Positions 1-64,000 of a stretch of DNA of 64,000 bases are shown here, one piece after another (position 1 is the stretch's first letter; each line of letters starts with the position of its first letter). The notes beneath the pieces were generated by a model. The model was given only the letters and a program-made list of their open reading frames with translations. It was not told where the DNA came from and did not search any database. Origin of the DNA: Ruficoccus amylovorans. GTDB taxonomy: Bacteria; Verrucomicrobiota; Verrucomicrobiia; Opitutales; Cerasicoccaceae. The DNA lies in contig NZ_JACHVB010000034.1 of NCBI RefSeq assembly GCF_014230085.1, positions 62,001-126,000 on the forward strand. Direction: 5' to 3'. Position numbers and translations under genes: made by a program.

Positions 1-46
1 GCTTTTTTGCTTCACCTGTCGGCCCTTGGCCGTGATAGTGCATGCG

Positions 47-1582
47 ATGCGCCGCCACCGCCTGTTTTATCTCTTTACCATTGTCCTGGCCTTGGGCGCG
101 AGTGCTAACGCTTCGGCCCAGACTGTGCCGACGTATCTCCCCGCCGACAACAACCCCGCCGATGGAATTGTCAGCGAAGTGGAGTTTACCGCCTACTGTG
201 ATGCCTGGCGCAAGGGGTTGGACTGGCCGGAGCACGGCGGGCCGGTCCCGGTGGATTTTGTGACGCGCACGGCCTGGATTTTCTGGGAGTACGACGGCTA
301 CTACGAGGTGGATGTCGAGGGCGACCCCGGCAACTCTGGCACTTACAGCGGGAGTGTCACTTTAACCTCCGATTCACTACAAGGCCTTTTGCCGATTGGT
401 CCGACGCTGATCGCAACGGAGGTTTACTGGCGCTCGGCCCGTATTTATTTTTCCGTGAACGCACCGGTAAATACCTATGCCTGCGCGGTGGAGATGGCCG
501 TCCCGGCCGGATGGAACCGCCTGTTCGACGATGAGCGGGTAAGCACGGTCAACGATCTGGACGCCATGCCCAACGGTACTGTGGGTGCCGAGGGGCGAAT
601 CGTTCGCTGGGGCCCGTACCGTACGGGCGACATCCCTGATTACCTCGGGTTCGGGGTCATAGCGATGGACGGAACGATTCTGCCGGATGTGAGCGGGTTG
701 GAAGCGACCGTTTCCTTTGACGGTAGTCTTGAAACTGTGACGGATTTTCAGGCCGAAAAGCCCTGGCTGAGTATCATTATCGGGACAGACAGCGCGGGAG
801 AGGATCCCGGCTTGCGCCTTGATGGTCCGCTGCTGGAGCGGGCCCTGGCCGGGCGGGCCAATCGTCCCAGCGACGAATTTGCCCCGGTCTTTGAACGTTT
901 TTCGGACGAGTCGGGCACATCTTGGATGCGCTGCACGGTAGTCCGCGACGTGATTTATCCGGAAATGGCCTTCATCGTCCAGCGGACGACAGATTTCAGC
1001 CAATGGCAGGCCGTCGAAGTCGAGTGGCTGCTGAAGGCGCAGGACGGGCGTTATCTGACTTTTGAAACAGAGTTTCCGTGCGTCGGTGGCCCGGAGGTTT
1101 ACCGTGTGCAGGTGGAGGAAAACAGCGTTGATGTTGCCGGTCTGGTGCGGGGCTTTGTGGACAATTCTTCCCTTACGCTGGACGACTGGGTGTTGGGAGG
1201 CGGCTTCGAGTTCGGTGGCAGCCTTGATTGGACCTATTATTTCAATGGAGATGGCTCGCTGACTCTGATGTCGGTTGGAGCTTATGATCCGACCCTTTCT
1301 GATCCGCTATATGAAGCGTATTTCCCGAACGACGGTAACGGCCTCTGGGATTACGAGGTGGTCGTGATCAATGCCAGCAGGAGCAGCGGGGCGTTCTTGG
1401 AACTGCTCGACGAGCATCAGGCTGTGATTTACAACCAGTTCCTTGCGACCGAGGCCGCGCAGTACGCGCAGGCATACGGGCTGGAGCTGTACACGCTCAG
1501 TGACGGCAACCTGCTCCTGATGACCTCAGGCGAACTGGCCAATGCGCCGTCTTCGCTCCGGGGCCTGATCGTCGAAGGTTGA
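47..1582 (+). CDS. secreted protein of unknown function with an EF-hand/dockerin-like loop
   Basis: I do not recognise the family. Translation from the ATG at 47 gives 511 residues with a clear signal peptide (basic MRRHR, hydrophobic core, ANASA cleavage region). Earlier TTG/GTG codons stay open to the window edge, but starting there would put extra residues before the signal peptide. Right after the mature start lies a calcium-loop-like segment (ADNNPADGIVSEVEFTAY), resembling one dockerin or EF-hand repeat. The rest is rich in aromatic and acidic residues and looks beta-rich, as in exported or surface proteins. There is no PEP-CTERM-like tail, so it is not an obvious substrate of the exosortase at 26.4 kb. 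Its neighbour gcvT is convergent, so no operon context helps. Confidence 0.6.
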   Translation: MRRHRLFYLFTIVLALGASANASAQTVPTYLPADNNPADGIVSEVEFTAYCDAWRKGLDWPEHGGPVPVDFVTRTAWIFWEYDGYYEVDVEGDPGNSGTYSGSVTLTSDSLQGLLPIGPTLIATEVYWRSARIYFSVNAPVNTYACAVEMAVPAGWNRLFDDERVSTVNDLDAMPNGTVGAEGRIVRWGPYRTGDIPDYLGFGVIAMDGTILPDVSGLEATVSFDGSLETVTDFQAEKPWLSIIIGTDSAGEDPGLRLDGPLLERALAGRANRPSDEFAPVFERFSDESGTSWMRCTVVRDVIYPEMAFIVQRTTDFSQWQAVEVEWLLKAQDGRYLTFETEFPCVGGPEVYRVQVEENSVDVAGLVRGFVDNSSLTLDDWVLGGGFEFGGSLDWTYYFNGDGSLTLMSVGAYDPTLSDPLYEAYFPNDGNGLWDYEVVVINASRSSGAFLELLDEHQAVIYNQFLATEAAQYAQAYGLELYTLSDGNLLLMTSGELANAPSSLRGLIVEG

Positions 1583-1645
1583 CCGGGGAGGGAAGGGTAT
1601 CCCCCCCGTTCCTCATAAAAAGCAGCCTGGCCCGGCGAGCGTAGC

Positions 1646-2725
1646 TTATTTGTGCAGCGGCGGCTCCAGCAGGGTCATTTCGGCGGTGTGGCCGCGCAGC
1701 TCGACGCGCAGCGGCAGCTCGGACTCGTCACTGAGCAGGGCTGAGCCAATGGGCTGGTTGCGGACCGGGGAAAGCGTCCCCGAAAGCACCTTGCCGACGA
1801 CCTTGTTCTCGGCGTCAAGCACCTCGGTGCCTTCACGGGCGATGCGGCGGCCCTCCAGTGTGAAAAAACGTACCCGCGGCAGGTTGGCGTCCATGGCCTG
1901 TTCGCCGAGGGCTTCGCGCCCGGTGAAGTGCGGCTTGTCCAGCTTTACCGCCCAGCCCAGTCCGGCTATGATGGGCGTGATCGTCTCGCTCAGTTCATGT
2001 CCGTAGAGCGGGAAACCGGCCTCCAGTCGAAGGCTGTCGCGTGCCCCCAGCCCGCACCACTGCGCCCCGAAGGGCTCTCCGGCAGCAGTCAGGAGCTTGG
2101 CCAGGGCGAGGGTGTCGCCGGCGGCGCAGAAAACTTCAAAGCCATCCTCTCCGGTGTAGCCGGTGCGCGAGAGCCGACACTCAAGTCCGCCCAGCGTGAC
2201 GGCCGCGTGGCGGAAACGCTTCGGGAGGGTGGTGTCGGGGGCGAGCGACTGGACCAGCTCGACAGCGCGGGGGCCCTGCACGGCGATCAGGCCGACAGCG
2301 TCGGAAATGTTCTCCAGCTTGACCTCGTAACCCTCGGCTTGCGCCTGAAAATGGGCGAAGTCCTTGTCGATGTTGGAGGCATTGACCACCACTAGGAAGT
2401 CCTCCGCGCCCCGGCGGTAAACGATCAGGTCGTCGATGGTGGCTCCGTTTGCGGCGCACAGGGGGGAGTACACGGCCTTGCCTGCGGGGGTGCCCGCGAT
2501 GTGGTTGGTCAGGGCGTGGTCGAGGAACTGCTCCGCCTGCGGGCCGCTGACCACAAACTCGCCCATATGGCAGACGTCGAAAAAGCCGCAGCGCTCGCGC
2601 ACGGCCATGTGCTCCTCGATGATTCCGGCGTAGCTGACGGGCATTTCCCACCCGGCGAAGGGCACGCAACGCGCCCCCAGTTGCTTGTGGAAGTCGATGA
2701 GGGGAGTCTGTTTCAGGTCGGACAT
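1646..2725 (-). CDS. gcvT: aminomethyltransferase (glycine cleavage T protein)
   Basis: The 359-residue product is full length for GcvT. It should transfer the aminomethyl carbon from lipoyl-GcvH to tetrahydrofolate, releasing ammonia, in the cytosol. Family features are the N-terminal FHKQLGARCVPFAGWEMPVSY region, the CHMGEF turn, and a GYTGEDGFEVF segment typical of the folate-binding fold. It is divergent from gcvP with a 268-bp gap. Neither gcvH nor the lipoamide dehydrogenase gene is in the window, so the system is split on this chromosome. No Shine-Dalgarno sequence is evident. Confidence 0.95.
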   Translation of the reverse strand: MSDLKQTPLIDFHKQLGARCVPFAGWEMPVSYAGIIEEHMAVRERCGFFDVCHMGEFVVSGPQAEQFLDHALTNHIAGTPAGKAVYSPLCAANGATIDDLIVYRRGAEDFLVVVNASNIDKDFAHFQAQAEGYEVKLENISDAVGLIAVQGPRAVELVQSLAPDTTLPKRFRHAAVTLGGLECRLSRTGYTGEDGFEVFCAAGDTLALAKLLTAAGEPFGAQWCGLGARDSLRLEAGFPLYGHELSETITPIIAGLGWAVKLDKPHFTGREALGEQAMDANLPRVRFFTLEGRRIAREGTEVLDAENKVVGKVLSGTLSPVRNQPIGSALLSDESELPLRVELRGHTAEMTLLEPPLHK

Positions 2726-2953
2726 GGCAAAAGTTGAAGTGTCTGTTTTTTTGTGGCGAAAGCGTCTGCAAATGGCAAAGGCGGATTTTAACGATCTGCC
2801 CCCGCGTTGGTCAACTTCACCCCTCTACGTTGGCGGCGGGCCGCCGGGGGGCGTTTTTGACGGGAAAATAAATCGTTGCCAGCGCCGGGCTTATGCAAGC
2901 TGCGGCTTGCGGGCGCAGAATAGGATTGATTTCAGGCACCTTGAAGATTGCCT

Positions 2954-2968
2954 GATTGTCAGACAATC
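2954..2968. promoter_or_regulatory. perfect palindrome upstream of gcvP, possible operator
   Basis: GATTGTC-A-GACAATC is a perfect 7+1+7 inverted repeat ending 25 bp before the gcvP start codon in the divergent gcvT/gcvP region. The core TTGTCAGACAA resembles operators of GntR-type regulators (TTGT...ACAA). The position would suit repression of gcvP. No glycine riboswitch was recognised in the same gap; this is inference from symmetry and position. Confidence 0.4.
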
Positions 2969-2993
2969 CTAAACCGCTTCCTCTTTTATCTAC

Positions 2994-5954
2994 ATGTCCC
3001 AGCCCGACCGCGAACACGCCCGCGACTATATTCCCGCCAGTGAAGAAGACTTCCAGACCATGCTGGAAACCGTTGGCTCGAAAGACCTTGCCGACCTCTA
3101 CCGGCACATCTCGCCCGAGGTGAAGTTTGCCGGGGCACTGCCGCTCCCGCCCGCCGAGGCCCACGAGAACCTCCTCGACCGTCTGGGCGAGCTGGCCGAC
3201 ATGAACCCCGCTCGCGAGTCCTACATCGGCGACGGGCTGCCGAATTTCCGGCAAATGCCGATTGTGGCCGAGGTTTCCGCCATCCGCAACCTGACCACGG
3301 CCTACACCCCGTACCAGCCCGAGCGCAGTCAGGGGACGCTGCTTTGTCACTGGATTTACCAGTGTCTGATGCGCACGTTGACCGGCTTCGAGGCCGTCAA
3401 CGCCTCGCTCTACGACCGCTCGACCGCGCTCTTCGAAGCTGCCTGCGCCGCCGTCCGGCTCAAGCGCAAGAGCAGCGTCGTCATCGTCTCGGAGGCCATT
3501 TATCCCGGTGACCGCGAGGTGCTCGAAACCCTGGCTGCCGACACCGAGGTGGAAATCCGCTGGGCTCCGCGTGACCTCTCCACCGGGAGACTCGACCTGG
3601 AGGCGTTGAGAAAACTCGTCGCCGAGGCGGGCGAAACCCTGGCCGGTATTGCTTTTCCACAGATCAACGACCTCGGCCTGATCGAGGACGTGGACGCGCT
3701 GACCGACCTGGCCCACGAGGCTGGGGTGCTCGCCATTGCCATGATCGACCCGATCCTGCTCGGCACGGGCGGGCTCAAGCCCCCGACCGCTTACGGTCAG
3801 GCCGGGGCCGACATCGTGGTGGGCGAGGCTCAGCACCTGGCGCTGGCCCCGAACTTCGGCGGGCCGGGACTGGGGCTGTTTGCCGTGCGCCACAACAGCG
3901 AGGTGCCCAACCACGTACGGGCCACACCGGGCCGCTACGTGGGCAAGGCCCGCGACGGTGAGGGGCGCGACTGCCGCGTGGCCGTCATGTCCACCCGCGA
4001 GCAGCACATCCGCAAGGACAAGGCCACCTCCAATATCTGCTCGAACCAGGCTTTTATCGCCACGCTGGCCGGGGCCGCACTGCTTGAGCGCGGCGAAGAG
4101 GGGATGGCTGCCGTCACCGCCGCCGCCCGTGAACGCGCCCGCGAAGCCGCCGCTGCGCTCTGCGCGCTGGAGGGCGTCGAGTTGCTCTACCCGGAGGCTC
4201 CTTTCTATAATGAAGTCACGCTCAAGCTCAGCCGTCCGGTGCAGGAAGTGCTCCGGGCCGGGCGCGAAGCCGGGCTTCACCTCGGGGTCGATGTCAGCTA
4301 CCGCGTGGCCGGGCAGACGAACCTTTTAAAACTTTCCTTCTCCGACCTGCACGCCGAGAGCACGAACCTGATTGCCTGCTTCGAACACCTGTTCGGCCCG
4401 GCGAAGAAACAGGCCGCACTGCCCGCCATCCCCGAGTCCGCCCTGCGAGAAGGCGCCACCGGGCTGCCGAGCTTTGGCTACGAGGAAGTGCTTGCGTACT
4501 ACCGCCGCCTGGGGGCGCTCAACGTCAGCCCCGACGACAGCCCGTATCCGCTGGGCTCGTGCACGATGAAGTACAACCCGCTCGTCAACGACGAGGCAGC
4601 AGCGTTGCCGGGCTTTACGCAGGCGCACCCGCAGGCCCCGACCGAGGACGTGCAGGGCTGCCTGAAGCTGCTTTTCGAGATTCAGGAGTGGTTCAAGGGC
4701 ATCACCGGGTTGGCCGGGCTCACCACTCAGCCGCTGGCCGGGGCGCAGGGCGAACTGGTTGGTTTAAAGCTTTTCCAGGCTTACCACCGGGATCATTCCC
4801 AGCACCGCCGCGACGTGATCCTGATCCCGCGTTCGGCGCACGGGACGAACTTCGCCACTGCCGCGATGGCGGGCTTCACGCCGCGTCCGGGGGCCAACCC
4901 CAAGGGCGGCATCGTGCTGCTGGAGGCCGGCGACGACGGCCAGATCGACCTGGCCCAACTCGACCAGATGATCGCGCTCTATGGCGACCGCATCGCCGGG
5001 GTGATGATTACGAACCCGAATACCAGCGGCATCTTTGAGGTGAATTTCAAGGCCATCGCGGACAAGATCCACGCCATTGGTGGTCTCGTCTATATGGACG
5101 GCGCGAACATGAACGCCATCGCCGGTTGGGTCAACCTGGGCGCGATGGGCGTGGACGCCGTTCACAACAACCTGCACAAGACCTGGACCATCCCGCACGG
5201 TGGCGGTGGCCCCGGCGACGCCATTGTCGCCGTGAGCGAGCGCCTTCTGCCGTACCTGCCCGGCCACCAGATCGTGCAGGACGGGAGCGGCTCCTATGTG
5301 CCGATCAAGGCTCCGCGCTCGATTGGCTCTTTCCACCGGCACTGGGGCAACTTCGGGCACAAGATCCGTTGCTATACCTACCTGCTGCGGCTCGGCGGCG
5401 AGGGTATTCAGCGCATGTCGGCGACCGCCGTGCTGGCTGCCCGCTACCTTTTTGAGCGCACACGGGGCGAATACGCCACGCTGCCCGCAGGCACGGCGGA
5501 GCTGCCGCGCATGCACGAGTTTATCCTCACCCTCAAGCCGGAAGACTTCGCCCGGGTCGAGGCGGCGGGCGTGGCCAAGACCTCGATCATGTCCAGCCTG
5601 GGCAAGCTCTTTCTCGACTTCGGTTTCCACGCCCCCACGGTGGCCTGGCCCGAAATGCTCGGCATCATGTTCGAGCCGACCGAGAGCTACACCAAGGCCG
5701 AACTTGACCGCCTGGCCGACGCCACTCTGGCCATCCTCGAACTGGTTCGTGAAGACCCCGAACTGCTCAAGCGTGCGCCGCTGACCACGCCCACCTCCCG
5801 CATCGACGAAGTGGCCGCCAACCGCGATCTCTGTGTGAGTGAGCAGCTGGCCGAGTTGCCGCCGCTCCCCGCCGATCGCGTGCCGCTGGACCAGATCACC
5901 GCGATGTCGATCCCTGAACTGGCCGCTTCACTGCGCGAGGCTGCCAGCGTTTGA
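2994..5954 (+). CDS. gcvP: glycine dehydrogenase (decarboxylating), fused P-protein of gcvPA-gcvPB type
   Basis: This PLP enzyme (986 residues) decarboxylates glycine and loads the aminomethyl group onto lipoyl-GcvH. Residues about 10-470 resemble the GcvPA subunit (start YIPASEEDFQTML, then AYTPYQPERSQGTL). Residues about 480-986 resemble GcvPB (LGSCTMKYNP, then NNLHKTWTIPHGGGGPG with the PLP lysine near residue 729). The wording of both halves (for example CTMKYNPLVNDEAAALPGF) matches the two-subunit form better than the classic long GcvP, so this looks like a natural fusion. It is transcribed alone, followed by a repeat-bearing gap. Confidence 0.93.
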   Translation: MSQPDREHARDYIPASEEDFQTMLETVGSKDLADLYRHISPEVKFAGALPLPPAEAHENLLDRLGELADMNPARESYIGDGLPNFRQMPIVAEVSAIRNLTTAYTPYQPERSQGTLLCHWIYQCLMRTLTGFEAVNASLYDRSTALFEAACAAVRLKRKSSVVIVSEAIYPGDREVLETLAADTEVEIRWAPRDLSTGRLDLEALRKLVAEAGETLAGIAFPQINDLGLIEDVDALTDLAHEAGVLAIAMIDPILLGTGGLKPPTAYGQAGADIVVGEAQHLALAPNFGGPGLGLFAVRHNSEVPNHVRATPGRYVGKARDGEGRDCRVAVMSTREQHIRKDKATSNICSNQAFIATLAGAALLERGEEGMAAVTAAARERAREAAAALCALEGVELLYPEAPFYNEVTLKLSRPVQEVLRAGREAGLHLGVDVSYRVAGQTNLLKLSFSDLHAESTNLIACFEHLFGPAKKQAALPAIPESALREGATGLPSFGYEEVLAYYRRLGALNVSPDDSPYPLGSCTMKYNPLVNDEAAALPGFTQAHPQAPTEDVQGCLKLLFEIQEWFKGITGLAGLTTQPLAGAQGELVGLKLFQAYHRDHSQHRRDVILIPRSAHGTNFATAAMAGFTPRPGANPKGGIVLLEAGDDGQIDLAQLDQMIALYGDRIAGVMITNPNTSGIFEVNFKAIADKIHAIGGLVYMDGANMNAIAGWVNLGAMGVDAVHNNLHKTWTIPHGGGGPGDAIVAVSERLLPYLPGHQIVQDGSGSYVPIKAPRSIGSFHRHWGNFGHKIRCYTYLLRLGGEGIQRMSATAVLAARYLFERTRGEYATLPAGTAELPRMHEFILTLKPEDFARVEAAGVAKTSIMSSLGKLFLDFGFHAPTVAWPEMLGIMFEPTESYTKAELDRLADATLAILELVREDPELLKRAPLTTPTSRIDEVAANRDLCVSEQLAELPPLPADRVPLDQITAMSIPELAASLREAASV

Positions 5955-6277
5955 GCCAATAAGCGCTTTTTAACAGGAAGGCCGGAAAGGGCGGAGGGAA
6001 GAACGGTAACGGTTGTTCCCGCGTCCGTTGTGGCTTCGTGCCTTTGTGACTGATACTTTTTCACCGCAGAGGCGCAAAGGCGCAGAGTTTTTTGGGGGGA
6101 GGTTGTGTGCTGCCTGCTCTCAAGGCGTAAAAAAGTGGGTGCCGAGCACAGAAAGAAATCAGACAGAAACAGCAGAGATTTTATTTTCAAAAACCTCTGC
6201 GTCTCCGCGTCTCTGCGGTGAAAAAAAACCAAAAACCAACAGGCAGCAGGTTGCCAGCCTGCTCCGTGTGTGTGGAC
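5955..6277. repeat. gap holding an inverted pair of CACCGCAGAGGCGC-type repeats
   Basis: No gene is seen in this 323-bp space between gcvP and the BioD-like gene. It holds an arm at 6057-6087 (TTTTTCACCGCAGAGGCGCA...) and its diverged reverse complement at 6195-6225 (...CTCTGCGGTGAAAAA), giving terminal inverted repeats of about 31 bp around a roughly 170-bp element. A further related motif (TGGCTTCGTGCCTTTGTGAC) is at 6031-6050. Similar motifs recur at 13583-13608, 13868-13910, 53537-53565, 53648-53675 and 63180-63206, always between genes. Confidence 0.6.
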
Positions 6278-7474
6278 TCAGGACGGCACGCCGGGCTTGA
6301 AGGCCTCGATGATTTTTTTCATGTCCACGTTGTCCATCACGAGGTTGTTGATGATGGGGATCTTGTCGTGGTCCTGCGGCTGGGTCTTGACCGTCATGTT
6401 GTTGATGCGGGAGGCGACGGTGTAGCTTTCCTCGCTGCAAATAACGGTGGGGATGTTCGTGCGGGCGAGCATCTCCATCAGCTTGGGGTGGGGGAGGATG
6501 TTGCGCGTGAGCACGATGCCGGAGACGACTTTCTTGCCGGAGAGCCCGGCGCTGGCGATAGCCGAGAAAATGATGTCGTCGCGGTCGCCGGGGGTGATAA
6601 TGAGTACGCCCGGCTGGAGGTAGTCGATGACGCCCTTGGCCGTCATGGCCCCGATGACCACGCGCAGGATGCGTTCGTTAGCGGCCTGTTCACGGCCATT
6701 GAGCCAGCGGCCTCCGATTTCGTCAACGATCTGGGAGAGGTTGGGCGCGGCGAGGCGCTTCTGGAGCGGGAGCACGCCCAGCAGGGGCACCCCGAGCCGG
6801 GCCAGTCCGGCTCCGGCGTATTCGCGTACGAGGTCGATCTTGTCGGGCATGACCTTGTTCAGGATCGCCCCGATGACTTCGACGCCGTACTTGTCGAAAA
6901 GCGCCTTGTTGATGGCGACCTCGTCCACCGGGCGACCGATCCCCCCCTGGGCCACGATGATGGCCTTCGCGCCCATGAGCTTGGCCACCTGGGCGTTGGA
7001 CATGTCAAAGACCGCGCCGACTCCGGCGTGGCCGCTGCCCTCGATGATGACGTAGTCCTTCTCGTAGGCGGTGCGGTCAAAGGCGCGGCTCATCTTGTCC
7101 ACGATGACTTTGAGCGAGTCGTCGGGGTCCTTGAGGTAGCGGCGGGTGAAGGTGCCGTCGATGGCGACCGGGCTCATGGCCATGAGCGGCAGGCCGACGT
7201 GGAAAATGCTCTCCAGCAGGACCGAGTCCTCGTCCACCTTCTGCCCCTCAACCTCGATGAAGCGCTGCCCCACCGGCTTGATGAACCCGACCCGGTCCGA
7301 GAACTGCCGCAGCGCCGCGAACAGGCCCAGGCAAGTCGTGGTCTTGCCGTCGTTCTGCCGGGTGGCCGCGACGAAGATGCGCTTCGTCGTGGTGTTGCGC
7401 GGGCGTTCGAGCAGATCGGTTTCCTCGGGCTCGACGAAGGGGGAGTGGGTTATTTTGGACTTGGCTTTGGCCAT
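6278..7474 (-). CDS. BioD-like P-loop protein with DRTGG domain (Pta N-terminal-like)
   Basis: This 398-residue protein matches the stand-alone form of the N-terminal region of long phosphotransacetylases. It has a dethiobiotin-synthetase-like NTPase domain (P-loop ATRQNDGKTTT near residues 37-47, followed by GFIKPVGQ) and a C-terminal DRTGG-type domain (about 220-340, with LIITPGDRDDIIFSAIASA). In enterobacterial Pta this part is fused to the catalytic domain and senses metabolites. Here the catalytic Pta is a separate gene immediately upstream on the same strand (163-bp gap). A regulatory role for Pta is inferred from architecture and neighbourhood. Confidence 0.8.
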   Translation of the reverse strand: MAKAKSKITHSPFVEPEETDLLERPRNTTTKRIFVAATRQNDGKTTTCLGLFAALRQFSDRVGFIKPVGQRFIEVEGQKVDEDSVLLESIFHVGLPLMAMSPVAIDGTFTRRYLKDPDDSLKVIVDKMSRAFDRTAYEKDYVIIEGSGHAGVGAVFDMSNAQVAKLMGAKAIIVAQGGIGRPVDEVAINKALFDKYGVEVIGAILNKVMPDKIDLVREYAGAGLARLGVPLLGVLPLQKRLAAPNLSQIVDEIGGRWLNGREQAANERILRVVIGAMTAKGVIDYLQPGVLIITPGDRDDIIFSAIASAGLSGKKVVSGIVLTRNILPHPKLMEMLARTNIPTVICSEESYTVASRINNMTVKTQPQDHDKIPIINNLVMDNVDMKKIIEAFKPGVPS

Positions 7475-7512
7475 GGCGGAAGAAGAGGTGGTTGGGATTT
7501 GTTTAATTTCTC

Positions 7513-7634
7513 ATGGGTCAATGGGCATTTGCCAGGGGTCATCGGGGCCGCGCGGGCGTTCATCCGGGGCAGGCTGGGAAAGCGCCCGCCTGCCAGAATG
7601 ACAAATGACCGTTGATAAATGACCGATGACCAAT
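7513..7634. repeat. imperfect inverted repeat of TCATTTGNC/GGTCAT units
   Basis: The gap between pta and the BioD-like gene contains GGGTCAATGGGCATTTGCC near 7514-7532 and, after a GC-rich loop, GACAAATGACCGTTGATAAA near 7600-7619 plus GACCGATGACCAATCA at 7621-7636. The two arms are approximately reverse complementary. This resembles a palindromic interspersed element sitting inside a two-gene transcription unit; it might attenuate or process the transcript. No other copy was noticed in the window. Confidence 0.4.
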
Positions 7635-7637
7635 CAG

Positions 7638-8672
7638 TTAGTCCGTCGGGTAAAGGTACTTCTTGTCCACCGCCTGGGCGGCGACGATGACCGTGGCCCC
7701 GAAAATATCGTGGGCGCTGGCACCGCGGCTGATCTCGGCGGCGGGCTTGGAGAGCCCGGTAATGATCTGCCCGTAGGAGCGTGCGCCGGAGACGATCTGG
7801 GCGAGCTTGGAGGCGATGTTGCCGCTGTTGAGGTCGGGGAAGACCAGCACGTTGGCCTGACCGGCGACGGAGCCGCCGATTTCCTTCTGCTCGGCCACGA
7901 AGGGGTCGAGGGCGGCGTCGGCCTGGAGCTCGCCGTCGATCTCGACGGGCATGTCGTGGTCGCGGGCCTTGTCCTTGGCCAGCGAGGTGGCGGCCTTCAT
8001 GCGGGCGATGGAGGCGTGCTTGTCCTTGTTGGCCTTACTGGAGAAGGCGAGCATGGCCACGCGCGGGCGCTCGTTGGTCAGGTGCCAGGCCAGGCCGGCG
8101 GTGGTGCAGGCGATGTCGGCGAGCTGCTCGGAGGTCGGCTCGGGGATGACACCACAGTCGGCCATGAAGAGCGCGCCGTCGATGCCCAGACGCGAGTCTT
8201 CCTTTTCCAGGATGAGCATGGAGGAGGCGGTCTGCACGCCCTCCTGCGTCGGGATGATCTGGAAGAGCGGGCGCAGGGCGCTGGAGGCGTTGATGGTGGC
8301 CCCGGAGACGATGGCGTCGGCCCCGCCGGTGGCGAGCATCAGGGTGGCGAAATAATTATTGTTCAGGACGTAGTCGCGGGCGGACTGCTTGTCCAGGTTG
8401 CGGAAGCGCCGCAGGCCCTGGAACTTCGTCATGAAATCCTCCAGTTCGTCGGAACGGGCCGGCTCGATAATTTTCACGCCGTCGAGCTTGATGTCGAGGC
8501 GGGCGGCGTTGATTTTGATGCGTGTGCGGTCCCCCAGCAGGATCGGTACACCCAGCCCGCGGGTGGCGTACTGCCGGGCGGCCTGGATGATGCGTGGATC
8601 GGTTCCCTCGGGGTAGACGACGCGCTTGGGGTGGTTCTGCAAGCGAACGGATAAACGATTAATCAGTGACAT
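7638..8672 (-). CDS. pta: phosphate acetyltransferase (catalytic form)
   Basis: The enzyme interconverts acetyl-CoA and acetyl phosphate. From the ATG at 8672 the product has 344 residues beginning MSLINRLSV, the size of short Pta enzymes. Upstream in-frame codons to 8732 would add 20 atypical residues and were not used. Family features include RVVYPEGTDPR near the N-terminus, ATGGADAIVSGA, and FPDLNSGNIASKL near the C-terminus. The BioD-like/DRTGG protein follows downstream on the same strand, so the two pieces of a long Pta are encoded separately. murJ is divergent. With PFOR at 38.5-42.1 kb it would link pyruvate to acetyl phosphate; no ackA is visible here. Confidence 0.92.
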   Translation of the reverse strand: MSLINRLSVRLQNHPKRVVYPEGTDPRIIQAARQYATRGLGVPILLGDRTRIKINAARLDIKLDGVKIIEPARSDELEDFMTKFQGLRRFRNLDKQSARDYVLNNNYFATLMLATGGADAIVSGATINASSALRPLFQIIPTQEGVQTASSMLILEKEDSRLGIDGALFMADCGVIPEPTSEQLADIACTTAGLAWHLTNERPRVAMLAFSSKANKDKHASIARMKAATSLAKDKARDHDMPVEIDGELQADAALDPFVAEQKEIGGSVAGQANVLVFPDLNSGNIASKLAQIVSGARSYGQIITGLSKPAAEISRGASAHDIFGATVIVAAQAVDKKYLYPTD

Positions 8673-8731
8673 GATGAGGAAATTCTGGTTGGGAAAGTGT
8701 TTACGACTAAATTGTCCGGGCCGGGGGTTCA

Positions 8732-10315
8732 ATGGCTAAAAACCTTCAGAATATTCTTATAGTATCAGTTTCGACGCTAGGTTCGCGCCTTTTGGGTCTA
8801 TTGCGTGATATCCTGATGATGGGCTTTTTGGGTCTGTCTGCAACCTCCTCGGCGTTCATTTTTGCATTTACCGTGCCAAACCTGTTCCGGCGTTTGTTGG
8901 GCGAGGGGGCGTTAAGTTCCGCGCTAATCCCGATTTTTTCGGACGCGCTCAAGCAGGAGGGCAAGGGCCCGGCCTTTAATTTCGCCAACCGGGTGCTCTC
9001 GCGGGCGCTGGTCGTGCTGCTCATTCTGGCCGGGGTGGGGATGGTGGGGTTCGGCACCGGCTGGCTCCTGATCCGCCACGCCGGGCTGGCCGAGACGCTG
9101 CAGGTGGACCGTCAGCAGTGGGAGTGGGGCTGCGAAATGGGGGTGCTGCTGCTGCCCTACATGGTGCTCGTCTGCCTGGCGGCGCTGATGGGGGGTATTC
9201 TCAATGTGCTTCAGCGCTTCGCCGTGCACGCGCTGACGGCGGTCTGGCTGAACCTCGCGCTCATTGCGGCCCTGCTGATAGGCGGGTGGCTGCTTGGGCT
9301 GCGGGATTTCCCGCTGGCCATCGCCTTGTGCGTGGGCGTGCTGGTGGGCGGCGCCGTGCAGTTGGTGGTGCCGATGGTGGCGCTTTTCAAGGAAAAATGG
9401 CGCTGGAAGTTCGACTTCACCCACACCCAGCGCCTGGCCGAGCTGAACCGGATTTTCCTGCCCGCCGTGGCCGGGGCGGCGGTTATGCAGGTCAATGTCC
9501 TCGTCTCGCGCCTGCTGGCCTTCGGGCTTAACGACACGGGCGTGACCGCCCTTTACCTGGCCAACCGGCTGGTCGAACTGCCGCTGGGTGTCTTTGCCAT
9601 CGCGGTGGCGACAGTGATTTTTCCCAACCTGAGCCTGCTGGCCGCCGCCGGGGACAAGGCCGGGATTGTGCGCCTCTACGGCGAGGGTTTGCGGCTGATC
9701 CTGGCCGTGACCGTACCGGCGGCGGTAGGACTGGCCGTGCTGGCTGGGCCGGTGCTGGGGCTGCTTTTCGAGTGGGGGCGTTTCAGCTCGCTCGATGTGG
9801 CGCAAACCGTGCCGGTGCTGGCCGTATTCGCCTGCGCACTGCCCTTTTACGGGTTGGCCACGATGGCCACGCGGGGCTTCCACTCGATGAAGGACACCCG
9901 CACGCCGGTGCGGATCGCCGTCGTGTCGTTCGTGGTCAACCTCGTGCTGAGCCTGGTGCTGATGATCCCCTTCGGGACAGTCGGGCTGGCCGTGGCCAAT
10001 TTCGTGTCCGCCGGGGTCCAAGCGGTCGGGCTGGCAATGGTGTTGCCGCGCCGGTTGATTGTTTTCTCCGGCGCACGGCTGGTCAACGGCCTCGTACGGA
10101 TTGTGCTGGCGGCGCTGGGCATGGGCCTCGTGACCTGGCTGCTGTGGCGCGGGCTGAGCCTGTGGGTGCCTCCTGGCAAGTGGGCTGATGTGCTGGCGGT
10201 CGGGGTAGTTATCCCGGTGTCGGCGGCGGTGTATTTCGGGTTGCTCTGGATGAGCGGCTTCGAGGATCGCCGGGCGTTGCTGGACCTGTTTCTGCGCCGG
10301 GGTGGACGTCGCTAG
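8732..10315 (+). CDS. murJ: lipid II flippase MurJ
   Basis: An integral membrane protein of 527 residues with about 14 hydrophobic segments, of the MOP superfamily, proposed to flip the lipid-linked peptidoglycan precursor across the inner membrane. Family signatures are the N-terminal LGSRLLGLLRDILMM-type stretch, FRRLLGEGALSSALIPIF near residues 50-67, and the central GRF segment in the TM8 region. Length matches the family (500-550). It is divergent from pta with 59 bp between starts and is followed by msrA after 158 bp; it appears to be transcribed alone. Confidence 0.95.
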   Translation: MAKNLQNILIVSVSTLGSRLLGLLRDILMMGFLGLSATSSAFIFAFTVPNLFRRLLGEGALSSALIPIFSDALKQEGKGPAFNFANRVLSRALVVLLILAGVGMVGFGTGWLLIRHAGLAETLQVDRQQWEWGCEMGVLLLPYMVLVCLAALMGGILNVLQRFAVHALTAVWLNLALIAALLIGGWLLGLRDFPLAIALCVGVLVGGAVQLVVPMVALFKEKWRWKFDFTHTQRLAELNRIFLPAVAGAAVMQVNVLVSRLLAFGLNDTGVTALYLANRLVELPLGVFAIAVATVIFPNLSLLAAAGDKAGIVRLYGEGLRLILAVTVPAAVGLAVLAGPVLGLLFEWGRFSSLDVAQTVPVLAVFACALPFYGLATMATRGFHSMKDTRTPVRIAVVSFVVNLVLSLVLMIPFGTVGLAVANFVSAGVQAVGLAMVLPRRLIVFSGARLVNGLVRIVLAALGMGLVTWLLWRGLSLWVPPGKWADVLAVGVVIPVSAAVYFGLLWMSGFEDRRALLDLFLRRGGRR

Positions 10316-10473
10316 GTCGTGGATGATGCAGGTCCGAGAGCTTTCTCGGTCAGGCGGGACGATGGGATTTGTCCGGTGGCGGATAGGAAAAAATGTTTTA
10401 AAAGCGTAAAAAATCTCCGGGGCCGGTTTGACTCACTTCAGGAATTACCCATTCTTGCGATAAGGAAAGGCTA

Positions 10474-11136
10474 ATGATCCCTTACCGATTTGTCACCGTG
10501 AGCGGAGTCGTTGCCCTGTGCATGATCGCTTTGGCATTTTTAGGGGGTCATGCTCCGGCAGAGGACATGGACGACAACGCAATAAAAATTCCCGCCAACG
10601 CCCAACAGGCGATTTTTGCGGGCGGGTGCTTCTGGTGCACGGAGGCTGTTTACGAACGTACCGACGGCGTTCTCAAGGTCGAGTCCGGCTATATCGGCGG
10701 CGACGTTCCCAATCCGAGCTACGAGCAGGTTTGCACCGGGCAGACCGGCCATGCCGAGGCCATTCGCGTGACCTTCGATCCGTCCACGGTCGGCTACGAG
10801 CAACTCGTGCGGCTGCATTTCGCCTCGCATGACCCGACCACGCTCAACCGGCAGGGGGCGGACGTCGGCACCCAGTATCGTTCCGCGATTTTCACCCTGG
10901 ACGACGAGCAACAGGCCACCGCCGAGCGCGTCAAAGCTGAACTCGACGCCTCGGGCGAGTACTCCCGCCCGATTGTGACCGAGATCACCGAGGCGACGAT
11001 TTTTTACCCGGCGGAAAATTACCATCAGAACTACTACAGTCGCAATTCCGCCGCCCCGTACTGCCAGATGGTCATCACCCCCAAACTCAAAAAGCTCGGC
11101 CTCGCAGACTCAGCAGGGCGCAGCCCTGCACCCTAG
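10474..11136 (+). CDS. msrA: peptide methionine sulfoxide reductase MsrA, probably exported
   Basis: This 220-residue enzyme reduces methionine-S-sulfoxide in proteins. The catalytic motif GCFWC is at residues 51-55 (nucleophile Cys52), followed by conserved [18 protein letters not shown] and the C-terminal YHQNYY. An N-terminal hydrophobic segment (residues 10-25) with AHAPAE-like end suggests export to the periplasm, unlike the cytosolic E. coli enzyme. An AAGGAAAGG ribosome-binding site precedes the ATG. The last codons and the stop lie inside stem-loops of the 3' hairpin module described separately. Confidence 0.93.
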
Positions 11137-11237
11137 GTGCTTCGCACCTTGATGGGGCTCTGCCGCAGGGCATGCCCTGCACCCTCGATCCTTTGGATCG
11201 TGATGGGGCTCTGCCCCATCGGAGCCAGAAAGGCTCC
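11113..11237 (+). repeat. array of six consecutive stem-loops at the 3' end of msrA
   Basis: Back-to-back hairpins with 2-5 nt loops lie at 11113-11129 (GCAGGGC/GCCCTGC), 11135-11149 (AGGTGC/GCACCT), 11165-11180 (GCAGGGCATGCCCTGC), 11186-11200 (CGATCC/GGATCG), 11202-11220 (GATGGGGC/GCCCCATC) and 11221-11237 (GGAGCC/GGCTCC). The msrA stop codon (11134-11136) is between and within the first two. The unit GCAGGGCNNGCCCTGCACCC plus hairpin plus GATGG occurs here twice in tandem and again after the HPr gene and smpB. There is no T-run, so it is not a simple intrinsic terminator. Confidence 0.75.
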
Positions 11238-11540
11238 TGCCCCGTTGCGAGATCGGGCGGTATGGCGAGGGGGGAAGTGAGCAGATGATGCCGCTCTCCC
11301 AGCTCTTTTGGGCATCAAGGTTTTTGAGAGGCAGGTCTCGTTTCGACTACGTGTACAAAATGCTCAAAAGCGACAGGAACGAGTCGGCGTTTACGCGGAT
11401 CAGTGGTCCTGTGCTGCGACACCTCCCAAAATGGCCGCTCGCACGCAAAAAAACAAAGTTCCCGCCCGATAACCAAACGCAGTTCGTTTGAATCGGCGTC
11501 AACCGCCGTTGCCCATGCCGCCGCGTCGGCGGTGGCATCA
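11238..11540. other. non-coding stretch between the two hairpin arrays
   Basis: About 300 bp between the hairpins at the msrA end and those at the HPr-gene end. It contains no convincing gene, only short open frames without family features. It is somewhat less GC-rich than its surroundings and carries one homopolymer of A (around 11449). A GCCGCCGCGTCGGCGG hairpin lies near 11518-11533. Nothing else was recognised. Confidence 0.4.
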
Positions 11541-11576
11541 CGGTACGCAGTACCGAGGGTGCAGGGCATGCCCTGC
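11541..11576 (-). repeat. copy of the GCAGGGC hairpin module at the 3' end of the HPr gene
   Basis: Read on the minus strand this is GCAGGGCATGCCCTGCACCC followed by a CGGTAC/GTACCG stem-loop and TGATG, the same order as the modules after msrA and smpB. It begins at the last base of the HPr gene stop codon, so it is positioned as a 3' untranslated element in the direction of transcription. Confidence 0.7.
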
Positions 11577-11836
11577 TAGTGTTGGGGGTGGGAGAAGATT
11601 TGGACGATTTTTTGTGAAGCGCGTTCTTCGTCTTCGCCGTTGGCTTCGAGGACGAGCGGAGTGCCCATGGTGGCGCACAGCGTGACGAGGCTGACGATGC
11701 TGCGGAGGCTGGCGCGTTTTTCGCCGAGCCGCAGTGTCAGTGACGAGTTGCTCTTGCGGGCGACGTTCACGAGGTCCGCCGCCGGTCTCAAGTGCAGGCC
11801 CCCTTCCCAGGGCACAACGACTTTTGTAGTCTTCAT
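11576..11836 (-). CDS. HPr family phosphocarrier protein
   Basis: An 86-residue HPr-like protein. His15 lies in GLHLRPAADL, the phosphorylated site, and Ser46 lies in LRSIVSL, the position phosphorylated by HPr kinase; both keep canonical numbering. HPr relays phosphate from enzyme I to sugar PTS components, or acts only in regulation where PTS transporters are missing. No enzyme I, EIIA or HPr kinase gene is in the window, so the role cannot be resolved here. The 3' end abuts a hairpin module. Confidence 0.88.
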   Translation of the reverse strand: MKTTKVVVPWEGGLHLRPAADLVNVARKSNSSLTLRLGEKRASLRSIVSLVTLCATMGTPLVLEANGEDEERASQKIVQIFSHPQH

Positions 11837-12043
11837 CTTGGTAGTCAGGTGGTATATTCTTCAGTGCGGATTTATTTTATGTGACAGGAAGTGCATCCTG
11901 CATGTATGATGGAAGTCGCTGGGGTTGTTCGGGCTCAATCGGAGTTGCGGCAGGGTATGAAATGAAGCCATCGGCTATGGCGTTAGGAGTCGGAGTCGGT
12001 GTCCAGATTGAAGTTAGTGGGACCAAGGTTAAATAATCGAGTT

Positions 12044-12520
12044 ATGAAGTGTGTATATAGTGTTTTTCTGGTTTTTATTTTGGTTTCATGCGGAAAGGTG
12101 GATCATGTGGATTTTGTGAGTGATGCATATTTCTCTGTAGTGATAGGTACTGGATCGTCTACGTTTGACGATGTGGTAGTGGGAAGGGTGTTGCTTTCGA
12201 ATACACCTAGTGAGTATTTTCCGGATGTTTCCACAACGTCAAGTGATGGGTTTGCGTGTGGTATATATGTAGATGATAATAAGGTATATGAATTGAACAT
12301 TGCATCTAGGCGAACGGTAGTTTTGGGCCCGCATAACGACCTTAGGTTTCGTGGGGAGTCTAATACTGGTGTTTATGTTTTTGTTGTTAAGTATTACGGG
12401 GCGTCAGATGTTGGTGTTGGGAACGCGGTATGTTTATATAAGGATTTTTTGCATGCGGGTGAGTTTGATTTGAGCATTGAGGCGGAAGTTTTGTATGCTG
12501 TGCTTGGTGGGTTGGAATAA
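12044..12520 (+). CDS. small lipoprotein of unknown function in an AT-rich patch
   Basis: The product from the ATG at 12044 has 158 residues with a signal peptide ending in a lipobox-like FILVSC, so lipidation at Cys16 is expected. No family is recognised. The patch from about 11840 to 12740 is clearly richer in A and T, and its codon use (many TTT, GTA, TAT) differs from neighbours, suggesting horizontal acquisition. An alternative GTG start at 11999 would bury the signal peptide behind 15 residues and is less likely. Confidence 0.55.
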   Translation: MKCVYSVFLVFILVSCGKVDHVDFVSDAYFSVVIGTGSSTFDDVVVGRVLLSNTPSEYFPDVSTTSSDGFACGIYVDDNKVYELNIASRRTVVLGPHNDLRFRGESNTGVYVFVVKYYGASDVGVGNAVCLYKDFLHAGEFDLSIEAEVLYAVLGGLE

Positions 12521-12521
12521 T

Positions 12522-12740
12522 ATGAGAGTTTCTGATGCAAAAGATGATGCTTTAAGTTATGTCTGCGGGATGGGCTTGAGTGGTTTTATTCACTCTCGTC
12601 GTGTTAATGTTTTGTGTGGGCTTATTGACCGTGTTTTTACCTTGAAAGGTGCAGATATTGTAGGCTTAGAGCGAGTTAAAGGCTCCGATGTTCGCAAAAA
12701 AAAATGCTGCCTGTGCAAAATAAATACACGCGGGCGATAG
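12522..12740 (+). CDS. doubtful small hypothetical protein
   Basis: An open frame of 72 codons starts one base after the lipoprotein stop codon, in the same AT-rich patch, and ends before the convergent ABC gene. The translation is cysteine-rich at its C-terminus (KKKCCLCK) and passes through a run of nine A, which would be prone to frameshifting. No family is recognised. Its support is only the tight spacing and shared composition with the lipoprotein gene; it could be the decayed end of an acquired fragment. Confidence 0.25.
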   Translation: MRVSDAKDDALSYVCGMGLSGFIHSRRVNVLCGLIDRVFTLKGADIVGLERVKGSDVRKKKCCLCKINTRGR

Positions 12741-12772
12741 CAAAATCCCTCGCTCAGAGAAGGAGCCGGAGT

Positions 12773-13564
<792 letters not shown>

Positions 13565-13916
13565 GGGAAAGGGAAATTATTTAACCGCAAAGGCGCCAAG
13601 GCGCAAAGAGAATGCAGAGGTAACGTTTTCTAGAGCGGTTTAAATAAAGTCGTAGCCGCCTGCTAAAAGGCCGAATGGCTAAATGGCTAATTGTTATTTC
13701 CTGCGTTCGGCATCCAACAATTAACCATTTAACCATTCAATTATTGTGGCTACAGTATTTTTTAAAACGCTCTAAAAACACTGTGTCCTCGCCTCGGTTG
13801 AGGGTTTTTATTCCACGCCGAGGTACTGGGATACGGAGAATACAGCCAGACTGATGGGGCGGTCCCCTCTTTGTGTGCTTCGTGTCTTCTTTGTGTGCTT
13901 CGTGACCAGTCTCCCC
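13565..13916. other. repeat-filled gap between the ABC ATPase and cardiolipin synthase genes
   Basis: This 352-bp gap has no gene. From left to right it holds an ACCGCAAAGGCGCCAAGGCG-type repeat (13583-13608), MITE-like copy 1 (13633-13772), and an inverse repeat of the CTTTGTGTGCTTCGTG type (13868-13910). The first and last are roughly reverse complements, so the MITE sits inside a looser palindromic arrangement. Confidence 0.5.
13633..13772. mobile_element. MITE-like palindromic element, copy 1
   Basis: The element of 140 bp begins GAGCGGTTTAAATAAAGTCG and ends AGTATTTTTTAAAACGCTC; the two 25-bp ends pair at 19 of 25 positions. It is bounded by TA on both sides (13631-13632 and 13773-13774). 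Inside, GAATGGCTAAATGGCTAATT and AATTAACCATTTAACCATTC form a second inverted repeat around a conserved loop ATTTCCTGCGTTCGGCATCC. It encodes nothing. Three related copies lie at 29376, 50936 and 63211. Confidence 0.75.
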
Positions 13917-15377
13917 TCAAAGGAGCGGCCCGGTCAGCCGGAGGGCGTTTTCGAGCAGGCGCTGGTGGAAGCGGCGCTTTTTCCATTCGGCCAGGTGAAC
14001 CATTTCGGCGTTGTCGATGTAGCTTTGCTGAACGGTACGCAGGCGCAGGGCAAACTCCCGGTCATAGACGAAGAGCGTGACTTCCTGGTTGAGCCAGAGG
14101 CTGCGCTGGTCGAGGTTGACCGAGCCGATGAGCCCGATCTCGCCGTCCACCGTGACGGTCTTGGAGTGCAGGAGCCCGGCTTTGAACAGGGCGATGGCCA
14201 CGCCGCCTTCCAGCAGTTCCTCGAAGTAGGCGCGGCTGGCGTGGTGGACGAGCTTCGAGTCCACCTTTTGCGGCATGATGAGCGTGACCTTGACCCCGCG
14301 CTTGACGGCGGAGACGAGCGCGATCTGCACCGCCTCGTCGGGCACGAAATACGGGGTCGTCAGGACCAGTTCTTTTTTTGCTAAGTAAATGGCAGTCAGG
14401 ATGCTCTGGTAGCTGGACTGGTCGAAAAAGCCCGGCCCCGACGGCACCACCTGCACAAAGGAGTCGCCGACCTCCGGCAACTCGTGCAGGCCGCCTTCGT
14501 CCTCGATGCGCTCGATGCTCATGCCGGTCTCGATGCCCCAGTCGGCCAGGAAAACCACGGCCAGGGCCTCGACCACCGGACCGCGCACGCGGACCATGCT
14601 GTCCACCCACTGGCCGACGCCGGACTTGGTCTTGAAGTAGCGCGAATCTACGAGGTTCAGGCTGCCGGTGTAGGCGGTCTCGCCGTCGATGACGACGATC
14701 TTGCGGTGCAGTCGCAGGTCCTGCCGACGGTAAAAATTCCTCAGCCAGCGCACGGGGAGGGCTTCGGTGATTTCGACCCCGGCCTTGCGGGCCTTGGCGC
14801 ACAGTTCGCTTTTGAGAAAATCATGGCTCCCGATGGAGTCGAGGAGGATACGGCAATGCGCCCCGCGGTGCCGGGCTTCGATCACTGCGGCCATCACCTC
14901 GTCGGCGATCCCGCCCAAGTGCCAGATATAGAACTCCATATGCACGTGGTGGGTGGCCTGCTGGATGTCCTGGATCATCCGGCGCAGGATGTCCTGGCAA
15001 TTGTCGAGCAGTTCGAGGTCGTTGCCGGGGAGGGTGGGGATGTTGACCGTGTTGTAGGCGTGGCGGGAGAGCAGCCGGGCCGCCTCGGACTGGCGCGACC
15101 AGTCGAGGTTAAAGCGCTGACGCCGGTCGTTGATGACCTGCTTGTAGGGCTGGATCAGATTGAGCGCCCGGCGTGTCCGCGCGCGTCCGACGCTGACTTC
15201 GCCGAAAATGATGTAGATGATCGCCCCGGCCAGAGGCAGGAAGAAAATCAGCGTCAACCAGGCCAGCGCCACCCCGACCGAGGTCCGCCGCATAATTACG
15301 CGGATGGTGACGCCGAGGGCGACCGCCCAGTGTAGCAGGAAAAAGATATCGACGACATAGTCCGGCTTCGGTTCCAC
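13917..15377 (-). CDS. cls: cardiolipin synthase
   Basis: A 486-residue membrane enzyme that joins phosphatidylglycerol molecules to cardiolipin. Two N-terminal transmembrane segments (about 8-60) are followed by two phospholipase D domains with HKD motifs: HRKIVVID near residue 223 and HSKTVTVD near residue 402, each followed by GSxNLD-like residues. Length matches bacterial ClsA-type enzymes. It stands alone, divergent from the fab cluster. Confidence 0.95.
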   Translation of the reverse strand: MEPKPDYVVDIFFLLHWAVALGVTIRVIMRRTSVGVALAWLTLIFFLPLAGAIIYIIFGEVSVGRARTRRALNLIQPYKQVINDRRQRFNLDWSRQSEAARLLSRHAYNTVNIPTLPGNDLELLDNCQDILRRMIQDIQQATHHVHMEFYIWHLGGIADEVMAAVIEARHRGAHCRILLDSIGSHDFLKSELCAKARKAGVEITEALPVRWLRNFYRRQDLRLHRKIVVIDGETAYTGSLNLVDSRYFKTKSGVGQWVDSMVRVRGPVVEALAVVFLADWGIETGMSIERIEDEGGLHELPEVGDSFVQVVPSGPGFFDQSSYQSILTAIYLAKKELVLTTPYFVPDEAVQIALVSAVKRGVKVTLIMPQKVDSKLVHHASRAYFEELLEGGVAIALFKAGLLHSKTVTVDGEIGLIGSVNLDQRSLWLNQEVTLFVYDREFALRLRTVQQSYIDNAEMVHLAEWKKRRFHQRLLENALRLTGPLL

Positions 15378-15548
15378 GCCCCTTATCTATGGGGATGCCG
15401 GTCACGGGATCAACTCTTATAAAGCCGCTGAATATCGCTTCTGATTGCGGTGTGGGAGGCCCGGGGACTGATTGGGTGGCTTTTCTCCTTGGGGCTCTCC
15501 CTGCCAATATAAAAAAGGCTTCGGTCTCCGCCGTGGCTTGCTGTGGTG

Positions 15549-15600
15549 CGCCTCAAGGGTAAGGCGGGAGTTTCAGGGGAGCTTTTTGCTTGCCTTGAGG
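15549..15600 (+). other. inverted repeat in the leader of fabG
   Basis: CCTCAAGGGTAAGG near 15551-15564 and TTGCCTTGAGG near 15591-15601 can pair to form a stem upstream of the fabG start at 15639. It could be a leader structure or operator for the fab genes. Only the symmetry supports it; no known motif is recognised. Confidence 0.25.
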
Positions 15601-15638
15601 GGGGCGGCGGGCAGAGTTGCCCGTTTACACTTTCGCGA

Positions 15639-16385
15639 ATGAAGCTGACTTTTGACAACAAGGTGGCCGTGGTGACAGGTGCGGGCCGTGGGATCGGCCG
15701 CTCCATCGCCGAGAGCCTCGCGGCCGAAGGCGTACACGTGGTGTGCGTGAGCCGCAACGAGGGCTCCTGCGGAGCCGCCGCTGACGCCATCAAAGCTAAT
15801 GGAGGCAAGGCATCCGCCCTCGCCGTGGACGTCTCGGACGGCGCAATGGTCGCCGACGCCTGCGAGTCGCTGCTCAAGGAGCACGGCAATGTGGACATCC
15901 TCGTCAACAACGCCGGGATCACCCGCGACACCCTCATGCTGCGCATGAGCGACGAGGACTGGAACGAAGTCGTCTCCACCAACCTTTCCAGTTGCTTCTA
16001 CTGGTCCAAGGGCCTCCTGCGCCCGATGACGAAGAAGCGCTGGGGCCGCGTCATCAACATTTCCTCAGTCGTCGGGATCATGGGCAATCCCGGCCAGGTC
16101 AACTACTCGGCCGCCAAGGCCGGTATCTTTGGCCTGACCAAGTCCATGGCCCGCGAAGTCGCCTCCCGGGGCATCACGGTCAACGCGGTCGCGCCGGGCT
16201 TTATCAGCACGGATATGACCGCCGAACTGTCCGAGGAAATCACTGAAGCCGCGAAGAAGCTTGTTCCGCTGAAACGCTTTGGACAACCTGAAGAAATCGC
16301 CAGCATGGTCACCTACCTCGCTTCCGGCGAGGCGGGCTACATCACCGGTCAAACTTTTACGGTTGACGGCGGCATGGCGATGTAA
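15639..16385 (+). CDS. fabG: 3-oxoacyl-[acyl-carrier-protein] reductase
   Basis: The NADPH-dependent short-chain dehydrogenase that carries out the first reduction of each fatty-acid elongation cycle. From the ATG at 15639 it has 248 residues with TGAGRGIGRS (about 12-21), NNAG, the catalytic Ser in NISSVVG, and YSAAK (about 155-159). Upstream in-frame codons would add 32 atypical residues and were rejected. It heads a fabG-acpP-fabF cluster (33 bp to acpP), a common order. Confidence 0.95.
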   Translation: MKLTFDNKVAVVTGAGRGIGRSIAESLAAEGVHVVCVSRNEGSCGAAADAIKANGGKASALAVDVSDGAMVADACESLLKEHGNVDILVNNAGITRDTLMLRMSDEDWNEVVSTNLSSCFYWSKGLLRPMTKKRWGRVINISSVVGIMGNPGQVNYSAAKAGIFGLTKSMAREVASRGITVNAVAPGFISTDMTAELSEEITEAAKKLVPLKRFGQPEEIASMVTYLASGEAGYITGQTFTVDGGMAM

Positions 16386-16418
16386 ACAACTGCTAACCTT
16401 ACTTATACCATCAAGAAT

Positions 16419-16676
16419 ATGGCCGACAAAACGATCGAAGAACGCGTTAAGGAAATTATCGTCAACCAGCTCAACAAGAATGAAGAGCAGGTGACCCCCG
16501 ACGCTTCCTTTATGGAAGACCTCGGTGCCGACTCACTCGACCAGGTCGAGCTCGTCATGGCGTTCGAGGAAGAATTCAAGGACGAAATCCAGGGCGAAAT
16601 CCCCGAATCTGACGCGGAAAAGCTCCGGACGGTCGGTGACGTCGTCGCTTACATCAAGGAAAAGCAAGCCTCCTGA
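16419..16676 (+). CDS. acpP: acyl carrier protein
   Basis: An acidic 85-residue protein with the phosphopantetheine attachment motif GADSLDQVE (Ser39) and helix III motif [14 protein letters not shown]. It carries acyl intermediates for FabG and FabF encoded on either side. Length and sequence are typical of housekeeping ACP. It lies 33 bp after fabG and 56 bp before fabF on the same strand. Confidence 0.97.
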
Positions 16677-16732
16677 GGTTGCGACGTTCTAACGGACCCT
16701 TCATTTTGAGGATCCAGTTGTCATTGCCCTGA

Positions 16733-17986
16733 ATGGAATCGGATAAACCAGTCTCCAAAGTAGTGGTGACCGGGATCGGGGTCATTACCTCGCTCGGCCA
16801 CGACATCGACACCCTGTGGGCTAATCTGCTCGCCGGTAAAAGCGGCGTGAGCCGTCTCGAACAGTTCGATGTCACCACTTTCCCATCCCAAGTCGCCTCC
16901 GAGGTCCGTGATTTCAACGTCGAGGACTACATGGACGGCAAGGATGCCAAGCGCAATGACCGTTACACGCACTTTGCGGTGGCGGCTTCGCGCATGGCGG
17001 TCAAGGATGGTGGACTCGACCCGGAGAACTGGGACCCCGAACGCGTCGGCGTCATTATCGGCTCCGGGATCGGGGGCATGATGACCATTCAGGAGCAGAG
17101 CAAGCGTCTCTTCGATTTCGGCGCGCGCAAGCTCTCGCCCTTCATGATTCCCTCGCTCATCGCCAACATGGCCTCCGGCATCGTGGCGATCGAGTTCAAG
17201 GCGCGCGGTCCGAATATGTCCGTGGTCAGCGCCTGCTCGACCGGCTCCCACGCCATCGGCGAGGCCCTCCGCGTGATCCAGCGCGGCGAGGCGGACATCA
17301 TGATCGCGGGCGGCAGCGAGTCGGCGATCACCGAGCTCGGCTTCGGCGGCTTCTGCTCCATGCGCGCCATGAGCACGAAGTACAACGACTGCCCGGAAAA
17401 GGCCAGCCGCCCCTTTGACAAGGACCGTGACGGTTTCGTTATGGGGGACGGTGCCGGGGTGGTTATCCTCGAATCCGAGGAGAGCGCCAAGGCCCGCGGG
17501 GCGAAGATTTATGCGGAAATCGCCGGTTACGCCAGTACCTGTGACGCCCATCACATCACCATGCCCGACCCGGAAGGTTCCGGTTTGGCCCGCTGCATCA
17601 CCAACGCTCTCAAGAGCGCCGGTGTCGCCCCGGAAGAGGTGGACTACGTCAACGCGCACGGCACCTCCACGCCCTACAACGACAAGTTTGAAACGATCGC
17701 CTTGAAGAAGGCTTTCGGCGAATACGCCGGCAAGCTCATGATCAGCTCGACCAAGTCCATGACTGGGCACCTGCTGGGTGCCGCCGGTGGCGTGGAAGCG
17801 GCTGTTTCGTGCAAAACCCTTCAGGATCAGGTGGTTGCACCGACGATCAACTACACCACTCCGGACCCCGACTGTGACCTGGACTATGTGCCCAACGTCA
17901 AGCGCGAGGCCCCGGTCAAGGTGGCGATCAGCAACAACTCCGGCTTCGGCGGGCACAACGTCACGCTCGTTTTCAAGCAGGTCTAG
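16733..17986 (+). CDS. fabF: 3-oxoacyl-[acyl-carrier-protein] synthase II
   Basis: The condensing enzyme that extends acyl-ACP with malonyl-ACP. The 417 residues include the active-site cysteine in SACSTGSHAIGEA (near 168), and the two histidines in NAHGTSTPYND (near 308) and KSMTGHLLGAAGG (near 346). It is the last gene of the fab cluster and is followed within 30 bp by a strong intrinsic terminator. Confidence 0.96.
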   Translation: MESDKPVSKVVVTGIGVITSLGHDIDTLWANLLAGKSGVSRLEQFDVTTFPSQVASEVRDFNVEDYMDGKDAKRNDRYTHFAVAASRMAVKDGGLDPENWDPERVGVIIGSGIGGMMTIQEQSKRLFDFGARKLSPFMIPSLIANMASGIVAIEFKARGPNMSVVSACSTGSHAIGEALRVIQRGEADIMIAGGSESAITELGFGGFCSMRAMSTKYNDCPEKASRPFDKDRDGFVMGDGAGVVILESEESAKARGAKIYAEIAGYASTCDAHHITMPDPEGSGLARCITNALKSAGVAPEEVDYVNAHGTSTPYNDKFETIALKKAFGEYAGKLMISSTKSMTGHLLGAAGGVEAAVSCKTLQDQVVAPTINYTTPDPDCDLDYVPNVKREAPVKVAISNNSGFGGHNVTLVFKQV

Positions 17987-18013
17987 CTCCAAAGCGATTC
18001 CAAACACTTTCAG

Positions 18014-18045
18014 GCCTCCCCCCGTTTCGGGGCGGAGGCTTTTTT
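18014..18045 (+). terminator. intrinsic terminator after fabF
   Basis: GCCTCCCCCCG-TTTC-GGGGCGGAGGC forms a GC-rich stem-loop followed directly by TTTTTTCTTTTT. It lies 28 bp after the fabF stop and ends the fabG-acpP-fabF unit. Confidence 0.9.
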
Positions 18046-18219
18046 CTTTTTCGGTGCTTTTGCGATGAAGAAGAACTGGGGCTTTGAGTTGCGCTGATGG
18101 CTTTTTTTAACTTTACTAATAAATGCTGGGTCTTTTTCTAGTCAGCTCTGGCACTTTCGAGGGAATTTTTGTTCTCATACTTCCCTCCCTTTCTTTTCAC
18201 ACTTACCCTTTTCAGCATT

Positions 18220-19365
18220 ATGACGGGCTTTAAGCACATCCCCTTCGACCGGGTTTCGTGGATCACTACTTCCTTTCTGAGCCTCACGCTCCTGCTGGCG
18301 CTGACCGCCGCGCCTGCCTACCTGATTATTTACGGCATGGGCGGTTTCATGGCCGGGCTGTTCGCCTTTTACCTCATTGCCACCGGATTGAGCATCACGC
18401 TGGGTTACCACCGTCTGTTCGCTCACCTGTCCTTCGGGGCGAAGTGGCCGGTGCGGATGTTCGTGCTGCTCTTTGGGGCGGCGGCCTGGGAAAACTCCGT
18501 CCTGGACTGGGTGTCGGACCACCGCCGCCACCACAAGCATGTGGACCACGACGACGACCCCTACAACATTAACAACGGGTTCTTCTTCGCGCACATGGGC
18601 TGGTTGCTGTTCAAACTCAACCCCGAGCCCCCGATGGACAACGTGAACGACCTGCGCAAGGACAAATGGGTCCTCTGGCAGCACCGCAACGTTCACTGGA
18701 TCGCGCTTTTTATGGGCTTTATCCTGCCCGCCGTGCTTTGCGGTCTTTACTACGGTTCGTGGTCGGCGGCGCTGGGTGGCTTCCTTGTCGTGGGTGTCCT
18801 GCGTACGGTGATCGTGCAGCATGCCACTTTCTGCATCAACTCGGCCTGCCACTACTTCGGCAAGCAGCCGTACTCCACGCGCCACAGCGCCCGTGACAGT
18901 TGGTGGATAGCCTTCATCACGTATGGGGAGGGCTACCATAACTACCATCACGAATTTCAGCACGACTACCGCAATGGCGTAAAGCCCTGGCAGTTCGACC
19001 CGACGAAGTGGACCATCTGGCTGCTGTCCAAGTTCGGCCTGACGTACAACCTGCGCCGCGTCTCCGAGGCCAAGATCCTCCTGGCCGAGCTGACCGAGGC
19101 CCGCCGCCGGATGGACTCAGGGCTGGCTGTGATCAAAAACTCGGACCTGACCGAAGCCGCCCGTGCCCGTCTGCACTCGTCGGTGGAGTACCTGCACATG
19201 AAGCAGGAGGAGCTGGCCACGCTTTACTATCAGGTGCAAAAGGGGGTGTCGGAGCGGATGGAGTTCTCCAAGAGCCGGGTGCGCCTGTGGCGACGGGAGA
19301 TCCAGCAGTCCCTGAGCCACCTGGAGCAGATGGTCTCGCGCTACCGCGAGGTTATGACGGCCTGA
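18220..19365 (+). CDS. membrane fatty-acid (acyl) desaturase with a helical C-terminal extension
   Basis: A 381-residue membrane protein with the three histidine boxes of delta-9-type desaturases: HRLFAH (64-69), HRRHH (101-105) and HNYHH (240-244), binding a di-iron centre, with four predicted membrane helices between. It would introduce a double bond into acyl-CoA or lipid acyl chains. The ATG at 18220 is preferred to the TTG at 18169. After the last box, residues about 280-381 form a charged, heptad-like helical region (LLAELTEARRRMDS...), unusual for this family. It follows the fab cluster behind a terminator. Confidence 0.9.
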   Translation: MTGFKHIPFDRVSWITTSFLSLTLLLALTAAPAYLIIYGMGGFMAGLFAFYLIATGLSITLGYHRLFAHLSFGAKWPVRMFVLLFGAAAWENSVLDWVSDHRRHHKHVDHDDDPYNINNGFFFAHMGWLLFKLNPEPPMDNVNDLRKDKWVLWQHRNVHWIALFMGFILPAVLCGLYYGSWSAALGGFLVVGVLRTVIVQHATFCINSACHYFGKQPYSTRHSARDSWWIAFITYGEGYHNYHHEFQHDYRNGVKPWQFDPTKWTIWLLSKFGLTYNLRRVSEAKILLAELTEARRRMDSGLAVIKNSDLTEAARARLHSSVEYLHMKQEELATLYYQVQKGVSERMEFSKSRVRLWRREIQQSLSHLEQMVSRYREVMTA

Positions 19366-19391
19366 GCCGCTTTAGACTACGTGGCCTGGTT

Positions 19392-20216
19392 TCACTTCGG
19401 GCGGGCGTAGAGCCAATAGCAGTCTTTTTGGCGGCCTTCGTCGAGGCAGGCCATCTTGGCTTTATTGCTCAGGTCCGACGGCACCGGGAAATCTTCCGGC
19501 CTGCGCGGCTGGAAGGGGATACGCTCAACCTGATGGGTCTGCGAAAGCTCCCGCTCAAGTCTGTCCGCACCCGCCGGATCGACGAAGTCATGGACTTCGA
19601 TCAACAGGCTGAAAGATCGGAGCGCTTCCAGCCCCGGCCGGGTGAGCAACCCGAATTCCGCCCCTTCGCAGTCGCACAGGATGAATCCCGTTTGCGCCTC
19701 GGCTGCGGCAAGCAGGGTCTGCTGATCGGCTCCGGCGTGGATGCTCAGGCGCTCCCCGACGCCGTGGAGCGCGGCGAAATCCCGCAACAGTTCGCGGGCA
19801 CTTTCCCGCAACTCAAAGGCGACGACCCGCGACTGGGGAAGCGCCCGGGCCAGCCCGACGGCGTAGTAGCCCTCGGCCGCGCCGATGTCGATGATGAGCG
19901 ATGGCTGCGAGCGGATGATTTCCTCAATCGCGGGGTAAAGCTCTTTTTCGTAAGTGCCCAGCAGCTTGGGCGGCAGGGCGGAACCGGCCACTTTCCAGCC
20001 GTCGTACCTGAGCCCGGCAAAGGGGCCACCGAGTACCCGCATATCCGGGCAGACCTGCGCGAGTACGGCCTTTTGCCGGTCCAGCATCTTTGCCCAGTGC
20101 AGGTCGCGGGCGTCCCGGTCCAGCTTGGCTAGTGAAGCCCGCAGGCTGATGCAGAAATCACTGCGGTAGTAGCGGGCATAGGCTGCCTTAATCCATATTT
20201 TGATCGGGTTTGGCAT
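19392..20216 (-). CDS. SAM-dependent methyltransferase, FkbM-like
   Basis: A 274-residue protein with a class I methyltransferase core: motif I LIIDIGAAEGYYAVGLAR (about 107-124), an acidic residue ending the second strand (VVAFELRES), and FILCDCEGAEFGLL resembling the DxEGxE segment of FkbM-type enzymes. The substrate is unknown; such enzymes often methylate sugars or small molecules. It lies 64 bp downstream of a glycosyltransferase gene on the same strand, suggesting a shared glycan-related job. It is convergent with the desaturase gene (26-bp gap). Confidence 0.7.
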   Translation of the reverse strand: MPNPIKIWIKAAYARYYRSDFCISLRASLAKLDRDARDLHWAKMLDRQKAVLAQVCPDMRVLGGPFAGLRYDGWKVAGSALPPKLLGTYEKELYPAIEEIIRSQPSLIIDIGAAEGYYAVGLARALPQSRVVAFELRESARELLRDFAALHGVGERLSIHAGADQQTLLAAAEAQTGFILCDCEGAEFGLLTRPGLEALRSFSLLIEVHDFVDPAGADRLERELSQTHQVERIPFQPRRPEDFPVPSDLSNKAKMACLDEGRQKDCYWLYARPK

Positions 20217-20280
20217 GGCGCGTTTTTTTAGGGAAGGAGGGTATAAAAGGCTGGCCAGCCGGACGCCGTGGCGAGGAGTG

Positions 20281-21195
20281 CTAAGCGCGCAGGGCTTGCA
20301 GGATTTTTTTGATCCGTTGCTTCAGGCTGAGCTTTTGGTGGGCGGTCAACGGCTGGAGAAAGCGCCAGCGTTCGAGCAGCCAGCCGAGCGGTAGCTGGTG
20401 GTAGTAGAGGTCTTCGAAGGCGGTGTAGAGCGCCTTGCCCTTCATTTTCCAGGGGTAGATTTTCTTGTGGCTGGTGTAGTGCGCGAGCATGTAGCTCTCA
20501 ATGCCGTCGGCTCCGCCGTCGCGGGCAGGCAGGTCGTGGGGCAGGCGGGGGGAGTCCGCCCAGAGCATGAAGTCCAGCGCGCGCGCGGTGATTTCGCCGC
20601 GGGCTAACTTGAGGTTGACGAGGTGGTTGGTGATGCCCTGTTCGCCGCAGGGGAACACATCCGGGCGCTTGACCGTGACCGGCTCGGAAAACTCCACATA
20701 GTGCTCGAAGTCCTCCCGCGTGAGCAGGCCGGTGTTGGCGACGACCTGGCCGCCGTTGAAGGTGAGGCGGCGCTCAAAGCCGGGTGAAAAAGCTTCGAGC
20801 TTGTCGGCGACGAAATAGGCCCGCCGCACGTAGTCCTCGTAGTCGGGCCAGTCCGGTTCGCTGGCCACGATAAAGTCTTCGTCGTATTGTTCCAGTCGCT
20901 GCAGGAGCGGATGGGTAAAGAGGATGTCGGAGTCGAGGATGAGGACGCGGCGCCCCGGCGGCAGCATGAGCGGGTAGAACTTGGCGAAGCCCCAGCCCCA
21001 GATTCGCTGCGGGGCCTGCACGGTTTCGACCTGGAAGTGGCGCTCCAGTTCGCGGGTGTCAAAAGCGCCGAAAATCTCGTCCTTGAGCAGCCGGATCGGG
21101 ATGTCCGGATGAAAGTACCGGATGCTGGCAATGCAGGCCCGGCCAAAGCGGATGTCGCTCCGGGTGGCAACCACATATATCTCGTCGATTTTCAT
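20281..21195 (-). CDS. glycosyltransferase-like protein (GT-A fold)
   Basis: A protein of 304 residues starting MKIDEIYVVATRSD. It has a GT-A-like beginning, a DxD-type motif in LILDSDILF (about 86-94), and GGQVVANTGLL plus HYTSHKKIYPW near the C-terminus, as in nucleotide-sugar-binding families related to GT8. Donor and acceptor are unknown. The ATG at 21195 is used rather than a TTG one codon upstream. It is the first gene of a pair with the methyltransferase. Confidence 0.65.
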   Translation of the reverse strand: MKIDEIYVVATRSDIRFGRACIASIRYFHPDIPIRLLKDEIFGAFDTRELERHFQVETVQAPQRIWGWGFAKFYPLMLPPGRRVLILDSDILFTHPLLQRLEQYDEDFIVASEPDWPDYEDYVRRAYFVADKLEAFSPGFERRLTFNGGQVVANTGLLTREDFEHYVEFSEPVTVKRPDVFPCGEQGITNHLVNLKLARGEITARALDFMLWADSPRLPHDLPARDGGADGIESYMLAHYTSHKKIYPWKMKGKALYTAFEDLYYHQLPLGWLLERWRFLQPLTAHQKLSLKQRIKKILQALRA

Positions 21196-21390
21196 CAAGG
21201 ATGCGCAACCTGCATGCCCTTTATGATCGGCACAGCCGGAGAGTTCTAGCGTTTTTTACGAGCCTGACGCGATTTAACCGAACTCGTAGCGGTTGCTCCA
21301 CTTGGCCTGAGTGGACGCTTTTTATTCAGCAACCACAGAGAGTACCGGGGGCGTCTCCGGGCTCTTCTCCGGCTGGATACTGCAAAGTCT

Positions 21391-23409
21391 TTACTCCCCC
21401 AGGCCGAGTTGAGTAACGCCGAGCCACATAAACCGTTGGCCAGAGGTGCCGAGCTGCAAGTGGTCCCGCACGGTGGCATAGTCGACCTGCGGGCTGTCGA
21501 GCTGGACGCTGCCGGTGAGGGGCGTCCAGGCGTCGCCCTGCCAGTAGGCGAGGACTTCGGATTCGGCGGCGGCGAGGCGGTCGCTGGCATAGACGACGTA
21601 AACGACCTCCGAGGGCGGCTGCCGGGGCAACGAGACGCTGAGCGCAAGCTGGTTGTTTTCGAGGCCGCCCCGGACCCACTGGGCGATGGCGGAGGGGCCG
21701 GTGATCGAGTTGAGCGGGGAGGTTGCGTTACGGTCGAAGGCGTACTCCAGGCCGTTGGGAACGCCGTTGCCGCGCTTGTCTTGCCGCCAGCCTTCGCCGC
21801 CGTTGCCGCTCTGGCCCTCAATGTATGCGCCGTACTCGAGGTTTTGCCGGATAAAGGTGCCCTGGCCCAGAACGTCGAGATTCTCGATGGTGACGGATTC
21901 GGCCTGTCCCTCGGCGTCCAGGTGAAAGGTGACGGCGGTGATACCGTTGGCATTTTCCCCGGCCGGGATATAGGAGAAGATATTGCCGTCCCAGTGAGAA
22001 AGCTCAAAGCTCATGGCCTGCGGGCCTACGCTGAAGCTGAGCGCCCCGGCGTTTTCGCTCACCGAGAGTGGACCGAAATAGTCGTTGGCGTAGGTGCCGG
22101 TGATTTCCGCCGTGGCGGGCGCGGGGGCGGGGTGGGTCGGCGGGTCGAGCCCGGCGAGCACACTGAGGTTGGTCAGCATGTTGTCAAAGAGCGAACGGTA
22201 CGCGCTGAGCCAGTCGAAGGCGACTTCACCGTTTTCGACCAGGTCGCAGAAGGTCGCACAGACCGCTTCGGGCAGGCCGACGGGAGTGCCGTTGGTCAGG
22301 ACGACGATGCCTAGCTTTTCCGCCGGGATCATGAAAAACGAGGTACCTGTGCCCAGCAGGAACCCTCCGGAGTGGCTGTAGCGGACCCGCCCGCTGGCGT
22401 CGGTGCCGAGGTTGAAGCCGTAGCCGTAGAAGCCGGGCCGCGCGTCGAAGGAGCCGGGGGGCGAGCTGTTAATGTGTGGGGTAAGTACGTCGAGGAGATC
22501 GTCCGGGGCGATGACCGGCTCGCCTTCGAAGTTGCCGCCGGCGAGGATCATCCGCATCCACCGGGCCATATCGAGGACGTTCGAGCTGACGCCCCCGGCG
22601 GGGGATTGGGCGTCGGGTTGGCGTTGCTGCGGTGTGGCGACCCAGGAGCCGTCAGAGAGCAGCATGTTGCCGAGGGCCTTGTTTTCATGGGCCATGAAGT
22701 CCGCGTAGCTCGAACTGGTTGAAGTCATGCCCAGCGGTTCGTACAGGTGCGTGCGGGAAAAGTCTTCCCAACTCTGTCCGGTGGCAGTGGCGGCGGCCAC
22801 CCCGGCCACGGTCATACCGAAATTCGTATAGTGGTAGCTGGCGCGGAAAGGGCTGAGCGGCAAGAGCCGCAGGCGGGCAAAGACTTCCTCGCGGTCGTAG
22901 CCGATGTCTTCGAGCAGGTCCCCGGCGTGGTCGGGCAGACCGCTGCGATGGGCGTAGAGGTCGCCCAGGGTGAGCATGGCCGTGACATTGGGGTCGCTCA
23001 GCTCGAAGTCGGGCAGGTAGGCGGTCACGAGGTCGCTCCATTTCAATTCCCCGGCGGAGACGGCCGTGGCGATGGCAGTCGCGCCTACGGATTTGGATAC
23101 CGAGGCGATCTGGAAAACGGTTTCCTCGTCGATGGGGTCGGCGCTGCCGACCTGCTTGATTCCGAAGCCCCGGGCGTAGATCAACTCGTCGTTGTGAACG
23201 ACGGCGATGGCCACCCCTGGTACGCCGCTGCGGCTCATCATCTCTACCGCGATGGTGTCGAGTTGGGCCACGGCCTCATCGATACGCTGCTGGGTGACTT
23301 CGGTGAAGGTGTAATTACCGGGGTTGGTGCCTTGGGCGGTGGCACTCAGGGCGGCGGCCAGGCCTGCGGCGGTGAGCGTGAGGCGACGGAAAGCGGAGGG
23401 GAGTCTCAT
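21391..23409 (-). CDS. secreted serine hydrolase of the beta-lactamase/class C-like family
   Basis: A 672-residue exported protein. After a signal peptide (ends ALSATAQG near 26) comes a serine beta-lactamase-like domain with SxxK at Ser103-Lys106, YTN at 194-196 and HSG at 346-348. Such proteins act as esterases, D-amino-acid peptidases or penicillin-binding enzymes; substrate is not predictable. Residues about 430-545 form a separate beta domain. A C-terminal segment RGNGVPNGLEYAFDRNA (about 556-572) resembles the 'DGxPNxLEYA' module common at the ends of verrucomicrobial secreted proteins. It appears to be transcribed alone. Confidence 0.85.
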   Translation of the reverse strand: MRLPSAFRRLTLTAAGLAAALSATAQGTNPGNYTFTEVTQQRIDEAVAQLDTIAVEMMSRSGVPGVAIAVVHNDELIYARGFGIKQVGSADPIDEETVFQIASVSKSVGATAIATAVSAGELKWSDLVTAYLPDFELSDPNVTAMLTLGDLYAHRSGLPDHAGDLLEDIGYDREEVFARLRLLPLSPFRASYHYTNFGMTVAGVAAATATGQSWEDFSRTHLYEPLGMTSTSSSYADFMAHENKALGNMLLSDGSWVATPQQRQPDAQSPAGGVSSNVLDMARWMRMILAGGNFEGEPVIAPDDLLDVLTPHINSSPPGSFDARPGFYGYGFNLGTDASGRVRYSHSGGFLLGTGTSFFMIPAEKLGIVVLTNGTPVGLPEAVCATFCDLVENGEVAFDWLSAYRSLFDNMLTNLSVLAGLDPPTHPAPAPATAEITGTYANDYFGPLSVSENAGALSFSVGPQAMSFELSHWDGNIFSYIPAGENANGITAVTFHLDAEGQAESVTIENLDVLGQGTFIRQNLEYGAYIEGQSGNGGEGWRQDKRGNGVPNGLEYAFDRNATSPLNSITGPSAIAQWVRGGLENNQLALSVSLPRQPPSEVVYVVYASDRLAAAESEVLAYWQGDAWTPLTGSVQLDSPQVDYATVRDHLQLGTSGQRFMWLGVTQLGLGE

Positions 23410-23613
23410 AAGGAATAGAGAGCAGAAGGCGAAAGTCTGCCCCGGTGGTGTTTATCGTGCCCAGGCCGGAGGGGCTTTCGCGCTTTCCGGGGATCAGTGA
23501 ATCTGATGGGTGAGTGCAGATTGCTTAATTCTTTACCCCAATTTCGCAAGTGCGAAGACCCGCCCTCGCCCCGAATGAGCGGTTAACCTGGCACCTTCCC
23601 CTGTGTTTTTACC

Positions 23614-24888
23614 CTACGGGCGTTTGCCGTCGGTGGCGAGTTCGGCGCGGGAGCGGACGTACTCCTCCAGCAGGCGAACGCTGTAGGCCGGGCCATTTTC
23701 ATGCGCGAGCGTGTCGGCGATTTCGCGGGCGCGCTCGGTGAAGCGGGTGTTTTTCTCGATCCGGCGGACGCAGGCCGGGAGCTTTTCGGGCCACTTGCGC
23801 TTGCCCAGGGTCAGGCCGGCGCGCAGGCGGACGACTTCGCCCGCCCACCATTGCTGGTCGGCGATGTGCGGGATGACGATGTTGGGCACGCCCGCGTGCA
23901 GGACCGAGGCGGTGGTGCCGGCTCCGCCGTGGTGGACGACCATCGAGGCGAAGCGGAAAAGCTGGTCGTGAGACATCTGGTGAACGACCTTGATCTCGGG
24001 GCGTTCCATCTCGACCGAGAGGCCCGCCCAGCCGCTTTGCAGGATGATCTTCTTGCCGCTGGGCCAGTGCTTGAGAAAGCGGCTCATGATCGTGTGCGTG
24101 TCGTCAAAGGCGACGCTGCCGAAGGTGACGACGGGCACCTTTTCCCCGGCGCAGAAGGCGTCGAGTTCGGCCTCGGCCTCGGGGACTTCCTCCGACTGCC
24201 AACGCAGGAAGCCGGTGAATCGGAAGCGCGGGTCGTGCTCGATCCCGCCCATCAGCTCCCGGGAAACGGCGACCAGGCACAGGTCGGCCGGGGAGGTCAG
24301 GAAGCCCTCGGATCGCCCGAGCCCCTTTTCCTGGTAAAGCTCGCCCACCGCGCGGTTGACGGTGAAATCGACCACCCGGCTGGAAATGCGCCACAGCAGG
24401 CGGTTCCAGCGGCGCTGGAGGCCTCGGGGGAAGTTGTAGAGCGCGGGCGTGCCCTCGGGCGGATGGTCGGGGGTGGGGACCAGGTTGTGGCAAAAGGCGA
24501 AGGTGGCGAAGGGGATGCCCTGGCGCTCGGCCAACACTCGGTATTGCGGGAAAAAATACGAACTGACCAGCAGATCGGCCCCTTTGAGCGTCTCTCTCAT
24601 GGCGTCAATCAACTCGCCCATGAAGGGGCGGGCACCCTTGTAGATCCAGCGTAACTGGAGCAGGGGCAGGGGAGCCCGGTTGAGCTCGCGCATGAATTCG
24701 ATGAAAATCTCCTTCTCCCAGTCCGGGGGGAGGTGCCGGTACTCCAGGCCGGCGCGTTCGATGGCCGGACGGTAGAGCGGGGCGGTGGCGAAGACCACTT
24801 CGTGACCGGCCTCCAGCAGGGCGCGCCCGAGCGCGATCATGGGATAAATGTCTCCGGTGGAGCCGTGGGAGGTGAGAACCGCGCGCAT
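23614..24888 (-). CDS. UDP-glycosyltransferase-like protein (GT1, GT-B fold)
   Basis: A 424-residue glycosyltransferase starting MRAVLTSHGSTGDIYPMIAL, the N-terminal GT-B signature. The C-terminal nucleotide-sugar-binding motif VVHHGGAGTTASVLHAGVPN followed by PHIADQQWWA is close to that of sterol and macrolide glucosyltransferases. It probably glycosylates a lipid or small hydrophobic acceptor at the membrane face. The ATG at 24888 is chosen over an in-frame upstream start because the family begins at MRAVL. No operon partner. Confidence 0.85.
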   Translation of the reverse strand: MRAVLTSHGSTGDIYPMIALGRALLEAGHEVVFATAPLYRPAIERAGLEYRHLPPDWEKEIFIEFMRELNRAPLPLLQLRWIYKGARPFMGELIDAMRETLKGADLLVSSYFFPQYRVLAERQGIPFATFAFCHNLVPTPDHPPEGTPALYNFPRGLQRRWNRLLWRISSRVVDFTVNRAVGELYQEKGLGRSEGFLTSPADLCLVAVSRELMGGIEHDPRFRFTGFLRWQSEEVPEAEAELDAFCAGEKVPVVTFGSVAFDDTHTIMSRFLKHWPSGKKIILQSGWAGLSVEMERPEIKVVHQMSHDQLFRFASMVVHHGGAGTTASVLHAGVPNIVIPHIADQQWWAGEVVRLRAGLTLGKRKWPEKLPACVRRIEKNTRFTERAREIADTLAHENGPAYSVRLLEEYVRSRAELATDGKRP

Positions 24889-25054
24889 AAGAGGATTGCC
24901 CAACCTTACTGGACGCGCCCCGCATCGGCGGCAAGGGCGATTTTGTTACGATTCGGAGACAACGCTCCGGGCAAAAAGTTGCCGCCGATGGATGCACAGC
25001 AGGGTAAGCATCATTGAGGTGGACGGCTTTTCTGGTCGGGTAGGGCAATGCCCC

Positions 25055-26278
25055 TCAATGACGAGTGCGGTCACACACCGCGAGCCCGGCGGCGTGGCCG
25101 CTGGTCCAGTGCCATTGGCGGTGAGGGCCTCCGGCGAAACCGTCCACGTCCACAATATCCCCGGCCAGGTAGAGGCCGGGTGAGCGGAGGCTGGCCATGG
25201 TCTCGAAGTCGATCTCCCCGCGCTCCACACCTCCACAGATGGCGCGTTCAGGGCTGGCCAGCTTTTTGCGGGTCAGGTGTAGTTCGGTCAGCTCCAGGCT
25301 TTCCTTGAGCTTGCGCAGTTCGGGCTTTTTCAACTGCCCCCAATAGCGGTCAGGGTCGAGTCCGGAGGCCGTCAGCAGATGCGCCCAGACGGGGTCGGGC
25401 AACTCGGCCACAGGCTCGGAGACCAGGCGTTGGCGCGGGTGCAGGCGGACGCGTTCCTCCAGCAGGCGGGACACCTTGAGCGGGCCGCACCAGTTGATGC
25501 GCAGAGCCTGGCCTTGCGGTTGGACCAGTTCGCGGGCGGCGCGGGAGGAGAGGGCGAGGACAGCCTCCCCGGCCAACCCCCAGGGGTGCAGTTCGAGCGG
25601 GCCGCTGGTATCGAGCCCGAGCGCGGGCAGGCTGAGGAGGACGTTTTTGACCCGCTCGGCGCGCATGTTTTTGAAAAGCGGGTCGTCGATCAGGAAGTTG
25701 AAAAGGCTCGGCACGGGCCGCTCGACGGTGTGGCCGAGGCTTTCGGCGGCGCGGGCGGCCTGGGGGGTGTTGAGCGGGTCGCCCGCGAGGATGAGCCGTT
25801 GGCACTGGACGGTGCGCTCGTTGGTCACGGTGATCCAGAAGCCGCCCTGCGGCTTGGCCTCGACGGCGACGAGTTTTTCCTCAGTACGAATGTTTACGCC
25901 CACCCGCCGGGCCAGCGCGGTGAGCTGAGCGGCCAGCGGTGGGGCTTCTTCGGCCAGCCGGAGGGTGCCATTTTCGCGGGTCAAGCCTTCCAGGGCGTGG
26001 CGTTGGCACCACTCCAGGGTTTGCTGCGGCCCGAAGGCGTAAAATTCCGGCAGGACGTCGTTTCCGCCCCGGGGGAAACAGGGGAGCAACTCTGAAGGGT
26101 CGTCGCAGAGCCGCGTGATGAGCCGCTGGTCGCTGCCGGTGCGACTCAGCTCTTCCAGCGGTTCGGACTCGGCGACCAGCCAGGTAACGGCGGTGCCGGG
26201 GGCGTGTCCGGCGGCGGTGATGGCGGCGACGGCTCCGGCCAGCCCTCCGCCCGCGATGGTGATTTCGTTTTGAACCAA
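25055..26278 (-). CDS. NAD(P)/FAD-dependent oxidoreductase of the HI0933/YhiN family
   Basis: A flavoprotein of 407 residues with an N-terminal dinucleotide fold (ITIAGGGLAGAVAA) and the family's C-terminal block GGVERGEIDFETMASLRSPG followed by GLYLAGDIVDVDGFAGG. The family is uncharacterised in most bacteria; related BaiN enzymes reduce bile-acid intermediates, but that role should not be assumed here. The start codon is TTG; no in-frame ATG lies between it and the glycine motif at residue 9. A CGTTTT/AAAACG inverted repeat covers the start. Confidence 0.85.
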   Translation of the reverse strand: MVQNEITIAGGGLAGAVAAITAAGHAPGTAVTWLVAESEPLEELSRTGSDQRLITRLCDDPSELLPCFPRGGNDVLPEFYAFGPQQTLEWCQRHALEGLTRENGTLRLAEEAPPLAAQLTALARRVGVNIRTEEKLVAVEAKPQGGFWITVTNERTVQCQRLILAGDPLNTPQAARAAESLGHTVERPVPSLFNFLIDDPLFKNMRAERVKNVLLSLPALGLDTSGPLELHPWGLAGEAVLALSSRAARELVQPQGQALRINWCGPLKVSRLLEERVRLHPRQRLVSEPVAELPDPVWAHLLTASGLDPDRYWGQLKKPELRKLKESLELTELHLTRKKLASPERAICGGVERGEIDFETMASLRSPGLYLAGDIVDVDGFAGGPHRQWHWTSGHAAGLAVCDRTRH

Positions 26279-26282
26279 AACG
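26266..26282. promoter_or_regulatory. inverted repeat over the start codon of the flavoprotein gene
   Basis: CGTTTT-GAACC-AAAACG is a perfect 6+5+6 inverted repeat that covers the TTG start (26276-26278). It could be an operator or affect translation initiation. The evidence is symmetry and position only. Confidence 0.25.
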
Positions 26283-26406
26283 TTTTCATCTTGTCCATGC
26301 GCGGGGTCATGGACAGCTTTTTTACCGTCCTCTCACCTCTTTGTTCCTGTCATTTACGGGTTGCCCCGGGCGGGAAAACCGATTGTTCATAGATGTTTAT
26401 CCCCTG

Positions 26407-27492
26407 ATGCCTGGTAAAGCCGACTTCTTCTCTCTGCCCCGCACGACCCAGTTCGCCTTTTGGCTGGGCCTGGTCTTTGTCGGGCTGGTGATCTACGATC
26501 AGCTCTTTTACTGGTCAAACATGGAGGACTACAGCTTCGGCTACCTGGTCCCGATTTTTGTGGCCTACGTCATCTACGACCGCTGGCCGAAGGTCCGCGC
26601 CCTTCTGCTGGGCGAGAATGACTCCCGGCTGGCCTCGACCAAGCCGGACTGGTTTATGCGAACGACCGAGGTGGTTTTCTACCTCGGGCTGACAACGGCG
26701 CTTTTGATGTTCCTGCTTGGCGGGCTGATCCTGGCCTCGCAGGGGCCGTCGAACCAGGGCAGCCTCCTGATGGCCGCCGGGCTGGGGGGAATCGTGCTGG
26801 GACTGGCGTTCCTGGTCGCGCGGGAGGACACCAAGGGCCGCATCCTCTCGTGGAAGGAACGGGTCGGCTTTACTTTCCTGTTCCTGTTTCCGGCGCTGGC
26901 CTGGCTGATTTCGGCTCCGATGGTCATGTATATGGACTCCACGGTGAAGCTCGTCCTGCTGGAGTGGGTGACGAAAATCGTCTTCTCGGTCTTTAACTTC
27001 CTGGGCTTCACCGTGATCCGCAGCGGCAACGTGCTGGAGCTTCCCAAGGGCGAAGTCGGCGTCGCCGATGCCTGCTCGGGGGTGCGTTCGCTGACGGGGT
27101 GTATCTTCGTCGGCTCGTTCATGGCGGCGGTCTTTCTCGACCGTTTCTGGAAAAAAGTCCTCATGGTCGGTCTGTCCATGGTCCTGGCCTTTGTCACGAA
27201 TATCATGCGCAGCCTGTTCCTGACCGGCTGGGCCTATGCCTACGGCTCGGGAGCGATCGACGGCGATATTTTCCGCAATCCCCATACCTTACCCGACGGC
27301 TCGGAAAACCCGGACTTTGTCTTTGCCTCCGTGCATGACATCGCGGGCTATTCGGTCATGGGGTTGACGTTCGTTATTCTGCTGATGCTCTTGCCGATCT
27401 TCAATTTTAAGATCGCCCCTCCCGAGGAGGAGGAAGAACATGAAGAGGCCGGGGAATCTCCCCCCGGCGGCCAGCACGAACCGAACGCCTAA
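26407..27492 (+). CDS. exosortase
   Basis: A polytopic membrane protease/transpeptidase of 361 residues that processes proteins carrying C-terminal sorting signals. The catalytic triad is visible: Cys223 in VADACSGVRSL, Arg268 in NIMRSL, and His310 in VHDIAGYSVMG. About eight membrane segments and an acidic, glutamate-rich C-terminal tail follow. The ATG at 26407 gives a normal start before the first helix. No gene in the window encodes a recognisable PEP-CTERM or VPDSG-type tail, so its substrates lie elsewhere. The stop codon is directly followed by the glgA start, implying coupled expression. Confidence 0.92.
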   Translation: MPGKADFFSLPRTTQFAFWLGLVFVGLVIYDQLFYWSNMEDYSFGYLVPIFVAYVIYDRWPKVRALLLGENDSRLASTKPDWFMRTTEVVFYLGLTTALLMFLLGGLILASQGPSNQGSLLMAAGLGGIVLGLAFLVAREDTKGRILSWKERVGFTFLFLFPALAWLISAPMVMYMDSTVKLVLLEWVTKIVFSVFNFLGFTVIRSGNVLELPKGEVGVADACSGVRSLTGCIFVGSFMAAVFLDRFWKKVLMVGLSMVLAFVTNIMRSLFLTGWAYAYGSGAIDGDIFRNPHTLPDGSENPDFVFASVHDIAGYSVMGLTFVILLMLLPIFNFKIAPPEEEEEHEEAGESPPGGQHEPNA

Positions 27493-29007
27493 ATGCCGCA
27501 AGCACCTTTGAAGATTCTCCAGGTCGCCCCCGAGGTGGCCCCTTTTTCCAAAGTGGGAGGGCTGGCCGATGTGGCCGGAGCCCTGACCAAGGAAATGTCC
27601 CGCGCCGGACATGATGTACGGGTCATCACGCCGCTGTACGGCTTTCTCAAGCCCTCTGAGGATTGGACGGCCGAGCCGGGCGCGTTCTCCGTCCATCTGG
27701 GCGGCAAGCGGGAGGAATTTTCCCGCCTGTGGAAAGCCACCTATCCGGGGTCGGACGCGCAGGTCTTTTTCATCGAGTACGCCAGGTACTATGACCGGCA
27801 CGAGATCTATACCGGCCCGTGGGGTGGCCACAGCGACAACAACGAGCGCTTCGCCTTCCTCAGCCGGGCGGCCATCGACTACTGCCGCTCGCGCCAGTGG
27901 TATCCGGATGTGATCCACTGCCACGATTGGACGACCGGGCTCGTCCCGGTCTATCTCAACACGACCGAGTACGGCACGCCGCTGGGGCGCGCGGCCAGCG
28001 TCTTTACGATTCACAACCTCATGCATCAGGGCATTTTCGGGCGAGAGATCCTCGATTTTGCCGGGCTGCCTCCCGATGTCTTCCGCCCCGACAACCTGGA
28101 GTCGATGGGCCTGGTCAACATGATGAAGGGCGGCATCTATAACAGCACGAAGATCACCACCGTCAGCCCGCACTACGCCTCCGAAATCCAGGGGCCCGAA
28201 TACGGCTGCGGGCTCAACCACGTGCTCAAGTACCGGGCCGGGGACCTGATCGGGATCATCAACGGCATCGACACCGACGAGTGGAACCCCGCCACGGACA
28301 AGCACTTGCCCGCCACTTTCAGCGCCCGCGACCTCTCCGGCAAGGCCGTCTGCAAGCGCAAGCTTCAGGAAAAACTCGGCCTTGAGCACAAGCCCGAGGT
28401 GCCCGTCTTCTGCGCGGTGGCGCGGCTGTTCGAGCAAAAGGGGCTCGACCTGCTGGCCGAAATCGTGCCGTGGATCATGAGCGAGATGAAGATCCAGATC
28501 GCCCTGCTGGGGGCCGGTGATGGCCGTCTGGAGCAGGCATTCCTTGATTTGCAGGCCCGCTATCCGGGCCGGGTGGGCGTCTATATCGGCTACAACAACG
28601 CCCTGGCCCACCTGATGGAAGCCGGGTCGGACTTTTTTGTCATGCCCAGCCGTTTCGAGCCCTGCGGACTCAACCAGATGTACTCGATGGCCTACGGGAC
28701 GCTCCCCATCGTTCGCTCCACTGGCGGGCTCGTCGATACCGTCGAGCAGTACGTCGAAGGTCGCCAGCGCGGGACGGGTTTCCGTTTCGAGGAGGCCAGT
28801 GCCAAGGCGCTTTACTACGCGATTGGCTGGGCCTGCTCGACTTGGTATGATCGCCCCGAGGACTACCGCATGCTCCAGCAGAACGCGATGGGCCGGGACC
28901 TGAGCTGGACCTACTCGGCGCAGAAATACCTCGATGTGTACCACTGGGCCCGTGACGCCCGCCTGCAAGGGCTCGGCCTGCTCGAACGCGCCCAGCACGA
29001 CGGCTGA
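27493..29007 (+). CDS. glgA: glycogen synthase (ADP-glucose type)
   Basis: A GT5 enzyme of 504 residues that elongates alpha-1,4-glucan from ADP-glucose. The N-terminal KVGGLADVAG motif that binds ADP-glucose is at about residues 17-26, and the C-terminal SRFEPCGLNQMYSMAYGTLP and RSTGGLVDTV motifs are intact. Its ATG immediately follows the exosortase stop codon with no gap, so translation is likely coupled. No other glg gene is in the window. A 271-bp structured element starts 5 bp after the stop. Confidence 0.96.
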   Translation: MPQAPLKILQVAPEVAPFSKVGGLADVAGALTKEMSRAGHDVRVITPLYGFLKPSEDWTAEPGAFSVHLGGKREEFSRLWKATYPGSDAQVFFIEYARYYDRHEIYTGPWGGHSDNNERFAFLSRAAIDYCRSRQWYPDVIHCHDWTTGLVPVYLNTTEYGTPLGRAASVFTIHNLMHQGIFGREILDFAGLPPDVFRPDNLESMGLVNMMKGGIYNSTKITTVSPHYASEIQGPEYGCGLNHVLKYRAGDLIGIINGIDTDEWNPATDKHLPATFSARDLSGKAVCKRKLQEKLGLEHKPEVPVFCAVARLFEQKGLDLLAEIVPWIMSEMKIQIALLGAGDGRLEQAFLDLQARYPGRVGVYIGYNNALAHLMEAGSDFFVMPSRFEPCGLNQMYSMAYGTLPIVRSTGGLVDTVEQYVEGRQRGTGFRFEEASAKALYYAIGWACSTWYDRPEDYRMLQQNAMGRDLSWTYSAQKYLDVYHWARDARLQGLGLLERAQHDG

Positions 29008-29011
29008 GGCG

Positions 29012-29282
29012 AGAGCATATTCGCTTTAATCTGTCGCCTGAGGTGGGGAAATGTCTTGAAGCCTCGCCAGGCGGCAGCGGGTGTAGCGGGCTGGAAGCCC
29101 GTAAGCCCGCTGCCAACACCGCGAGCTCCAAGACAGGCCCCATCCGAAGGACTGGCTGCTTTTGGGCCCCGGCGGCGTTCCTTTCATGGGGGCAGGGCTT
29201 CTAGCCCAACCACCATGAAAGCGCCTTGCCGGAACTCAAAAGCAGCTCAGCCTCAAGCGACAGATTAAAGCGAATATGCTCT
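29012..29282. repeat. 271-bp element with 32-bp terminal inverted repeats and nested hairpins
   Basis: The left end (29012-29043, starting AGAGCATATTCGCTTTAATC) and right end (29251-29282, ending GCGAATATGCTCT) are reverse complements at 31 of 32 positions. Inside, further perfect stems are nested: GCTGCTTTTG/CAAAAGCAGC, CTTTCATGG/CCATGAAAG around GGGCTTCTAGCCC, and GCAGCGGG...CCCGCTGC around AGCGGGCTGGAAGCCCG. No protein is encoded. It starts 5 bp after glgA. It may be a MITE-type element, a structured RNA, or both. Confidence 0.7.
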
Positions 29283-29675
29283 ATCTGCCCGAAATACCTG
29301 TTGGAATAAGAAGGGAGCGTCTCCGCGAAGTGACGATAAACCGGGAGGGGACTTTCTTTGGTGTTCTTTATCTTAGAGCGTTTCAAATAAAGTCGTAGCC
29401 TTCACAAAAGGGTCGAATGGCTAAATGATTAAATGGTTAATTGTTATTTCCTACGTTCGGAATCCAACAATTAACAATTAGCCATTTAGCTATTCAAATT
29501 TTGTGGCTACAGTATTTTTTGAAATGCACTAAAGGCGTTGAAGGCTGGCCTGGAAGGTGGCGAATAATGGATTTTGCCAGTTTTTGGTGGAAGTCTTCTT
29601 CTGGGCCATGTTTCGCTTGCCTAGGCATGGTGCAAGCTATACCGTTGTCGGTTCCTTATCGCTGGAATTGCCCTT
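29283..29675. other. gap with MITE-like copy 2, upstream of the helicase gene
   Basis: Apart from the mobile-element copy at 29376-29529 this stretch holds no recognisable gene or RNA. The last 145 bp before the helicase start are AT-poorer and might hold its promoter; no good -35/-10 pair was identified. Confidence 0.4.
29376..29529. mobile_element. MITE-like palindromic element, copy 2
   Basis: The 154-bp copy starts GAGCGTTTCAAATAAAGTCG and ends AGTATTTTTTGAAATGCAC, bounded by TA on both sides (29374-29375, 29530-29531). The inner arms (GAATGGCTAAATG... and ...CATTTAGCTATTC) and the central ATTTCCTACGTTCGGAATCC match copy 1 with changes. One inner arm has an extra TGATTAAA-like unit relative to copy 1. 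Confidence 0.75.
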
Positions 29676-32207
29676 ATGGATTGCCGCTCAGCCAAACGCC
29701 TGTACTCCTCCGACGCCCTTGAGGTGTGGTTTCGGAAGCTTTGTCAGGACTGGGAACGCGCTTTCAGCGAGGGGCAGTTGCGTGAAGGCCGTGCCTGCTA
29801 CCGCGACGGCGGCATCCGAGAGATCGAGCTGACCGCCGAGGACGCGATTATCCACGGCAGCTGGCGCGATGAGGAGAGTTACGCCGTCATCGAGTGGAAC
29901 CACAACAAGCTCCACGTACGCGGTTCGACCGAAGACATCTCGCGGGGCAAGTGTCTGGCCGCCGCCGGCCTCTACGAGATCGAGGAACTGATCGCGGAGG
30001 AAATTTCCCCGCTCCCGACTGAGCGGCCCAAGACCGTCACCACGAGCGATGACGAGAAGCCTGCCGCCGAGTCCTCCAATGGAGATTCTCCCCCCGTGCC
30101 CAGCGAGGGCACCCCAATCCTCAGCGATACGCGCGAGCTGCAGCTCGATTTCAGCGCCTCGGAACTGGGGTTGGACTTCGCCGTTTACTGGCTGGACAAC
30201 AACGTGAAAGTCGCGGCCCTGGGCGAGGACGCGCTCACCGGGGACAGCTTGTCAGCCGCCGACCGCGAGAAGCTCATCCGGCTGGCCAACTTCGCCCGTA
30301 AGGCGGGTTTCCGCTTCTCCGGCGAGACCAACCGCTACCTGCTCGCCCGACTCGACGAGGTGCCCGGCTTCCTCACGAACGAGTTGCCCCGCTGGCGCAA
30401 GTACTTCGCCTGCCTGCTCACCCCCGACGCGCTCGCGCTCAAGAACGGCATCCGCGACCTCGACATTTCCGCCCAGGCGCACGAGATTAACGGCGAGGCC
30501 TTCGAGTTGAACTGGCGCTTCGAGCTGGACGGCGAGAACATTTCCGAGTTGGCCGCGCAGAACCGTTTTTTCCGCGGCGAGAGCCTGGTCTTCCTCAAGG
30601 GGCGCGGTCTGGTCCGGGTCAACAAGCGCCAGACCGAGGCGCTGGCCGACTGGCGTTCGTCGCTCAACCAGCAGGGCAACGGCGTGCTCCCGCTCTACCT
30701 GCTGTGCTCGCTCTTCGGGCGCGAGGAGGTGAAGCTCGACTTGAGCGAAGGGCTCGACAGTTGGCGTCGCCGCCTGACCTCGCCCGGCAGTGACAAAAAG
30801 GACAAGCTCTTGCCGATCTTGCGCCCTTATCAGCGCCACGGCTGCCATTGGCTCGCCCATCTTTGCGCCAACGGTTGCCACGGGCTGCTCGCCGACGAGA
30901 TGGGCCTGGGCAAGACGCTTCAGATCCTCTCGCTGCTGGTGGCGCACCCCGTAGCGGGCAAGCGCTCTATCATTGTGTGCCCGGCCAGTGTGGTGCCGGT
31001 CTGGCAGAGCGAGCTGCGCAAGTTTTTCCCCGATCAGGTCTGCCGCATCCTGCGCAAGGACGAGAATTTCTCCGTTTCGGACGAGCCGTGCCTGTGGATC
31101 GCCAGCTACACGCAACTGCGCCGTCACAAGCCGCAACTCGACCAGGTGAACTTCGGCTACGCCGTGCTCGACGAGGCCCAGTACATCAAAAACCCGGAGG
31201 CCAAAGTCACGCAGGCGTGCATGAGCATCCGGGCCGAGCACCGGATCGCCATGACCGGTACGCCGCTCGAAAACCGCTTCCTGGACCTGTGGACGATTTT
31301 CCGCTTTCTCATGCCGGGCCTGCTCGGCAGCCGCCGCCGCTTCGAGGAGCACTACCAGGCCGACCCCGAAGGGTTTATGAAAAAGGTCGGCGTGCAGATC
31401 GCGCCCTTCGTCCTGCGCCGGACCAAGGACAAGGTGCTCAAGGAGCTGCCGGGCAAGGTCGAGAGCGATCTGGTCTGCTCCATGACCGAACTCCAGCGCC
31501 GCCTCTACGCGCAACTGGCGGAGGAGGGCGTGGCCCGCATGGGTGACAACCTCGGCGAGTACACGGCGGAAAACACCTTCAGCCTGCTGACCCTGCTGAC
31601 GCGCCTGCGGCAGGTCTCCTGCGACCCGGGCCTGCTCCCGTGGATGAAGCAGACCGACTGGCAGCAGAGCGGCAAGCTGCTCACGCTGGTGGACCGTCTG
31701 CGCGAAGTCGTGGCCAGTGGCCACAAGGCCGTCGTCTTCAGCCAGTTCGTCAGCTTCCTGGACCGGGTGAAGCTGATGCTCGACATCGAGCTGCCCGGCC
31801 TGGAACTGCACACCCTCACCGGCAAGACCGCCGACCGCGCCAAGCCGGTGGAGGCTTTCCAGAGCACGAAAAATCCCGCCGTCATGCTGGTCAGCCTGCG
31901 GGCGGGGGGCACCGGGGTCACCCTCCACAGCGCCGACTACGTCTTTCTGCTCGACCCGTGGTGGAACCCGGCGGTCGAGAACCAGGCTATCGACCGCGTG
32001 CACCGCATCGGCCAGCGCAAGACGGTTTTCGTTTACCGCCTCGTCACGGCCGGGACGGTCGAGGACCGCGTCCAGCAGCTCAAGTCCAGCAAGCGCTTCC
32101 TCTTCGAGGAGACCATGCGGGCCGCTCCCGGCGGGGCCGACTTCACGCAATACTTCCACTCGCTCCACGAGTTGATCGATCTGCTGCCCGACAAGGGCGG
32201 GGATTGA
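29676..32207 (+). CDS. SNF2/RapA-family DEAD-like helicase
   Basis: A DNA translocase ATPase of 843 residues. The C-terminal half has the SNF2 motor: motif I DEMGLGKT (near 406), motif II DEAQ in LDEAQYIKN (near 498), motif III MTGTPLEN, and the helicase C lobe with VSLRAGGTGVTLHSA and IDRVHRIGQ. The N-terminal 380 residues include an acidic, low-complexity linker (about 110-150) and no cysteine-rich SWIM zinc motif. Such proteins remodel protein-DNA or RNA-polymerase complexes; the partner here is unknown. It is a single gene. Confidence 0.92.
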   Translation: MDCRSAKRLYSSDALEVWFRKLCQDWERAFSEGQLREGRACYRDGGIREIELTAEDAIIHGSWRDEESYAVIEWNHNKLHVRGSTEDISRGKCLAAAGLYEIEELIAEEISPLPTERPKTVTTSDDEKPAAESSNGDSPPVPSEGTPILSDTRELQLDFSASELGLDFAVYWLDNNVKVAALGEDALTGDSLSAADREKLIRLANFARKAGFRFSGETNRYLLARLDEVPGFLTNELPRWRKYFACLLTPDALALKNGIRDLDISAQAHEINGEAFELNWRFELDGENISELAAQNRFFRGESLVFLKGRGLVRVNKRQTEALADWRSSLNQQGNGVLPLYLLCSLFGREEVKLDLSEGLDSWRRRLTSPGSDKKDKLLPILRPYQRHGCHWLAHLCANGCHGLLADEMGLGKTLQILSLLVAHPVAGKRSIIVCPASVVPVWQSELRKFFPDQVCRILRKDENFSVSDEPCLWIASYTQLRRHKPQLDQVNFGYAVLDEAQYIKNPEAKVTQACMSIRAEHRIAMTGTPLENRFLDLWTIFRFLMPGLLGSRRRFEEHYQADPEGFMKKVGVQIAPFVLRRTKDKVLKELPGKVESDLVCSMTELQRRLYAQLAEEGVARMGDNLGEYTAENTFSLLTLLTRLRQVSCDPGLLPWMKQTDWQQSGKLLTLVDRLREVVASGHKAVVFSQFVSFLDRVKLMLDIELPGLELHTLTGKTADRAKPVEAFQSTKNPAVMLVSLRAGGTGVTLHSADYVFLLDPWWNPAVENQAIDRVHRIGQRKTVFVYRLVTAGTVEDRVQQLKSSKRFLFEETMRAAPGGADFTQYFHSLHELIDLLPDKGGD

Positions 32208-32287
32208 GTTTGCGGGGAAGAAGAGCCGAGGCTTTTTCTCTGATGCAAGGAGAGCGGGTGACGCTGGCTGGCCGGGATCGCCAGCGA

Positions 32288-32305
32288 TTGTTACGGTAAT
32301 GTCAC
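32288..32305 (+). promoter_or_regulatory. weak PHO-box-like direct repeat upstream of phoU
   Basis: TTGTTAC-GGTA-ATGTCAC has the 7+4+7 layout of a PhoB box; the second half matches CTGTCAY at six of seven positions, the first half poorly. It lies 175 bp upstream of phoU, which is a natural target. Distance and mismatches make it tentative. Confidence 0.25.
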
Positions 32306-32479
32306 ATTCCGGCCATTGCCTTTGCCTGCGCGGCGTGCATCTTATTTTCGTTGAACCTTTCGGTGAAACCGGCCATCTGCATGAGCTTGCGCGGATGGCG
32401 GGGATTTCCGGACGGATCAAGTCCCTGTTCTCACTCTCCGCGCGCCGTCGCCGGATTTTTCTATAAAACCAACACCCGC

Positions 32480-33157
32480 ATGCACCCGTTTTACCAGGCT
32501 GAACTCAAGCAGATCAGACAGAATCTTGTCCTGATGGGCGAGCGTGCGATCGAGGTGGTGCGGCTGGCGGTGCAGTCGCTGGTGGAGGGCGACCCCGTGA
32601 TGTCGGAGAAGGTCATCGAAATGGACGACCGGATCGACGAGCTGGAGCTGGCTATCGACAGCGAGGCCATCCGCTACATTTCCCTGCGCTCGCCGGTCGC
32701 CTCCGACCTGCGCCTGCTGACTATGGCGATGAAGGCTTGCCACGACCTGGAGCGCGTCGGCGACGAGGCGACCACCATCGCCAAGTACGCCCGGCGCATG
32801 CACGAGAACTACCCGCCGAAAAAGCTTCATGCCATCCCCGCCATGGCCGAGTTGGTCATCGAGCAGTTGCGCAACGCGATGGACAGCTTTATCGGCGACG
32901 ACGCCAAGGTCGCCTACTCCGTGCCCAAGCAGGACCGCCAGATCGACGACCTGCACCGGAAGAATTACCGCGACCTCACGGCGGGCATTCGCGCTGAGCC
33001 GACGCTGACCGAGCAGTCAATCGAGCTGATTTTCGTCTCCAAGGCGCTGGAACGCATCGGCGACCACGCCACCAATGTGGCCGAGGACGTCATCTACCTG
33101 CTAGAAGGCGATGACGTGCGTCACACCGAGGCGGTCAAACGCTCGGTGCAGGGTTAA
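32480..33157 (+). CDS. phoU: phosphate transport system regulator PhoU
   Basis: A helical protein of 225 residues starting MHPFYQAELKQIRQ, made of two PhoU repeats (about 10-105 and 115-215) with the conserved metal-binding-type motifs DDRIDELE, CHDLERVGDEATTIA and KALERIGDHATNVAEDV. It links the Pst transporter to PhoR/PhoB signalling. Open frame upstream to 32351 gives unrelated residues and was excluded. No pst or phoBR gene is in the window, so it is separated from the usual pst operon. Confidence 0.93.
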   Translation: MHPFYQAELKQIRQNLVLMGERAIEVVRLAVQSLVEGDPVMSEKVIEMDDRIDELELAIDSEAIRYISLRSPVASDLRLLTMAMKACHDLERVGDEATTIAKYARRMHENYPPKKLHAIPAMAELVIEQLRNAMDSFIGDDAKVAYSVPKQDRQIDDLHRKNYRDLTAGIRAEPTLTEQSIELIFVSKALERIGDHATNVAEDVIYLLEGDDVRHTEAVKRSVQG

Positions 33158-33228
33158 AAAGCGCAGTTGCTCTGGTCGAAGTATTCTCAAGCGAGGTGTA
33201 GCCTCTATGCACTGTTCCGTACGGGCAC

Positions 33229-33438
33229 CTACTGCGGGTGCCATGTGTAGTCGCTGTCGAGATAGGGCAGGGCAACTTCGAGGGCGTCCTTATCCTCAAG
33301 AATATACCGGGAATAGTCCTCCTGGGTTTGCAGAACAACCCCCTCCACGGCGGCGAAAAGCCGGACCGTTTCCATAATGGGGGCTGGGAGGCGGGAAAGG
33401 TCAATTTTCATGATGGGTGTGGGGATGTTGTTCAGCAT
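33229..33438 (-). CDS. small hypothetical protein, second gene of a two-gene unit
   Basis: A 69-residue product starting MLNNIPTPIMKIDLSR, two bases after the stop codon of the preceding small gene, so the pair is almost certainly co-transcribed. It ends in an acidic, aromatic segment (ALPYLDSDYTWHPQ). No family is recognised. A later ATG at 33411 is an alternative start. Function is unknown; context suggests a partner of the winged-helix-like protein upstream. Confidence 0.5.
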   Translation of the reverse strand: MLNNIPTPIMKIDLSRLPAPIMETVRLFAAVEGVVLQTQEDYSRYILEDKDALEVALPYLDSDYTWHPQ

Positions 33439-33440
33439 GC

Positions 33441-33698
33441 TTATCGGGGCCGTCCACGGACCCAGCGCAGGCAATGGGCGGGTGTCTCTGATACGAGTCC
33501 GCCATACTTGAGAGCGTCGATGATGAGGTTGTATTCCCGGGGGGTGGTTTTGCTTTTCAAACGTGCGTACAACTCATCCGACGAAATTTCCCCCGCGTCG
33601 CGGATGGCCCTCGCGATGCAGTGAAAGGTAATAACCGTTTCCGTTATCTGCTGACGGAACGCGGGAGAGCGTGAAGCTTCTGTCAGATCCTTGGGCAT
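33441..33698 (-). CDS. small protein with winged-helix-like C-terminal half
   Basis: An 85-residue protein starting MPKDLTEASRSPAFRQQ. The segment GEISSDELYARLKSKTTPREYNLII... followed by a glycine turn and GLVSETPAH... WVRGRPR resembles a short winged-helix domain with a basic end. It is divergent from a XRE-type regulator gene (93 bp between starts) and followed after 2 bp by another small gene. This layout is like small regulatory or toxin-antitoxin modules, but no known family is recognised. Confidence 0.5.
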   Translation of the reverse strand: MPKDLTEASRSPAFRQQITETVITFHCIARAIRDAGEISSDELYARLKSKTTPREYNLIIDALKYGGLVSETPAHCLRWVRGRPR

Positions 33699-33791
33699 GG
33701 GGCGTCAGTTGCTCGAATTTTTGTTATCTGTTGGATATCTATAAACACTCTATTTAGTGCGGTGTTTCAAGCCGTAATTTACGAGCATCAT

Positions 33792-34112
33792 ATGGGAGTG
33801 CCCAATTCCTACGAAGCCCTCGTCCATAACCTGCGTCACTTGCGTGAACTCAATCACTTGACTCAGGAACAAGCTGCCGAAAAAGCGGGCCTGGACTACA
33901 AGCATTACCAGGGGATTGAGGCCGGACGGCGTCCGGAATTACGGCTCTCCACGATTGACAAGCTGGCTGCCGCCTATGGCAAAGAGGCTTGGCAACTGCT
34001 GTGGCTCGGCCCGCAGGACCGCGTCGTTATGAAGAGGCCTCCGGGCCGTCCGCCGAAGACCGCCTCCAAGGAGCAACCAGATCAGAGCCGCTCGCGCAGT
34101 CCGGTAAAATAG
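33792..34112 (+). CDS. XRE-family transcriptional regulator with AT-hook-like tail
   Basis: The 106-residue product from the ATG at 33792 carries a helix-turn-helix of Cro/CI type (about 9-65; RELNHLTQEQAAEKAGLDYKH with GIEAGRR). A short proline-basic stretch KRPPGRPPK (about 80-88) resembles an AT-hook core and is followed by a charged tail. It is divergent from two small genes and its last 31 bp overlap the 3' end of the convergent GH20 gene. It may regulate the divergent pair. Confidence 0.75.
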   Translation: MGVPNSYEALVHNLRHLRELNHLTQEQAAEKAGLDYKHYQGIEAGRRPELRLSTIDKLAAAYGKEAWQLLWLGPQDRVVMKRPPGRPPKTASKEQPDQSRSRSPVK

Positions 34113-35767
34113 CTCCTGCTCTCGGGGAGTCCGCCGGGGCGGTTACGGAGCAACCATTGGGACTCGTGGCAGGAGAGCGCTTCCTCCAACTGCGGGAGAA
34201 GTGTCTCCCGGGATTTGCCCGTGCGGATGGATTCCAACCGTGCCAGTGCGAGCCGGGTCAGTCGGAGGGATTGCGCGGCCTCGTCGCGGAGCCAGTCCGC
34301 GTCCGGACAGCGCGGGCAGGCGCGTGACAGGTGCGCCTCGGCCTCATCGAGCCGGGTGGCGATGGCGACGCTCTCGACCGGAGTGATCTTCTCGGCCAGT
34401 GCGCGGACTTCGTCGATCTCGGCGAAGAGCCCTCGGAAAAGCACGCTGCGGTTATGCTGGCGATGGGTGGTGAGTGACTCGACCGAACCGAGCGCGGCCA
34501 GGGTGCGGGCAAACTCGCCGGTGGTGTCGTTGAGTAAGCGAGTACTTAAAAACTCCGGCCAGCGTTCGACGTTGGCGGCTGCGCCTTCCCAACTGTATTG
34601 AGAACCCATGACAAGTGCGGGTAGCGACAGCGCGTAAGGCTGGATGTGCCCCTGATCTCCCCAGTGGGTCAGGAGCAGACCGTGGGCTCCGTGCCGGAGG
34701 CCCTCGCGGGTGGCCAGAGCGATGTTCGCCTGGGCGGTTTCGAGTCGCCCGTGGGTGCTCAGCCAGGTGGAGTCGCCCGGGGCGACCTGGAACTCCAGTC
34801 CGGCGGCGGCCATCTGCGCGCATTGCTCGGCAAAGGGGTGATCGCGTTCGTAGCCCCAGACGACGGGAACGCTCCCGGCGGGCAGGCGATCGATCAGTTC
34901 GGGGCGCTTGAGCACGATGTCGGCCCAGAATAACATCTGGTGGCCGTGCTTTTCGACCAGTTGGCCGATCTTTTCCAGAAACTCCAGATAAATTTCCTCG
35001 ATGCCCTCTGCCTCTACCTGCGGACGGCTCCAGCCCAGCCCGAGGTCGAAGGTCTCGTCGCAGCCGACGTTGACGCGGCGGCTGCGGAAGTGCGGCAGTA
35101 GCTGGGTGTAAAGTTCGTCGAGAAAGGCCAGACTGTCGGCGTTGGGTTTGAGCGTCGCGCCGTAGGGGCGGAAGTCCCCGAAGGGTGAGGTAAAGCCGTC
35201 CGGGCACTCGGCCAGGTGACGGTAGGCGGGGTGGCGCAGCCAACGTTCGAGGTGGCCGAAGGAGTTTTGGTTCGGGACCAGTTCGATGTGGCGGGCGGCG
35301 CAGGCGGCGTCGAGTTGCTCGATCTCCTCGCCGGTCAGCGGCGAGCTGTCGCGCCAGACGCTCTCATGCCCGGTGTAGGCGAAGGTGTGCTCGGTGTAGA
35401 GCTGGAGCTGATTGTAGCGCAGCGTGGCCAGCCGGTCCACCAGCCGCAGCAGCTCGTCCATCGTCGGCACCTTGCAGCGGCTGATGTCGAGCATGTACCC
35501 GCGCTCGCGGAAGGCCGGCCCGTCGCTGATTTCCAGCCGGGGAAGTTGCCCCTCCGGCGACTGTGCGCGGATCTGGGCCAGCGTGTCGTCGGCGTAGGCG
35601 AGAGCGGCTGTATCGCCTCCGGTGATTTCGATTTTGTCCGGGCCGATGCGGAGTGTGTAGTGCCCAGGAGCCAGGTTGTCATGGATTTTGGATACAAAGA
35701 GCGCGTCGTGCGGGGATGCCGTGCCGGGGTGGAGTTTCAGGCTGCGAGGCTGGGGAAACAGGTGCAT
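34082..35767 (-). CDS. GH20 family beta-N-acetylhexosaminidase-like protein
   Basis: A 561-residue enzyme with an N-terminal GH20b-type domain (about 1-85) and a TIM-barrel carrying the catalytic Asp-Glu pair in NVGCDETFDLG (Asp237-Glu238). It should remove terminal beta-linked GlcNAc or GalNAc. No signal peptide is visible, so a cytoplasmic role in amino-sugar recycling is likely. The C-terminal 150 residues are helical. It lies 51 bp downstream of the MurQ/GCKR-like gene, supporting a two-gene recycling unit. Its 3' end overlaps the XRE gene by 31 bp. Confidence 0.85.
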   Translation of the reverse strand: MHLFPQPRSLKLHPGTASPHDALFVSKIHDNLAPGHYTLRIGPDKIEITGGDTAALAYADDTLAQIRAQSPEGQLPRLEISDGPAFRERGYMLDISRCKVPTMDELLRLVDRLATLRYNQLQLYTEHTFAYTGHESVWRDSSPLTGEEIEQLDAACAARHIELVPNQNSFGHLERWLRHPAYRHLAECPDGFTSPFGDFRPYGATLKPNADSLAFLDELYTQLLPHFRSRRVNVGCDETFDLGLGWSRPQVEAEGIEEIYLEFLEKIGQLVEKHGHQMLFWADIVLKRPELIDRLPAGSVPVVWGYERDHPFAEQCAQMAAAGLEFQVAPGDSTWLSTHGRLETAQANIALATREGLRHGAHGLLLTHWGDQGHIQPYALSLPALVMGSQYSWEGAAANVERWPEFLSTRLLNDTTGEFARTLAALGSVESLTTHRQHNRSVLFRGLFAEIDEVRALAEKITPVESVAIATRLDEAEAHLSRACPRCPDADWLRDEAAQSLRLTRLALARLESIRTGKSRETLLPQLEEALSCHESQWLLRNRPGGLPESRSYFTGLRERL

Positions 35768-35818
35768 GAGACTGAAAGGGTGCAGGGCATTGCCGTGAGG
35801 CTGGTGGAGGGGGATGCG

Positions 35819-37342
35819 TCAACTGCAAGAGAGTGCGTCGAGAGTCTTCAGGACAATGGCCTCGTCCGGGCCCAGTGTCTCGCGCACACGATAGAGCACG
35901 CGCGCGGTTTCAGCATAGTCGGCCTCCTGCCCGGTGCGCCGGTGGTAAAGTTCGCGGATGAAGCGCACGGCCCGGTCGATGAGCTTGTTGTTGGAGGGCT
36001 TGACCCAGGTCATAAGGTTGCCCTCGTATCGCCCGAGACGGCCCATGACCAGAGTCGAATGCGTGTTGAGCAGAAGTTTGAGTAAGAGGTGACGGAAAAG
36101 CAGCGGCTGTTCCGCGAGGGCGAGTTGGTGACTGACTGGCCCAAGGTTTAGTGAAATGCCGGTTTCGGATTGAAGGATGCAAAATGTATCGGAATTTTTA
36201 CTACGTCGATGGGTGCGGGCTTTTAGAGAAATATCAAATCCGAGCAGGGTTTCCAGCCCGGCCACGGAGCGGCACTCTTCCCATTCCAGGCATCGCGGGG
36301 TGCGCCGCAGCAGATGTGCCCAGGCGGCGGCGGAGTCAGGTGAATGCGGCAGGCAGAGGTAGCAGAGGCTGGCCGGCTGGCCAGGCAGGCGTGTGTTTTC
36401 AAAAGCGGGCAGGGAAAAGGTCGGGGAGCGCTCGGTGGTGTCAGCCAGCACGGTGATGCCATAGGCATCGGTCTCGTAGAGGATGTGCCCACCCGCAGTG
36501 TAATGATCGCTTTCGGCCGCGATAAATTCAGCCAGAAAACCCCAGTCTGTTTTCATGGCCAGTCGGTTGAAATCCTCCAGCGCGGCGGGGACCTCTTTCG
36601 GTGCTGCGTGATGCTCCAGCGCGAGCCCGGCGGCGAGCATCTGGACCGTGCTGGCCTGCATGCGGGTACTGCCGGTCAGCGCCATCGGGCCGACGCAGAG
36701 GTTGAGTTTGTGGATACCGGGGTGCTCCAATACGCGTCGGGAACGTTCGGCCACGCGGGCCAGCGTTGTATCCGGATTACAATACAGGAACCACGGCTTG
36801 CGCCGGGAGATCGTGGCGGCGGCTTCACACGCGCCAATGACGAAAGGCGTTTCGCCGCCTTCGGTAATGGCCAGCAGCAGGTCCTTTTCGCCAAAGCCCA
36901 GTTCGCGCAACTGGCGTTCGCCATAGGCGGGAAAGTCCTCAAAGCCCTCCAGTGAGCGGATGAGCGCAGCGTCGCCCCCGGCCATGAATCCGGTGACACG
37001 CCCGGCTAATTCGGGAGGCAGTATGCCTTCGCGACTCAGGGTTTCCAGCGCGAGTGAGAGCCGTCCGGTCGCTCCGCAGCCACAAAGAAAGACGTTGCCT
37101 CCAGCGGCGAAGGTATCCCCCACGGCGGCGGCCAGTGCTTGTATGCCGTTGGCGCAGGCGGAGAGTTTTTCCAGCGCAAGGCGGTCCACCTCTTTAAGCG
37201 TGGCGACGGCCTGCGGGAGATCGTGGCGGGCGAGTTCGGAGAGGTTGCGAGTGAGGGGGTGGGGCTGCTCCGTCACGAGTTCGCCGAGGCGGAACTGGTC
37301 CGCCATGAAGAGAAATTCATCCGCGTTGGCTGCTGTTTTCAT
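35819..37342 (-). CDS. MurQ/GCKR-like double-SIS protein
   Basis: A 507-residue protein. Residues 1-240 match N-acetylmuramic acid 6-phosphate etherase (MurQ): CGCGATGRLSLALE (87-100), AGGDAALIRSLEGFED (121-136) with both likely catalytic glutamates, TEGGETPFVIGA, and VGPMALTGSTRMQAST (217-232). In MurQ the next element follows at once, but here about 190 residues intervene before LLNTHSTLVMGRLGRYEGNL and the NNKL segment (about 425-455). This interrupted layout is that of animal glucokinase regulatory protein GCKR, which has a second SIS domain at that place. It could be an etherase, a sugar-phosphate sensor, or both. Confidence 0.75.
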   Translation of the reverse strand: MKTAANADEFLFMADQFRLGELVTEQPHPLTRNLSELARHDLPQAVATLKEVDRLALEKLSACANGIQALAAAVGDTFAAGGNVFLCGCGATGRLSLALETLSREGILPPELAGRVTGFMAGGDAALIRSLEGFEDFPAYGERQLRELGFGEKDLLLAITEGGETPFVIGACEAAATISRRKPWFLYCNPDTTLARVAERSRRVLEHPGIHKLNLCVGPMALTGSTRMQASTVQMLAAGLALEHHAAPKEVPAALEDFNRLAMKTDWGFLAEFIAAESDHYTAGGHILYETDAYGITVLADTTERSPTFSLPAFENTRLPGQPASLCYLCLPHSPDSAAAWAHLLRRTPRCLEWEECRSVAGLETLLGFDISLKARTHRRSKNSDTFCILQSETGISLNLGPVSHQLALAEQPLLFRHLLLKLLLNTHSTLVMGRLGRYEGNLMTWVKPSNNKLIDRAVRFIRELYHRRTGQEADYAETARVLYRVRETLGPDEAIVLKTLDALSCS

Positions 37343-37469
37343 GGGGGAGAAAGGAGAATGTGTTGAGATAAAAACTATATGTTATTCGTGTGGTCAGATG
37401 AAGTCACGTAAAGTTTTTTGGGTACGGGGGGCAAGCTAGGCGATTTTGCACGAATGCCATAGGGGGTAT

Positions 37470-37498
37470 AAAAAACGCCGGGCGATGAAGCCCGGCGT
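37470..37498 (-). terminator. intrinsic terminator after the nifJ-DHOD-like operon
   Basis: On the minus strand ACGCCGGGC-TTCATC-GCCCGGCGT is followed by TTTTTT. The stem has nine base pairs. It lies 44 bp after the stop codon of the dihydroorotate-dehydrogenase-like gene and ends that operon. Confidence 0.9.
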
Positions 37499-37541
37499 CG
37501 AATATAAATCGGATAGTATGTCGCGAACCGTGTGGTGTCGG

Positions 37542-38540
37542 TCAGGCTTCCACGTCCCAGCTTTGGAGGATGCGCAGGTAGTTGGCGCGCTCGATAGCTT
37601 CAGGGTTTGGGGCGTGCTGGTAGCTCATACTCCCCTTCATCTGTTCGAGCGAGTCGTACTCCTTCTCCTCCATCCACTGGGCCATTTCGTTGCGCAGCTT
37701 GGTGAGTTGCGGCAGGCCGTGGCGCAGGAGGGTGGAGACGAGCTGGATGCAGTCTGCCCCGGCCATGACGGCCTTGATCGCGTCCTCGGCGGTGTGGACG
37801 CCGCCGGTCACGGCGAGGTCCAGTTGTGTGCGACCGGAGAGGATGGCGAGCCAGCGCAGGCGCAGCAGCAGCTCGGAGGAGTCCGACAGCTTGAGCGAGG
37901 GTACGGCCTCCAGGTTTTCGATGTCGATGTCCGGCTGGTAGAAGCGGTTGAAGATGACGGCGGCATTGGCCCCCTTGTCCTCAATGCGCTTGATGAAGTT
38001 AGGCAGCGACGAGAAGAAGGGCGAGAGCTTGACTGCCAGCGGCAGCTTCACGCTCTGGCGCACCTTCTCAACGATTTCGACGAAGTTGCCCTCGACCTGT
38101 TCGCTGCTTTCCTCCGCCGAGCGGGGCTGGTAGTAGAGGTTCAGCTCCAGTGCGTCGGCTCCGGCCTCCTCCATGTACTTGGCGTACTCCGTCCAGGTAC
38201 CCAGATTGGTTCCGTTGAGCGAGGCAATGACCGGGATGTCAACGGCCTGCTTGATCTCGCGGATGCGCTCCAGATACTCGTCCGGGCCGAGGTCGAACTC
38301 GTCCGCCGACGGGAAGTAGCTGGTCGCCTCGGCGAAGGAATCCTCATGGCTGAGAACGTGCTTCTGGAGGCCTTCCTCATGGTGGATGATCTGCTCCTCG
38401 AAGAGCGAGTTCATCACAATGGCGGCGGCTCCGGCATCTTCGGCCAGGCGGACGCGGTCGAGCCGGGCGGCGATGGGCGAGGCGCCGACCACGAAGGGGT
38501 GCGGCAGTTCGAGTCCGAGGTAAGTGGTTTTCAAGTCCAT
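37542..38540 (-). CDS. dihydroorotate dehydrogenase-like flavoprotein
   Basis: A 332-residue FMN TIM-barrel protein with HPFVVGASPIA near the start, ASLNGTNLGTW, ALELNLYYQPRS, and VTGGVHTAEDAIKAVMAGAD near the C-terminus. It belongs to the 'dihydroorotate dehydrogenase-like' group commonly found beside pyruvate:ferredoxin oxidoreductase, not the pyrimidine-synthesis PyrD with a clear active-site cysteine loop. Its start is 2 bp after the nifJ stop, so they are translationally linked. The true substrate is unknown; an electron-transfer role next to PFOR is inferred. Confidence 0.85.
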   Translation of the reverse strand: MDLKTTYLGLELPHPFVVGASPIAARLDRVRLAEDAGAAAIVMNSLFEEQIIHHEEGLQKHVLSHEDSFAEATSYFPSADEFDLGPDEYLERIREIKQAVDIPVIASLNGTNLGTWTEYAKYMEEAGADALELNLYYQPRSAEESSEQVEGNFVEIVEKVRQSVKLPLAVKLSPFFSSLPNFIKRIEDKGANAAVIFNRFYQPDIDIENLEAVPSLKLSDSSELLLRLRWLAILSGRTQLDLAVTGGVHTAEDAIKAVMAGADCIQLVSTLLRHGLPQLTKLRNEMAQWMEEKEYDSLEQMKGSMSYQHAPNPEAIERANYLRILQSWDVEA

Positions 38541-38542
38541 GA

Positions 38543-42094
<3,552 letters not shown>

Positions 42095-42193
42095 AGATTC
42101 ATTAGTAGAGCTAACGCTTGTTTTTACCAATGACAAGGTAAACTTATGGGTCGGACCAGTTTTTACGTACGACACTGTTTTCCGGCGGCGAAT

Positions 42194-42210
42194 CCCTGTT
42201 GTTGACAGGG
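42194..42210. promoter_or_regulatory. inverted repeat upstream of the RND efflux operon
   Basis: CCCTGT-TGTTG-ACAGGG is a perfect 6+5+6 inverted repeat 34 bp before the adaptor gene start, in the divergent region with nifJ. It includes a TTGACA hexamer (42202-42207), so a repressor bound here would cover a possible -35 element. No regulator gene is adjacent. Confidence 0.35.
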
Positions 42211-42243
42211 GGGCGCAGTTCTGAGATCACACACGTCCTACTT

Positions 42244-43659
42244 ATGAATCTGCTACTAAAGTCCTGGCTTTGCCGGGTGGGGGTCGTCGGATCGCTTGCC
42301 TCGCTTTCGTTCATGCTGGCCGGTTGCGGCGAGAAGCCCCAGCAGGATCAGAAATCCCACGCGCGCACCGTCACCGCGGCGACTGTCGAGGCCAAGGATG
42401 TGCCGCTGTACTACGACACGCTGGGCAAGATCACCTCTCTGGAGAGCGTCAACATCGTCTCTCAGGTCAATGGGCAGATCATGGAGATCCACTTTGAGCA
42501 GGGGAGCACTGTGGAGGAGGGTGACCTGCTTTACACTATCTACCAGCCCCCCTACGAGGCGGCTGTGACCCAGGCCAAGGGGCGCTTGCAGCAGTCGATC
42601 GCGGCGCTGGAGATCGCCCGGCTCGAAGTCGAGCGCAACCGCCCGCTGGTCCCGCAGAAACTCGTGGCCGAGCAGAGCTTCGAGCAGATGGAGGCCAACG
42701 TGATCCAACTCGAAGGCCAGGTGGAGGAAAATACCGGCGCGCTCGAAGCGGCCCAGGTCAACCTCAACTACTGCACGATCACGGCTCCGGTTTCGGGGAT
42801 GATCGGGATTTATCAGGTCAACCAGGGCAACGTCGTTTACGCCTCGGCCAACCAGCAGTTGACCACGATCCAGCAGATGGATCCGATTTACGTGGACTTC
42901 ATCGTGCCGACCACGGTTTTCCCTCAGGTGCAGAAGTACTACGATGAGGCCGAAGGAAACCTGAAAATCCTCGTCAGCTACCTGGACGGGGAGGACGACT
43001 CCGACAACAAGCTTTCCCGTGAGGCGGACCTGACCATCCTTGGTAACCTGGTGGCGGCCAACACCGGCACCGTGAACCTCCGGGCCACGATGAAGAACGC
43101 CGATTACGCCTTCTGGCCGAACCAGCCCATCGCCGTCCGCATCATCCTGAAAACGCTCAAGGACGCCCTGGTGGTGCCGGAGGGGGCGGTCGCCTACGGT
43201 CAGCAGGGGACGTACGCCTTTGTCATCAAATCGGACAACACCGTTGAGCAGCGTACGATCAGCGTCGGGCAGCTTCAGGAGAACGGCACTATGGTCGTGA
43301 AGTCCGGCCTGAGCGCCGGCGAGCGCGTGGTGGTCGAGGGCCAGGTCTTCCTCATGCCCGGCAACGAGGTCATCGTCACCAGCGACAATCCCAAGGAAAA
43401 CCGCCTGCCCAAAGCCACGACCGACAAGGTCATCGGCATTCTCAAAAAGTACAACAAGGGCTCGCCGGAACTGTTTAAGCAGATCGAGGAAACCGGGCAA
43501 CTCCCGCCCGATCTGGTCGAAAATTTGAAAAAGCACGGTGCTCTCTCCGAGAAGGAGGCGGCCTTTATCGAACAGCTCGAAGGCTACGGTGACGACGGCA
43601 AGGGGCCGACTGGCCAATCCTCCGGCTCCTCCGCAACACCCAAGAAAGCCGCTGAATAA
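42244..43659 (+). CDS. RND efflux periplasmic adaptor subunit
   Basis: A lipoprotein of 471 residues: signal peptide with lipobox FMLAGC, then barrel-sandwich and coiled-coil hairpin (VNIVSQVNGQIMEIHFEQGS, later a heptad-rich region at about 115-170), and a membrane-proximal domain with VPEGAVAYGQQGTYAFVI. It bridges the RND pump and outer-membrane factor. A C-terminal extension of about 85 residues after the usual end (from about 385) is rich in Lys, Glu and Gly and is atypical. It is the first gene of a three-gene operon. Confidence 0.92.
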   Translation: MNLLLKSWLCRVGVVGSLASLSFMLAGCGEKPQQDQKSHARTVTAATVEAKDVPLYYDTLGKITSLESVNIVSQVNGQIMEIHFEQGSTVEEGDLLYTIYQPPYEAAVTQAKGRLQQSIAALEIARLEVERNRPLVPQKLVAEQSFEQMEANVIQLEGQVEENTGALEAAQVNLNYCTITAPVSGMIGIYQVNQGNVVYASANQQLTTIQQMDPIYVDFIVPTTVFPQVQKYYDEAEGNLKILVSYLDGEDDSDNKLSREADLTILGNLVAANTGTVNLRATMKNADYAFWPNQPIAVRIILKTLKDALVVPEGAVAYGQQGTYAFVIKSDNTVEQRTISVGQLQENGTMVVKSGLSAGERVVVEGQVFLMPGNEVIVTSDNPKENRLPKATTDKVIGILKKYNKGSPELFKQIEETGQLPPDLVENLKKHGALSEKEAAFIEQLEGYGDDGKGPTGQSSGSSATPKKAAE

Positions 43660-43682
43660 CCCAGGGTTCGAGACCGTACGTC

Positions 43683-46600
43683 ATGGCATCTATTTCCGAA
43701 CCCTTCGTCAAACGCCCGGTTATGACGCTGCTGTGCGCGCTTTCGGCGCTGCTCTTCGGCGTCTGGAGCTACACGCAGCTCCCGGTCAGCGACCTTCCGG
43801 ATGTTGACTACCCGGTTATTCAGGTGCAGGCCAGCTATCCGGGGGCCAGCCCCCAGATCATGGCGGCCAACGTCGCCTCCCCGCTGGAGCAGCAGTTCCT
43901 CCAGATTCAGGGGTTGGAGATCGTCACCTCGTCCAACACACAGGGCAACACCAGCCTCGTGCTCCAGTTCGCGCTGGACAAGAGCATCGACGCGGCGGCC
44001 ACGGACGTGCAGTCCGCCATCAACCGCGCCCAGGGCAACCTCCCGCAGGACCTTCCCAGCCCGCCGACCTACCAGAAGACCAACCCGAACGAGCAGCCGA
44101 TTTTCTACATCGGGATGGCCTCGACCACCATGACCCAGGGCGATCTCTACGACCTGGCCTTCATGCAGGTCTCGCAGCGCATTCAGATCCTGCCGGGTGT
44201 TTCCCAGGTCAACGTGTATGGATCGCCGCGGGCGGTTCGGATCGAGCTTGACCCGAAAAAGCTCTACCAGCGCGGGCTGACCTTCGATCAGATCACCTCG
44301 GCCATCCAGCAGGGCACGAACACCCTCGGCGCGGGCCAGCTCAAGGGCAACGAGCTGATGTTCACCATTCAGCCGAATGCCCAGCTTGACAAGGCCGAGC
44401 AGTACAACGACCTCATTGTCGCGGTCAAGGACGGTCGCCCGATCTACCTGCGCGACATCGGTGATGCCGTGGACGGTATCCAGTATGAGGACTTGAACAT
44501 CGACTACTGGCAGGAAGGCGTGCCCGACGGCGCGGCTGTCGTCGTGCTGGCGGTACAGAAGGCAGACGGGGCCAATGCGGTCGAAGTCTCGAAGGAAGTG
44601 CGGGAACTGTACCCGGTCCTGCGTGAGATGATCCCCGACTCGGTTATCATTGAAGACATTTACGACCGCTCGAAGACGATTCAGGCCTCGGTGGATGACG
44701 TGCAGGAGACGCTCATCATCGCCTTCGTACTGGTCTGTCTGGTCATCTTTCTCTTTCTCGGACGCGCCCGCGATACGCTCATCCCCGTCGTCGCGCTGCC
44801 CATGTCCCTGCTGTTGACGTTCGTCGTCATGTACCTGCTGGGGTACACGCTGGACAACCTTTCGCTCATGGCGCTGACGCTCTCCATCGGCTTCCTCGTG
44901 GACGACGCGGTGGTGTTTTTGGAAAACATGGTCCGGCGCATGCAGGACTACGGGGAGTCGCCCATGCGGGCCACCCTCAATGGCGCGAAAGAGATCAGCT
45001 TCACCATTTTGTCGATGACGTTCTCGCTGGCGGCGGTGTTTATCCCGCTGGTGTTCATGTCCGGGCTGATGGGGCGGATTTTCCGCGAGTTCGGGGTCAC
45101 CATCGTGGTCGCCGTGCTCATGTCCGGTCTGGTCTCTCTGACGCTGACGCCGCTGATGTGCGCGCGTATGCTCAAGCAGCATGATAAAAACAGCCAGACG
45201 AAGATGGAGCGTGTGGCCTACCATCTGGAAGCCTGGCTGCTCAAGCACTACGGCTCGTCGCTGGACTTTTTCCTCAAGCACCGCTGGGTGTCGGCGCTGG
45301 TCTGGTTCGCCTGCATGGGCGGGGTGGTCTGGTTCCTCATGCTGGTGCCGAAGACCTTTATCCCGGTCGGTGACAGCGGTTTCATCCAGGGGGTGTTCAT
45401 CGCCAAGTCCGGAGCCTCTCCCAAGCTGATGCAGCAGTACCAGCAGAAGGTAAAGGAGGTCATCCGTAGCAACCCCTACGTGCGCAACTTCGTGACCGTG
45501 ACCGGGGTGGGTCAGTTTATTCAGAGCAACTACGGGATCATGTTCATCTCGCTCATCGACACGGACAAGCGTCCGCCGATTGAGGACGTGAGCGAAATGC
45601 TCAACGGGGGCATGGCCTCGATCCCGGGAATCATCCCGGCGGTGCGTCCGCAGCCCTCGCTGGAAATCAGCACCGGCGCGACCAACACCAACCTCGGGGC
45701 CTACGCCTACACACTTTCCGGCCTGGACACGGACGCCATTTACAAGGCTGCCCAGCAGCTCCAGGGGGCCATGTACCAGAGCGGGCTTTTTGCCAGCGTC
45801 CAGAGCGACCTGTACCTGAACAACCCGCAGGTGGAAATGGCCATCCGACGCGACTTGTCCTCGGTTTACGGGGTGACGCCGACCAACTTCGCCACGGTGA
45901 TGAAGGACGCCTACTCGCTCAATTACAGCTACCTGATCAAGAGTCCCTTCCTCCAGTACCAGGTGATCGTTGAGGCGGCCCCGCAGTTCCGCGCCAATCC
46001 GAACCAGCTCAGCGAGCTGTATATGACCAGCGCCCTGAACCAGAGCCAGCTCTACGTCGGCTCCTCGGAGGACTTCGTCATCGACAACAGCCTCGTGCCG
46101 CTCGACCTCGTCGCCAGCTACAGCGAGAACGTCGGCCCGCTCGCCGTTAACCACTTCAACAACTTCAGCTCGGTCACGCTTTACTACGACTTGAGGCCGG
46201 GCGTGCCCATCGGCGACGCCACGGACTTCATCAGCAAGACGGCGAGCCAGGTTGTCCCCGATGACGTGATGACGCAGTTTCAGGGGCAGGCGCTGCTCTT
46301 CCGCGAGACTGTTATCAGCATGGGTATCATGGCCATCGTGGCGGTCTTCGTCATGTACGTCATCCTCGGTATCCTTTACGAGAGCTACATCCACCCGATC
46401 ACCGTGCTGACCTCTCTGCCGGTGGCCATCGTCGGCGGTCTGGGCACGCTCCTGCTGCTCGACCAGACTCTCTCCATGTACGCCGGGATCGGGATGTTCA
46501 TGCTCATGGGGATCGTGAAAAAGAACGGCATCATGATGATCGACTTCGCCATCATGCGCCAGGGCGAGGGGCTCGACCGCCGCGCCGCCGTCCACGAAGC

Positions 46601-46925
46601 GTGTATGGAGCGTTTCCGCCCGATCATCATGACGACCGCCGCCGCGCTTCTGGGCGCGGTCCCGATTGCCCTGGGCTGGGGCGCGGACGCCGCCGCCCGC
46701 AAGCCGCTGGGTTCGTCCATCGTTGGCGGGCTGATCGTCTCGCAGTTGATTACGCTCTACATCACCCCGGCGCTTTACCTTTACTTCGACGCCTTCCAGG
46801 AGAAGGTGACTGACCGCATCCCGCTCTTCCACCGTGGCGAGCGTATCAACACCTCCGTCCCGCCCGAGCCGGATACCGAGGGACACGAAGCCGCGGGCAC
46901 CCCTGACCATAAGGGGGAAGCATGA
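43683..46925 (+). CDS. RND efflux transporter, AcrB/MdtB-C type
   Basis: An inner-membrane proton antiporter of 1080 residues with the 12-helix RND layout and two periplasmic loops. The proton-relay aspartates in GFLVDDAVVFLENM fall at residues 407-408, the same numbering as AcrB. Other landmarks are KRPVMTLLCALSALLFG at the N-terminus, MSFLTLTPLMCARM-like TM6 end, and GIVKKNGIMMIDFA in TM11. The C-terminal 25 residues are acidic. It overlaps the next gene by 4 bp (ATGA), so the operon is tightly coupled. Substrate is not predictable. Confidence 0.95.
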   Translation: MASISEPFVKRPVMTLLCALSALLFGVWSYTQLPVSDLPDVDYPVIQVQASYPGASPQIMAANVASPLEQQFLQIQGLEIVTSSNTQGNTSLVLQFALDKSIDAAATDVQSAINRAQGNLPQDLPSPPTYQKTNPNEQPIFYIGMASTTMTQGDLYDLAFMQVSQRIQILPGVSQVNVYGSPRAVRIELDPKKLYQRGLTFDQITSAIQQGTNTLGAGQLKGNELMFTIQPNAQLDKAEQYNDLIVAVKDGRPIYLRDIGDAVDGIQYEDLNIDYWQEGVPDGAAVVVLAVQKADGANAVEVSKEVRELYPVLREMIPDSVIIEDIYDRSKTIQASVDDVQETLIIAFVLVCLVIFLFLGRARDTLIPVVALPMSLLLTFVVMYLLGYTLDNLSLMALTLSIGFLVDDAVVFLENMVRRMQDYGESPMRATLNGAKEISFTILSMTFSLAAVFIPLVFMSGLMGRIFREFGVTIVVAVLMSGLVSLTLTPLMCARMLKQHDKNSQTKMERVAYHLEAWLLKHYGSSLDFFLKHRWVSALVWFACMGGVVWFLMLVPKTFIPVGDSGFIQGVFIAKSGASPKLMQQYQQKVKEVIRSNPYVRNFVTVTGVGQFIQSNYGIMFISLIDTDKRPPIEDVSEMLNGGMASIPGIIPAVRPQPSLEISTGATNTNLGAYAYTLSGLDTDAIYKAAQQLQGAMYQSGLFASVQSDLYLNNPQVEMAIRRDLSSVYGVTPTNFATVMKDAYSLNYSYLIKSPFLQYQVIVEAAPQFRANPNQLSELYMTSALNQSQLYVGSSEDFVIDNSLVPLDLVASYSENVGPLAVNHFNNFSSVTLYYDLRPGVPIGDATDFISKTASQVVPDDVMTQFQGQALLFRETVISMGIMAIVAVFVMYVILGILYESYIHPITVLTSLPVAIVGGLGTLLLLDQTLSMYAGIGMFMLMGIVKKNGIMMIDFAIMRQGEGLDRRAAVHEACMERFRPIIMTTAAALLGAVPIALGWGADAAARKPLGSSIVGGLIVSQLITLYITPALYLYFDAFQEKVTDRIPLFHRGERINTSVPPEPDTEGHEAAGTPDHKGEA

Positions 46926-48739
46926 GCCGGAATGAACGGAACCCTTCCTCCCCCCAGCCTGTGATGACCATGAATCGCGCGCCTTTCCAACGCTCCGCCC
47001 TGACCGTCGGCCTGCTGGCCTTCGGGGCCGGGCTCCTGCTCACCTCCTGCGTCAACGTGGACGAGGAAGTCTCGCGCCGCCCGAGCGAACTGTGGAAGCC
47101 GCCCGCCGAGTCCCTGCCCGGCCAGAACGTCGTCGTCCCCGGTCCGCGCCCGTCCGCCGCGTCCAACCAGATCGGGGTCAAGCCGCTCGACCTGCCGACT
47201 TTGCTCGACATTTCGCTGGAGAACAACCCGGAGACCCGCGCCTCCTGGTACCAGGCCAAGGCTTCCGCCGCGGCCTACGGCCAGAGCCAGAGCGACTACT
47301 ACCCGACGGTCAGCGTCAGTGGCAGTGTCGGCCGCGAGTATGCGAAGAACTACCTCGTACAGGGCACGCAAAACGCGACCACCTACGGGCCGTCGCTGAC
47401 CATGAACTGGCTGCTCTTCAACTTCGGGCAGCGCTCGGCCACGGCCGACTCCGCCCGCGAATCGCTCTACGCGGCGAACTTTGCCTTTAATCAGACCTAC
47501 CAGGACATCGTCCAGCAGGTTGTCACCGCCTACTACGACCTGCACGCGGCCAACTCTTCGCTGGCCGCCACGGAGGCCTCGCTCGAAAACGCCAAGGCCA
47601 CCTACCAGGCCGCCAAGACCAAACTCGAAACCGGCCTTGGAAATAAGCAGGACATGCTCCGGGCCCTCGCCGATGTCAAAACGGTCGAGGCGCAGATGGA
47701 AGTCGATTACGCCAACATCGAAAGATCCCGCGCCCAACTGGCCGCCGCCCTCGGGATCAAGGTCGGCGAGTACCTCCAGATCGAGCCCCCGGCGGCTCCG
47801 CCGAGCTTTGCCGAGGTGGACGAAGGGGTCAGTGGGCTGGTCGCACTCGCGCTCCAGCAGCGTCCGGATATTCTCCAGTCCTACGCCGAGACCCGTTCGG
47901 CCGAGTACGATCTCGCCGCCGCCCAGGCCGCTCTCTGGCCGGAACTCAGCCTCCAGGCGCAGGGCTCCTATACGCATTCGATCAACCGCACGAACAACCC
48001 GATGGAGTACGCTCAGGCCGCGCTCGTGCTGGAGTGGGATATTTTCCAGGGCTTTAACAAGAAGTACAACATCGAGAAGGCTCGCTCGACCCTGCGCTCG
48101 CAGGAGCAGGCTATGCTCAACCAGAAGATCCAGGTCGTCTCGAACGTGTGGACCTACTACTTCGCCTTCCGCTCGGCCATCAAACAGGTCGATGCCAGCA
48201 AGGAAGCCGTCACCGCGCAGCAGCAGGCTTACGACGCGATTTCCATCGGCTACAACACCGGGATCAACAGCCTGCTCGACCTGCTCACCGCTCAGCAGGA
48301 TCTCGACACTTCGCGCCAGGCGCTGGTCGATGCCGAGTCCCGGCTGGCCAACTCCGTCGCCAACCTCGCCAACGCCATCGGCTCACTCCCGCAGCCCGCG
48401 CAGCGGATCGAGGAGCGCTACGCCAGCGAGGAAATGTCCAAGGAGCAAAAGGAGGCGCTCGCCGTTGACGGCTTGTTCCGCGACAGCGATCCCGACCCCG
48501 AACCGCTCACTCCGCAGTGGATGGAGAAGGACGAAGACGCCAAGGACGGGTCAGGCGCGTCCCAGCCGCAGGCCGACAATGCCCAGGGTGATAAGGGAAC
48601 TCAGCGGCATGATGACGGCGGCCAGCAGGGGATTCATCAGCCCAGCCAGGCAGACGACCACAGCCAGCAGATTATAGAGGACCGCGAAGCCGAAAACGTT
48701 GCGGATGGCCAGTTGCCGCCGTCGGCCGATCTCGAATAG
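46922..48739 (+). CDS. outer-membrane factor of the RND efflux system (TolC/OprM family)
   Basis: A 605-residue outer-membrane channel protein. A lipobox-like LLTSC (about residue 43) suggests a lipoprotein; two TolC-type repeats follow (about 85-290 and 300-495) with helices such as LLDISLENNPETRASWYQAK and SLLDLLTAQQDLDTSRQALV. After about residue 500 the tail is acidic, repetitive and unlike the family. The last 189 bp run antisense through the conserved 3' end of ccoI on the other strand, so the true C-terminus may have been altered by loss of an earlier stop codon. Confidence 0.88.
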   Translation: MSRNERNPSSPQPVMTMNRAPFQRSALTVGLLAFGAGLLLTSCVNVDEEVSRRPSELWKPPAESLPGQNVVVPGPRPSAASNQIGVKPLDLPTLLDISLENNPETRASWYQAKASAAAYGQSQSDYYPTVSVSGSVGREYAKNYLVQGTQNATTYGPSLTMNWLLFNFGQRSATADSARESLYAANFAFNQTYQDIVQQVVTAYYDLHAANSSLAATEASLENAKATYQAAKTKLETGLGNKQDMLRALADVKTVEAQMEVDYANIERSRAQLAAALGIKVGEYLQIEPPAAPPSFAEVDEGVSGLVALALQQRPDILQSYAETRSAEYDLAAAQAALWPELSLQAQGSYTHSINRTNNPMEYAQAALVLEWDIFQGFNKKYNIEKARSTLRSQEQAMLNQKIQVVSNVWTYYFAFRSAIKQVDASKEAVTAQQQAYDAISIGYNTGINSLLDLLTAQQDLDTSRQALVDAESRLANSVANLANAIGSLPQPAQRIEERYASEEMSKEQKEALAVDGLFRDSDPDPEPLTPQWMEKDEDAKDGSGASQPQADNAQGDKGTQRHDDGGQQGIHQPSQADDHSQQIIEDREAENVADGQLPPSADLE

Positions 48740-50929
48740 CCGGACCAGCCCGCGCAGGCTGCGCCCGATGAGGTAAAAGTCCGCCTTCTGCTCCAGCAGG
48801 CCCTTGTCCACCACGGGTGTGCCGCGGCACGTGGCCGCGTCAAAGGCCAGCGAATCGTTGGCTCCGTCCCCGAGCATGAGCGAGCTGTCTGGCGCGTGCT
48901 GCACGATCCAGTCCGCCTTTTGCTGCGGAGTCAGCCCGCCCAGTCCGTCGGCCTCGGGGAGCCCCAGCTTGGCCATCAGAGCCGCCACCTTGGCCGGGCG
49001 GTCGCCGCTGAGCACGTGTAGTTGAAAACCATGACGGCCCAGCGCATCAATTTCCTCCTGCGCGTCGGGCCGAACCTCCTCCTCAAAGGCAAAGGCGGCG
49101 ACGGGCTCGCCGTCCCGGCGCAGTTCGCAGTCGAAGGCGTTGTCGGCGGCGGGCGGGGCCGACTTGTCTGCCCGCACGGGCTGGCCGTCCCAGCCAGGCC
49201 GACCGAGTGACCAGCGCGTTTCGGCGTCCATCCAGACCATGCCGTAGCCGACATGCTCGATCACATCGTTCACCGTGCCGGGGGCGGCGGTCACGCCGAG
49301 ATTTTCCCGCAGGGCGCGGCTGACCGGGTGCAGGCTGCGCTCGATCAGCCGTCCGAGGGCTACGCGGGCGTTCGGGGCGAGCGCGGTCAGCGCCTCGGGG
49401 TTGCGCAGGCGCGGTGACTCCAGGGTGAGGGTGCCGGTTTTGTCGAAAAGGATGTGGCGGACCTTCAGCAACCGGGCCCAGAGGCTCTCCTCGCGGACGA
49501 AGACCCCGACCCGCCGCAGCCGCGACACGGCCAGTTCCCCGGCCAGAGGATAGGCCACGCCGAGGGCGCAGGGGCAGGACACGACCAGCACCGAGATGAA
49601 GACCTGGAGTGCCGCCATCATGCCCGCTCCGGCGGCGACCCAGGCGGCTCCGCCGGTGACGGCGAGGATCAGCACGACGATGAGATAGACCTTGAGGATA
49701 CGCTCAAGGGCGCGGTTGCGCCCCGAGGACTGAGTGATCTCTAGCAGGCGGCGCAGGAGCGAGTCCTGCCAGGTTTCCTCGGCCAGTAGTGAAATTTCGG
49801 ATACGCCCGTGTAGAGCGCCCCGGCGGGGACGAGCTGGCCGGGTTTGAGCGTGCGCGGCTCGGACTCGCCGTTGATCCACTCCAGAGAGAAGGTAGCCTC
49901 GGCCTCTTCCAGCCGGGCGCAGACGGGGACGAGCCCGCCGGGGGCGGCATAAAAACGCTGACCGTGGCGGAGTTTTTCCAGCCGTTCGGGGGCGCGTTCG
50001 CCGTTGCCGGTGTCCACGTTGACGGCCTCGGGGCGGTGGTCGGCGCTGAGGAGGCGGTTGCGGTTTTTTTCCAGGGCGTACTCCTGCGTCCAGCGCCCGA
50101 GCAGCATGAGGAAAATGAAAATCGCCACGAAATCGAAGTAAAGCAGGTTGGCCGCTCCACCGAGCCACCCGGCGAGCGAGCCGAGGTAGGCCACGGTGAC
50201 GCCGAGCGCGATGGGCAGGTCGATGTGGAGCACGCCCCGGCGCAGCGCCCCGACGGCCCGCCCGATGAAGTAGCTCCCCCCGGTGGCCATGCACAGGGTG
50301 GCGAAAAGCACGGTTAGCAGCTCCAGCCAGCGGGCGAGCGGGAAGTCCTCCTCCATGCCCAGGTAGCGCGGGAGGGTGAACATCATGGCGTTGAGCGCGA
50401 AAGCCCCGCAGAGGCCGAGCCGGGACGTCAGCCGGTGGCTTTCGTGGCCGCGCCGGGCGGTGGCCGGGCCGGCCAGGTAGCCGAACTGCTGAAGCTCGCG
50501 GACAAAGCCCACGGCGTCGAATTCCCCGGTCTTCCAGCTCAGGAGCATCTGCCCGCGCTGGGGGTTGACATCGATTTCGCGGGCACCGTGTTGGCGGTCG
50601 AACAGCTTGTCGATCAGCCACACGCAGCCGATGCAGGAGATGCCCTGAAGGTCGAGCACGAGACTCGGTTTTTCCGGCTGGGTGGCTTCAGCCTCGGCGA
50701 TGAGCGAAGGCAGCCACTCGTAATCGCGGGGTTGGAAGGGGACGCCCTTGACCGGGTCGGACGTGCCGCGTCGGAGTTCATAATACTGCTCCAGCCCTTG
50801 CCCTTCGATCAGCCCGTGCACAAACTCGCAGCCCTTGCAGCAGTAGTGTTCGTCCTCGCGGTGAGGGCGGAACGGTGTGCCGCAGTGGGCGCATTCGCGG
50901 GTCGGAGAGACTGAGGGCGTATCGGTCAC
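48551..50929 (-). CDS. ccoI: cbb3 oxidase-associated copper-exporting P-type ATPase
   Basis: A P1B-type ATPase of 792 residues that exports copper for insertion into CcoN. It has an N-terminal zinc-finger-like CAHCG...CCKGCEFV region (13-35), a heavy-metal domain with GISCIGC (about 93-100), the membrane CPC motif (near 451), DKTGT phosphorylation site (near 495), HP dipeptide in RSLHPVSRAL and GDGANDSLAF. It is the last gene of the cco cluster. The 3' end overlaps the convergent outer-membrane factor gene by 189 bp. Confidence 0.92.
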   Translation of the reverse strand: MTDTPSVSPTRECAHCGTPFRPHREDEHYCCKGCEFVHGLIEGQGLEQYYELRRGTSDPVKGVPFQPRDYEWLPSLIAEAEATQPEKPSLVLDLQGISCIGCVWLIDKLFDRQHGAREIDVNPQRGQMLLSWKTGEFDAVGFVRELQQFGYLAGPATARRGHESHRLTSRLGLCGAFALNAMMFTLPRYLGMEEDFPLARWLELLTVLFATLCMATGGSYFIGRAVGALRRGVLHIDLPIALGVTVAYLGSLAGWLGGAANLLYFDFVAIFIFLMLLGRWTQEYALEKNRNRLLSADHRPEAVNVDTGNGERAPERLEKLRHGQRFYAAPGGLVPVCARLEEAEATFSLEWINGESEPRTLKPGQLVPAGALYTGVSEISLLAEETWQDSLLRRLLEITQSSGRNRALERILKVYLIVVLILAVTGGAAWVAAGAGMMAALQVFISVLVVSCPCALGVAYPLAGELAVSRLRRVGVFVREESLWARLLKVRHILFDKTGTLTLESPRLRNPEALTALAPNARVALGRLIERSLHPVSRALRENLGVTAAPGTVNDVIEHVGYGMVWMDAETRWSLGRPGWDGQPVRADKSAPPAADNAFDCELRRDGEPVAAFAFEEEVRPDAQEEIDALGRHGFQLHVLSGDRPAKVAALMAKLGLPEADGLGGLTPQQKADWIVQHAPDSSLMLGDGANDSLAFDAATCRGTPVVDKGLLEQKADFYLIGRSLRGLVRLFEIGRRRQLAIRNVFGFAVLYNLLAVVVCLAGLMNPLLAAVIMPLSSLITLGIVGLRLGRA

Positions 50930-50935
50930 GGGTGA

Positions 50936-51069
50936 AAGCGGTTTTCAGGTCGATTCGTCACAAAAAGGCCGAATAATTAAATCGTTAATTGTTATTTCCT
51001 GCGTTCAGCATCCAACAATTAGCCATTTAACCATTTAAATATTGTGGCTACAGTATTTTTTGAACCGCT
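50936..51069. mobile_element. MITE-like palindromic element, copy 3 (degenerate ends)
   Basis: This copy fills the gap between the ccoI start and the TauE/SafE-like stop. The central ATTTCCTGCGTTCAGCATCC and right half (...GTGGCTACAGTATTTTTTGA) match the other copies; the left terminal repeat is altered (AGCGGTTTTCAGGTCGATTC) and lacks a clear TA. AGCGGTT/GAACCGCT still pairs at the extreme ends. Confidence 0.7.
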
Positions 51070-51070
51070 G

Positions 51071-51775
51071 CTAGTGGCAGATGAGGCCGTTAACGCCGTC
51101 GGCGCTGGCGAGCATCCGCCAACTGATGAGCACGGCGGCAGCCAGGGCGATCCCGCACTGGGTCCAGCGCAGGCCGTTGGCGGGGATTTTTCTCCCGAGC
51201 CAGAAGTAACCGCTCTGCCCGGCCCACAGCAGGGGGACGGTCCCCAGCGCGAAGCCAAAGCCCAGTTGCGCGCCCATGAGGGCGGAGCCGCTGAACAGGC
51301 ACAGGGTCAAGATCAGGTAAAGTGGGCCGCAGGGGATGAACGGCGTGAACAGCCCCAGCCCGATCCCAACGAGCGGGCGCGGGAGCTTGCGCAGGCGAGT
51401 AGTCAACCGGGCATAGGTGCGGTGCCAGATTTTCGGCTTGGGGATGTAGCGGTCGAGCCGGAAGGCGAGGGTCAGCAGCAGGGCGACCATGACCCACGGA
51501 AATACTCTGGCCGCCTGTGCGGAGAAGACCTGCAGCGCCTCCGAGCCGATCAGCCCCGCCACCGCGCCGAAGAGTGAATACGCCAGCACGCGGGCACCGT
51601 GATAACCGGCGATGGCCGGGGTTAAGCCGCCTCCGGCCTTGCCCATCGGCAGGACGGCGCAGCCAATCGGCCCGCACATGCCCAGGCAGTGCGGACTTGT
51701 CAGCAGCCCGGCGACAAAGGCCGTGGCCATTCCGTCTATGACGTAGATATCCACGGTTGCTAAAGCGAACACCAT
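51071..51775 (-). CDS. TauE/SafE-like (DsbD_2-type) membrane protein of the cco cluster
   Basis: A protein of 234 residues with about six membrane helices and the cysteine motif LTSPHCLGMCGPIGC near the N-terminus, plus FTPFIPCGPLY later. Such proteins are frequent in cbb3 oxidase operons, where a role in copper or thiol handling during assembly has been suggested; the substrate is not established. The start could be the ATG at 51775 or one at 51730, closer to the family's usual beginning. It lies between the FixH-like gene and ccoI. Confidence 0.7.
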   Translation of the reverse strand: MVFALATVDIYVIDGMATAFVAGLLTSPHCLGMCGPIGCAVLPMGKAGGGLTPAIAGYHGARVLAYSLFGAVAGLIGSEALQVFSAQAARVFPWVMVALLLTLAFRLDRYIPKPKIWHRTYARLTTRLRKLPRPLVGIGLGLFTPFIPCGPLYLILTLCLFSGSALMGAQLGFGFALGTVPLLWAGQSGYFWLGRKIPANGLRWTQCGIALAAAVLISWRMLASADGVNGLICH

Positions 51776-51813
51776 CCACGCAAATCCCGCCCGGCGCAAC
51801 CTTTACCGGTAAG

Positions 51814-52035
51814 TCACTCCCCGGCTTCGGCCTCGACGGTGGCGGCGTTTTGCTGGGGGGCGTTATCCAACTGCTCCAGGTCAACGGCGGCCGGGCCGTT
51901 TTTGACGGCAATCATGATGATGGTGGTCCAAGCGGCGATGAGAAGAATGAAGGCCAGCACGACCCAGAACCACAGTGTCTTGAAAAAACAGCGGCGGCTG
52001 GGGGAATCAACTGAAGCGGAGGCAGGTGTGCTCAT
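51814..52035 (-). CDS. short single-helix protein, possibly a reduced FixH/CcoH
   Basis: A 73-residue protein with one membrane helix (about 21-45, WFWVVLAFILLIAAWTTIIM) followed by IAVKNGPAAVDLE and an acidic tail. The helix and AVKNGP-like junction resemble the N-terminus of FixH, and its place between ccoG and the TauE/SafE-like gene is where ccoH/fixH normally lies. Full FixH is about twice as long and has a periplasmic domain, which is absent here. Identification rests mainly on context. Confidence 0.45.
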   Translation of the reverse strand: MSTPASASVDSPSRRCFFKTLWFWVVLAFILLIAAWTTIIMIAVKNGPAAVDLEQLDNAPQQNAATVEAEAGE

Positions 52036-52071
52036 GGCGGCAAGGGGAGAATGAACCGTGTCGCAGGGGGC

Positions 52072-53484
52072 TTATTCGGTGGCCGGGTCGGGGGCGATCA
52101 GGCGCGGGTCCGGGCCGAGGAAGTGGACTTCCTTGGTCAGCTCAAAGTTGCCGGGCTCGCCGTGGAAGTGCAGGGTGACGGTGGTTTCGCCCTTGTAGGC
52201 GGTGCGCTCCTGCATGAGCACGAGCGGGCGCTGGAGTTCCTCCATGGGAGCGAGTTCGAGGGCCTGGTCAAATCCGGCGAAGCTCATGCCGGGCGCGTCG
52301 CTCTCGATGGTGAGCGTGTAGCTCATGGGGGAGTTGCGCTTGTTGATCAGACGGATGAGGAACTGGTTACGCACGTCGTTCTGGTCCACGACGTAGGGCG
52401 AGCCGACCATGCGCACGAGGCTCACGCTGCCGGGCTTGAGGTGGCTGGCCGCAAAGGTCATCACGCCCGCCCCGAGCGCGAGCAGCGCCAGGTAGGCGAA
52501 GAGCCGGGGGCGGATGATTTTGTGGCGCTTGCCAGCGAAGCCATTGAGCGAGTCGTAGCGGATGAGCCCGGGCTCGCGTCCGAGTTTGTCCATCACCGTG
52601 TTGCAGGCGTCAATGCAGTTGGCGCAGCCGATACACTCGATCTGGAGCCCCTGGCGGATGTCGATCCCGGTCGGGCAGACCTGCACGCAGCGGTTGCACC
52701 CGATGCAGTCGCCCACGCCTTCGCGCTTGGGCGGGCCGCGGGGTTCGCCGCGCTTGTCGTCGTAGCCGATGACGAGGGTGTCGTCGTCGATGAGCGCGGA
52801 CTGGAGCCGCCCGTAAGGGCAGATAAAAATGCACAACTGCTCGCGGAACCAGGTGAAGTTCAAAAAGAGCAGGATGGTCGAAACAATGATGAACAGAAAG
52901 CTGTCCCAGTGCTCCAGCGGCCCGTCGAGGATGTAGCCCCACAGTTGCGGGACGGAGACGAAATAGGCCAGGAAGATGTTCGTAATCAGCAGCGAGACGA
53001 CGGCGAACAGTACGTATTTGACGCCGCGCCGGATGAGTTTGCCGGGGTCGGCCCAGGAGCGCTTGTCGAGCTTGCGTTGCTTGATGGCGTCGCCTTCGAG
53101 CAGCCGTTCGATGCGCCGGTACACGTGCTCCATGAAGACCGTTTGCGGGCAGGCCCAGCCGCACCACAGTCGTCCAAAAAGGGATGTGACCAAAAACAGC
53201 GTGAAGCCCAGCCCGGTGATAAAGAAGAAGGCCATCCACATGTCCTGAGCGGCCAGGGTGTAGCCGAAGAGGTGGAAGCGCCGGTTGGCGATGTCGAAGA
53301 AGACCGCCGGGTAGCCGTTGATGGGGACCCACGGCATCAGGATGTAAAACAGGATGAGCGCGACCCCGCTCAGCCGCCGCCAGAGGGTGAACTTACCCGA
53401 AACGTCCGCCGGGCGCAGGAAGTTACGCGAGCCATCGGAGTTGATGCTCGTGACGGATTCTCGGACTGGGGATGCTTTGGCCAC
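52072..53484 (-). CDS. ccoG: cbb3 oxidase assembly protein CcoG (FixG)
   Basis: A 470-residue membrane ferredoxin-like protein implicated in copper reduction or delivery to cbb3 oxidase. It has N-terminal helices with LWCGWACPQTVFMEHVYRRI (about 106-125), two 4Fe-4S motifs (CIGCNRCVQVCP near 259 and CIGCANCIDACN near 283), and a C-terminal periplasmic Ig-like domain with NQFLIRLINKRN. It follows ccoP after a 189-bp repeat-bearing gap on the same strand. Confidence 0.95.
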   Translation of the reverse strand: MAKASPVRESVTSINSDGSRNFLRPADVSGKFTLWRRLSGVALILFYILMPWVPINGYPAVFFDIANRRFHLFGYTLAAQDMWMAFFFITGLGFTLFLVTSLFGRLWCGWACPQTVFMEHVYRRIERLLEGDAIKQRKLDKRSWADPGKLIRRGVKYVLFAVVSLLITNIFLAYFVSVPQLWGYILDGPLEHWDSFLFIIVSTILLFLNFTWFREQLCIFICPYGRLQSALIDDDTLVIGYDDKRGEPRGPPKREGVGDCIGCNRCVQVCPTGIDIRQGLQIECIGCANCIDACNTVMDKLGREPGLIRYDSLNGFAGKRHKIIRPRLFAYLALLALGAGVMTFAASHLKPGSVSLVRMVGSPYVVDQNDVRNQFLIRLINKRNSPMSYTLTIESDAPGMSFAGFDQALELAPMEELQRPLVLMQERTAYKGETTVTLHFHGEPGNFELTKEVHFLGPDPRLIAPDPATE

Positions 53485-53536
53485 GGAGTTAGTCTAAGAT
53501 GAAGGACCATCCAACGGACAGGTCGTTTTAATATTA

Positions 53537-53675
53537 ACCGCAAAGGCGCAAAGCGACAAAGGGTGAAAGTGGGTTGTCGCTACTTTTGGAGCCCGGCAAA
53601 ATTGAGTTGAGTGACAGCCTCAGGCTGGTGTCAGCCTTCGCGGGTAAAGCTTTGTGCCTTTGTGTCTTCGTCGTT
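53537..53675. repeat. inverted pair of GGCGCAAAG-type repeats between ccoP and ccoG
   Basis: TTAACCGCAAAGGCGCAAAG at 53536-53555 and CTTTGTGCCTTTGTGTCTTC near 53650-53669 are approximate reverse complements around about 95 bp of unique sequence. They belong to the same dispersed family as at 6057-6225 and 13583-13608. The element lies inside the cco cluster, so it may influence read-through from ccoP to ccoG. Confidence 0.5.
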
Positions 53676-54231
53676 AGTCGGTTTTGACGACGGCTTCGCT
53701 CTCCATTTTTTCGCGGTCGCCGTGCTTGGAGAGGATGAAGGCCACGACTTCGGCGATTTTCTGCTGGCCCAGGAGGTTGCCCCAGTTGGGCATGCCCTTT
53801 TCGAGCACGCCGTCGTAAACGGTGGCGTAGATGTTGGCCGGAAGGTGGCCGTGCTTCCACTGGTTGTCCACAAGGTTTTCTCCGATGTCGCCGCTGAGGT
53901 CGGACTTGTGGCAGGCGGCGCAGTTGGCCATGAAGGTGGCTTCGCCCGAGGCGACGATGTCTGAATTGGCGGCCATTTTCCAGAACAGGTCGTTGTCGGT
54001 CACGTCGATGGAGTTGGCCAGCTTGATGCGCTCGATACGGTTCATCTGGGCCTCGACGCGTTCGCCGTCGGTGGCGGAAATGCTGCTCTGGAAGTGGTAG
54101 AACCAGTAGCCGACGGAAAACACGATGGCGGCGTAGAGCGTGAACAGCCACCAGTTGGGCAGCTTCTGGTCGTACTCCTGAATGCCGTCATAGACGTGTT
54201 CGCGCAGGGTGATCTCAGTCTTCTTTGCCAT
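53674..54231 (-). CDS. ccoP: cbb3-type cytochrome oxidase subunit III, short monohaem CcoP
   Basis: A membrane-anchored cytochrome c of 185 residues: one N-terminal helix (LPNWWLFTLYAAIVFSVGYW, about 25-45) and a single haem-binding motif CAACH (near 104), with MPNWG near 147 as axial-ligand region. The usual CcoP is about 300 residues with two haem motifs, so this is a one-haem version. It overlaps the ccoQ stop by 17 bp, indicating coupled translation. Confidence 0.9.
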   Translation of the reverse strand: MAKKTEITLREHVYDGIQEYDQKLPNWWLFTLYAAIVFSVGYWFYHFQSSISATDGERVEAQMNRIERIKLANSIDVTDNDLFWKMAANSDIVASGEATFMANCAACHKSDLSGDIGENLVDNQWKHGHLPANIYATVYDGVLEKGMPNWGNLLGQQKIAEVVAFILSKHGDREKMESEAVVKTD

Positions 54232-54403
54232 GATCGGGGGAAGTGTTTTCGTTTTCCAGGGGGAGATTGGCCAGGTGGTCGCGCTTCTTTTTCTTCATCA
54301 GGATGGCCCGGATGACGATGGCGATGAAGACGCCAAAGGTCAGGATGAACCCGATGATCGGCACGATCGTGGTCCAGGACTCATAGGTGATGCGGTGAAA
54401 CAT
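54215..54403 (-). CDS. ccoQ: cbb3-type oxidase small subunit CcoQ
   Basis: A 62-residue protein with one membrane helix (TIVPIIGFILTFGVFIAIVI, about 12-31) and a charged C-terminal part (MKKKKRDHLANLPLENE). Size, position between ccoNO and ccoP, and the helix followed by a basic patch fit CcoQ/FixQ, which stabilises the complex. Its 3' end overlaps the ccoP start. Confidence 0.8.
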   Translation of the reverse strand: MFHRITYESWTTIVPIIGFILTFGVFIAIVIRAILMKKKKRDHLANLPLENENTSPDHGKED

Positions 54404-54485
54404 AAGCGGGGCCGTGGTTCCGTGTGGCGGTTATGCGTTCCGGGGTGGGCGGTTGTCCGTTAATGAAGCGGTGTCGGGTGAAGTT

Positions 54486-57002
<2,517 letters not shown>

Positions 57003-57041
57003 GGTATCTTGGAGGAGAAACGGGTCGGGTGTGTGGTCTTT

Positions 57042-57239
57042 TCAGCTTCCCGGCTCGTCCTGACGCGGGGCGGGGACGGGTTGGCCGGAGGCCGGGCGGG
57101 ACTTCTCCTCCTCAAACGGAATCAGCGCGTCGCTCTCGGGAGAGGAGAAGCGGTTGCGTTTCCGGTCGCGATAAAATAAAATTATAAACACCGCAGCCAG
57201 AATCAGACTTAGTAAGAGGGTGAGGAAAAGCACCTCCAT
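57042..57239 (-). CDS. ccoS: cbb3 oxidase assembly protein CcoS
   Basis: A 65-residue membrane protein beginning MEVLFLTLLLSLILAAVFII, followed by a short charged segment and SSPESDALIPFEEE, which resembles the conserved region after the helix in CcoS. It is needed in other bacteria for cofactor insertion into CcoN. Here it is the first gene of the cluster, whereas it is usually last. A perfect palindrome lies 9 bp before its start codon. Confidence 0.75.
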   Translation of the reverse strand: MEVLFLTLLLSLILAAVFIILFYRDRKRNRFSSPESDALIPFEEEKSRPASGQPVPAPRQDEPGS

Positions 57240-57248
57240 GATTAAAAA

Positions 57249-57260
57249 TGCTAATTAGCA
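57249..57260. promoter_or_regulatory. perfect 12-bp palindrome upstream of ccoS
   Basis: TGCTAATTAGCA is fully self-complementary and lies 9 bp upstream of the first gene of the cco cluster, between an AT-rich promoter region and the start codon. It is not an FNR box (TTGAT-N4-ATCAA); none was found here. It might be an operator controlling the oxidase genes. Confidence 0.35.
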
Positions 57261-57440
57261 AAAGTAATGAATAAAATGGAGGGGACAAGGAAAAAGACCG
57301 CGAAATTTACACAGGTCTAATTGCAACGGATTCGCTCGAGTCCCGATTTTATGCGGGTTTTAACGATACCAAGTCTCAATAAGTCAAAAATCTCTGAAGG
57401 TGTTTTCGATAAGCTTTTCTAATTAAAATTCCAAGCGAGG

Positions 57441-58241
57441 CTAATTTATTGGCTTTTCAAGGGGGAGCCAGGCGAGCACGCGCTGGATCCACTGGTCCCA
57501 GAAGGCCCAGTTGTGCTCACCGGGGCCTTCCTCGTAGGTCACGGGCAGGCCGATTTCGTCGGCGTGGCGGAGGAAGCGCTGGTTGCCCTCGTAGAGAAAG
57601 TCCTCCGTCCCGCAGCAGGCATAGAGCGCGGGCAGGTCGGCCTTGCTTTCGCAGACCTGCCGGGCAAGGGCGAAAAGGTCGGCCCCGGTCCCGGCGATGG
57701 CGTCGGGGGCGGGGAAGTACGGAGCCAGCGCGGCGTAGGCGTTGGGCTGTTCGGTCTTGCGGGTGGTGACGAGGTCAGCCAGGTCGAGAGCGCCGGAGAG
57801 GCTGGCGGCAGCGGCGAAGTTCTGCGGGTTGCGCAGGGCATGGAGCCAGGCGCCGTAGCCGCCCATGGAGAGTCCGGCGATGAAGTTGTCCTCGCGCCGG
57901 TCCGAGAGCGGGAAAAAGTCGCGGCACAGCCGGGGCAGCTCCTCGGAGATGTACTCGAAGTACCGCGGCCCGCCGAGGGTGTCCTGATACCAGCTCAGGT
58001 GAACATTGGGCATGACCACGGCGAGGCCGAGTTCGGAGGCGTAGCGCTCGATGGAGGTGCGGCGCATCCAGATCGTGTGGTCGTCGGTGCGCCCGTGCAG
58101 CAGCCACAGGGTCGGGTGCCTGCCGTCGCCACTGCGGCCCTGCATGCCGACCTGGGCGGCGGTGCGTTGGGGCAGAAGGACATTGACGGCGCAGGACATT
58201 TCGAGCGCTTCGGAGAAAAGGTTACACTGGATAAAGGCCAT
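57441..58241 (-). CDS. esterase D/S-formylglutathione hydrolase-like esterase
   Basis: An alpha/beta hydrolase of 266 residues starting MAFIQCNLFSEALEMSC. The nucleophile elbow GLSMGGYGAW, an acid in GTEDFLYEG, and the histidine in GPGEHNWAFWDQWI form the catalytic triad; this pattern and the HGRTDDHTIW segment match the putative esterase family that includes acetyl esterases and FrmB. It has no signal peptide. Upstream in-frame residues (to 58394) are low-complexity and excluded. No genes for formaldehyde detoxification are nearby. Confidence 0.85.
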   Translation of the reverse strand: MAFIQCNLFSEALEMSCAVNVLLPQRTAAQVGMQGRSGDGRHPTLWLLHGRTDDHTIWMRRTSIERYASELGLAVVMPNVHLSWYQDTLGGPRYFEYISEELPRLCRDFFPLSDRREDNFIAGLSMGGYGAWLHALRNPQNFAAAASLSGALDLADLVTTRKTEQPNAYAALAPYFPAPDAIAGTGADLFALARQVCESKADLPALYACCGTEDFLYEGNQRFLRHADEIGLPVTYEEGPGEHNWAFWDQWIQRVLAWLPLEKPIN

Positions 58242-58284
58242 TGGTCCCGGTAGTTGAGCGGAGCGGTGGCGCTCAGGCAAAACG

Positions 58285-58311
58285 AAAAAAGCCCTTCCGT
58301 CAGGAAGGGCT
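58285..58311 (-). terminator. intrinsic terminator after the small basic protein gene
   Basis: On the minus strand AGCCCTTCC-TGAC-GGAAGGGCT is followed by TTTTTT. The 9-bp stem lies 29 bp after the stop codon of the small basic protein gene and just before the esterase start. Confidence 0.9.
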
Positions 58312-58339
58312 GGATAAAACCGTAAACTCGGCGCGACGT

Positions 58340-58498
58340 TTATTCGTCGGGCTTGGTCTTCTTGAGGCCGAGGACGCGGTCGCCTTCTTTCCACTCGCCG
58401 CGCTCGCGCAGGAGGTCAACGCGCTCGAAGCGCTTGAGCACGGAGCGTTTTTTGCGGGCGGCTGCGGAGCCTTTCATAAAGCTGGGATGCTGGGACAT
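58340..58498 (-). CDS. Chlamydia/Verrucomicrobia-type small basic protein
   Basis: A 52-residue, highly basic protein starting MSQHPSFMKGSAAARKKRSV and containing LKRFERVDLLRERGEWKEGD and VLGLKK. It matches the pattern of the small basic protein family known from Chlamydiae and Verrucomicrobia, of unknown function; its size and charge suggest ribosome or nucleic-acid binding. It has its own terminator and a possible promoter (58622-58650), so it is probably monocistronic and well expressed. It is a useful phylum marker. Confidence 0.8.
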   Translation of the reverse strand: MSQHPSFMKGSAAARKKRSVLKRFERVDLLRERGEWKEGDRVLGLKKTKPDE

Positions 58499-58823
58499 GA
58501 CTGGTCTTTCGTTGAAAAAGAGAGGGAAGAAAACACTTCCTGACCGAAAGGCAACCGAAAAATGCCGGTGCCGGGCCGTCTTTGTGTCCGCCACCCGATC
58601 AACACAGGTAACGTAGGTGCGAGAATCCGTCCCTGATGGGTGTTTGTCAATCCGTCTTTGCGTTGTCGGGGTGGGCGACAGGCGCCATTGCTCCTGCTGC
58701 CGCGTTGCGGAGTCATCGGTGGTGGGGCATCGCAGGTCCAGGACCGCTTCTGACCCTGTTTCCACCTCCATGTTTTATGGCCGGGCTTGCCACTGGGCGG
58801 GTCGGGGTGTCAGCTTGCGCTCA
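58499..58823. other. divergent intergenic region between small basic protein and beta-lactamase genes
   Basis: No gene is seen in these 325 bp. A frame stays open upstream of the beta-lactamase start, but its translation has no family features and would precede the signal peptide. The only site noted is the minus-strand promoter candidate at 58622-58650. Confidence 0.45.
58622..58650 (-). promoter_or_regulatory. candidate promoter for the small basic protein gene
   Basis: On the minus strand a perfect TTGACA (58650-58645) is followed after 17 bp by GATTCT (58627-58622), a weak -10 element. Transcription would start near 58615, giving a leader of about 115 nt before the start codon at 58498. 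Confidence 0.3.
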
Positions 58824-59828
58824 ATGATCCGTTGCCTGTCGCGAGTCCGCCTCTGTTTTTGTTTTACCGCCCTCCTGGGGGTGACTGTCCTGTCGCTGGT
58901 GGGCGAGGAGCATACGCTCACGGTGACGGTCCCGGCAGCGAATACGCAGGCAACGGCGACGGCCACGGTCGCCCGGCTGAATTACACGCCCGGAAAGACG
59001 CACGAACTGACGGACCGCCCGCTGGAGGATTCACTTGCGGCGCGGCAGGTTCTGGCCGCGTTCGCAGCGCTGGAGACCGACCTGGGCGGGCAGGTCGGGC
59101 TTTACTGCCGGGATACCGGCAGCGGGCGTGAGCTGACCTGGCGCGGTGACCAGCGCTTTCCTATGAACAGCACGTTCAAAGCCGTGCTGGCTGCCGCCGT
59201 GCTCGCGGAGTACGGCAGGGACGGGCAGATGGAGGAAGTGATTCCCTACGGAGCGGGGGATCTGGTGACGTATTCCCCGGTGACGCAAGAGCACGCGGGG
59301 GCGGGCATGACACGGGCCGGGCTCTGCCAGGCGGCGCTCCAGCACAGCGACAATACGGCGGCCAACCTCCTCATGCGCGACCTGGGCGGCCCGGCGGCTG
59401 TCACCGCCTATGCGCAGGGGCTGGGGGACGAAACCTTCCGGCTCGACCGCTGGGAGACCGACCTCAACGACAACGCCCCCGGTGATCCGCGCGACACGAC
59501 CACGCCCCAGGCCATGGGCCGGACGCTGGAAAAACTGCTGCTGGGCGAGGCGCTTTCGGTCCAACAGCGGGAGCAACTGGTGAGCTGGATGGTGGGCAAC
59601 CTGACCGGCGACGCCCGCATTCGGGCGGGGGTGCCTGCCGACTGGACCGTGGCCGACAAGACCGGCTCCGGTGACTACGGGACGGCCAACGATATCGCCG
59701 TTATCTGGCCGCCGGAGGGCGCTCCGCTGGTGTTGGCGGTTTATACCAACAAGGCTGAGGCGGGAGCCAGCGGCAGTAGCGAAGCCGTGGCGGAGGCGAC
59801 GCGGATCGCCCTGGCCTTTATGCGCTGA
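58824..59828 (+). CDS. class A beta-lactamase
   Basis: A serine beta-lactamase of 334 residues including a signal peptide (hydrophobic to about residue 26). All catalytic motifs are present: STFK (Ser116-Lys119), SDN (175-177), an omega-loop ETDLN (Glu211-Asn215, the ExxLN motif) and KTG (279-281). About 40 extra residues between the signal peptide and the domain are unusual. The protein should hydrolyse penicillins or cephalosporins in the periplasm. Nothing mobile adjoins it and its composition is like its neighbours, so it looks native. Confidence 0.92.
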   Translation: MIRCLSRVRLCFCFTALLGVTVLSLVGEEHTLTVTVPAANTQATATATVARLNYTPGKTHELTDRPLEDSLAARQVLAAFAALETDLGGQVGLYCRDTGSGRELTWRGDQRFPMNSTFKAVLAAAVLAEYGRDGQMEEVIPYGAGDLVTYSPVTQEHAGAGMTRAGLCQAALQHSDNTAANLLMRDLGGPAAVTAYAQGLGDETFRLDRWETDLNDNAPGDPRDTTTPQAMGRTLEKLLLGEALSVQQREQLVSWMVGNLTGDARIRAGVPADWTVADKTGSGDYGTANDIAVIWPPEGAPLVLAVYTNKAEAGASGSSEAVAEATRIALAFMR

Positions 59829-59853
59829 AAATGACTTTTGCCGCCGGTTTCTG

Positions 59854-60174
59854 TCAACTGCCGGTGACTTCCCCGGCCCAACGCAGGTACTCGGGGGCAA
59901 CGACGGGCAGCGGCATGGCTACCCACTGGAAGACCTGGTAGGGGTGGTTGCGGCGGAGGTACTCGGTGATGTCGTTTCCACGCTCCGGCGGGAACTTCAC
60001 CGTGAGCCGGAACTCCGGTTGGACCTCGTCCTTGCCCTGCCAGTGGTAGTGCGACATGATTGGCCCCTCGACCTGGACGCAGGCGGCCATCTTGTTGCGG
60101 GTGAGCCCTTCGGCCAGGCGGCGGGCGTCAATGTCGTTGGAGACGGTGGTCCAGCCAATCATCAGTTGCTTCAT
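59854..60174 (-). CDS. cutA: divalent-cation tolerance protein CutA
   Basis: A 106-residue protein starting MKQLMIGWTTVSNDIDARRL with the CutA core AACVQVEGPIMSHYHWQGKD and NHPYQVFQWVAMPL near the C-terminus. The family forms trimers of ferredoxin-like fold; its role in metal tolerance is not settled. A long open frame continues upstream but the family start is clear. It is convergent with the beta-lactamase gene and divergent from rpoZ. Confidence 0.92.
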   Translation of the reverse strand: MKQLMIGWTTVSNDIDARRLAEGLTRNKMAACVQVEGPIMSHYHWQGKDEVQPEFRLTVKFPPERGNDITEYLRRNHPYQVFQWVAMPLPVVAPEYLRWAGEVTGS

Positions 60175-60340
60175 GGGCAGGACGATAGACGGCCCCGCCG
60201 AGAAGTACACGCCCAAAACAGGGCGCGATGGCGTCTCAGGGTGGGCAGCGGCAGTGGCCCGGTCCCGGAGGCGAGATTTTGCTTGCGAAGGGCGGGAGAG
60301 AGGCTCATTTTGTACCGCTTTTCCCCAGTCAGGTACCAAC

Positions 60341-60346
60341 AGGAGG
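60341..60346 (+). promoter_or_regulatory. strong Shine-Dalgarno fixing a TTG start for rpoZ
   Basis: AGGAGG lies six bases before a TTG (60353) that begins the family-matching sequence of the omega subunit. Most genes in this window lack a clear ribosome-binding site, so this one decides the start. Confidence 0.8.
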
Positions 60347-60352
60347 ATTAGT

Positions 60353-60565
60353 TTGAGAGACGAATACTTAATTGAGGCCCAGAAGGTCATCGACGACCCC
60401 AACATTCTCATCAATGTGGTGTCGCGCCGTGTGAAGCAACTCAAGTACGGGATGAAGCCGCTGGTCGAGTCCCTCGAAAAGCTCGAACCCGAAGACATCG
60501 CCCTGCGCGAAGTGATCGAGGGCAAGATCGACTTCGAGCTGTATCGCCCCGAAAGCGAGGCTTGA
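60353..60565 (+). CDS. rpoZ: RNA polymerase omega subunit
   Basis: A 70-residue protein beginning (TTG)RDEYLIEAQKVIDDPNIL, with VSRRVKQLKYGMKPLVE, which matches the omega helix that clamps the beta-prime subunit. The start is fixed by an AGGAGG site; a frame open to 60056 does not match the family. It lies 95 bp upstream of smpB on the same strand. The C-terminal part is acidic and short, as in PVC-group omega proteins. Confidence 0.85.
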   Translation: MRDEYLIEAQKVIDDPNILINVVSRRVKQLKYGMKPLVESLEKLEPEDIALREVIEGKIDFELYRPESEA

Positions 60566-60660
60566 GGCGGGCCGCAGTGGCCTGTCGATTTGACGTGATC
60601 CTTCCCCCAGGGTGAGCCTTGGGCGAGAGGGGGCCTTTCGCATACCCGTTTGACCGAGCC

Positions 60661-61140
60661 ATGGCAGCCAAAAAGAAAGATCAGGAGCGCTACCGCGAGA
60701 TCCGCAACGCCAAGGCGGGGCGCAGCTACTTTATCGGTGAGCGCTTCGAGGCGGGCATCAAACTGACCGGCACCGAGATCAAGTCGATCCGGGGCGGCAA
60801 GGGTCAGCTCAACGACGCCTTTGTCCGCATCGACAAGGGCGACATCCCGACCCTCTACCACTCGCACATCCCCGAATACGAGTTCGGCAACCGCGAGAAC
60901 CACAATCCGACTCGCCCGCGCGTCCTGCTCCTGCACAAAAAGGAGCTGCACCGGATCAAGCACGAGATGGAGGCCGGAGGGCAGGCCCTGATCCCGCTGC
61001 GCCTGTATTTCAAGGGCGGGCTGCTCAAGGTCGAGGTTGCCCTCTGCAAGGGTAAGAATCTCTTCGACAAGCGCGAGGACGTGAAAAAGAAGGACCAGAT
61101 GCGCGAAGCCGAGCGAGCCATCAGCTTCCGGCAGGGCTAG
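60661..61140 (+). CDS. smpB: SsrA-binding protein
   Basis: A protein of 159 residues starting MAAKKKDQERYREIRNAKAG that binds tmRNA and brings it to stalled ribosomes. Conserved are FEAGIKLTGTEIKSIRGGKG, YEFGNRENHNPTRPRVLLLH and the basic C-terminal tail after GKNLFDKRE. No tmRNA gene is seen nearby. The stop codon is embedded in the GCAGGGCTAGCCCTGC palindrome of a 3' hairpin module. Confidence 0.96.
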   Translation: MAAKKKDQERYREIRNAKAGRSYFIGERFEAGIKLTGTEIKSIRGGKGQLNDAFVRIDKGDIPTLYHSHIPEYEFGNRENHNPTRPRVLLLHKKELHRIKHEMEAGGQALIPLRLYFKGGLLKVEVALCKGKNLFDKREDVKKKDQMREAERAISFRQG

Positions 61141-61194
61141 CCCTGCACCCGTGATGCTTCGCATCACCGATGGCATTTCCTGTGGAAATACCAT
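61131..61194 (+). repeat. GCAGGGC hairpin module at the 3' end of smpB
   Basis: GCAGGGCTAGCCCTGC (61131-61146) includes the smpB stop codon and is followed by ACCC, a GTGATGC/GCATCAC stem-loop (61151-61167) and an ATGGCATTTCC/GGAAATACCAT stem-loop (61170-61194). The order matches the modules after msrA and the HPr gene. Confidence 0.7.
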
Positions 61195-61253
61195 GAGAAA
61201 TTTCCATTGTATCTATCTGGTCATTTTTTTCGTAAGACGATAGACCCTGTCGC

Positions 61254-61781
61254 ATGAATGCCCACACCCATCTTTCTGGATTTCGTGAAAAACTTATTGA
61301 GCACCTTTTTATTGGCGAACTTTTGAAGTGCTCATGGAAAGAGCAAACAGGGGCCGTCGAAGTATCAAAGCCGGAAGTGGATCGAAGAGGTTACGATTTG
61401 ATCGTGGAATCCGGCACAATCATTCGTCATGTTCAGCTAAAAACGACATACAAAGGAGGAAAGGCTGCCGTTCAAAAAGTGCATATTGCTCTGGCTGAAA
61501 AGCCGTCCGGATGTGTTGTTTGGATTTACTTTGATGAAGAGACGCTTGAGTTAGGCCCGTTTTTATTCTTTGGAGGTCCTGCGGGGTGCCCTCTCCCAAC
61601 CCTGCAAGGGATGAAGATAGCGAAACATACCAAAGGTAACAAAGATGGTCTGAAGGCAGAACGACCTGAGATAAGAGAGGTCCCTAAGCGACAATTCAAA
61701 AGGTATGACTCCATCAGAGAAGTTTATGATTGTCTCATACGAAATGAAAATCCGCCATCCCGGCACCAGGTCAGGGATTAA
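61254..61781 (+). CDS. PD-(D/E)XK nuclease-like protein
   Basis: A 175-residue protein with a pattern seen in PD-(D/E)XK-type proteins: SKPEVDRRGYDLIVES (Asp43, Gly46, Asp48) followed by RHVQLKTT (Gln61-x-Lys63). The rest is not recognised; the second half is lysine-rich and basic. Codon use is AT-richer than in the neighbours, suggesting transfer. It sits alone between smpB and trmL, 12 bp before the latter's first possible start. A role in DNA cleavage or defence is possible but unproven. Confidence 0.6.
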   Translation: MNAHTHLSGFREKLIEHLFIGELLKCSWKEQTGAVEVSKPEVDRRGYDLIVESGTIIRHVQLKTTYKGGKAAVQKVHIALAEKPSGCVVWIYFDEETLELGPFLFFGGPAGCPLPTLQGMKIAKHTKGNKDGLKAERPEIREVPKRQFKRYDSIREVYDCLIRNENPPSRHQVRD

Positions 61782-61825
61782 GGATAGACTGATTGATTGG
61801 CAAACTCCCAGACTCCGAAACATTC

Positions 61826-62290
61826 GTGTTGCACATCGTCCTTTTTCAACCTGAAATCCCGCAAAACACGGGCAATGTCGGGCGCTTGTGCGCGATCACC
61901 AAAAGCCGCCTGCACCTGATTCATCCGCTCGGGTTCACCATCACGGACCGGCACCTCAAGCGCAGCGGCATGGACTATTGGCACTCGCTCGATGTGCACC
62001 ACCACGCCGATTGGGCGGCCTTCCGCGCCAGCGAACACGCGCCGAAGCGGCTCTGGCTGTTTACGACCAAGGCCACGCGGCTGCACTGGGATGCGGAGTT
62101 CCGCGACGGCGACGGGCTGGTCTTCGGCAACGAGGGGCACGGCAGCCCGGAGTGGCTTCACGCGGACGTCGGTGAGGAGCAGCGCGTGACCATCCCGCAG
62201 TACGATCCGGCCCTGCGCTCGCTCAACCTGTCCACCTCGGTCGGCATCGCCGCCTACGAGGCCCTGCGCCAGACCGGCCTTCGGCCCTGA
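61826..62290 (+). CDS. trmL: tRNA (cytidine/uridine-34-2'-O)-methyltransferase
   Basis: A SPOUT-fold methyltransferase of 154 residues, starting at a GTG so that the protein begins MLHIVLFQPEIPQNTGNVGR, as in E. coli TrmL. The knot region FGNEGHGSPEWLH and IPQYDPALRSLNLSTSVGIAAYEALRQ bind S-adenosylmethionine. It methylates the wobble base of certain tRNA-Leu. A frame from 61793 (TTG) adds eleven non-conserved residues and was not chosen. Confidence 0.92.
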   Translation: MLHIVLFQPEIPQNTGNVGRLCAITKSRLHLIHPLGFTITDRHLKRSGMDYWHSLDVHHHADWAAFRASEHAPKRLWLFTTKATRLHWDAEFRDGDGLVFGNEGHGSPEWLHADVGEEQRVTIPQYDPALRSLNLSTSVGIAAYEALRQTGLRP

Positions 62291-62327
62291 GCGGAGCGGG
62301 TGGTCTGCGCGGTGGTTAGTGGATAAA

Positions 62328-62355
62328 CCTCGCCATTGGCGGGGAGGCGGTTTTT
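62328..62355 (+). terminator. weak intrinsic terminator candidate after trmL
   Basis: CCTCGCC-ATT-GGCGGGG forms a 7-bp stem with one wobble pair; a TTTTT run follows after six bases. The gap between stem and T-run weakens it as a terminator. Confidence 0.4.
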
Positions 62356-62412
62356 CTCGAAGGGGAGCGTGCGGGAGTTTTTTCCGGCGTGCCGGTTTGA
62401 TAGAATTTTCCC

Positions 62413-63159
62413 ATGCACACCAACGTCGGTTCCTATCCGTTTCATATCGCCTCGTACATGTGCGACTTTCAGGGGCGCGCGCCGTTGCCGCTGCTCGGTT
62501 CGCTGATCCTGCACGCGGCCAGCCGCCATGCGCACGAGCGGGGTTTCGGCTATGACCACATCTCGCGCGACAAGATCGCCTGGGTGCTTTCGCGGTTGGC
62601 GATCGAGTGGACGGACTACCCCGGTCGCGACGAGGCCCTGACCATCGAGACCTGGGTCGGGGAGGTGGCGCGTTTTTACACGCAGCGCTGCTTCCGCTTT
62701 GTCAACGCTGAGGGGCGTGCCATCGGGCATGCCCGCAGCGTCTGGGCCGCGCTCGACATGTGCAGTCGCCGCCCGGTCAATATCTCCGAATGGCGGCCCG
62801 ACCTAGCCGCATACGCCTGCGGGGAAATCGAGTGCCCGGTCGCCCGGCCCGCGAGAATCCCCGCCGCCGAGGCGGGCGATGTGTCCCGCGAATACACGGT
62901 CGGCTACAGCGACATCGACATCAACGGCCACCTCAACAGCGTCAAATACATCGAGCACACACTGGATGTGTTCGACCTGGCGGTGTTCCGCGAGAATGTC
63001 ATCCGGCGCTTCGAGATCACCTATCTGGCCGAAGGGCATTTCGGCGAAGCGCTGGCCCTTCGTCGTCAGCCTGTATCCGAAAACGAATACATCGTGGAAA
63101 CCCTTCGCGGCGAGGAATCGCTCTGCCGCAGTCGGATTTCGTGGGAGCGTGTCCGGTAA
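62413..63159 (+). CDS. acyl-ACP thioesterase
   Basis: A 248-residue double hotdog-fold protein of the FatA/FatB-like family that releases free fatty acids from ACP. The N-terminal half contains DKIAWVLSRLAIEWTDYPG, and the second hotdog has VGYSDIDINGHLNSVKYIE with the Asp/Asn/His set typical of the active site. It complements the fab genes at 15.6 kb. It follows trmL after 122 bp and precedes MITE copy 4. Confidence 0.85.
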   Translation: MHTNVGSYPFHIASYMCDFQGRAPLPLLGSLILHAASRHAHERGFGYDHISRDKIAWVLSRLAIEWTDYPGRDEALTIETWVGEVARFYTQRCFRFVNAEGRAIGHARSVWAALDMCSRRPVNISEWRPDLAAYACGEIECPVARPARIPAAEAGDVSREYTVGYSDIDINGHLNSVKYIEHTLDVFDLAVFRENVIRRFEITYLAEGHFGEALALRRQPVSENEYIVETLRGEESLCRSRISWERVR

Positions 63160-63210
63160 GCCTGCCGGAGGTGGATGCTCACACGGAGGCACAGAGGCAC
63201 AGAGGTTTTA

Positions 63211-63356
63211 GAGCAGTTTGAATAAAGCCGTAGCCACCACTGGAAGGCCGAATGGCTAAATGGTTAATTGTTGTTTCCTGCGTTTTGCATCCAACAATTA
63301 ACAATTGGCCATTTAGCCATTCAATTATCGTGGCTACAGTATTTTTTGCAACGCCC
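63211..63356. mobile_element. MITE-like palindromic element, copy 4
   Basis: The 146-bp copy starts GAGCAGTTTGAATAAAGCCG and ends AGTATTTTTTGCAACGCCC, bounded by TA on both sides (63209-63210, 63357-63358). Inner arms and the conserved centre (GTTTCCTGCGTTTTGCATCC) match the others. A GGAGGCACAGAGGCACAGAG repeat lies just before it. Confidence 0.75.
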
Positions 63357-63439
63357 TACGGGGGAATGTCTTGGTGAGCGGGGTGGGCTTTTTTGTGGCC
63401 GCAGGGTTGTGCGCAAAGGGCTGCTTGTTGTTGCTGATT

Positions 63440-64000
63440 TTACGACTTGGGGTCGAGGGCGTCGCGCAGGCCGTCGCCGAGGAAATTCAGGGAAAAGAGG
63501 GTGGCGGAAAAAAACAGGCTCGGGAAGATGAGCAGCCAGGGGTACTCCTCCATGCTCTCGGCTCCGGCGCGGATGAGGTCGCCCCAACTGGTTTGCGGGG
63601 GCTGCACGCCCAGTCCGAGGAAGCTGATGAACGCCTCCAGCAGCATGACGCCGGGCACGGTCAGGGTGGCATAGACGGTGATGACGCCGAGCAGGTTTGG
63701 CAGGAGGTGCTTGCGCATGATGCTGATGTGGTCCTGCCCGAGGCTGCGGGCGGCCTGAATGAATGCCTGCTCCTTGAGCCCGAGCACCTGCCCGCGTACG
63801 ATCCGGGCCATGGTCAGCCACTCGACCGCACCGATGGCGACGAAGATCAGCCACAGGTGCCGCCCGAAGACGACCATCAGGATGATGACAAAGACCGTGA
63901 ACGGCATGGAATAAATGATCTCGACGAAGCGCATCATGAGCCGGTCGGTGCGGCCCCCGGCGTAGCCGGAGACGATCCCGTAGCTCACGCCGATGACGAG
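63440..64000 (-). CDS. peptide/oligopeptide ABC transporter permease (partial)
   Basis: The C-terminal part of a DppC/OppC-type inner-membrane permease, cut by the window end; at least 186 residues are present and the frame is open at position 64000. The permease EAA loop is visible (MRKHLLPNLLGVITVYATLT and AARSLGQDHISIM), as are GVQPPQTSWGDLI and FLGDGLRDALDPKS, the normal C-terminus. Partner genes must lie beyond the window. Confidence 0.92.
   Translation of the reverse strand, partial: LVIGVSYGIVSGYAGGRTDRLMMRFVEIIYSMPFTVFVIILMVVFGRHLWLIFVAIGAVEWLTMARIVRGQVLGLKEQAFIQAARSLGQDHISIMRKHLLPNLLGVITVYATLTVPGVMLLEAFISFLGLGVQPPQTSWGDLIRAGAESMEEYPWLLIFPSLFFSATLFSLNFLGDGLRDALDPKS

Follow-up and report, generated by a model that had tools for sequence, protein, structure and literature searches.

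A double-SIS MurQ/GKRP-like protein of Ruficoccus amylovorans with the MurQ catalytic motifs apparently divided between two SIS domains

The gene at positions 35819..37342 (minus strand) of the window, the 64,000-nucleotide stretch of the Ruficoccus amylovorans genome that was analyzed here, encodes a double-SIS MurQ/GKRP-like protein of 507 amino acids. Judged from its sequence, the protein resembles a MurQ pseudo-dimer fused into one chain, with a single composite active site. A split of the catalytic motifs over the two halves of the chain is well supported by the sequences compared; within the composite site, E304 of the second SIS domain (SIS-2) would reach across the domain interface to the phosphate loop of the first (SIS-1).

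The open reading frame starts with ATG at position 37342, reads down to 35819 on the minus strand and comprises 507 codons. Identity to orthologues reaches up to 80%, and 27 relatives align end to end with the protein (28 rows). The best NCBIfam MurQ match has an E-value of 1.4e-42, and the scores stay below the cut-offs of all three MurQ models matched: 115.4 bits vs 302 for the equivalog TIGR00274, 145.8 vs 168 for PRK05441 and 127.9 vs 255 for PRK12570. Pfam GKRP_SIS_N reaches its cut-off with 43 bits vs 27 at residues 80-172, Pfam SIS_2 is borderline, and Pfam GKRP_SIS_2 and GKRP-like_C had no match up to an E-value of 1. Because of the NCBIfam MurQ match, the GKRP_SIS_N match and the end-to-end relatives, the assignment is not a chance match. 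The genome holds a single double-SIS gene; the sole further match up to E 1 has an E-value of 0.04.

The signature GSTRMQAST occupies residues 224-232 and LLNTHSTLVMG starts at residue 424, which leaves 191 residues between them, as the first-pass annotation had estimated (about 190). Its claim that this stretch is missing from ordinary MurQ agrees with phmmer, in which the comparison with MurQ 4s12 splits into two matches around the insert: MurQ residues 3-207 fall on residues 16-237 of the protein, and residues 205-249 fall on 422-466. Since no gap opens in MurQ between the two matches, about 184 residues are inserted that MurQ does not have. Three parts can be delimited on the minus strand. 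SIS-1 with the N-terminal part (residues 1-245; 36608..37342) is the MurQ-like half with the phosphate loop and contains the MurQ match at 16-237 and the GKRP_SIS_N match. It is followed by the SIS-2 insert (residues 246-416; 36095..36607) and by a C-terminal helical lid (residues 417-507; 35822..36094), to which MurQ residues 205-249 and the GKRP lid match.

The AlphaFold2 model of the whole protein, built from an alignment of 28 sequences, has a pLDDT of 93.5 and a pTM of 0.93, and the predicted model has the fold of GKRP and its order of SIS-1, SIS-2 and lid. GKRP chains rank first in a Foldseek search with the whole model (E 4.3e-16). In VIA-align 2 the predicted model (residues 13-507) aligns with GKRP 4bb9 over 450 residues at 2.8 A with Z 36.9, and with MurQ 4s12 over 214 residues with Z 22.8. 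Modelled alone from 51 sequences, SIS-2 has a pLDDT of 88.3; its best match is MurQ 4lzj with Z 7.4, a value short of what the tool regards as safe, and residues 274-476 of frog GKRP follow with Z 7.2 over 138 aligned residues at 3.2 A. Among the top 20 structural matches of SIS-2 alone, 17 are by title MurQ, GKRP, heptose or phosphosugar isomerases, 1x94 and 5lu5 are of these kinds as well, and one is HobA. Foldseek returned no match for SIS-2 alone at E up to 0.001, and Pfam SIS no match on the insert. An unguided hhalign comparison of the SIS-2 alignment with the MurQ alignment gave an E-value of 0.001 at a stated probability of 21% and a score of 31.6, which was reached by none of 100 column-shuffled MurQ alignments (highest 26.3) nor by the reversed alignment (12.1). 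Taken together, the fold match over the full length, the place in the chain, the hhalign comparison and the top 20 structural matches make the 191-residue insert most likely a second, divergent SIS domain at the position of GKRP SIS-2. The interrupted double-SIS layout of animal GCKR, as first proposed for this gene, is thus upheld by fold, position and motif: in structure prediction and comparison with GCKR and MurQ the insert came out SIS-like, and a non-SIS outcome was not found.

The motif comparison covered 58 different double-SIS proteins of full length, with truncated ones such as L040 and L044 excluded, and 23 domains of single MurQ (26 single-type rows minus two repeat copies and L114). 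In 23/23 singles one SIS domain holds both the loop G-x-G-[TS]-S-G-R and the motif D-x-x-E-x-x-P-T-[FY]. SIS-1 of the doubles carries the phosphate loop, as G-C-G-[AS]-[TS]-G-R, in 58/58 and the first catalytic motif of MurQ (DASE-CPPTF) in 0/58, while SIS-2 carries DTTERxPT[FY] in 58/58 and the phosphate loop in 0/58. The column of the first MurQ glutamate holds E in 23/23 singles and 0/58 doubles, where M (16), L (13), A (12), F (8), I (4), V (3), S (1) and R (1) occur instead. The loop and both catalytic glutamates, which MurQ unites in one SIS domain, are split over two in 58/58 doubles. This complementary motif loss, against both motifs together in 23/23 singles, was counted for a composite site. 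Unguided hhalign puts DTTERSPTF of SIS-2 onto DASExPPTF of MurQ, and DAVECVPTY of frog GKRP aligns at the same place.

Of the two candidate catalytic glutamates named in the first-pass annotation, the one in LEGFED is in place: this stretch belongs to the MurQ motif, though the glutamate aligning with GKRP Glu153 is its second one, E135. The one in LETL does not, as E100 (E in 51 and D in 7 of the 58 doubles) lies off the first-glutamate position, a column free of glutamate in 58/58. The MurQ glutamates themselves we take to be Glu83 and Glu114 (E. coli numbering). The annotation had further suggested that the insert gives the etherase a regulatory SIS domain of its own; this is not the best reading, since SIS-2 holds the conserved glutamate that SIS-1 lost (58/58), so that the insert looks like half of an active site and not like an add-on, though it may still play a regulatory part.

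All motifs of the window protein are encoded on the minus strand. The phosphate loop GCGATGR (residues 88-94; 37061..37081) aligns with the Gly107-Ser110 region of GKRP. In the E132-G-F-E135-D136 motif (36935..36949), E135 is kept in 58/58 doubles, 23/23 singles and 2/2 GKRP. GSTRM (residues 224-228; 36659..36673) contains S225, T226 and R227, which are invariant in the 58 doubles and 23 singles. DTTERSPTF with E304 (residues 301-309; 36416..36442) represents the first catalytic motif of MurQ relocated to SIS-2. The lid motif N451-x-K453-L-I-D-R457 (35972..35992) aligns with Asn512, Lys514 and Arg518 of GKRP, and its N451, K453 and R457 are present in 58/58 doubles. The loop ITEGGETP (residues 159-166; 36845..36868), which aligns with GKRP 178-185 and with AASGRTP of MurQ, differs from MurQ. 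In the doubles E161 and G162 are each found in 56/58 and E164 in 58/58; in the ASGRT loop of the singles the position of E161 has A in 20/23 (otherwise S or C), that of G162 has S in 21/23 and that of E164 has R in 13/23. The two exceptions, L054 and L056, retain a MurQ-like ASGES. The exchange of ASGRT for TEGGET may mark a somewhat different substrate.

Some unusual double-SIS proteins were also seen. L054 (838-3030, minus strand) and L083, from the same genome region, join the double-SIS part and a C-terminal SAM methyltransferase domain in one frame, with two GH130 genes nearby (L083, 7929-9798). Genome G209 contains a degenerate double-SIS paralogue (L114, 1295-2818, plus strand) with the loop GGACESAR and without the DTTER motif, possibly a bacterial pseudo-etherase parallel to GKRP, as well as an intact double-SIS copy (L127, 1742-3697).

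As to function, we lean somewhat towards a fused MurQ pseudo-dimer whose one composite site removes the D-lactyl ether from a 6-phosphorylated muramyl sugar. SIS-1 would contribute the phosphate loop (GCGATGR, GSTR) and E135, both of which it keeps; SIS-2, which lost the loop, would bring in E304 from the other side of the interface between the domains; and N451, K453 and R457 of the helical lid would close the site, giving one asymmetric active site per chain as in GKRP. The reaction would convert MurNAc-6-phosphate to GlcNAc-6-phosphate and D-lactate, for which GH20 would prepare the substrate. MurNAc-6-phosphate etherase activity appears likely for the double-SIS protein.

The neighborhood of the doubles bears on this assignment. 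A GH20 beta-N-acetylhexosaminidase-type gene (34082..35767, minus strand; Pfam GH20, 53.4 bits) lies 51 bp downstream on the same strand, which agrees with the pairing noted in the first annotation; a signal peptide was not seen by eye in its product. A same-strand GH20 gene adjoins at least 8/58 doubles, seven of them from the window's own family, in which nine doubles are known, and the eighth being L081 at 1.4 kb; another double, L088, has a GH20C neighbor. These neighbor counts are minima, with at least 1.3 kb available on both sides in 47/58 loci. L037, L038 and L044, of which L044 is a truncated double outside the 58, each have a gene for a GlcD-like FAD oxidase next to them; these are 3/5 named Bdellovibrionota loci, and two gene orders occur. 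All three oxidases are under the GlcD cut-off (68.8 to 296.7 bits vs 567.9, L037 being the weakest). Two of the three come from records with the same genus label, and the remaining one is recognized by the Pfam C-terminal oxidase domain only. GlcD-like oxidases act on glycolate and D-lactate. The double-SIS gene of L032 is surrounded by ABC transporter genes, two for solute-binding proteins and four for permeases. A part resembling the C-terminal half of L074 is fused to 8/58 doubles and adjoins 2; in the three fusions that were scanned Pfam assigns it to DUF6259, and no paper naming DUF6259 was found in the literature searched. Single frames of 1280-1334 aa joining double-SIS and DUF6259 were seen in L074 (5005-9006), L076 (5474-9313) and L077 (4561-8442), all on the plus strand. 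Among 46 neighbor proteins from other loci scanned with Pfam, one of which adjoins the single MurQ of G003, no steady theme recurs beyond GH20/GH20C, the GlcD-like oxidases and the transporter genes of L032.

NagA, BadF and NagB queries were found adjoining 1/58 doubles, and PfkB and ROK queries 0/58. The one case is genome G101, where nagA, the double-SIS gene (L056), a BadF-type GlcNAc kinase gene and nagB follow each other on one strand. NagA (297.7 bits) and NagB (264.6 bits) are over their cut-offs and the kinase (227 bits) is below; among the matches listed, G101 has no MurQ-like match besides the double-SIS frame. Flanked by nagA, kinase and nagB without another MurQ-like match, the double-SIS gene thus stands in the etherase slot of the operon. 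A genetic link between MurQ and the MurNAc kinase MurK is reported for Tannerella (PMC10465942). The G101 operon is the strongest support for an etherase, but it is a single locus in a lineage with the MurQ-like loop; its transfer to the window protein is weaker, since L056 is one of the two doubles with that loop.

In the genome of R. amylovorans itself neither AnmK nor a BadF kinase was found at E up to 0.001, and both were dropped as kinase partners of the window protein. Four ROK matches are over the cut-off. A locus on a different contig from the window gene (L121, 6495-10738, contig C60 of G000) contains PfkB, NagB-like, NagA-like and NagC-like ROK genes, the NagA-like and NagB-like matches both being below the NCBIfam cut-offs. 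With these two genes, a route for the etherase product probably exists in the genome.

Counted against the etherase assignment were the missing AnmK and BadF in the own genome, a GH20 linkage lying mostly in one family and a nag operon in 1/58. The same holds for the TEGGET loop, the GlcD-like scores under the cut-off, the 21% probability from hhalign, the genomes with strong AnmK (8/11 with single MurQ, 1/11 with a double) and the chance-level co-occurrence of the two forms. Animal GKRP keeps both glutamates and yet is known as a regulator, so their presence is no proof of catalysis. The same composite build might instead serve another reaction or substrate; a dehydratase, an isomerase or a lyase acting on some other 6-phosphosugar is a reading that we regard as possible but doubtful. 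The strong conservation of E161 (56/58) and E164 (58/58) at positions held in MurQ by A and often by R, the two kinases not found in the own genome and the DUF6259-type fusions (8/58) speak for it, as does the SIS relative NagS, a GlcNAc-6P dehydratase (PMC12680351); the nagA/double-SIS/kinase/nagB order and the GlcD-like neighbors nevertheless fit removal of a lactyl ether better, and the R position of MurQ varies among the singles too (R 13/23).

A GKRP-like sugar-phosphate sensor that binds another protein, such as a ROK kinase, and regulates it without catalysis would be in keeping with GKRP as best fold match, with the good part of GKRP ligand residues that is kept and with the ROK-family genes of the own genome. 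We consider it unlikely, given that both glutamates and their surroundings are invariant in 58 divergent proteins and that no kinase gene is a steady neighbor (BadF 1/58, PfkB and ROK 0/58); in the G209 paralogue, moreover, the loop and DTTER were lost together, which in this one case suggests joint retention for catalysis. A recent insertion of unrelated sequence into a single-SIS MurQ, finally, could explain why Pfam SIS and Foldseek (E up to 0.001) give no match to the insert alone, and yet it is hardly credible for an insert that is SIS-like in the whole model, by hhalign and by VIA-align, that occurs in 58 proteins of several phyla, and whose bearers split from the 23 single MurQ with 100/99 support.

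In the tree of SIS-1 and lid, the doubles (58; support 100/99), the singles (23; 99/95) and GKRP (2; 100/100) each form one clade. The doubles thus stand apart from the 23 singles on a supported branch, and a placement within single MurQ, which the first-pass annotation had named as a refuting outcome, was not found. The GKRP branch has a length of 4.13 in this unrooted tree, for which the tool flags a meeting of long branches and eight rows of odd composition. Over the whole sequence, GKRP scores no lower with the single-MurQ profile than with the double-SIS profile (113.3 vs 99.4 bits for human, 103.6 vs 94.0 for frog), whereas the best single stretch favors the double-SIS profile (76.1 vs 98.1 and 69.7 vs 92.3, respectively). 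The stretch before the GPM/GPE motif measures 27-29 residues in the doubles, 41 in GKRP and 18-26 in the singles, and Arg200 before this motif occurs in 56/58 doubles, in both GKRP and in no single. The earlier suggestion of a relative of the GCKR ancestor is therefore only partly sustained: the architecture and the longer stretch before GPM/GPE favor it, the whole-sequence scores do not, and the branch is too long to place GKRP. That animal GKRP was derived from an asymmetric fused etherase like the bacterial doubles, reduced to one composite site by complementary motif loss, and not straight from ordinary MurQ, with the doubles as surviving enzymes and GKRP as the sensor, is put forward as a tentative idea that we hold with more doubt than confidence. 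The path from a bacterial cell-wall enzyme to the liver glucokinase regulator is described as one from MurQ to GKRP in the title of a 2009 study by Veiga-da-Cunha.

GKRP (PDB 4bb9, 3w0l) shares with the window protein the order of SIS-1, SIS-2 and lid, the full-length fold and a SIS-1 without a DASE-type motif, and E135, E304 and the N/K/R of the lid align with Glu153, Glu348 and Asn512/Lys514/Arg518. It differs in length (chains of 619-638 residues vs 507), at 22% identity on the structural alignment, and in keeping T-S in the loop and S-x-G-x-S where the window protein has A-T and T-E-G-G-E; the SIS-2 motif is DAVECVPTY in frog GKRP and DTTERSPTF here. According to PMC4109836, fructose phosphate is bound in GKRP by Glu348 and His351 of SIS-2, by Glu153 and loop residues of SIS-1, and by Asn512, Lys514, Leu515 and Arg518 of the lid. 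Glu348 in SIS-2 and Lys514 in the lid as ligand residues were counted in favor of the composite site. The human numbering used agrees with Trp222, Trp335 and Trp517 of that source; its Leu178 is Ile in the chain used. Of 13 ligand residues mapped on this basis, seven are identical (Glu153, Gly181, Gly256, Arg259, Asn512, Lys514 and Arg518), Ser is replaced by Thr at Ser110, Ser179 and Ser258, and Gly107, Thr109 and Ser183 are changed; Glu348 to E304 and His351 to P307 were mapped only via the alignment of frog GKRP.

With MurQ (4s12, 4lzj) the window protein has a homologous SIS-1 and lid in common; the phosphate-loop glycines and arginine, GSTR, E135 and the K/R of the lid are kept, and the SIS domain of MurQ can be aligned with SIS-2, its DASE motif included. 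MurQ differs in having one SIS domain per chain with both motifs, and ASGRT in place of TEGGET. BadF kinase-MurQ and ROK-MurQ fusions are likewise multi-domain MurQ relatives from the same phylum, the BadF fusion even from the same genus (L020), but combine one MurQ-type SIS domain with a kinase-type domain and have no second SIS domain. GlmS/GFAT and other double-SIS isomerases have two SIS domains in one chain. They align with Z about 22 over roughly 300-320 residues at 8-12% identity and, to our knowledge, have neither the lid of the double-SIS protein nor the MurQ motifs.

The double-SIS family is a widespread variant of the MurQ/GKRP kind. Doubles occur in at least 106/387 sampled Verrucomicrobiota genomes (E below 1e-80; partial frames only in four of them, G331, G392, G394 and G401), a minimum, as the search scored at most three candidates per genome. 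Single MurQ was found in 49/387. Both forms share a genome in 12/387 cases vs 13.4 expected (p 0.73), a count from which four ROK-MurQ fusions (186-198 bits), all in genomes with a double, were dropped; with them, 16 genomes have both vs 14.5 expected. That the double form generally takes the place of single MurQ, as a 54-genome search and the genus of the window had suggested, was rejected, since co-occurrence is as chance predicts. In that search of 54 genomes, 16 had doubles, 4 singles and none both, a weak 208-aa frame in G042 being counted as neither. Within the genus of the window, G000-G002 have the double, and G003 has a BadF-MurQ fusion (L020, 1192-3219, minus strand) and no double-SIS match. 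Many of the BadF matches found in the phylum are about 700 aa long. Strong AnmK (11 of 19 rows, E below 1e-50; G222, which passes the Pfam cut-off with 25.2 bits, was dropped) occurs in 11 Verrucomicrobiota genomes, 8 with single MurQ, 1 with a double and 2 with neither; G049 is a further double with AnmK. Named double loci come from Verrucomicrobiota, KSB3, Fibrobacteria, Bdellovibrionota, Planctomycetota and Lentisphaerae records. A record with the label Woesearchaeota, perhaps owing to a binning error, holds a protein (L031) 52% identical to that of the window. MurQ-like SIS domains with the motif DAVELPCTY or DCVELPCTF were observed in L123 (1697-3349, minus strand), L124 (555-2405, plus), L125 (1217-2782, plus) and L126 (1110-2756, plus); the N-terminal domain is ROK by Pfam in L123 and L125, the two scanned, and the group is apparently a kinase-etherase fusion unlike BadF-MurQ.

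In the literature searched no description of bacterial double-SIS homologues was recognized; Veiga-da-Cunha et al. 2009 and the papers on MurQ and GKRP-glucokinase structures lie outside that search. A bacterial family with the GKRP layout and split catalytic parts provides a bacterial stage accessible to expression and assay, and offers a route to testing how an enzyme turned into a regulator, namely that of liver glucokinase. For the Verrucomicrobiota it means that a MurQ-like gene is under-called by current models, with scores below their cut-offs, in at least 106 of the 387 genomes; if the etherase reading is true, the use of MurNAc in this phylum would be underestimated.
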